Part shown: piece by piece, positions 1 to 23,340 of the stretch | How positions within the stretch are numbered: the first letter of the stretch is position 1 | Layout of the letters: every line of letters begins with the position of its first letter | From: a virus | Direction: 5' to 3' (one strand) | DNA length: 23,340 nucleotides | IMG/VR virus record: IMGVR_UViG_3300007539_000234 | Span: 1 to 23,340 of that record | The notes under the pieces: model-generated | Databases searched by the model: none | Seen by the model: only the letters and a program-made list of their open reading frames with translations | Told to the model about the DNA's origin: nothing | Translations under genes and position numbers: made by a program

Positions 1-301
1 CCTCGTCGAACGAAGCGTAAGTAGTGTATGTATCAACGTCCCCAGGAAGCGTGAGGAAGTATCTACGCTTGCCGATGAACTCCTCATCCTCACCTGAGCC
101 CGTTGTGTTGGCTGTTAGAAGATCCGTTATCTCAGCAGCGTCAGGCTCCTTGTCTGTGACGTAAAGAAAGCTCCAGTCTCCTCCAGTGTTCTGGATAACC
201 GCTCTTCCGGGCGTAGCTTCGGAAGCAACAACGGAAACTACGTCTCCGTTTTCGTAAGTAAGACGACGATCAGGGGTTGAAATAAGTAAAAGTGTAGCCA
301 T
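1..301 (-). CDS. Partial unknown phage protein (N-terminal 100 residues)
   Basis: The frame opens with ATG at 301-299 (starts MATLLLISTPDRRL) and stays open to the left edge, so the C-terminus lies outside the window. I recognise no family. The visible part is acidic and mixed beta-like, with no signal peptide or membrane segment. There is no Shine-Dalgarno sequence. Instead the octamer CTATTATA lies 4 nt before the ATG (306-313). It is the last of a run of leftward genes and follows the 154-residue unknown protein by 29 nt. The position next to another possible virion gene suggests a structural or accessory virion role, but that is only inference from context. Confidence 0.65.
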   Translation of the reverse strand, partial: MATLLLISTPDRRLTYENGDVVSVVASEATPGRAVIQNTGGDWSFLYVTDKEPDAAEITDLLTANTTGSGEDEEFIGKRRYFLTLPGDVDTYTTYASFDE

Positions 302-305
302 GATA

Positions 306-313
306 TATAATAG
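306..313 (-). promoter_or_regulatory. CTATTATA octamer, 4 nt before a start codon
   Basis: Minus-strand CTATTATA followed by TATC and the ATG at 301. It is one of eight CTATWAYA copies in this window, and its 4-nt spacing is shared with most of them. It may be a late-promoter -10-like element or a start signal. Confidence 0.4.
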
Positions 314-330
314 GTGTTTGAGAATAAGTT

Positions 331-795
331 TTAAATTACATCTACAATTTTATACGATACTGTAAGTGTGTTCGCTTCCGCTGTAGCAGCACCCGAAGCT
401 CCCTGAGCCCTGTAATGAACGAGAGCCGCTCCGGCGGGAAGCTCGATGTTACATTTCAAAGAGAATTGATTGTAAGATGTTGATTGATAAACGACGAGAT
501 CATTTGCAGAGCCCGCAGCCGCAAGAGTTCCGACCAGAGGAGTACCTACTACGTCCTGCGTAGTAGACGCATTTACACCCGTGATTACAATCTTCTGATT
601 GTCCAGCGGCTGAATTGCTATCGCGGACGTACTTGTCGTCGGGCTTGCTTGCAAGTGGGGCTGGCTTACATCAAGCCCCGCAAATTTGGAGGCTCCGTAA
701 ACGGTCTCCACGTACGTCGAATCAAAAATCGCGGCAGCTTGCTTTTTGGGCGTAACACTGACAACGGGACCGTAGGTATTAAATGCGTCAACCAT
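331..795 (-). CDS. Unknown small protein, possibly virion-associated (154 aa)
   Basis: I chose the ATG at 795 (MVDAFNTYGPVV). The frame is open further upstream to 864, but that stretch runs through an intrinsic terminator (831-860), so it cannot be normal coding sequence. The protein is rich in Ala, Thr, Ser and Val, with a low-complexity middle (ASPTTSTSAIAIQ) and a C-terminal half that looks beta-rich, ending SYKIVDVI. This composition resembles small head-decoration or fibre-type proteins, but I recognise no family. The upstream stretch shows GTATATAG (803-810 on the plus strand; CTATATAC on the coding strand), 7 nt before the ATG, and no Shine-Dalgarno sequence. Because it follows a terminator it is probably transcribed from its own promoter. 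Confidence 0.65.
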   Translation of the reverse strand: MVDAFNTYGPVVSVTPKKQAAAIFDSTYVETVYGASKFAGLDVSQPHLQASPTTSTSAIAIQPLDNQKIVITGVNASTTQDVVGTPLVGTLAAAGSANDLVVYQSTSYNQFSLKCNIELPAGAALVHYRAQGASGAATAEANTLTVSYKIVDVI

Positions 796-830
796 AACAC
801 AAGTATATAGAGACAAATGACGTATAAATA

Positions 831-860
831 CAAAAAAGGAGCACCTCGTAAGAGGTGCTC
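831..860 (-). terminator. Intrinsic terminator after the 90-aa gene
   Basis: On the minus strand a perfect 9-bp stem (GAGCACCTC / GAGGTGCTC, 852-860 with 839-847) closes on a 4-nt loop (848-851). It is followed by CTTTTTTG (838-831). It sits 30 nt after the stop codon at 891 and before the start at 795, as expected for a rho-independent terminator of the leftward transcript. Confidence 0.9.
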
Positions 861-890
861 CCAAGGAGAATCACAAAAACTTTGTGAGTA

Positions 891-1163
891 TCAGTTCGAG
901 TACGAAATGTTCTGCGTACGATAGACTCGGAAAGAGTTTCTCGCAGGAGAACCCACTCGATTCATCAAAACGCGCTCCTTCGTCGAGGTGCTCCATCGCT
1001 GGTTCTGGATTCGACTCCACTCGTTCTGAATTCGGGTCGCTTGACCCTTGGTCATATAGTTGGTGTTGAAACCGCGAACAATGTGCTGGTTCTGAGAAGT
1101 GACAAGGACGCTAGGCGTCGGGTCGTTTTGCGCGTTTGAGTAACGAAAATCTACTTGCTTCAT
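891..1163 (-). CDS. Unknown small basic protein (90 aa)
   Basis: ATG at 1163 (MKQVDFRYSNAQ) to a stop at 891. The protein is polar and Arg/Asn/Gln-rich, with segments such as VRGFNTNYMTKGQATRIQ and RVGSPARNSFRVYRTQ. No signal peptide, membrane helix or cysteine motif is visible and I recognise no family. It is followed directly by an intrinsic terminator, so it ends a leftward transcription unit that includes the membrane/coiled-coil gene upstream. No Shine-Dalgarno sequence precedes the ATG. A ten-codon ORF (1173-1205) lies immediately upstream and could be a leader. Confidence 0.65.
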   Translation of the reverse strand: MKQVDFRYSNAQNDPTPSVLVTSQNQHIVRGFNTNYMTKGQATRIQNEWSRIQNQRWSTSTKERVLMNRVGSPARNSFRVYRTQNISYSN

Positions 1164-1172
1164 AGTTAGTGC

Positions 1173-1205
1173 TTAGGTCTGCTTGGCGGGCTTCATTGCC
1201 CACAT
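1173..1205 (-). CDS. Possible 10-codon leader ORF
   Basis: ATG at 1205 reads MWAMKPAKQT then TAA, ending 9 nt before the next gene's ATG. The only support is position: the octamer CTATAACA (1208-1215) lies 2 nt upstream of its ATG, the arrangement seen before several real genes here. It may equally be untranslated leader. Confidence 0.15.
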   Translation of the reverse strand: MWAMKPAKQT

Positions 1206-1207
1206 AC

Positions 1208-1215
1208 TGTTATAG
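1208..1215 (-). promoter_or_regulatory. CTATAACA octamer
   Basis: Minus-strand CTATAACA in the 87-nt gap between the membrane/coiled-coil gene and the 90-aa gene. It is identical to the octamers before recA (4856-4863) and before the sigma-like gene (17549-17556). Likely promoter or start-associated element for the 90-aa gene. Confidence 0.35.
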
Positions 1216-1250
1216 ACGCGGCGGCACCAATTATGACGCACTGAGGCGGT

Positions 1251-1529
1251 TTATTTATTATTATCTTTCAACCAGCGCAGGTCGTTCCCCATTTCAGCGA
1301 TACGAACTCTTACGTCGGTAATATCGCTTTTTACTTCACGAATTTCTTGTACAATGTCGTTCTCCAGGCGTCCTACACGCGCGTCAAGATCAACAATCTT
1401 AGACTCGATAGTTCCATACCCCACACCTCCAGCAGTACCTGCGGCGACAATAGTAATAATGTGACCTATCCAAGCAGATAAAGTCCTCTTGGGGGGAGTC
1501 GTTGAGGTTACTTCTGTAGGGGCATTCAT
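1251..1529 (-). CDS. Small membrane protein with C-terminal coiled coil (92 aa)
   Basis: ATG at 1529 (MNAPTEVTS). Residues about 18-40 form one hydrophobic Gly/Ala-rich membrane segment (AWIGHIITIVAAG...). Residues about 42-90 are charged with heptad-like spacing (RVGRLENDIVQEI...), consistent with a coiled coil, ending DNNK. The layout (short N-tail, one membrane helix, long periplasm- or cytoplasm-facing coiled coil) would fit a spanin-like or holin-accessory protein, or a membrane anchor. No lysis gene is visible beside it, so I do not assign a function. The upstream sequence is TATATAATATT directly before the ATG, with no Shine-Dalgarno sequence. The Clp-like ATPase gene ends 11 nt upstream. 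Confidence 0.7.
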   Translation of the reverse strand: MNAPTEVTSTTPPKRTLSAWIGHIITIVAAGTAGGVGYGTIESKIVDLDARVGRLENDIVQEIREVKSDITDVRVRIAEMGNDLRWLKDNNK

Positions 1530-1540
1530 AATATTATATA

Positions 1541-2764
1541 CTATGCATCCTGCATAGAGACGAGTTGTTTATTCTCGAAAACCGCCTTATACACATGTCC
1601 GTGGCCTGTTTCCAAGATTTTATCCGCCAACTTAACAGTAATGTGATTTCTAATAAATCTTTTTATATTTCTAGCGCCGTATTCTGGGGAGAACGAGCCT
1701 TCGACGATATAGTCTACTAACTGCTTTGTAGTTTTTAGCGGCAGATTTTTTAGCTGATTGCGTGTGATCTTAGCAGCGTCTGTCTTTGTAAGCTGGTTAA
1801 AGTAGATTACAGCATCAAGTCTGTTAATGAACTCAGGGCTGAAATGGTCTTTGAAGTCTTTCTCAATCAGAGACTTAGAAGACTCATACGTCTGCTCGGT
1901 CTTTCCGAAGCCTACCAACCGCTTACCTACATTGTTCTTGATGCCGATGTTACTTGTAAAACAAACAATAGAGTTGGTGAAGTCTAGCTCTGCACCCCTA
2001 CTATCCACGATCTTACCGTCGTCAAGGAATCCAAGCAAAAGGTTCATCAGCTTGGGATGAGCTTTTTCGATCTCATCAAACAGAATAATCCACTCGGAGG
2101 ACTCCTCAGCTTTCTCTGAAAGAATGCCTTTCTCGTTATGCCCGATATAACCAGGGGGACTACCAATGAGTTTCGCGTACTCATGTCCCGTAGAATACTC
2201 TCCACAGTTGATCTTGAGCAACCGCTTCTTATTTCCTAGGTACTCCTGAGAAAGAAGGCGTGCGAGTTCTGTCTTACCGACTCCTGTGGGTCCTACGAAA
2301 AACAGAGACACGAAATTACCTAAACCTGAGCTAAGAAGCTTGATAGAGTTTACGCACTCTTCAACCGCTTGATCCTGACCAATCAACTGGCTTTTGATCT
2401 TGCGAGACATCTTCTGTACCTGCGGAAGCGTCACGAACTTCTGAGGAGCTTCTTTTTTAGGTGCAACCTCATCGGACATATCATTGAGAGCGGTACATAC
2501 GAAGCCTATCTGAAGAAGAGGGTAGACATCAATCACGCACTCAAAAAGAGACTCCAAAACCTCGTCAAGGTCGTAGGTTTTGTAACCTTCGACCGTCCGG
2601 TAAATCACCTGACGAACATACTCGATAATCTTGGCCCCAGGCTTCGAGATCAAGTTACCTAAATTATTGATAAGAACGCCTAGTTCAGTCTCATCAAACT
2701 TTTTAATACGAACGAACTCGTCGATGTGGGGGTTGTATACGACATATACGTCTGATTTAGCCAT
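1541..2764 (-). CDS. Clp-type AAA+ ATPase/unfoldase (407 aa, single AAA+ module)
   Basis: Predicted ATP-driven unfoldase of the ClpA/B/C second-domain type. Visible in order: a unique N-terminal region (1-105), Walker A GPTGVGKT (158-165), a GYIG pore loop (205-208), Walker B IILFDE (226-231), sensor-1 FTSN (269-272), arginine finger in FINRLD (312-317) and sensor-2 GARNIKR (363-369). Residues 284-286 read VGF at the position of the IGL/IGF/VGF loop with which ClpA, ClpX and ClpC dock on ClpP, so it may feed host ClpP. ClpB-type disaggregases lack this loop. No clpP gene is in the window. The N-terminal region is not a Clp N-domain I recognise and may be a phage-specific adaptor. The start overlaps the upstream gene by 8 nt, and GAGAAAGA precedes the ATG. 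Confidence 0.9.
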   Translation of the reverse strand: MAKSDVYVVYNPHIDEFVRIKKFDETELGVLINNLGNLISKPGAKIIEYVRQVIYRTVEGYKTYDLDEVLESLFECVIDVYPLLQIGFVCTALNDMSDEVAPKKEAPQKFVTLPQVQKMSRKIKSQLIGQDQAVEECVNSIKLLSSGLGNFVSLFFVGPTGVGKTELARLLSQEYLGNKKRLLKINCGEYSTGHEYAKLIGSPPGYIGHNEKGILSEKAEESSEWIILFDEIEKAHPKLMNLLLGFLDDGKIVDSRGAELDFTNSIVCFTSNIGIKNNVGKRLVGFGKTEQTYESSKSLIEKDFKDHFSPEFINRLDAVIYFNQLTKTDAAKITRNQLKNLPLKTTKQLVDYIVEGSFSPEYGARNIKRFIRNHITVKLADKILETGHGHVYKAVFENKQLVSMQDA

Positions 2765-3092
2765 TCTTTCTCAGGTCGTCAAATGATAGGTTTTCGGGAG
2801 CGGGGGTAGGTTTAGTTGCACTTAGCTTCTTTTCGGCCTGAGTCATCTTGATCATCATGTCCAGAACCTTCACAATCTTATCGTTAGCGTCTTGTGAAAG
2901 CCCTAGAGCGTGAATCATCTCAGCCTTGGCCTTATCGTCTTCAGGGTTTGAGCTAACGAGATTTTTAAAGTAATCGAAAGTCTCAAGTGCCCTGGAGCGG
3001 TCTTCCTTGCAATCACTTAGTACGTCTTTCGCGATCTTGTGGATGCGGGTAGGTTCAAAAAAACTTTTCTTAGGAACGTAATTTCTAACCAT
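2757..3092 (-). CDS. Unknown helical protein upstream of the Clp-like gene (111 aa)
   Basis: I chose the ATG at 3092 (MVRNYVPKKSFFEP), which follows the TGA of the preceding gene by a single nucleotide. The longer open frame to 3197 gives an Arg/Lys-rich artefact that overlaps that gene. The protein looks largely helical, with a Pro-containing linker (TKPTPAPENLSFDDLRKNG) at the C-terminus and many charged residues. There are no cysteines in a metal motif and no membrane segment. It overlaps the Clp-type ATPase start by 8 nt, so the two are translationally coupled. A role as substrate adaptor or partner of the ATPase is possible but rests only on the coupling. I recognise no family. Confidence 0.7.
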   Translation of the reverse strand: MVRNYVPKKSFFEPTRIHKIAKDVLSDCKEDRSRALETFDYFKNLVSSNPEDDKAKAEMIHALGLSQDANDKIVKVLDMMIKMTQAEKKLSATKPTPAPENLSFDDLRKNG

Positions 3093-3093
3093 A

Positions 3094-3513
3094 TCAATCC
3101 ACAGGCTTAAAGTTCTTTGCCTTGTCCTTCTTGCCCTTTGTCGCGTAACCCGCTTCCTCGCGACCTTTATCGTCCTTGCGAGCTTTTTGACCGCCATGCT
3201 TGGTCTTGGTGCGGTCTGCGTAGCCTTTGATCTCGGTGTAGGGGGTTCCCGCAGGGAAACTCTTTACAACCTTGTCCTTGGACTTCTCGCCCCAAGTACC
3301 TCTCGTAATCACATAAATGTTACTAGACTTGGGAGTTGTAAAGATCTGGCCGTACCCTGCTTTGCTCAAAGCATCTCCGATGGTATCGTAAGACGGGATT
3401 CGAGTTTTGCGAGGATCAAACTCAGCGCGTTTGCCCTCCTTATCTTTCTCTTTATACCCAGCCTTCTTCTTCTCATCTAACTTTAAATTCCATCCATTAA
3501 AAAGGTTTACCAT
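3094..3513 (-). CDS. Unknown lysine-rich protein (139 aa)
   Basis: ATG at 3513 (MVNLFNGWNLKLDEKKK) with the best Shine-Dalgarno sequence of the window, GGAGG at 3521-3525, 7 nt upstream. The protein has a short aromatic N-terminus, a central globular-looking part (IPSYDTIGDALSKAGYGQIF, then IYVITRGTWG) and a long Lys/Gly/Asp-rich disordered C-tail. The strong positive charge would suit nucleic-acid binding, but there is no recognisable fold and I assign no function. It heads the cluster that continues with the 111-aa protein and the Clp-like ATPase, all closely spaced or overlapping. The strong ribosome site, unlike most genes here, suggests high expression. Confidence 0.7.
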   Translation of the reverse strand: MVNLFNGWNLKLDEKKKAGYKEKDKEGKRAEFDPRKTRIPSYDTIGDALSKAGYGQIFTTPKSSNIYVITRGTWGEKSKDKVVKSFPAGTPYTEIKGYADRTKTKHGGQKARKDDKGREEAGYATKGKKDKAKNFKPVD

Positions 3514-3520
3514 AGTAACA

Positions 3521-3525
3521 CCTCC
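3521..3525 (-). promoter_or_regulatory. Strong Shine-Dalgarno GGAGG
   Basis: GGAGG on the minus strand, 7 nt before the ATG at 3513. It fixes the start of the lysine-rich gene and stands out because most starts in this window have no such site. Confidence 0.75.
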
Positions 3526-3536
3526 ATACTATCTAG

Positions 3537-3836
<300 letters not shown>

Positions 3837-3840
3837 GACC

Positions 3841-3848
3841 TATAATAG
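3841..3848 (-). promoter_or_regulatory. CTATTATA octamer, 4 nt before a start codon
   Basis: Minus-strand CTATTATA followed by GGTC and the ATG at 3836. It would serve the membrane-protein ORF and the tRNA-Asn gene downstream. Confidence 0.4.
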
Positions 3849-3882
3849 TCGGGGGCGTACCTCTTCAGGGTGCTGCAACCCC

Positions 3883-4851
3883 TTAATATAACTCTCCTGC
3901 TTTGATCCTATCGGCAATCAAACTATTTAAGTCCGCAGCCCTGTGCTTCGACTCACCGTCCATTGAGTACCAGCCCTTTGCGGGAGACGTAACCTGTCCT
4001 TTCTTGTACGCATAGGTGGTCAGTCCATAGTCTTTCTCCAGACCCTTATTGTAGAGAAGCTTAAACTCGCAGTCTTGATACGGTACAGTAACCTTATTCT
4101 TTACACATTTGATATTGCCTTTGATACCCTGAGGGTTTTTTACATCATCGTACAGAACGTCGCTCTTGTTTGAAGACGTTTCAATGGACACGCCACAGTA
4201 ATACAGAAGCGCCTTTCCCCCACCTGCCTTTGTGCGAGGATCACCGAACATAACACCTACCTTGCTTCTTACCTGATTGATAATTAGAAGCGCAGCCTTC
4301 TCCTTGCGTAGAAGAGGGTTGATGCGCCGAAGACACTGACCCGCGACCTTGGCGCGAAGGGCTCCTGCCATCTCAGAGTTCTTACCGAAATCGTCATCCA
4401 TCTCCTTTCGCGTAGGAGACACTCCGATGGAATCGTAGCCAATGATGATGGGAGTATCCTTGTCCTTCTCTCGAATAGCTCGAATGGCATTCTCGATAGC
4501 CAGGAAGCAGTCCTCCATCGACTCAGGCATCAGATAGATAAGTTTCTCTGGATCAACTCCCAGCACCTTTGCAAAGGCTGGGGAGTATGCATGCTCGTTA
4601 TCGATCATTACCGTGTAGTACCCTTTCTGCTGTGCGCCTACAAAGGCGTGCGTGAGGAATACGGTCTTTGCAGTGCTACTCTCCCCGAAGATCTCTGTGA
4701 TAGACCCAATAGGGTAGCCGCCGTCATAGCGGCCAGATAGCACTTTATTTAACGCAAACGAGCCTGAGTCTACGAAACCATGAATTTGATCTTCTTCAGA
4801 AAGAAGTGCGGCTCCGTCCAGGCGTTTGCAGATATCATCTAGAAAGCTCAT
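3883..4851 (-). CDS. recA: RecA/UvsX-family recombinase (322 aa)
   Basis: Strand-exchange ATPase that coats ssDNA and pairs it with homologous duplex. It would act with the gp32-like SSB and the gp46/gp47 nucleases of this module in recombination-dependent replication and repair. Visible: the Walker A region GESSTAKT (56-63), IDNEHAYSP (83-91, like the IDAEHALDP segment of RecA), Walker B IIIGYDS (135-141), and the L2 region NQVRSKVGVMFGDPRTKAGG (192-211). The last Gly of the canonical GxxxxGK[ST] loop is Ala (A61); T4 UvsX also departs here. The C-terminal domain is short, giving 322 residues against about 350 for bacterial RecA. It is more RecA-like than UvsX-like in L2. It starts 7 nt after the stop of the GT/methyltransferase gene, with CTATAACA 4 nt before the ATG and no Shine-Dalgarno sequence. 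Confidence 0.92.
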   Translation of the reverse strand: MSFLDDICKRLDGAALLSEEDQIHGFVDSGSFALNKVLSGRYDGGYPIGSITEIFGESSTAKTVFLTHAFVGAQQKGYYTVMIDNEHAYSPAFAKVLGVDPEKLIYLMPESMEDCFLAIENAIRAIREKDKDTPIIIGYDSIGVSPTRKEMDDDFGKNSEMAGALRAKVAGQCLRRINPLLRKEKAALLIINQVRSKVGVMFGDPRTKAGGGKALLYYCGVSIETSSNKSDVLYDDVKNPQGIKGNIKCVKNKVTVPYQDCEFKLLYNKGLEKDYGLTTYAYKKGQVTSPAKGWYSMDGESKHRAADLNSLIADRIKAGELY

Positions 4852-4855
4852 AGTT

Positions 4856-4863
4856 TGTTATAG
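4856..4863 (-). promoter_or_regulatory. CTATAACA octamer before recA
   Basis: Minus-strand CTATAACA, then AACT and the recA ATG at 4851. The TAA stop of the upstream glycosyltransferase/methyltransferase gene lies inside the octamer, so stop codon and signal are merged. Confidence 0.4.
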
Positions 4864-6741
4864 AGATTTTTTCTTGAAAACATACCACGAAGGGTACGGT
4901 AATTCATCAATAACTACAAGCTCTAGGTTTTTATCAGCTACAAACTGATTAACATATTTGTAGGTCAAAGGGAAGTGTTCTTGGCTGTAATCATGCCCTC
5001 CAAAGAAACCTCCCACCTTTACTTTAGAATACCAGTCGTAAATAGTCTCCCCTTGATCTTGGCCTGTGTGAGCATACCCATCAATATAAACAAAATCTAA
5101 CGACTCATCCTCAAACCTAGCCAAAGCATCCTTAAACGTCGATCTAAGCACAACGCTTCTGTCCTTGTAAGGCGCTAGTAAGTCCATAGTATGCTCATAC
5201 TCCGATAGATCATGCCCTCTTGCTTCATCATTCCAAGCATCAATAGAGTATAGGCGAGAGCATGTCGAATTACTTAAAATATGCTTTGAGAAATAACCTT
5301 TCCAGACACCCAACTCTGCGCCTTCTCCGGTTAAACCTTTCTTATTCAACATAAAAGGAATCTCATTTCGATTCTCTAGAACATCAAATGCCCGTGGTTT
5401 CTTCTTGCACAAAAGCATGACTGTTCTTTCCCACGGATTTCTAGATTGGCCTTGAGATAATCCACCCAAAGACTTGCTTAAGTCCCTTACAATCTCACAA
5501 CTATCTGAGATAATGGTCCTAAGCTCTTTTTCGTCATCTATACCAATATGATATTTGTGAGGAGTACAATCAGTTCCTAGCAAAAATAACCCATCATCTT
5601 TTAGATACGAGATACAGTTTTTTACAGCAGCCCTCCAATCATACCCGTGGTCAAGAGCGTTCCAACTCATAACAAAATCACACTTACCTACAAGCTGGCT
5701 GATTTTACTCTCGGCAGGGACCGAGTATTTCCTTTCTCTAGGAATGGCATCCCATTGAGGTTTTCTGCGATCTATGCGTTCGTAATCTGCGAGCAGAGGA
5801 TCAGCATAATACTGAGGACCACTATTAAAATATAGAAGCGCGGGTCGTGAGCCACAACCAACATCTAACAGTCTACCGTGCGGGAACTTATCACGACTCA
5901 AATCAAAGGAGTTAAAGATATGAGACCACTGTCGATCCCACTCCTCGTCATTGTCTCTCATGTTTCCGCCCTGATGATACTTTAGTTCGAACGGTTGATT
6001 TTCCTGATCCCACTCCCTGCGCTTTGAGGCTACACTATAATTATAAAACTTCGAATCAGGGTTTACGTCTACAATAATTCCTGCATCTACAAAAGGTTTT
6101 AGAATAGAATACTCTACTAAAGGGTGGTGCAAAGTGCCAATAGTCTGACCGTCCGCTTTGTAGTGATGCTCCGCCGTAGTTATTCTATCTGGGTCGATGT
6201 CCCACCAATCAAACCCATAAATATGTACTTTCTTATATTTCTTCAAGTACATGAAAATCATCAGCAGTCCCGTAGAGGGTGCGTAGTTTTCCCAAGACCT
6301 TCCTTCTTTAATATTCGGAACATCATAATTACCTAAAGGTAAAAATGTTTCCATTACATTTTGACGACCTTTCTTATCGGACACTGCTAAAGGAAACTTA
6401 TCTAAACACTCTTGAGGAGGCTCGTCATCATCCATAATCCATGAATGATATAAAACGGACTCCCAAGGCGCGTCGGTAATTTGCTTTTTATGGTATAGGT
6501 TAGGAGTGGCTAACACATAATGACCATACCGCAACCCCAAATCATGATGATCGTCCACAACATCCACATCATTAAACCGAACGATAACGTTAAAGGAATC
6601 AATGAATCTACCCAGATTCTTACCGCGAGGGCTTGGACCGTTACCTACTAAAATAACAGAATCATCAGAAAGGTTACACCCTTCTCTAAACTTCGAAAGA
6701 ACGTCAAGAGCGTTCTCATGCTGGTTGTTCTTGTTTGGCAT
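4858..6741 (-). CDS. Three-domain GT29-like glycosyltransferase / methyltransferase / methyltransferase fusion (627 aa)
   Basis: I start it at ATG 6741 (MPNKNNQHEN), overlapping the GT4 gene by 26 nt. A TTG at 6777 is in frame but lies deeper inside that gene. Residues 28-235 resemble GT29 (sialyltransferase-type) domains: LVGNGPSPRGKNLG...VIVRFNDV (31-58), PSTGLLMIFMYL (155-166) and IYGFDWW (174-180). Residues about 288-420 are a class I SAM methyltransferase (LLDVGCGSRP 291-300; SWNALDHG 359-366; LKDDGLFLLGTD 380-391). Residues about 470-625 form a second SAM methyltransferase of the Methyltransf_24 type (AELGVWKGYFS 475-485; FVYIDGYAHTG 550-560; GGFFGGHDY 577-585). Sugar donor and target are unknown. 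With the neighbouring GT4 gene it forms a glycan-type cassette between ssb and recA, and it looks AT-richer than its neighbours. Confidence 0.8.
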   Translation of the reverse strand: MPNKNNQHENALDVLSKFREGCNLSDDSVILVGNGPSPRGKNLGRFIDSFNVIVRFNDVDVVDDHHDLGLRYGHYVLATPNLYHKKQITDAPWESVLYHSWIMDDDEPPQECLDKFPLAVSDKKGRQNVMETFLPLGNYDVPNIKEGRSWENYAPSTGLLMIFMYLKKYKKVHIYGFDWWDIDPDRITTAEHHYKADGQTIGTLHHPLVEYSILKPFVDAGIIVDVNPDSKFYNYSVASKRREWDQENQPFELKYHQGGNMRDNDEEWDRQWSHIFNSFDLSRDKFPHGRLLDVGCGSRPALLYFNSGPQYYADPLLADYERIDRRKPQWDAIPRERKYSVPAESKISQLVGKCDFVMSWNALDHGYDWRAAVKNCISYLKDDGLFLLGTDCTPHKYHIGIDDEKELRTIISDSCEIVRDLSKSLGGLSQGQSRNPWERTVMLLCKKKPRAFDVLENRNEIPFMLNKKGLTGEGAELGVWKGYFSKHILSNSTCSRLYSIDAWNDEARGHDLSEYEHTMDLLAPYKDRSVVLRSTFKDALARFEDESLDFVYIDGYAHTGQDQGETIYDWYSKVKVGGFFGGHDYSQEHFPLTYKYVNQFVADKNLELVVIDELPYPSWYVFKKKSL

Positions 6742-7936
6742 TTGTTTTGGCTTGAAGAATTTCTCGATAAAGATCAATACGACCTTTCACGTTCCTGTTG
6801 ATATCGAACGTCTTGTCTGTAAGCTCTTTCAGGTTCCGACCCATCTCCTCACGGTGCTTCCGATCCTTGATTACCTTTGTGAGTCGGGATACCCATTCGC
6901 TCTTCGGATTGTTGCGATCGATTAGATATCCCGTAACGCCATTGATGATAGTTTCATCGTAGCAGCCGCAGTTAGTAGCAATCAAAGGAACTCCATACCG
7001 TCCACACTCAGCAACCTTGATCTCGGACTTGGAGTCGTTGAAGTTGTTGAACTGAAGAGGTGCGATAGCGACATCAATGTTTGTGTACATCTTACCGTAA
7101 TCGTCTGCGGGTAAGGCTGGATACACGGTGTAGTTGCGGTGCCTAATACCTCCAGAGAGGTATCTTTCGTAGTTATCCCATACGCTTTGCTGCCAATCAG
7201 GGTTAGGTTTACCATCCTTCATAGGCATTACAGGTCTTCCGTACCACCCCCACCTAACGTTCTCAGGACCCACCTTAGAGTTGACGCTCATGGAAACCCC
7301 TTGGAACTCCTTTACATCTTCTTCGTGGTGAATACCTCCTACCCATCCAACGCGACAGGTTTTCCCTCCTCTGAGAGGGGGTACTTTCTGTAAGTTCCAG
7401 GCGGGAAGGTTGTAGTCGATAGAGTTTTTGATAATTACCAAAGCTCTACCCACATAAGGAGCGATACGATCTGCAAACCGCTTCTGCGTAACCGACACCA
7501 TGTCCACAAACGTGTAGATGTGTTTTGCAACGTTGCTTAGATTACCTTCACTATACACTTTGAACAGACGGTGACCTTCGTACAGGTCTGTTAGAAGATC
7601 GTCATTATCATAGTGAGTCAGTTTGCCCATCTCTGCGGCACGCTGCAAAAGCTTTACAGTGTACTCACCTCCAAAGTTATGGATATTCTGCGTCCACACT
7701 ACGTCTGCCCACTCAAGATTTTCTTCCGTGTGGTCCTTCAGCAGAACTCCAGGCTTCTTCTGCCTCATCATCTCCTCTTTATCCCACCCCAGGGGATTGA
7801 GATCGAGACGCACCTCAACTTCATCCGAGTGCAGTTCCTGCAATTTATTAGCAGGGAGGATGATGCGATAGTACGCACACCCTCCCTCATTTGCAGGACA
7901 AGCCAGGATCTTCAGCTTGTCTTTGCCTTTAGCCAT
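6716..7936 (-). CDS. GT4-type (GT-B fold) glycosyltransferase (406 aa)
   Basis: Predicted retaining glycosyltransferase using an activated sugar. Visible: the N-terminal segment KILACPANEGGCAYYRI (9-25), HYDNDDLLTDLY (108-119), typical of phage and O-antigen GT4 enzymes, and the linker NSIDYNLPAW (171-180). The second Rossmann start is RVGWVGG (195-201). The donor-binding motif is SEIKVAECGRYGVPLIAT (304-321), with the paired Glu residues of the E-x7-E type region, followed by NGVTGYLID (332-340). ATG 7936 shares one base with the SSB stop (TGATG), so it is translationally coupled to ssb. The 3' end overlaps the GT29-like fusion by 26 nt. The acceptor could be a host surface glycan, a virion protein or DNA. 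Being co-transcribed with replication proteins makes an intracellular early or middle function plausible, but that is inference. Confidence 0.85.
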   Translation of the reverse strand: MAKGKDKLKILACPANEGGCAYYRIILPANKLQELHSDEVEVRLDLNPLGWDKEEMMRQKKPGVLLKDHTEENLEWADVVWTQNIHNFGGEYTVKLLQRAAEMGKLTHYDNDDLLTDLYEGHRLFKVYSEGNLSNVAKHIYTFVDMVSVTQKRFADRIAPYVGRALVIIKNSIDYNLPAWNLQKVPPLRGGKTCRVGWVGGIHHEEDVKEFQGVSMSVNSKVGPENVRWGWYGRPVMPMKDGKPNPDWQQSVWDNYERYLSGGIRHRNYTVYPALPADDYGKMYTNIDVAIAPLQFNNFNDSKSEIKVAECGRYGVPLIATNCGCYDETIINGVTGYLIDRNNPKSEWVSRLTKVIKDRKHREEMGRNLKELTDKTFDINRNVKGRIDLYREILQAKTNAKQEQPA

Positions 7937-8697
7937 CAGTCAGCTTTGAGATTCTTTAGGTGTGCGATGTAGTCGTCATCACCTTCATCAGAAGTTACTT
8001 CTGCGGAAACATTGCCAGTGGGGCGTCCAAGAACGAGACTCTCCATCTCCATAGCCAGCTTCTTAAGATCTTCATACTCAGGAAGCTTGACGAGCCCGTG
8101 AATATCATGAAGCTCATCCATCCATTCCGCTACCTCTTTGGAGGACCCTGCCTCAGTCTGCTTAGGCTTAGGAGCGGACTTGTCGTAGTTAGGCCACTGC
8201 CCCTGAGTATCTTTAACGATCTTGAAATCCCAACCTTCATCGAGGTTTGTGATGTCCCCGTAATCTTCATCAAAGAAACAATCTAGGATCTTTCCGAAAA
8301 GCTTCATACCCATAGAGAGAATCTTTACGCTACCGTCACGACGGTCAACTACGTTCATGTAGTAACGTTTGCGCGGCTTAATCTGTCTGGCGAGGTCTTG
8401 AGCTTCATCGGCCATCGGACCTTCAATCTTCCAAAGCTTGTAGTACAGGTCGCAGACAGGGCAGTCATGACCCTTCACTCGCGGACAGTGATAATTCTTA
8501 TCATTGATCCTGTGAATAGCTGTCTCGGCATAGAAGTCGTTATCACCCGTATCTCCCTTGCCGGGAAGTACGCGGATGACGGAGGTGCCCTCCTCCATCA
8601 TAAAGAACTTCTTAAGAAAGTCGTCGTTGTTGCCGCCGCCTCCTTGAGCACGTTGGATAGATTCGTATTTTTTTCTTAGTTCGTCGAGGTTTACCAT
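7936..8697 (-). CDS. gp32-like single-stranded DNA-binding protein (253 aa)
   Basis: Cooperative ssDNA-binding protein of the replication fork, the partner of recombinase, helicase and polymerase. ATG at 8697 (MVNLDELRKKY): a basic helical N-terminus (the cooperativity region in T4 gp32), then a core with FFMMEEGTSVIRVLP (31-45). The zinc ligands are H62 or H70, C71, C79 and C82 (CPVC), matching the gp32 His/Cys3 site. The core continues with RYYMNVVDRRDG. The C-tail is acidic (EVTSDEGDDDY), as in gp32, where it binds other replication proteins. Length is somewhat below the 301 residues of T4 gp32. The leader carries a perfect 7-bp hairpin just after a CTATTATA octamer, and no Shine-Dalgarno sequence is visible. 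This layout recalls the structured leader through which T4 gp32 represses its own mRNA. Confidence 0.87.
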   Translation of the reverse strand: MVNLDELRKKYESIQRAQGGGGNNDDFLKKFFMMEEGTSVIRVLPGKGDTGDNDFYAETAIHRINDKNYHCPRVKGHDCPVCDLYYKLWKIEGPMADEAQDLARQIKPRKRYYMNVVDRRDGSVKILSMGMKLFGKILDCFFDEDYGDITNLDEGWDFKIVKDTQGQWPNYDKSAPKPKQTEAGSSKEVAEWMDELHDIHGLVKLPEYEDLKKLAMEMESLVLGRPTGNVSAEVTSDEGDDDYIAHLKNLKAD

Positions 8698-8714
8698 TAG
8701 TTGTTATCAGTTAG

Positions 8715-8733
8715 GTGCGGGACACGCCCGCAC
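8715..8733 (-). promoter_or_regulatory. Leader hairpin of the gp32-like gene
   Basis: Perfect 7-bp GC-rich stem GTGCGGG/CCCGCAC (minus strand 8733-8727 with 8721-8715) with a 5-nt loop. It begins 2 nt after the CTATTATA octamer and ends 17 nt before the ATG. No T-run follows, so it is not an intrinsic terminator. The stretch from hairpin to ATG (8714-8698) is A-rich and unstructured. It may be an autoregulatory translational operator or a 5' stabiliser. Confidence 0.5.
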
Positions 8734-8735
8734 AG

Positions 8736-8743
8736 TATAATAG
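8736..8743 (-). promoter_or_regulatory. CTATTATA octamer before the ssb leader
   Basis: Minus-strand CTATTATA, 2 nt after the stop codon of the 150-aa gene. Here the ATG is 38 nt away and a hairpin lies between. If the octamer is a -10-type element, the mRNA would begin at or in the hairpin. Confidence 0.4.
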
Positions 8744-8745
8744 TC

Positions 8746-9198
8746 CTAGTAGCTAGAATTGTCGCTAATTAGTTTTGTTTCTGCCCGCTTATTGGCAGAA
8801 ATCTGTACAAGCATATCTTTCTGATGGTCTAGGGAGTTCACAATATTTTTCGCCAGATTGTACCTGTGAGAGCAGGTGCGATGGGCGGCTACACACTCCT
8901 GAACCTCGTCAACGGTTTTTACATATGCGTCCAGTGCCCTGTCTGTCGCTTTTTTGCCTGAATCAAGAAGTTCTGCTCTTCTCTCCTCTCGTACTCTAGC
9001 CTCTGTGTGGTCGAGGGTAGAAGAGGCTTCATCCATTTTGTTTTTGGCATAAGCCAGGACAGCCCCAAAAAATGCATACACTCCAGTGTGCTGGTACAAA
9101 GCCTTGTCAAGAGTTGTCTCGTCAACTTTAAGGTATTGTCTAGTAATTTCAAGGTAGGACTGTTCGAGGTTTTCGTAGGTCTTGGTAATGTCATTCAT
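8746..9198 (-). CDS. Helical protein, candidate UvsY-like recombination mediator (150 aa)
   Basis: ATG at 9198 (MNDITKTYENLEQSYLE), overlapping the preceding gene by 8 nt. The protein is almost all helix, with strongly charged middle and C-terminal parts. The C-terminal segment YNLAKNIVNSLDHQKDML followed by ISANKRAE (113-140) resembles in pattern the C-terminus of UvsY, the T4 mediator that loads recombinase onto gp32-coated DNA. Length is also close (T4 UvsY 137 aa). The setting, directly before ssb and in the same unit as helicase and recA, is where a mediator would be expected. The similarity is by pattern only. A generic coiled-coil protein remains possible. Confidence 0.42.
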   Translation of the reverse strand: MNDITKTYENLEQSYLEITRQYLKVDETTLDKALYQHTGVYAFFGAVLAYAKNKMDEASSTLDHTEARVREERRAELLDSGKKATDRALDAYVKTVDEVQECVAAHRTCSHRYNLAKNIVNSLDHQKDMLVQISANKRAETKLISDNSSY

Positions 9199-9535
9199 CG
9201 TTAATTATAAAAGAAAATAGTTCCTGATTAAGTGACGCTAAAAGAACAAACATATTAGAAATCACTGTCGTCAGATACTCATTAGTAACTTGTGAGGGTA
9301 TCTCATCATCATCTCCTAACCCAAACAAGTCTAGCCCCACATGAGTAATCTCATGCAGAAGCGTAGACTTGTAATCTTCAATACTTTGGCTAGGATCGAT
9401 TATAATTTCATTTCTTTGAAACTCTACACATCCATAGAGGTTATCTTTTGATAAAGATTTTTGTAGTATTTTAAAGGTTTTGTTTCCAACGTTTAGTTCA
9501 AGAGGATGTTCCGGCAGGTTATGCTTGCGCGTCAT
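9191..9535 (-). CDS. Small HExxH putative zinc metallopeptidase (114 aa)
   Basis: ATG at 9535 (MTRKHNLPEHPLEL). The sequence STLLHEITHVGLDLFGLG carries HEITH (H61, E62, H65), the zinc-binding and catalytic motif of gluzincin-like peptidases. NEY about 20 residues later offers E86 as a third ligand. The upstream part (VEFQRNEIIIDPSQSIED) resembles the strand before the active helix in small ImmA/IrrE or SprT-like domains. At 114 aa it would be a minimal domain. It overlaps the helicase gene by 17 nt and the UvsY-like gene by 8 nt, so all three are coupled. The target is unknown, for example a host regulator or a phage precursor protein. There is no signal peptide, so it should act in the cytoplasm. 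Confidence 0.55.
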   Translation of the reverse strand: MTRKHNLPEHPLELNVGNKTFKILQKSLSKDNLYGCVEFQRNEIIIDPSQSIEDYKSTLLHEITHVGLDLFGLGDDDEIPSQVTNEYLTTVISNMFVLLASLNQELFSFIINDE

Positions 9536-10817
9536 TTGTATTAGACTGGCTTACGACCAGTCGAGAGTAATCAATCCCGATAGGTACAATGAATCGGGCG
9601 CGTCCGTTACGAGACTTCATAAGATATAGCCTAGCACTGCCTTGATCGAATTCTTGTTCAGTCTGATTAATGGAAAATACTAGATCGCACACACGAATCT
9701 TACCGTAGGAATCCGCTAGCTCAGAGTCTGTAATAACTGCAACCTTCTTACCTTCACGATTAGTCTGAGTTGCTGTCCAAATAAGAGACTCATACTCTGA
9801 AGCAATACCTCGAAGCTCCTGAGCCAGACGCTCTTGGCTTTGGTACTCTGCCATGTCATTCTCAGTCTTCATGAGTTCCAAGTAATCCACGATGATAACG
9901 TCTGGGCAGAAGTCCTGATAGTTTTTAAGCTGGTTCAGGAACGCTCTCAGCCCCGTAATCGTAAGTCGCTTCGTAGGGAACTCCTTTACGATGAGCTTGC
10001 CGTGCTGTGCCCACTGCTTAGAGATCGTGTCCAGTCGTTTCTCAATATCATCAACTCGCCTGTTAAGGTCCCTCTGCTGAATGCGCGTGAAGATGCTGTC
10101 CAGGCGTTGTGCCACACGATCCTCTGCCATCTCTAGCGAGATGTAAAGTACATTGTGACCATCCAGCACCGAACGAGCGGCTTGGTTAGCAAGGAACAGA
10201 GACTTGCCAACACCCGGAGGTGCAACTACCATCGCCATTTCCTTGTGCGCTAGACCTCCCTCCAGCGCCTCGTTAAGGGTCTCGAACGGAGTACGGAACT
10301 TCGGTACGATAGAGGCGCTGTTGAGACGATCCCAACGTGCCTTTACTCCCGAGAAGTAGTCAGTACCTAGGTCTACGTTACGGTTAATAGAGAACGCATT
10401 GCGAACCTCATCTTCGATAGCCCCGAAGTTTTTCTTCTTAAGGTGGTCTACAGATTTAAGGATAGCATCCTTTACCGCTTGCTCCTTAGCGAACTCTTCG
10501 ACAAGATCAAGATAGTAATCATGATTATCGATGGACCGCTCGTCAAGCTGGTTAATCGCAGTCACCTCATCCCTATAATCACCGAACGAATCAGTAGGGG
10601 TTAGGTGCTTCTTGGCTTCTTCGAGAAGCTGATCGTCCGTAGGGAGCTTCTTGTACTGTAGATAAAAATCCACAAGCACAGAGTACAGCCTTTGGTGGGA
10701 CGGGAACTCGAAGTAGTCTGCCTGAATCATCGGCATCACCTGAAGAAGAAAAGACTCCTCAGACTTCGCCAGATACAGAATACCTCGCTGGATTGATTCT
10801 TGGAATTGGTAAGCCAC
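9519..10817 (-). CDS. DnaB/gp41-family replicative helicase (432 aa)
   Basis: Hexameric 5'-3' replicative helicase. Start is GTG at 10817, reading (M)AYQFQESIQ; no ATG gives a better start. The N-terminal domain (about 1-100) has the DnaB-N pattern (LLQVMPMIQADYFEFPSHQ). The RecA-like motor holds FETLNEALEGGLAHKE (178-193), Walker A APPGVGKS (199-206), SLEM (227-230), Walker B DVIIVDYLELM (306-316), a QTNR-type segment (TQTNREGK), ADSYGKI and the C-terminal arginine-finger region (KSRNGR). This is the usual order of the family. Length and domains are complete. CTATAATA lies 4 nt before the GTG, and its last bases plus GGG may double as a weak ribosome site. No primase is visible in the window. 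Confidence 0.93.
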   Translation of the reverse strand: MAYQFQESIQRGILYLAKSEESFLLQVMPMIQADYFEFPSHQRLYSVLVDFYLQYKKLPTDDQLLEEAKKHLTPTDSFGDYRDEVTAINQLDERSIDNHDYYLDLVEEFAKEQAVKDAILKSVDHLKKKNFGAIEDEVRNAFSINRNVDLGTDYFSGVKARWDRLNSASIVPKFRTPFETLNEALEGGLAHKEMAMVVAPPGVGKSLFLANQAARSVLDGHNVLYISLEMAEDRVAQRLDSIFTRIQQRDLNRRVDDIEKRLDTISKQWAQHGKLIVKEFPTKRLTITGLRAFLNQLKNYQDFCPDVIIVDYLELMKTENDMAEYQSQERLAQELRGIASEYESLIWTATQTNREGKKVAVITDSELADSYGKIRVCDLVFSINQTEQEFDQGSARLYLMKSRNGRARFIVPIGIDYSRLVVSQSNTNDAQA

Positions 10818-10821
10818 GCCC

Positions 10822-10829
10822 TATTATAG
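10822..10829 (-). promoter_or_regulatory. CTATAATA octamer before the helicase
   Basis: Minus-strand CTATAATA, then GGGC and the GTG at 10817. The dUTPase TAA stop lies within it. The surrounding 9-mer is near-palindromic, so a CTATTATA also reads on the plus strand. Confidence 0.4.
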
Positions 10830-11291
10830 TTGCTGGGGGTCGAGACCTGTGCCCGTACTTCCGAAACCTGCGTCACCTCGTCCAGAGTCGCAGAAAGAAG
10901 CGAACTCATCTGGGTTTACGGGCCGGATATGGACATCGGGCAGCTTGTTGATTACGATCTGTGCGATCCTTCGTCCCTTAAGAATGCTGATGGGAGACCA
11001 GGGCTTCGTATTCCTGATGGGAATAAAGATCTCTCCAGTGTAGTCGCTATCAATAGTGCCGGGAGCGTTTGGCATAGCGACGTTTTCCTTATACATAGAG
11101 CTTCTTAGACGAAGCTGTCCTTCGTAACCTTTAGGTATAATGAGGTGAATACCTGTAGGAATAAGCTTGCATTCACCCCCATCAAGAACTACGGTTTCTG
11201 AAGCTGCGATATCGAATCCAGAAGAACCTTCGGTCTCAAATCGGGGAGTAGGGTTTGTAGAAGTATTAAGAAGTTTAATATCTACGATCAT
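10824..11291 (-). CDS. dut: dUTPase (dUTP diphosphatase, trimeric type, 155 aa)
   Basis: Hydrolyses dUTP to dUMP and pyrophosphate, keeping uracil out of DNA and feeding ThyX, which is encoded in the same unit. All five trimeric-dUTPase motifs are visible: I SSGFDIAA (23-30), II LRLRSSM (60-66), III NAPGTIDSDYTGEI (74-87), IV LKGRRIAQIV and V RGDAGFGSTG near residues 137-146. Motif II reads RSS where RSG is usual, and motif V reads RGDAGFG for RGxGGFG, both modest changes. Full length for the family. ATG at 11291 overlaps the stop of the zinc-ribbon gene (ATGA), so it is translationally coupled. Confidence 0.95.
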   Translation of the reverse strand: MIVDIKLLNTSTNPTPRFETEGSSGFDIAASETVVLDGGECKLIPTGIHLIIPKGYEGQLRLRSSMYKENVAMPNAPGTIDSDYTGEIFIPIRNTKPWSPISILKGRRIAQIVINKLPDVHIRPVNPDEFASFCDSGRGDAGFGSTGTGLDPQQL

Positions 11292-11737
11292 TTTTTTCTA
11301 GCCTGATCTACGGTTTGTTGGTGCGGGGAAGATATACTTTTATGTTGTTCGGCGCGAGACTTTGCGGTAGCTTCGTCTACTCTAGTAAAGCCCGCAGCCT
11401 CAGGGTCTTTGATATAATAGTTGGAGTACGGGCGCTTATCTCCAGAACCTCCGCGCTTATTAATACGCCTTGAGTTGGAAACCTCATTTCTGAGCCACTC
11501 CTCCTCTGCGCCCGCTCGATAGTTTTTATTGTAAGTGTACTTGTACCCGCCCTTTACAATAGCAGCAGGTAAATGATTGCTGAAATCTCTTGGGCAAAGC
11601 TGGTCACACTCTGGACAAGGGATAAGAGGGTTTCCTTTTTCATCTTCTCCGAACTCTTCAGTTAGTTCTAGGTAGTCTGACATAGAGGCATCTAGGCATA
11701 TGGGTCCGCAGTTCGCGCATAAGTGATCATATATCAT
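11288..11737 (-). CDS. Zinc-ribbon protein, FmdB-like N-terminus (149 aa)
   Basis: ATG at 11737 (MIYDHLCANCGPICLDAS). Two CxxC knuckles, C7-x2-C10 and C41-x2-C44 (PCPECDQLC), make a zinc ribbon like that of the FmdB-type putative regulators common in phages. The remainder is basic and polar (YKYTYNKNYRAGAEEEWLR, later KRGGSGDKRPYSNYYIKD) with a disordered C-tail. The role is unknown; nucleic-acid binding or binding to another replication protein is plausible. It is coupled on both sides: its start overlaps the SbcC-like stop (ATGA) and its stop overlaps the dUTPase start. Its place inside the recombination/replication run suggests an accessory function there. Confidence 0.6.
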   Translation of the reverse strand: MIYDHLCANCGPICLDASMSDYLELTEEFGEDEKGNPLIPCPECDQLCPRDFSNHLPAAIVKGGYKYTYNKNYRAGAEEEWLRNEVSNSRRINKRGGSGDKRPYSNYYIKDPEAAGFTRVDEATAKSRAEQHKSISSPHQQTVDQARKK

Positions 11738-13347
11738 GGCTTTCTCACAGTTGTGATGTAGTCCTTCTTCCGAACCTCTAGTACATCAGCTTTATCTTCT
11801 ATTAAAGACGTAAGATAATCATTGTGGGTAATTATAAACAATCTTTTTGATTGGGTAATTTGCTGAATAAGCTCATACAAACCTCGGATGCCCTCCTCGT
11901 CCAGCGAGTCAGCGATCTCATCAAAGAAAACTACGTTAGATCTTTCTTTTCCGGTGAGCAGCAGCAGGTCGTTAAGAGCCAGCATGACCGACAACGAGAT
12001 CTTCTTCTTCTCGCCTCCTGATAAGGTATCGAAGAAAGCTAGCTTGGATCTGTTGAGGATAGTTTCGTGCAGGGAATCGTCGAAGTCAATAGAGAAGTTT
12101 CCCCCTGTAAGGAATCCTAGATAGTAATTCGAACGCTCGTTAAAGAACGATAGGATGTTACGAATCACATACTTGACGAGACCTTGCTCGGAGAATGCTG
12201 TCTCCCAGAATCTCATTAGATCGTAACCCTTGGACGCCGTACTCATCTCAGATAAACGAGATTCGCATAACGTGCGTTGATCTTTTACATGATCTTCTAC
12301 AACAAGTAACTCTGCTTCGAAAGATTTGACTTTTTCAATAAGATCGAAATCCTGTAGAGAGAACGGCACTCTGGTAGAGTCTAGTTCTTTGTCCAGGGCT
12401 TTGACTTGTTTCTGAAAGACTTCGATATCTATGCCGAGATTCTTGATAGTCTCCTTGTCCTCTTGGATAATTTTATACGAGTGGTCCGACACCTTGCCAC
12501 AATGCTCGCACACCGCACTCTTTAACTTGTCTACCCTAGACTGAGCGTTGCGAACATCCCTCTTTAGCTCCGAGACTCTTTGCATCTTCTGAGTCTGCTC
12601 CAACTCTAGCTCATGGTACTTCCTCTCCATCTCTTGGATCTCGGACATGGAGTGCTTACGAAGAAAAGACGCCTTCTCTGAACTTAAGAGGGCGTTAGCG
12701 TTCTTGCACATTTTAACTAACTCAGCCCGTCTTGCTTTTAAACTAGACAGCTTGTCGTTAGCCTCGTCTAGCAAGGTGCTGCATACTTTTTTATTGTTGT
12801 TGTGCAGCGATTTGAGAGCTTTGATCTTAGCCCTGTTATTGAATAGCTCAGACACTGAAAGGAAGTTTTGAATAATCGTTCGCTTCTCTTCAGGAGAGGC
12901 TGTAAGAAAGTTAGTCGCATTGCCTTGGCCGAATATAATCGACGCAAGGAACACTGACTGGTTTGTGTTCAGGAAAGACTCCAGGAACTTCTGGGTGTTG
13001 TTGATGCTATCCTTGGTACACTTCTCGCCGTCTACCGTAACGGTCAGCATAGGGGGCTTCTTTACCCTTTCGATAACAACGTTATCGTTCACTACCAGCG
13101 TAACCTTGCACTTCCCTTCCGAGTGCAGGTTGCGAATGCTTTTTTCCGTAGTCTTGCGTATCGTTTTTCCAAAAAGAGCGAACGCAATAGCCTCTATGAT
13201 TGTACTCTTGCCCGCACCATTAGATGAGTTAGGTTTAGTATCTTCATTCACCCCCACGACCTGTACAAGCTGAGAGAAGTCTTCAAAATCAATTTCTGCT
13301 TTTTCAATAGACAGGAAGTTTTCTATTTCGATACGATTAATTTTCAT
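11734..13347 (-). CDS. gp46/SbcC/Rad50-like recombination ATPase (537 aa)
   Basis: SMC-type ATPase subunit of the DNA-end-processing nuclease, partner of the gp47-like protein encoded just upstream. Visible: the N-terminal Walker A SSNGAGKST (41-49), a Q-loop region FGQGNATNFL (139-148) and coiled coil from about 175. The zinc hook is CEHC (C280, C283) at the apex, with the returning coil to about 365. Then come the ABC signature LSGGEKKK (442-449), Walker B VVFFDE (472-477) and an H-loop histidine in FIITHND (504-510). The coils are short, as in T4 gp46 (560 aa), so the molecule is complete. The start overlaps the gp47-like gene by 11 nt, and the stop overlaps the zinc-ribbon start. Acts in the cytoplasm on double-strand ends to make 3' tails for RecA. 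Confidence 0.93.
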   Translation of the reverse strand: MKINRIEIENFLSIEKAEIDFEDFSQLVQVVGVNEDTKPNSSNGAGKSTIIEAIAFALFGKTIRKTTEKSIRNLHSEGKCKVTLVVNDNVVIERVKKPPMLTVTVDGEKCTKDSINNTQKFLESFLNTNQSVFLASIIFGQGNATNFLTASPEEKRTIIQNFLSVSELFNNRAKIKALKSLHNNNKKVCSTLLDEANDKLSSLKARRAELVKMCKNANALLSSEKASFLRKHSMSEIQEMERKYHELELEQTQKMQRVSELKRDVRNAQSRVDKLKSAVCEHCGKVSDHSYKIIQEDKETIKNLGIDIEVFQKQVKALDKELDSTRVPFSLQDFDLIEKVKSFEAELLVVEDHVKDQRTLCESRLSEMSTASKGYDLMRFWETAFSEQGLVKYVIRNILSFFNERSNYYLGFLTGGNFSIDFDDSLHETILNRSKLAFFDTLSGGEKKKISLSVMLALNDLLLLTGKERSNVVFFDEIADSLDEEGIRGLYELIQQITQSKRLFIITHNDYLTSLIEDKADVLEVRKKDYITTVRKP

Positions 13348-14353
13348 GAGTCTTTATCTCTTCGAGGGCTTGTAACAGTTCGGGCTTAGAGAAGATACTG
13401 TTAGAATTGTCTATGTACTCCTCTACAACTTTATCATCAATAGTTAGCAACGTGTCGTAATCAACATGAGATGCTTCGTACTTAGGAAGGACATCCTCAA
13501 AGACAACTTCCAGATGTTTAACTTTGTGCTTCTGCAATAGAACCTTCACCAGTTCTTTCTCAGAGCACTCGTCAAGAACATCCATCTTCACACGTAAAAT
13601 AGTGTAGAACGCATCGAAGTTATACTTCTTAGCATCCCTGTCCAAATGTTCCAAGGTCGTAGTTACGTGCCTGATGCCGTGGTTAATAGCCTTTCGGTTT
13701 ACCTCTATGGTTCCCTGGCGAATAATTAACTCATGCACGTACTTCTGTGCGTTGGCCTCTCCAAACGAAGTGGAGTATTGAGTGCCCAGAACAAAGATAG
13801 ATTTATCGTAGATCTTTGGTTTGTGGATGTGGCCTAGGAAAGCCATACGTCCACCACCCTTAAGATGCCTCTTCTTTACGAACGACTCATACCTAAACGA
13901 ACCGTTTGCAGCACAGCCATCAAATCCGAAGTGACCGAATACATGGTTCGTGCTACGTTGCAAATGCTCTACAAGAATGCTCTCATCCTCATAATGAGGA
14001 ATGAAATCAAAATCCTCTCCGCCTATTCGAATCGTTTCAGTCTCCGTAACGACTTTCGCGATATCAGAGAACAGAGACAAGGTTGTTTCCGTACTACCAT
14101 CCTTGGCAATGGTATCGTGATTGCCTCTGTTAATGTAAATGTTCTTTGTGTGCAGCCCCTCAAGAAACTTTCTGAATGCCAGAAGCTCCGCTCCCTTAGG
14201 GTTACGCCTGTGAAAAACATCTCCATTAATGACTACGGAGTCGGGAGGTTTCCTGTTTACCAGCTTTGTTAGCGTAGCTACTTGTTGATCCAAGTAACCG
14301 GGCAGGTAATCTGATCTAAGATGTAGATCAGTTAAAATTACAATTCTGTGCAT
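13337..14353 (-). CDS. gp47/SbcD/Mre11-like nuclease (338 aa)
   Basis: Metallophosphoesterase nuclease subunit that pairs with the gp46-like ATPase. I start at ATG 14353 (MHRIVILTDLHLR), because the metal-binding motif begins at once. An ATG at 14383 adds ten residues inside the polymerase gene. Metal-binding motifs in order: DLH (9-11), GDVFHRR (44-50), NRGNHD (75-80), FGHFG (139-143) and GHIHKP (174-179). These are all expected Mn2+ ligands. The C-terminal about 100 residues hold the likely partner-binding region. It overlaps the polymerase end by 26 nt and the gp46 start by 11 nt, so the three are coupled. Full length for the family (T4 gp47, 339 aa). Confidence 0.93.
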   Translation of the reverse strand: MHRIVILTDLHLRSDYLPGYLDQQVATLTKLVNRKPPDSVVINGDVFHRRNPKGAELLAFRKFLEGLHTKNIYINRGNHDTIAKDGSTETTLSLFSDIAKVVTETETIRIGGEDFDFIPHYEDESILVEHLQRSTNHVFGHFGFDGCAANGSFRYESFVKKRHLKGGGRMAFLGHIHKPKIYDKSIFVLGTQYSTSFGEANAQKYVHELIIRQGTIEVNRKAINHGIRHVTTTLEHLDRDAKKYNFDAFYTILRVKMDVLDECSEKELVKVLLQKHKVKHLEVVFEDVLPKYEASHVDYDTLLTIDDKVVEEYIDNSNSIFSKPELLQALEEIKTHEN

Positions 14354-15878
14354 CTTCGATGAATGATTGAATTTCTTGGGCATTAAGGAGCTTTCCTTTT
14401 TCAGAGAACTGAGCCTCAGTCAAGTGCCCAAAGGAAGTCCCTACCTCTACATCAACTTCAAAAGGTACTACAAAATCTATACCGTACGCAGGTAACAGAT
14501 CATCGGTCATTGTAAGGACCACCTTTAAAAGGGTTGCTACTTTCTCTATATCTTTAGGATCGCACTGAACCTCAACGGAGTCATGTACGGTGGCTAGAAT
14601 ATCAAAGTCTAAGCCTGTGAGATCACGATATCTGTGAAGTCTCTTGATTGAATGCAGCATCAAGTCGGAGGCAGAGCTTTGGATCACGAAGTTCATACCT
14701 TGGCGAAGGGCGCGGTACTGATACTTCTTGAGGGGGCTCTTAATATTAGGTAGGTGCCTACGACGACCAAAAAGACTAACTGCATACCCATTTTGTCGGA
14801 TCATCTTATGAACCTGATTAATCCACTTGAATACTTTCGGAAAGGACTGCTCGTAAGCTGCGAAGATACCTTTGCAGTAACTGATGCTCTTTCCGATTTG
14901 CTGCGCTAGTTTGTTGGGACCTCCCCCGTACACGATAAGGAAGCTAACAGACTTTGCGATCTGCCTTTCCTCCTTCGTAACCTTTTCAGGCTCCTTGCCG
15001 AAGACGAGAGAGGCGGTATACCTGTGAAGGTCCTGGCCCGTGTTAAAGGCTTCGATAAGGTTTGCGTCTTTGCAGCACTGAGCAAGAACGCGAAGCTCTG
15101 CCTGAGAGAAGTCTGCCGCGAGGAATGCTCGGTCACCGTCAGCACGCATAAGTTTCCGAATATTGATTGTATCGGAATCGGACTCGCGCGGCAAGGTATG
15201 GAAGGACACTCCCTTCTTCTTCTTGCCAGCCGAGTATGTGCTACAAGACAGACGGCCAGTAACAACTGTCGCGAAGTTGTACTGGGAGTAAATGCGACCG
15301 TCCTCATTATACTCTAGAGCAGCTTGAACTCCTTTCACATATGTTTTGTGCTGCTTGGCGCGGTACTTGTATTTGAGAAGAGTCTCGATGAAGTTAATAG
15401 CGTCTTGGTTGTCAGTGTCTTCTTTCACCGAGGTGAGGTGCTCTTCACTGATCTGGGGCATCTGCGTCTTCTCGGAAAAAGACGTAGGACGCAAATCGAA
15501 ACCATCGGAAGTAAACAGCACGGACGCCATTTCTATTGTCGAGTTCGGGTTCACCTCACCATGCCCTTTAGGTACAAGGGATTGAAGCTTTTCACCCAAA
15601 GCCTTTAGCTCTTTCTGTAGCTCCTGGTCGAGAACCTCAAGGTAATCAAAATCAACTTGAATACCGAGGTTCTCGACCATGCCAAGAATAACCTGAATGT
15701 CCTTGAGGAGGTTGTTATAAACATGATGCACATGCTTCTCCTCCATCTCCCTTTTCAGTAAGTGGTATGCACGCAACGTGAAGTCGCAGTCCATAGCGTT
15801 ACCAAAAGCAAGATCGTCCAAGGGCATCGTAGCCCAGAAATCATCGGACTTTTTTTTGTTCTTGTTTACTGTAAGCAT
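14328..15878 (-). CDS. Family A DNA polymerase, C-terminal piece: Exo III motif plus polymerase domain (516 aa)
   Basis: Replicative polymerase palm, fingers and thumb. Residues 20-36 (LDDLAFGNAMDCDFTLR) match the Exo III segment of PolI-type 3'-5' exonucleases, so the protein begins inside the exonuclease domain. Exo I and Exo II lie in the gene at 16571-17545, with thyX between. The position of Exo III Tyr497 (E. coli numbering) is Gly here; Asp501 is kept (D30). Polymerase motifs: TGRLS (207-211), motif A DFSQAELR (256-263), finger helix RQIAKSVSFLIVYGG (305-319), with Phe at the position of E. coli Phe762, and motif C VHDSVE (431-436). A TAG stop sits in frame directly before the ATG at 15878, so no longer product is made. 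CTATAATA lies 7 nt upstream. There is no 5'-3' exonuclease domain. Confidence 0.95.
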   Translation of the reverse strand: MLTVNKNKKKSDDFWATMPLDDLAFGNAMDCDFTLRAYHLLKREMEEKHVHHVYNNLLKDIQVILGMVENLGIQVDFDYLEVLDQELQKELKALGEKLQSLVPKGHGEVNPNSTIEMASVLFTSDGFDLRPTSFSEKTQMPQISEEHLTSVKEDTDNQDAINFIETLLKYKYRAKQHKTYVKGVQAALEYNEDGRIYSQYNFATVVTGRLSCSTYSAGKKKKGVSFHTLPRESDSDTINIRKLMRADGDRAFLAADFSQAELRVLAQCCKDANLIEAFNTGQDLHRYTASLVFGKEPEKVTKEERQIAKSVSFLIVYGGGPNKLAQQIGKSISYCKGIFAAYEQSFPKVFKWINQVHKMIRQNGYAVSLFGRRRHLPNIKSPLKKYQYRALRQGMNFVIQSSASDLMLHSIKRLHRYRDLTGLDFDILATVHDSVEVQCDPKDIEKVATLLKVVLTMTDDLLPAYGIDFVVPFEVDVEVGTSFGHLTEAQFSEKGKLLNAQEIQSFIEDAQNCNFN

Positions 15879-15885
15879 CTAAGCT

Positions 15886-15893
15886 TATTATAG
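15886..15893 (-). promoter_or_regulatory. CTATAATA octamer before the polymerase gene
   Basis: Minus-strand CTATAATA fills the 15-nt gap between the thyX stop (15896-15894) and the polymerase ATG at 15878. Spacing to the ATG is 7 nt rather than 4. It could give the polymerase piece its own transcription or start signal. Confidence 0.4.
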
Positions 15894-16571
15894 TCACCGC
15901 CCCATAAGAGCATCGAACGAGTGAGGGAAAACGACACGGGCAAGCTCAGAGACAGCTTTAGCGTACTCACGAATCTCATACTGAGCGTGTTCGTGATCTC
16001 TTAGCTTACAGAAGTGAGCTACAGCGTGCAAAGAAGCCGTCCAGTAGTATTCTGTGTACGTGTTGAAAGGAAGCACCATACGAGCTTGCTCTTTAGCAAC
16101 ACCCGCTTCGAGAAGATCCTTGTAGGTTTTAAAGGACATCGCTGTTCGTGCTAGCACAGCGCCCGAATACTTATCAAGCTTCGAGGTTTCTGAACTCGCT
16201 TGCTTCGAGTCTGTGCTCTGCATCCTTAAAGTTTTCGGAGTGTAGAACTCTGGGGTGTACTCTACATAGCGTCCTGAAATCTCGTTCCATCCGTGAGAGA
16301 TACTATCACCTACCGAGAAGTTGCACCCTACGATATGCTTATACCATTGCCTTGCGACAAACTCTGGGCACTTTACATGAAACGTAATCATGGCGTGTCT
16401 AAAGGGAGACGTATGATCGTTCTTAGCAAGGTAATTAATTAGCTTCTTATCCTTATCATTCAGGATAGTTGAACGACCTCCATAGCTAACACGCGCAGAG
16501 TTTACTGTGGTAAGGTCAGATCCCATATGATCCACAACCTCCACAAAACCGATATCATCTAATACTTTCAT
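15894..16571 (-). CDS. thyX: ThyX flavin-dependent thymidylate synthase (225 aa)
   Basis: Makes dTMP from dUMP using methylene-tetrahydrofolate and FAD/NAD(P)H. With the dUTPase it forms a dUTP-to-dTMP route. Visible: NSARVSYGG (24-32), LAKNDHTSPFRHAMITFHV (48-66), RQWYKHIVG (74-82) and WNEISGRYVEYTPEFY (95-110), the ThyX fold core. The classic RHR-x7-S signature is divergent: KHI replaces RHR, and about a dozen residues (CNFSVGDSISHG) lie before NEISGRY. The C-terminal part has ARMVLPFNTYTEYYWTAS and HFCKLRDHEHAQYEIREYA, as usual. ATG 16571 shares one base with the stop of the exonuclease gene (TAATG). It sits exactly between the two halves of the split DNA polymerase. Confidence 0.93.
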   Translation of the reverse strand: MKVLDDIGFVEVVDHMGSDLTTVNSARVSYGGRSTILNDKDKKLINYLAKNDHTSPFRHAMITFHVKCPEFVARQWYKHIVGCNFSVGDSISHGWNEISGRYVEYTPEFYTPKTLRMQSTDSKQASSETSKLDKYSGAVLARTAMSFKTYKDLLEAGVAKEQARMVLPFNTYTEYYWTASLHAVAHFCKLRDHEHAQYEIREYAKAVSELARVVFPHSFDALMGR

Positions 16572-17545
16572 TAAAATTCTTCTAGCTCAGTAGGCCAGTA
16601 TTGTTTTACGATATCCATCAGGCCGTGCGGCTTGTTCTCATCGATCAGTGCGTGCATGACCTGGGTATCGTGAATATTATTAAAGGATTCAACTCCCCAG
16701 TTGCGTAGGAATTTAAGGTCGAATTTGCAATTATGAAAGACCTTCCCTACAGCAGGATCGCCCATAATCCCAGACACGCGAACCAGAATAGTAGCCAACT
16801 CGCGGTCTGAAAAGCTGGATTCTCTGTGATGGATCGGAATAACAAACGCACGTTTTTCTCCAGTGGCAAAGCCAATACTTGTAATCTTATCTTTCTTGTA
16901 ATCGAGCCCTGTGGTCTCGATATCGACCGAGACGACTTCCTTGGAGGATGCCTCGTCCAGGCAGTCCAAAGCCTCCTGTAGCTCCTTACAGAGCGTGTAC
17001 GAGGACTGTGCTAGCTTGTTCTTGTTTAGCACAAACTTATCGTAGGCAGTCTCAATGTCTTGTACGAACAGATCCCGTAGCTTGGGCTCTGAGTATAGGG
17101 AGAACGGATGGTATACAGGAACTACGGGAATACGAACCCCGTCGATATCAATCCAAAACTCCTTGCCCCTTTTGTTCGAGATGCCAGACATACGAAGAAG
17201 AACTTTCATCGCAAGATTGCCCAATACATAAATCAGCTTGGGGTTGATCTGCTTAAGCTTCTCCTCAAGAGGGGCTCGGTTACTCTGAATAATCTCAGTG
17301 GTAACGTCCTTCTCTGAAACGCCTAGCATGTTGATAGACGCAACAAACTGATAGTCTTCTGCGGGCAACTTTGTGTTACCTAAAAGCTTCATCAACACTT
17401 CATACTCATCATCCTTGAACGAGTAGATCTCGCCACGAACTCGCTGGCAGGAGTCGTGAAGGAATACAATAGGTTCAGAGCCTACCGATTCGTGATGAGT
17501 ATCTTCCTCATTTTCAAAACTTTTTAAGATTTCATCTATACTCAT
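16571..17545 (-). CDS. UDG-like domain fused to the N-terminal half of a PolI-type 3'-5' exonuclease (324 aa)
   Basis: N-terminal piece of the split family A replicase. Residues about 66-170 look like a family 4/5 uracil-DNA glycosylase fold: INPKLIYVLGNLAMKVLL (100-117), then IDIDGVRIPVVPVYHPFSL (132-150). The usual GEAPG-type motif is not seen, so this domain may bind without catalysis. Residues 204-314 are a DnaQ/PolI-type exonuclease: Exo I SVDIETTGLD (206-215; D208, E210), Exo II FHNCKFDLKFL (270-280; D276), then DTQVMHALIDENKPHGLMD. It ends at WPTELEEF, just before where Exo III should come. Exo III begins the next polymerase gene, after thyX. A fusion of UDG-like and PolA domains is, from memory, known in SPO1-type phages. 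ATG at 17545 is 15 bp from the divergent sigma-like gene. Confidence 0.87.
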   Translation of the reverse strand: MSIDEILKSFENEEDTHHESVGSEPIVFLHDSCQRVRGEIYSFKDDEYEVLMKLLGNTKLPAEDYQFVASINMLGVSEKDVTTEIIQSNRAPLEEKLKQINPKLIYVLGNLAMKVLLRMSGISNKRGKEFWIDIDGVRIPVVPVYHPFSLYSEPKLRDLFVQDIETAYDKFVLNKNKLAQSSYTLCKELQEALDCLDEASSKEVVSVDIETTGLDYKKDKITSIGFATGEKRAFVIPIHHRESSFSDRELATILVRVSGIMGDPAVGKVFHNCKFDLKFLRNWGVESFNNIHDTQVMHALIDENKPHGLMDIVKQYWPTELEEF

Positions 17546-17548
17546 AAG

Positions 17549-17556
17549 CTATAACA
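17549..17556 (+). promoter_or_regulatory. CTATAACA octamer before the sigma-like gene
   Basis: Plus-strand CTATAACA, then GTTT and the ATG at 17561. It lies in the 15-bp gap between two divergent start codons. It is the only exact copy oriented toward a plus-strand gene, which argues that it follows gene direction. Confidence 0.4.
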
Positions 17557-17560
17557 GTTT

Positions 17561-17944
17561 ATGTCTAAAAAGAAAGGCCATTACATAGATAATAAAAGAT
17601 TCGAGAAGGTAATACTAGGGTACTTGGATGCTCCTGAGGAGCACGAAGAGGAGCTAGTAGAGCTTCTGGATGTTCTTATTAATAATATTCTAATGTCCTT
17701 CAAGTTCAGGGTGGATTACGATGACGCCAAGCAGGAGTGCTTCATGCTAGCGTTCAAGACATTAAAGAACTTCAAACCCAAAAGCGGGTCGGCATTCAAC
17801 TACTTCACTACAGTAATAGTAAATAACCTGAAGCTCCTCTACACCAAAGATAAAAAGTATGCAAAGAAGCTTCAGGATTATAAAGATATGTTAACGGGCG
17901 AGTTTAGCGCGTCTTCAGATGATTTCAACTCATCTGCTTCGTAG
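17561..17944 (+). CDS. gp55-like late sigma factor candidate (127 aa)
   Basis: Probably redirects host RNA polymerase to phage late promoters. The sequence YDDAKQECFMLAFKTLKNF (53-71), then KPKSGSAFNYFTTVIVNN and LKLLYTKDKKYAKK, has the region-2 pattern of sigma-70 relatives: acidic helix with a QE pair, a KNFKP turn in place of the usual FDP, an aromatic F-YF helix, then a basic stretch. No region 4 is present, as in T4 gp55, which is longer (185 aa). It is one of only two plus-strand genes. It diverges from the exonuclease gene by 15 bp. Its 3' end overlaps the convergent thioredoxin-like gene by 20 nt. The same octamer that precedes many phage genes lies 4 nt before its ATG, so it might activate its own class of promoters. 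Confidence 0.6.
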   Translation: MSKKKGHYIDNKRFEKVILGYLDAPEEHEEELVELLDVLINNILMSFKFRVDYDDAKQECFMLAFKTLKNFKPKSGSAFNYFTTVIVNNLKLLYTKDKKYAKKLQDYKDMLTGEFSASSDDFNSSAS

Positions 17945-18251
17945 CGAAGTAGTCGTAAACTTTGGGGTACTCTACGAATACCTTCACGCTGCCCTTTCGC
18001 ACATCTACAACACAAGGTGCGGTCGTGATACCAAACGCAGAAAATACGTGAGGCAGTTCCCAGCTTGAGATAAGGTAGCAAATCTCATCGCCTTCACCTT
18101 TCGACCACGCCTCCGCAAGATCAATAATTGCTTGCGAATACTTGTCCCACTCAGAGTAGTAGAGAAGTATATAAGAGGACGTTTTCTTTTCCTTGATCAG
18201 TCGGTTGACGAGCTTTTCATCACTGCTCGTCAGTGTCTTCAGAGTTCTCAT
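17925..18251 (-). CDS. Thioredoxin-fold protein without the CxxC active site (108 aa)
   Basis: ATG at 18251 (MRTLKTLTSSDEK), inside the end of the upstream gene (32-nt overlap). The order strand (SSYILLYYSEWDKYSQ), helix (AIIDLAEAW), strand (EICYLISSWELPHVFSAFG), cis-proline-like loop (ITTAPCVVDVRKG) and strand-helix (VFVEYPKVYDYF) matches thioredoxin. Where thioredoxin has WCGPC, this has EWDKYS, so it cannot do dithiol chemistry. A single Cys follows the proline (APC). Such degenerate folds can act as binding modules, for example as polymerase processivity or chaperone-type factors, but no partner is visible. The 3' end overlaps the convergent sigma-like gene by 20 nt. Confidence 0.55.
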   Translation of the reverse strand: MRTLKTLTSSDEKLVNRLIKEKKTSSYILLYYSEWDKYSQAIIDLAEAWSKGEGDEICYLISSWELPHVFSAFGITTAPCVVDVRKGSVKVFVEYPKVYDYFATKQMS

Positions 18252-18573
18252 CTTCGTTCACAGGGATGTCTAGTTCAATTTCAGGTTCAACCCCAGCTTC
18301 AGCCAGGACTTCTTGCCTCTCCTCTTCGGACATGTTTTCCACAGCCTCGTTGAGTTCTTGCATGAAATTAGAGATACCTCGGAACAACATCACTTTGGCG
18401 AACTCACCATCGGACATCGTTTGATCTCCAACAATAGCTCGTTTGATGCCTTTCCACTGGTCGGACTCAGCCTTGCTGAGTTTGATATAAATCTTCATTC
18501 GTCTACCTTCGGATCTGGTTTTGAAAACCCAATCATTAGTTTTTAACTTAAATTGTTCTTTTTGGACTTTCAT
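18220..18573 (-). CDS. Unknown protein with acidic C-terminus (117 aa, or 92 aa from the inner start)
   Basis: Two starts are possible. ATG 18573 (MKVQKEQFKLKTN) is only 5 bp from the divergent nuclease start. ATG 18498 (MKIYIKLSKAESD) has GAAGG 8 nt upstream and leaves an AT-rich 80-bp divergent control region. The second looks more natural, though I list the longer frame. The core is helical (SDGEFAKVMLFRGISNFMQE, then LNEAVENMSEEERQEVLAEAG). The tail is acidic (PVNEDENSEDTDEQ), suggesting interaction with a basic protein or DNA mimicry. I recognise no family. It overlaps the thioredoxin-like gene by 32 nt and forms a two-gene unit with it, between the sigma-like and nuclease genes. Confidence 0.6.
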   Translation of the reverse strand: MKVQKEQFKLKTNDWVFKTRSEGRRMKIYIKLSKAESDQWKGIKRAIVGDQTMSDGEFAKVMLFRGISNFMQELNEAVENMSEEERQEVLAEAGVEPEIELDIPVNEDENSEDTDEQ

Positions 18574-18578
18574 ATAAT

Positions 18579-19085
18579 ATGTCGAACCTAAGAAAAATCT
18601 TAAACGACGGGGAATTTGGCGAAAAGCCAAGGGTTAATAGTAAGAAAAAAGGCGCTACCTTTGAGCGGAAAATAGCTCACATGCTAAACGAACGGTTTAA
18701 TACCAAAGAGTTTAGCCGAACGCCTGGGTCGGGAGCTTTTGGGTCAACCCATCAACTCCCACAACATCTTATAGTCCACGGCGATCTAATTACACCCGAA
18801 AATTTTAAGTATACTATCGAATGTAAGAACGGATATAATCTGGAGATTGACGATCTGTTCAAGGAACGCAGCGACTTTTATAAGTTCATTGAACAAGCTA
18901 AGAATGATGCTAGAAAAGCAAGAAGAGCTTGGATGGTAATCTACAAGAAGAATAGAAGAAAAGAGATAGTAATAGTAGAAGAACGTATACAGGGTCTAAA
19001 TGATTGTATCTGTATTCATGAAAAATACTATGCTTATCTTCTAAAAGATGTGCTTACACTACCGAACTCTTATTGGTTCATATAG
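18579..19085 (+). CDS. PDDEXK-type nuclease, possible Holliday-junction resolvase (168 aa)
   Basis: Visible: KKKGATFERKIAHMLNERF (22-40) with the early-helix Glu E29, FSRTPGSGAFG (45-55), VHGDLITP (66-73) with D69, and YTIECKNGYNLEI (78-90) with E81-x-K83. This E...D...ExK layout plus the conserved PGSG loop is that of small restriction-like nucleases related to archaeal-type and phage Holliday-junction resolvases. The C-terminal part is basic (KNDARKARRAWMVIYKKN). Full length for such enzymes. It would cleave recombination intermediates before packaging, a late role. Upstream is CATATAAT directly against the ATG. Its 3' end overlaps the convergent 748-aa gene by 8 nt, with no terminator between. 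Confidence 0.7.
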   Translation: MSNLRKILNDGEFGEKPRVNSKKKGATFERKIAHMLNERFNTKEFSRTPGSGAFGSTHQLPQHLIVHGDLITPENFKYTIECKNGYNLEIDDLFKERSDFYKFIEQAKNDARKARRAWMVIYKKNRRKEIVIVEERIQGLNDCICIHEKYYAYLLKDVLTLPNSYWFI

Positions 19086-21324
19086 CGTAAGCTTTTAGAT
19101 ACTTCTCCTTGCCTGCGGGAGGAATACGGCCTTCCGCAAACTGCTTTCTCTCTTTGCCAGCAATTCTATTTCTAGCCAGGACTTCGCCTTCAGCGTTCTT
19201 CATAGAAACTCCGCTAACACCAATAGAGATTGTAGTCTCTGAAGAGAATGCGTCCTGTGCAATCTGTGAAAGCATGGAATGCGTCTGTGCTAGAGCAATC
19301 TCCGTGGGAGCACCTCTCATAATAACTTCGTTTTTAAAGGAGCCCATCGACAGAACAGAATCGTTTACAAGCGCCGCTGAACCATATTCGGGATCGGTTG
19401 CGGCGCGAGCTATACGGCTTAATTGAAATAGCTTTACTGCGGCTTTACGAGGATTCTTCTCGGTGCGAATAGATTTCTTTAGATCTTTAAGCTCTTTCTC
19501 ATAGGACCGTCTACCCTCAAGCGTCATAAACCCTACTTCCCCAGAGTTCTTTAAGAGGCTATCAATGTGAGTTCCTAGAGAAGCCTTGTTAGGTTCAGTT
19601 AGCGACCCTAGCTTATCTTCCAGCATGGAGAGAATTTTTCTATCATCCTCCACTGCTTTACGGCATTTATCTCCCTGCTCTTTAGAGATAAAGTTACCTT
19701 TAACAGCCCTGTCTATATGCTCTTCGTGAAGCTGGTCGAACTCGGACACTACCCCCTTACCGTAAGCGTTATGAATTGAGTTAGAGCCAAGCACAGTTTC
19801 TGAGATGGGACTGTCGTACATCTTCATCGAAACTTCTACGCTATACGTTCCGTCCTCATTATCATTCATCGCATCTTTGAACTCCTTGCTTAAAGGAGAA
19901 CCATTATCGATAATATAAGTATTGTCTGTTCTTTCGCCCAGCTTGCTGTCCGCTGAAGGACGATCAGATTTTATCACAGAGGAGATGCCGAGAATCTCAG
20001 CAAACTTCTCGGAAGCTTTGACCAGAGACGTAAGCTGCCTTTTTACCTCTGATTCAAAGCTCTCTACCGAACTAGTGAAGCTTTCAAGGTCATCTATCTC
20101 TCCAGAGAGCAGTGCTGCCTCAAGATTTTCAATGTCAGTACCTTGCACACTTGCGATCTTTTCTAGGCGAGTTTTTAGTTCTTTTAGTGCGAGCTTCTTC
20201 TGGCCCGCGTCCCCAGTTAAAAGAGCGCCTTGAAGCTGAAAAATGTCTTCTGCAAGTTTTCCTTTGGTGTCATTACCGCCGCTTCCCGTATTAATAGCTG
20301 TTGACTTTTGAGCCGCTAGGTCAAGTTTCTCGAACTCTTCTTTTGTAAGATTAGAAGGATCAACATTTTGAGGAAGAATACGTGCATCAAATAACCCACC
20401 ACCGTACTTGGACATAGAAGCTCCTAAAGAAAATCCATATGTCTTGTGGTCATATGCCCTAGAATACTCCTGAAGCTCCTTATAGGCGTCCGTAAACTCT
20501 CCGTCAGTACGACCGAAATAAACTCCTTTATCCCCCTGCTGACCGCGAACGGTTATAACTTGAGCCGCGATTTTATCCTCAGACGAAAGCTTTTCAGATC
20601 TAATAATCTTTACCTCAGCCCCGTCAGCTAGTCGTACCTTCTCAAGTTTTCCTGACATGGAAAAGAATCTAGAGGTCAGATCTAGTAACTGCGTTTGAAT
20701 AGCTGGGGATATATCGGGACGACCTTCGAAGAGTTTACCTAGCTTCGTTCTGGAAAGAGGCGTGATGATTGTGTTTTGAAGCTTGTCGATAAACGTCTCG
20801 ACCTCGAAAGAATCACCTTCTTCTCTTCCTTCTAAATAGCTTTTAATCTCATCACGTTCAGACGGCTGAAAACCCATCATGGATTCTTCGGGTGCAGCCT
20901 CAACTCCTGACGGGGTAGCCCCTTTGCCGTCTTCCTCGCTACCTAGCTCTTCCTGTGTCTTAGCAATAAGCATGTCCAGAGCTTGGATAATTGTAGGGAT
21001 AGTTTCAACCTTTGTGCTACGCGCTCCCGACTTGGACACAAAAGACACTCCTCGGTTGGTAGCCACTGCCTGTCCGTAAGAAGCTAAGGAAGATTTGACT
21101 TCTTCAGGACTAGCCGTACCTTGCTGCGTAGAAGCTTGTTGTAAATTTGTTTTTGCAGTCTGGTATTGAGTTATCTTAGTTTGAGGGTCAACCTGATCTC
21201 CAAGGCCCATTTCAGTAGCCCACCACTTCGCATCGGCAGCTTCTACGATCAGCGAAGGCTTCCAAGTTCTTTTTCGCATACCCGTATAGGATTCGAGTAG
21301 CTTATCAAACACGCTTTCAGACAT
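19078..21324 (-). CDS. Large unknown late protein, probably virion-associated (748 aa)
   Basis: ATG at 21324 (MSESVFDKLLESYTG). The protein is polar, mostly helical, and rich in Ser, Glu, Lys, Gln and Ala. It has a WKPSLIVEAADAKWWATEMG segment near the N-terminus, Gly/Ser linkers (INTGSGGNDTKGK) and a long helical middle. I saw no enzymatic motif, cysteine cluster, signal peptide or membrane helix. It follows the tail tube gene across an intrinsic terminator, in the place where T4 has the portal gene, but length and sequence do not look like a portal. Baseplate, inner-virion or tail-associated roles are open. Its only ribosome site (AGGAG, 13 nt before the ATG) lies in the 3' arm of the terminator hairpin. 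Confidence 0.75.
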   Translation of the reverse strand: MSESVFDKLLESYTGMRKRTWKPSLIVEAADAKWWATEMGLGDQVDPQTKITQYQTAKTNLQQASTQQGTASPEEVKSSLASYGQAVATNRGVSFVSKSGARSTKVETIPTIIQALDMLIAKTQEELGSEEDGKGATPSGVEAAPEESMMGFQPSERDEIKSYLEGREEGDSFEVETFIDKLQNTIITPLSRTKLGKLFEGRPDISPAIQTQLLDLTSRFFSMSGKLEKVRLADGAEVKIIRSEKLSSEDKIAAQVITVRGQQGDKGVYFGRTDGEFTDAYKELQEYSRAYDHKTYGFSLGASMSKYGGGLFDARILPQNVDPSNLTKEEFEKLDLAAQKSTAINTGSGGNDTKGKLAEDIFQLQGALLTGDAGQKKLALKELKTRLEKIASVQGTDIENLEAALLSGEIDDLESFTSSVESFESEVKRQLTSLVKASEKFAEILGISSVIKSDRPSADSKLGERTDNTYIIDNGSPLSKEFKDAMNDNEDGTYSVEVSMKMYDSPISETVLGSNSIHNAYGKGVVSEFDQLHEEHIDRAVKGNFISKEQGDKCRKAVEDDRKILSMLEDKLGSLTEPNKASLGTHIDSLLKNSGEVGFMTLEGRRSYEKELKDLKKSIRTEKNPRKAAVKLFQLSRIARAATDPEYGSAALVNDSVLSMGSFKNEVIMRGAPTEIALAQTHSMLSQIAQDAFSSETTISIGVSGVSMKNAEGEVLARNRIAGKERKQFAEGRIPPAGKEKYLKAYAI

Positions 21325-21327
21325 TAC

Positions 21328-21360
21328 AAAAAAATAGCTCCTAATATATTTAGGAGCTAT
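21328..21360 (-). terminator. Intrinsic terminator after the tail tube gene
   Basis: Perfect 11-bp stem (minus strand ATAGCTCCTAA / TTAGGAGCTAT, 21360-21350 with 21344-21334) with a 5-nt loop, followed by a run of seven T (21334-21328, counting the last stem T). It ends the sheath-tube transcript. The 3' arm contains AGGAG, the likely ribosome site of the next gene, whose ATG is 3 nt after the T-run. Confidence 0.93.
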
Positions 21361-21382
21361 CTTGTAGTTTGTTAGTTATAAA

Positions 21383-22060
21383 TCAGCCAAGAGGCGTAAG
21401 AATATCTTCGAATACCGTATCGCCGTTTCTGAAGTAACCTACCATGTCATACCGAAGAGTACACTCGATGGAGTGGAACTCGTTCGCGGAGTAGTTGAAC
21501 TCGGCAAGACGCCAACTCTTGCAGTAAGCGCCGTAGAGACGAGCAACAAACTGAGGCTTGCGCTGGTTGTCCAGAAGAACAACATCGACAGTTCTCTTGA
21601 AACCGCCACCGCCTTCAATTAGCTGGCCCGCGATATCAGAGATAACGGATGTAGAGTGAGTTCCTGTAATCGGATCGTAGGTTGTTCTCATCCAGTTGAA
21701 GAGAGCTTTCGCAGCATCACCTTTGAGAAGGTTATCAAAAGTGATGACAGTCTCTTCTGTGGACGGGCGACCAGGGTAGTAGAACTTGTCGTTCACCCGA
21801 TCAACCATGATGTCTTCTACGCTATACCCGATTTGCCCAACTTGCTTGGCAGCAAGCGTAAGCACGTTATCGGGGTCCGAGAGACCCGTATTGGACAGGA
21901 TGCTCCCTACAACACCCCCGACCCCATTGATTCTAACTAGCCAGCTATAGGCTCGGAAAGAATCGTAGCGGTGAAACAGTTCAGTTCCCTGGGTCGCGCC
22001 CGCAACATCGATAGCGCGGCCAGTTTCTCCAAAGAAGCTATTTAAATTAACATCAACCAT
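21383..22060 (-). CDS. Tail tube protein, gp19-like (225 aa)
   Basis: Forms the inner tube of the contractile tail inside the sheath. ATG at 22060 (MVDVNLNSFFGETG) with AGGAG 12 nt upstream. Recognised from the tube pattern: DRVNDKFYYPGRPSTEET (about 87-104), ITFDNLLKGDAAKALFNWMR, TTYDPITG, VDVVLLDNQRKPQFVARL and the C-terminal CKSWRLAEFNYSANEFHS, then ECTLRYDMVGYF. These are the conserved strands of the T4 gp19/Hcp-like fold. It is about 60 residues longer than T4 gp19 (163 aa), with extra N-terminal sequence and a Gly-rich insert (EGGGGFKRT). It follows the sheath gene by 32 nt and is ended by a strong terminator, which suits high late expression of the pair. Confidence 0.9.
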   Translation of the reverse strand: MVDVNLNSFFGETGRAIDVAGATQGTELFHRYDSFRAYSWLVRINGVGGVVGSILSNTGLSDPDNVLTLAAKQVGQIGYSVEDIMVDRVNDKFYYPGRPSTEETVITFDNLLKGDAAKALFNWMRTTYDPITGTHSTSVISDIAGQLIEGGGGFKRTVDVVLLDNQRKPQFVARLYGAYCKSWRLAEFNYSANEFHSIECTLRYDMVGYFRNGDTVFEDILTPLG

Positions 22061-22072
22061 GATTTGTGGATT

Positions 22073-22088
22073 CTCCTATGTTATATAG
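22073..22088 (-). promoter_or_regulatory. Tail tube leader: CTATATAA-type element and AGGAG
   Basis: Minus-strand CTATATAA (22088-22081), then CAT and AGGAG (22077-22073), 12 nt before the tube ATG at 22060. The octamer is a variant of the window's CTATWAYA motif. Here a true leader with a ribosome site follows it, as expected for a strong late gene. Confidence 0.4.
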
Positions 22089-22092
22089 TGTA

Positions 22093-23340
22093 TCAGGTAG
22101 TGGGTAGATCAAGTCCCAGTGTAGCACTGGTGAGGTTCAGTTCGAAGACGATAACTTCAGCAGCCTTGGTGGGCTGAAGAATTACTTTACACCAAAGCTC
22201 GTTTCGATCAATTCGAATCGGAGTGTTGGTTGTGCTGTCGCAGATGACCTTGAAGTCCGTTACACCGCGACGACTCTTGATGTCAGCCATGAGAGGCTCG
22301 ACAGCATTTGTAACTCTCTGCCACGTAGCAGCATCGTTCGGCTCGAAAACAAACTGTCGAGTAGAGGCGAGAAGCATCTTGCGGATGATAATCATCAGGC
22401 GACGAACGTTGATTCTGTCGAGTGCCGTAGAAGCCCTCTGTGTGGTCTTCTGGCCCCACAGAACGATGCCTTCGGTAAGGAACTTCTGAACGGGGTTGAT
22501 GACGTTCCCAGGGCCGTACAGAGCGTCTCTGTCGCCTTGTGTGAGCACAAGCTCAACATCCACAGGCTTGGTGAGACGACCTCGAACAAGTCCAGCAGGA
22601 GCGAACCAAGCGTCGAAGTTAGCGTCCGTGAAAGCCATCTGTCTGATCGCGAAGATGTCAGGCGAGACATACTCGTCAACTTGCGTGAACGGGTTGAAGA
22701 GCTTGACCCAGGGCCAGTAGACGGCAGCGTAGGAACTGTTAAGAGCAGCAGTTCTTCCCGCTCCTTTTCCATTCGACCACGCCAAAGCGTTTTGCGGAGA
22801 AGAGATTCCCAGGGGAGGGTTGGTCACAAGAAGATATTCTTGAGAGGACTCTGCAATCGAGATAGCGTTGTTAACAATGTTCTGCTCCGTGCAGCCAGGA
22901 ATAGCCAGCAGCGAAATGTCTACGTCCTCTTTCAGGTAGGAGTAAACTCCAGTACCCTGAGAAGCGTCTCCAATCACAGCAGCCTTTACGTCAGCGTCCG
23001 AGAAGGACTTGCCGCCCGAAAGGTCGCCGTTCAGGCCACCCGCAAAAGCGAAAGTACCGTCAACAAGCTTCGCGTAACGCAGTGACGAGAGCGCGGGCGT
23101 TTCCGAACCCCCAGGAATAATTACGGTCGCGCTGGTAGTTCCGTTAGCCTCTAAAGCGCCGCCCCATACAGAAGGAAGCGACCAGAGAACATCATCCCGG
23201 TCCACGTTATCAACTGCAAACTCACCGAGAATGTAATCGGAGGTTTTGTTAGTCTCATCGGCAGTGGAGTTAATTACGTTCTCAGGGTTGAGGTCAACTC
23301 CTGTAAGACTCTTTACAAGCTCAACAACGTGGGACTCTTC
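22093..23340 (-). CDS. Tail sheath protein, gp18-like (C-terminal 415 residues; N-terminus beyond the window)
   Basis: Contractile sheath subunit. The frame is open to the right edge. A GTG at 23205 is internal, because the reading frame upstream of it (SDYILGEFAVDN) continues the protein. Diagnostic C-terminal segments: FLTEGIVLWGQKTTQ, then RASTALDRINVRRLMIIIRK, RQFVFEPNDAATWQRVTNAV, IKSRRGVTDFKVICDS, then RNELWCKVILQPTKAAEVIV and FELNLTSATLG. These form the conserved sheath core and C-terminal strand exchanged between neighbouring subunits in T4 gp18 and related sheaths. The middle part (AYDVDISL-like SYLKEDVDISLLAIPG and YAAVYWPWVKLFNPF) is also typical. It is co-transcribed with the tube gene 32 nt downstream. 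Confidence 0.94.
   Translation of the reverse strand, partial: EESHVVELVKSLTGVDLNPENVINSTADETNKTSDYILGEFAVDNVDRDDVLWSLPSVWGGALEANGTTSATVIIPGGSETPALSSLRYAKLVDGTFAFAGGLNGDLSGGKSFSDADVKAAVIGDASQGTGVYSYLKEDVDISLLAIPGCTEQNIVNNAISIAESSQEYLLVTNPPLGISSPQNALAWSNGKGAGRTAALNSSYAAVYWPWVKLFNPFTQVDEYVSPDIFAIRQMAFTDANFDAWFAPAGLVRGRLTKPVDVELVLTQGDRDALYGPGNVINPVQKFLTEGIVLWGQKTTQRASTALDRINVRRLMIIIRKMLLASTRQFVFEPNDAATWQRVTNAVEPLMADIKSRRGVTDFKVICDSTTNTPIRIDRNELWCKVILQPTKAAEVIVFELNLTSATLGLDLPTT

Follow-up and report, generated by a model that had tools for sequence, protein, structure and literature searches.

The window analysed here is the whole 23,340-nt stretch of viral DNA in IMG/VR record IMGVR_UViG_3300007539_000234. 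It carries a gene for a protein in which a GT29 (sialyltransferase-type) domain is followed by a class I methyltransferase domain of the MT23/MT11 type and then by another of the MT24 type (Table 1). The order of the genes around it is dnaB, two small genes, ssb, a GT4 glycosyltransferase gene, the fusion gene and recA. The frame of the fusion runs from an ATG at 6741 to a stop codon ending at 4858 (627 aa, or 639 aa if translation began at a TTG further upstream, at 6777). At the base composition of the gene the probability of 640 codons without a stop is about 3e-15, and GC3 is equal across the three domains (0.38-0.39), so that nothing points to a frameshift or seam. A frameshift artefact was ruled out on the basis of the open frame and this uniform GC3.

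The locus had been picked out in a preliminary description made from the letters and open reading frames, whose coordinates were correct; the strand, which it did not give, is minus. Its two 60-nt counts (16 G+C at 6301-6360 and 29 at 7261-7320) were exact on recount, and the AT-richness that it had read from them holds for the gene as a whole (GC 0.411, GC3 0.385), as GC3 is 0.52-0.54 in GT4, ssb, recA and dnaB. In the scan of base composition and codon use that it had proposed for the window, the fusion proved the most atypical of the 29 genes scored, with the highest codon-usage deviation (chi2/df 3.18). The overlap with GT4 was real and amounts to 26 nt, and the domain combination, which had been called unusual, was found in no other contig. 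On the other hand, the gene had been placed between ssb and recA, which is right for the recA border but not for ssb, since GT4 intervenes and the true site is between GT4 and recA. The signs named in advance as speaking against the fusion did not appear: there is no trace of a frameshift, composition is not uniform and no relative carries the fusion at this site.

Table 1. Positions of the features of the window, with the basis of each assignment.
Feature	Position	Strand	Basis
Fusion gene, 627 aa	4858..6741	minus	Open frame; three Pfam domains above cut-off; atypical codon use
GT29 domain, about residues 25-235	6037..6669	minus	Pfam PF00777; viral GT29 alignment; fold match
First methyltransferase domain, residues 282-395	5557..5898	minus	Pfam PF13489 1e-10, PF08241 1e-5; motif position
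Second methyltransferase domain, residues 476-585	4987..5316	minus	Pfam PF13578; 55% identical stand-alone viral relative (L096)
GT4 glycosyltransferase gene, conserved, left border of the slot	6716..7936	minus	Pfam PF00534 1e-11; phrog_7162 glycosyltransferase 2e-30
recA/uvsX-like gene, right border of the slot	3883..4851	minus	Pfam PF00154 2e-44
ssb (gp32-like), conserved, before GT4	7936..8697	minus	Pfam PF08804 2e-15; conserved order
CTATAACA box, 4 nt before recA ATG, overlapping the fusion stop	4856..4863	minus	Same box and spacing in relatives
Further CTATAAYA box	10822..10829	minus	Start codon 4 nt on
Further CTATAAYA box	17549..17556	plus	Start codon 4 nt on
dnaB	9519..10817		
tRNA-Asn gene, inside a small ORF	3614..3689	minus	
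Split family A DNA polymerase	14328..17545	minus	
UDG-like and exonuclease half	16571..17545	minus	
Polymerase half	14328..15878	minus	
thyX	15894..16571		
748-aa protein	19078..21324	minus	

Most relatives also have a CTATAAYA box 4 nt ahead of recA, and boxes at this spacing precede other genes as well, including dnaB; in 22 related loci an ATG follows 54 boxes, 31 of them at exactly 4 nt. The box is a possible start signal of recA, and CTATAAYA might be a phage promoter whose transcripts have no leader or almost none.

Directly downstream of recA are a small gene and the tRNA-Asn gene, which is 89-92% identical to the tRNA-Asn of Streptomyces and Microcystis phages; apart from it, no DNA of the window matches GenBank phages at near identity. 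Elsewhere in the window, thyX stands between the two polymerase halves; the corresponding halves of the relative L074 (G029), which are 70% and 80% identical, flank a different, 161-aa gene. The 748-aa protein has no match in Pfam or PHROG and is just 32% identical in a relative whose neighbouring genes are 69-88% identical; it appears to be fast-evolving or to have been replaced.

Domains of the fusion protein and their viral relatives

The N-terminal domain matches Pfam PF00777 at 3e-11 (43.6 bits, curated cut-off 23) and keeps the sialylmotifs L (VILVGNGPS...IDSFNVIVRFN, residues 29-57), S (PSTGL...VHIYGFDWW, residues 155-180) and VS (H205-H-P-L-V-E210, that is H205-x4-E210, including the catalytic His). 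HHYKA at residues 192-196 is a tentative candidate for motif III. In an alignment of 16 viral GT29s, the fusion and 15 others, residues G44, I47, D48, G69, G158, G176 and H205 are invariant. An AlphaFold2 model covering the domain (pLDDT 63.7) matched 30 PDB chains at E <= 0.001, so that the structure search suggested earlier for this domain gave confident matches solely to sialyltransferases, ST6GALNAC2 first; TM-scores were moderate (about 0.47), with long stretches badly modelled. A phmmer search of the fusion against PDB sequences found no match, hence no solved relative detectable by sequence, and NCBIfam gave none either. GT29 is already known from bacteria (PMC5811610), and the fusion shares with these CAZy GT29/PF00777 sialyltransferases the profile match, the motifs L, S and VS and the fold match, but differs from the bacterial branch in being phage-borne and fused to two methyltransferases.

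Both methyltransferase domains keep their SAM-binding motifs. The first, a Methyltransf_23 domain above the curated cut-off, has LLDVGCG at residues 291-297; the second matches Methyltransf_24, a family of small-molecule and sugar methyltransferases, at 1e-11 (46.1 bits, cut-off 26.3; 3.9e-14 in another profile scan) and carries AELGVW, VYIDG and GGHDY. Neither motif IV of DNA amino-methyltransferases nor a cytosine-C5 (5mC) motif was found within the 627 aa, and no membrane segment was found in the protein, which is consistent with a cytoplasmic enzyme.

To place these domains among other viruses, IMG/VR was scanned with GT29 patterns, yielding 14 and then 22 loci in overlapping sets. The viral GT29 proteins that were translated are stand-alone, of about 180-290 aa, except for that of L072 (534 aa), which has a long unrelated N-terminal part, and none of them is fused to a methyltransferase. 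The closest to that of the window, also stand-alone, are 31% identical. A CMP-sugar cytidylyltransferase (PF02348) is present in 7 of the 14 GT29-bearing records and in 1 of 34 relatives of the window without GT29 (Fisher p 3e-4; the records are not phylogenetically independent), and NeuB in 4 of the 14. These 14 exclude the window, and L025 and L036, which are one virus (99.98% identical) and were rejected as two separate cases, are entered once. For viral GT29 as a whole, this co-occurrence favours a CMP-ulosonate as donor, although neither a CMP-sugar synthetase nor NeuB was found in the 23 kb of the window.

From motifs, fold and these associations, the GT29 domain is predicted to transfer a sugar, probably from a CMP-activated donor of the ulosonic type. 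It might instead use a donor or acceptor other than that of a sialyltransferase, and the protein make a small glycoside or modify a nucleotide sugar; the domain is only 17% identical to solved sialyltransferases and its acceptor-side loops are poorly modelled, as this alternative would allow, but the retention of motifs L, S and VS and the co-occurrence of viral GT29 with CMP-sugar synthetases make it very unlikely.

The enzyme types of the fusion are found as separate, side-by-side genes in other viral lineages. In L060 three genes stand in succession, for GT29, MT24 and a GDP-mannose dehydratase-like protein, and L072 and L073 combine NeuB, CMP-sugar synthetase, GT29 and MT24. These genes are unfused, with about 20-31% identity to the window in GT29 and, for L072 and L073, 31-32% in MT24. 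The clusters of L072 (2766-9918) and L073 (2864-10058), with NeuB, CMP-sugar synthetase and GT29 genes and methyltransferases, look like a nonulosonic-acid pathway.

The nearest matches to the MT24 domain of the window are stand-alone viral genes 55% (L096) and 48% (L097) identical, and none of 80 loci with relatives of this domain holds a homologue of GT29 or MT23. As the closest relatives of the MT24 domain stand alone without GT29, the fusion was probably put together from separately mobile domains. For the same reason, the MT24 matches in L072 and L073, at first taken as strong proof of a GT29-MT24 partnership, were given less weight. No full-length homologue of the fusion was found in IMG/VR, GTDB genomes, GenBank phages or plasmids, and neither the GT29 nor the MT23 domain gave a close match as a single-sequence query. 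A GTDB scan with a three-sequence GT29 alignment returned no confirmed relative, which reflects the limit of the pattern method and does not imply absence from bacteria.

The GT4-recA interval in related viruses

With the RecA of the window as query, 55 loci were found in IMG/VR, and at more than 30 of these RecA is 70-93% identical. In relatives the GT4 adjoining the interval is 49-79% identical to that of the window. The genes ssb, GT4 and recA follow in this order at 13 distinct loci; at most other loci the fetched flank stops among sugar genes short of GT4. No related locus of this set has the triple fusion. The alignable DNA of L002 covers window positions 13041 to 6759 and, after a gap, 4863 to 3889, so that similarity stops 18 nt before the ATG of the fusion and returns at its stop codon, and the same pattern of breaks is seen with L035 (RecA 93%) and L003 (RecA 89%). 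The recent acquisition proposed in the preliminary description is thus borne out as an acquisition, both by these breaks and by the absence of the fusion from every relative, but not as regards its date: cargo G+C is lower than core G+C in 9 of 10 near relatives (L004 ties), and low G+C, common to the cargo of this interval, does not by itself date the arrival of the fusion.

Nor is the fusion a lone insertion into a replication unit, as had been supposed, because the interval between GT4 and recA is a standing cargo slot filled nearly always with sugar genes. In the distant L037 and L039 it spans 0.6-0.7 kb and contains small ORFs only; near relatives have 1.2-4.2 kb between the two genes, and elsewhere the length reaches at least 7-8 kb. 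The commonest families among 94 slot proteins are GT2, GDP-mannose dehydratase, epimerases, DegT aminotransferases, several methyltransferase families, GT32-type and GT11, and the cargo of relatives includes entire nucleotide-sugar pathways, like O-antigen islands.

That cassettes are exchanged is seen directly in L006 and L008, of different metagenomes, whose near-identical backbones (identity 98.7% on the upstream side, 97.9% over recA and 99.2% beyond it) enclose a wholly different interval, with no DNA alignment between about L006:5045 and 7964. Both cargo states are real, since the L006 arrangement recurs in a third assembly (L007, 99.99%) and the cargo of L040 is homologous to that of L008 (63-73%). 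At L006:5049-5084, at the left edge of part of the cargo, a cargo gene opens with the leader of recA and its first codons over again (ATGAGCTTTTTAGACGA). The two copies agree at 28 of 36 positions, whereas 20 shuffles never exceeded 22, and the duplication looks like the trace of a recombination that inserted cargo at the start of recA; none of 17 other loci tested, the window included, has a comparable copy at its border. A second variable region lies right after recA, where L006 (8975-10972) and L008 (8975-10147) differ on the same near-identical backbones; at this place the window has just the small gene and tRNA-Asn.

Fusions of a glycosyltransferase with a methyltransferase occur elsewhere in the slot. 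Seven near relatives have in common a GT2 head of about 200-300 residues with different tails: none assigned in L011 and L005, MT24 in L006, L008 and L040, an unassigned domain in L002, and Caps_synth plus a weak MT24 in L035. Over 308 bp of this head L002 and L035 share 86% DNA identity, a level at which their other cargo DNA does not align. The fusions of L006, L008, L040 and L035 thus resemble that of the window in slot, cargo role and the joining of a glycosyltransferase to an MT24-type domain in one protein, but they have a GT2 head instead of GT29 and lack MT23. Neither they nor the other GT2-headed proteins of the seven relatives have detectable homology to the GT29 fusion. The protein of the window represents the same kind of solution reached independently, outside the GT2-headed mosaic family.

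The GT29-MT-MT architecture is known from a single contig, a partial genome, with no second copy in IMG/VR, and the sharp breaks at 6759 and 4863 together with the differing composition would also be expected if an assembler had joined a fusion gene from another genome to this operon. Against such a chimera, equally sharp breaks are present in the independently assembled L006 and L007, the joints obey the local rules (overlap with GT4, CTATAAYA box before recA) and cargo of this general kind is what the slot would be expected to hold, so we consider it extremely unlikely. Different content between conserved flanks was found both for L006 against L008 and for L002 against the window, and the fusion looks like cargo of an exchangeable glycan-tailoring slot and not like part of the replication machinery.

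Predicted function and target of the fusion

We propose that the conserved GT4 enzyme starts or extends a glycan which the variable cargo then finishes, the fusion adding a GT29-type sugar and methylating the product within one polypeptide. One or both of its C-terminal methyltransferase domains would O-methylate the glycan. Translation of the fusion is probably coupled to that of GT4 through their overlap, and with its own start signal in the CTATAAYA box recA would permit cargo to be swapped without being disturbed. The glycan would most likely be a polysaccharide of the host surface, and its remodelling in the course of infection would keep competing phages from adsorbing (superinfection exclusion or a change of serotype). 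The catalytic activity, donor, O-methylation, target and time of expression given here are all predictions, and to the reading as a whole, a cassette-borne fusion for CMP-sugar-type transfer and glycan methylation, most likely at the host surface, we assign about half of our confidence.

The order of targets that we infer is host surface first, followed by virion proteins and DNA. The host surface is favoured by the O-antigen-like gene content of the relatives and by an argument made for another phage group, the pelagimyophages, whose hypervariable host recognition cluster has been argued to modify the host O-chain and avoid coinfection (PMC7029224). Like the slot, that cluster is a hypervariable island of phage genomes with many glycosyltransferase and sugar-nucleotide genes, but its site is between VrlC and gp14 of T4-like genomes that have tail fibres, whereas the lineage of the window has a family A polymerase, a slot between GT4 and recA, and cargo as small as one gene. 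Several observations count against the host-glycan reading: placement in a replication operon fits DNA modification as well, the closest relatives of the MT24 domain stand alone without GT29 nearby, the synthetase and NeuB are missing from the 23 kb, and there is one contig.

GT4 and the cargo could alternatively glycosylate and methylate capsid or tail proteins, variable cargo diversifying the glycans of the virion. A cytoplasmic enzyme without membrane segment could reach these proteins, and a conserved GT4 beside variable finishing enzymes suits one acceptor with variable caps; however, the slot lies among replication genes, outside the structural block, and the whole nucleotide-sugar pathways of the relatives resemble O-antigen islands, which leaves virion decoration rather unlikely. 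Less probable still is that GT4 and the cargo put methylated sugars on modified bases as protection from restriction. The neighbours ssb, recA and dnaB, the retention of GT4 in the lineage, with distant relatives in E. coli phages, and the DNA methyltransferase label of PHROG 2675 would fit this role, but the cargo looks like polysaccharide loci. DNA bases, included among the targets in the preliminary description, are the least supported of them, given that the fusion has no DNA-methyltransferase motif and that PF00303, the thymidylate-synthase family to which the base hydroxylase of known sugar-on-cytosine pathways belongs (PMC13390438), was found in none of 39 related records, all partial.

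Returning to the host surface, a broader and more tentative proposal, which we consider less likely than not, is that this lineage of uncultivated tailed phages keeps a locus that builds one-gene polydomain glycan-finishing enzymes by domain shuffling, a head glycosyltransferase receiving exchangeable transferase or methyltransferase tails, and swaps them between near-identical genomes. Each would be a surface-type converter, that of the window adding a methyl-capped ulosonic-type sugar, a chemistry that we found described for no phage. Phage islands with glycosyltransferases are already known (PMC7029224); no paper on a phage GT29 or GT29-methyltransferase fusion was found in the open-access literature, which is weak evidence of absence.

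Sugar-gene islands of phages being known, what the slot offers is a compact exchange unit with sharp borders. As near-identical genomes differ mainly in their cargo, the effect of the cargo on host, virion or DNA is testable. A by-product of the search is a group of viral GT29 genes with links to the synthesis of CMP-sugars. If the proposed reading is true, the fusion would let a phage control both GT29 chemistry and the methylation of glycans through a single polypeptide.

Follow-up and report, generated by a model that had tools for sequence, protein, structure and literature searches.

Uncultured tailed phages of one large group encode their DNA polymerase as two or three proteins. Family A polymerases are single chains. 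Here, one such enzyme is distributed over separate open reading frames (ORFs), which we call EXO and POL, and the account that we consider probable is an ancient fission, leaving a replicase that would be assembled noncovalently, with its proofreading site formed in trans and with gene junctions that later became tolerant of insertions.

In the window (the whole 23,340-nt stretch analyzed, positions 1 to 23,340 of IMG/VR virus record IMGVR_UViG_3300007539_000234), the polymerase lies in separate EXO and POL ORFs, placed as follows around a thymidylate synthase gene.

16571-17545 (-): EXO, 324 aa, with a UDG-like N-terminal domain and a 3'-5' exonuclease domain reaching past Exo II
16569-16573 (-): TAATG, overlap of the EXO stop and thyX start; the same overlap couples EXO straight to POL in cargo-free relatives
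15894-16571 (-): thyX, FAD-dependent thymidylate synthase, 225 aa (Thy1, 1.1e-49; phrog_85), the cargo of junction 1 in the window
15879-15893 (-): 15-nt spacer between the thyX stop and the POL start
14328-15878 (-): POL, 516 aa, with N-terminal Exo III followed by the family A thumb, palm, and fingers

The EXO product ends in QYWPTELEEF, followed by TAA (16573-16571), the final A of which is also the first letter of the thyX ATG (16571-16569). From the last EXO sense codon to the POL ATG there are 695 nt, with thyX as the sole gene; the initial annotation had this layout right at base level. Promoter-like sites were not above chance level, and six terminator-like sites were observed against 2.4 expected from shuffles.

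Pfam matches of EXO were to the UDG superfamily and DNA_pol_A_exo1 (4.5e-19), and profile searches led to family 4/UdgX uracil-DNA glycosylases and Klenow. POL matched DNA_pol_A (4.9e-80, residues 78-484) and, by profile search, Klenow, with D30 aligned on D501 (residue numbering judged by eye). The two products correspond to positions 499-785 (EXO) and 795-1246 (POL) of phrog_17, a single PHROG of intact phage polymerases. These consecutive parts, together with D30 on Klenow D501, bear out the annotation's proposal that one replicase was cut between Exo II and Exo III. EXO and POL were each modeled singly with AlphaFold2; the POL model alone is a Klenow-like polymerase (TM, 0.70-0.76 by query length) and matches Bst/Taq Pol I (TM, about 0.75). 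By Pfam, by this model match, and by motifs A, B, and C (D256, R305, K309, F313, Y317, H432, and D433, all invariant), POL is a family A DNA polymerase. Low-confidence stretches of the models lay mostly at the broken edges (EXO 290-324 and POL 1-40), with others in the first residues of EXO and at POL 203-207; low confidence at the broken edges is consistent with, and no proof of, completion in trans.

Split loci were collected by scans of IMG/VR, giving 108 unique loci (window included) in 75 clusters (90% EXO identity); no relatives were found in the genome contigs searched. Relatives are cited by L number where needed. The split is strongly conserved across the clade: the EXO end and the POL start fall at an equivalent place, the start codon is kept (M1 in 105/108), and the EXO and POL frames differ at TAATG. 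An assembly artifact at the junctions, which the annotation had named as a possible objection, is ruled out by the recurrence of the same arrangement in 108 unique loci. Both EXO and POL are under strong purifying selection (pairwise dN/dS, about 0.045 in each, though many pairs approach saturation of dS). When intact relatives were included, the trees placed all split rows on one branch, apart from the fused rows (support, 100); the fused relatives were gathered by a separate scan seeded with an intact polymerase, so that intermediates between the two forms may be missed. In a comparison with 67 intact relatives, the median number of residues missing at the EXO/POL join is 0 (interquartile range, -5 to +10), and the two halves fit end to end without evident loss, as had been claimed from the window alone. 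Where both halves are readable, fused relatives have one ORF in all but L254, in which an in-frame stop (L254:4019-4021) separates the exonuclease and polymerase parts of an otherwise fused-type gene. This stop may reflect either an error or a separate breakage event, and L254 was left out of the split-locus count.

The residues expected of a DEDDy exonuclease are shared out between the two genes.

16916-16924 (-): Exo I codons D208-I-E210 in EXO (Pfam DNA_pol_A_exo1); D and E in 105/108
16718-16720 (-): Exo II codon D276 in EXO; D in 107/108 aligned sequences
15801-15803 (-): G26 in POL, where Klenow has its Exo III tyrosine (Y497); Gly in all 108 split sequences
15789-15791 (-): Exo III codon D30 in POL (Klenow D501); invariant in 108/108

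Conservation was read from an alignment of the 108 loci (about 44 effective sequences), and the 3 sequences lacking a match at D208/E210 have a mismatch or no coverage there. The four carboxylates (D-E-D-D) are complete only when EXO (D208, E210, and D276) and POL (D30) are combined. Neither product holds a full exonuclease, so proofreading would need the two to assemble; to judge from these residues, the reasoning of the initial annotation stands. The Exo III tyrosine (Y-x3-D) is absent from all 108 split sequences, its position being Tyr in 78/78 aligned intact relatives and Gly throughout the split clade, which suggests that exonuclease activity may be changed or weakened. This Tyr-to-Gly exchange is an active-site change diagnostic of the split clade. 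It goes beyond the initial annotation, as do a further break in the thumb and the recurrent use of the junctions as insertion points.

The thumb break makes the polymerase three-piece in over 40% of clusters. POL consists of two overlapping ORFs (157 and about 370 aa, with an ATGA junction) in L025-L029, L035, and others, and the thumb is interrupted at almost the same point in another, distant clade (L150-L221), where an ATG or GTG start overlaps the preceding stop. Second-junction starts are ATG or GTG wherever they were read, junction frames differ between the clades, and genes stand at the second junction in L150, L197, and L220 (dNMP-kinase-like, DUF6445, and unknown). In POL numbering, the model places the break between thumb helices 145-154 and 158-191, and the window is unbroken at the corresponding point.

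15408-15419 (-): approximate equivalent of the second break, POL residues 154-157

Two changes are needed on the tree, and enforcing a single origin is 43 log-likelihood units worse (p-AU, 0.092); two origins of the second break, rather than one, are favored, not proven.

The content of junction 1 varies widely. Twenty of the 75 clusters, deep branches among them, have no cargo between EXO and POL, so that the thyX-free related phages proposed as a check by the annotation do exist. Nineteen of these 20 have a TAATG or TGATG overlap (for example, L025, L068, L072, L149, and L150), and in L084 the EXO-POL gap is 1 nt. Cargo-bearing gaps span about 0.15-3.7 kb, and at least six unrelated cargo families occur in them. 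The occupant is thyX in the window, L003, L041, and L049; other gaps contain genes for a PDDEXK_11 nuclease, a glycosyltransferase, a glutamine synthetase-like protein, saccharopine dehydrogenase, or a 2OG-Fe(II) oxygenase, or else small ORFs or opposite-strand genes. The tree requires no fewer than 14 changes of the gap/overlap state. thyX itself is some 18 kb away from POL in the L001 contig and directly 3' of POL in the L150, L190, and L217 contigs.

Several other features of this junction were seen. A 60- to 70-aa ORF recurs directly 5' of POL in many two-piece phages, regardless of other cargo, and possibly encodes an accessory subunit.

L018:5796-5984, L126:6975-7160, L063:1779-1964, and others: recurrent 60- to 70-aa ORF
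L002:4017-5996: 659-aa ORF without a Pfam match, in a 3.7-kb gap beside glutamine synthetase-like and thyX genes

Some members of the three-piece clade (L175, L179, L181, and L189) have opposite-strand genes between EXO and POL, so a shared mRNA or cotranslation is not universal.

The split PolA is apparently the only replicase of these phages. Nine contigs of 68-102 kb, which may be incomplete genomes, hold one PolA core each, and no PolB, Pol III alpha, or RNase_T-type exonuclease above the cutoff was found in them.

The nearest sequences from named phages fall short of about 32% identity, and those inspected are unsplit at both break points. Intact UDG-like/exonuclease/PolA polymerases (Okubovirus phi18, Gordonia phage MScarn, and myovirus ctfzr933; PaBG, PMC7412058) share the domain order and the catalytic carboxylates with the split form (about 25-30% identity); they differ in retaining the Exo III tyrosine and in being encoded by one ORF, or in Bacillus phage Adastra by two spliced exons annotated as a joined CDS, whereas the split locus lacks a single polypeptide. 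The MEP401-type OM43 phages likewise have a family A polymerase in two ORFs, separated by a small one, for which the authors left an intron possible (PMC10580990); there, however, the palm is broken just before motif A, a break absent from the present split loci, which are broken in the exonuclease and thumb. In jumbo phage MIJ3, the replicase also occupies two genes with an inserted ORF, but it is a family B enzyme with a split intein, and splicing would restore one chain (PMC6892783). Separate subdomain proteins are thought to reconstitute the minimal Pol III alpha of group 2.2 jumbo phages (PMC7824862), an unrelated family with distant genes and other breakpoints. No description of the exonuclease break, the three-piece form, or thyX at this place was found in open-licence papers, which is weak evidence of absence.

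The annotation had taken the insertion of thyX to be what cut the gene in two, and the window, with thyX alone in the gap and tight junctions, invites that reading. We now regard it as highly improbable: the identical break occurs with other cargo or none in 108 loci on one branch, cargo-free overlaps in deep branches contradict it, thyX stands elsewhere in four contigs (L001, L150, L190, and L217), and no repeats were found flanking the window insert. Given these other positions of thyX and the variable or absent cargo, the simplest view is that thyX entered the gap later. By parsimony, fission probably came first and cargo later; an ancestral insertion that was lost afterwards is the less parsimonious alternative. 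That the gap is an intron, an intein, or a programmed frameshift, with one continuous polymerase being made, has precedents in the group I introns of phage polA genes (Bacillus phage Adastra) and in the intein-split PolB of MIJ3 (PMC6892783); for the present loci, we find it barely credible. Searches for Rfam introns gave no meaningful match in the window (E<=1) or in 13 relatives (gathering score), and Pfam matches of EXO, POL, and the scanned cargo ORFs include no intein/Hint or homing-endonuclease domain. No split-intein halves were found by Pfam at the broken ends, which join without extra sequence. The frames of EXO and POL differ at TAATG, start codons are conserved, and an intron would have no space in the cargo-free overlaps.

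EXO and POL might instead act separately, POL as an exonuclease-free polymerase and EXO as a free nuclease or a noncatalytic accessory, with proofreading lost or reduced. Glycine in place of the Exo III tyrosine in all split sequences and the poor C-terminal edge of the lone EXO model would fit this, yet D30, which would have no evident use absent EXO, is invariant in 108/108, and the EXO carboxylates are nearly so; we consider separate action improbable. A further possibility alters the history only and is compatible with fission and noncovalent assembly: the three-piece form may be ancestral, and two-piece phages, including the window, may have rejoined the thumb. Two changes on the tree are required either way, and the test against one shared origin of the second split falls short of significance at the 5% level, but intact relatives are unbroken in the thumb, the tree grouping all three-piece rows is the worse one by log-likelihood, and junction frames differ between clades, which together make this history unlikely.

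Under the favored explanation of ancient fission, the gene for a UDG-like/exonuclease/family A polymerase would have split between Exo II and Exo III in an ancestor common to the whole clade. Its two products, or three where the thumb is broken, would join noncovalently into one replicative polymerase, EXO giving three metal-binding carboxylates and the N-terminal region of POL the fourth, and a Klenow-like fold would be completed in trans. Assembly of EXO and POL into one enzyme is likely, and proofreading by the pair is plausible. Translation would reinitiate at the EXO/POL overlaps. Once the genes were independent and overlapping, the junction could have accepted insertions, so that thyX, glutamine synthetase, nuclease, and other genes came and went at this position afterwards. 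More tentatively, and with slightly less than even confidence, we suggest a clade-wide family A replicase of two or three noncovalent subunits whose interface proofreading site has Gly for the Exo III Tyr, whose assembly could make it possible to engage, tune, or swap proofreading, and whose gaps serve as gene-acquisition slots.

A natural, ancient PolA broken at one or two places reveals points at which the fold tolerates breaks, and the clade is a source of ready-made split polymerases in which two or three small proteins allow a direct test of trans-complementation of proofreading. In addition, metabolic genes have repeatedly landed at the junctions of what is a core replication gene.

Two minor observations concern the rest of the window. 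The ThyX signature region (within 15894-16571) reads YKHIVGCNFSVGDSISHGWNEISGRY, which we take to be unlike the usual RHR signature. A tRNA-Asn gene (gtt) lies within the span of an ORF, the translation of which (SVEHSAVNRRVVGSSPTRG) looks like a read-through of the tRNA gene.

3614-3689 (-): tRNA-Asn (gtt)
3537-3836: ORF spanning the tRNA-Asn gene
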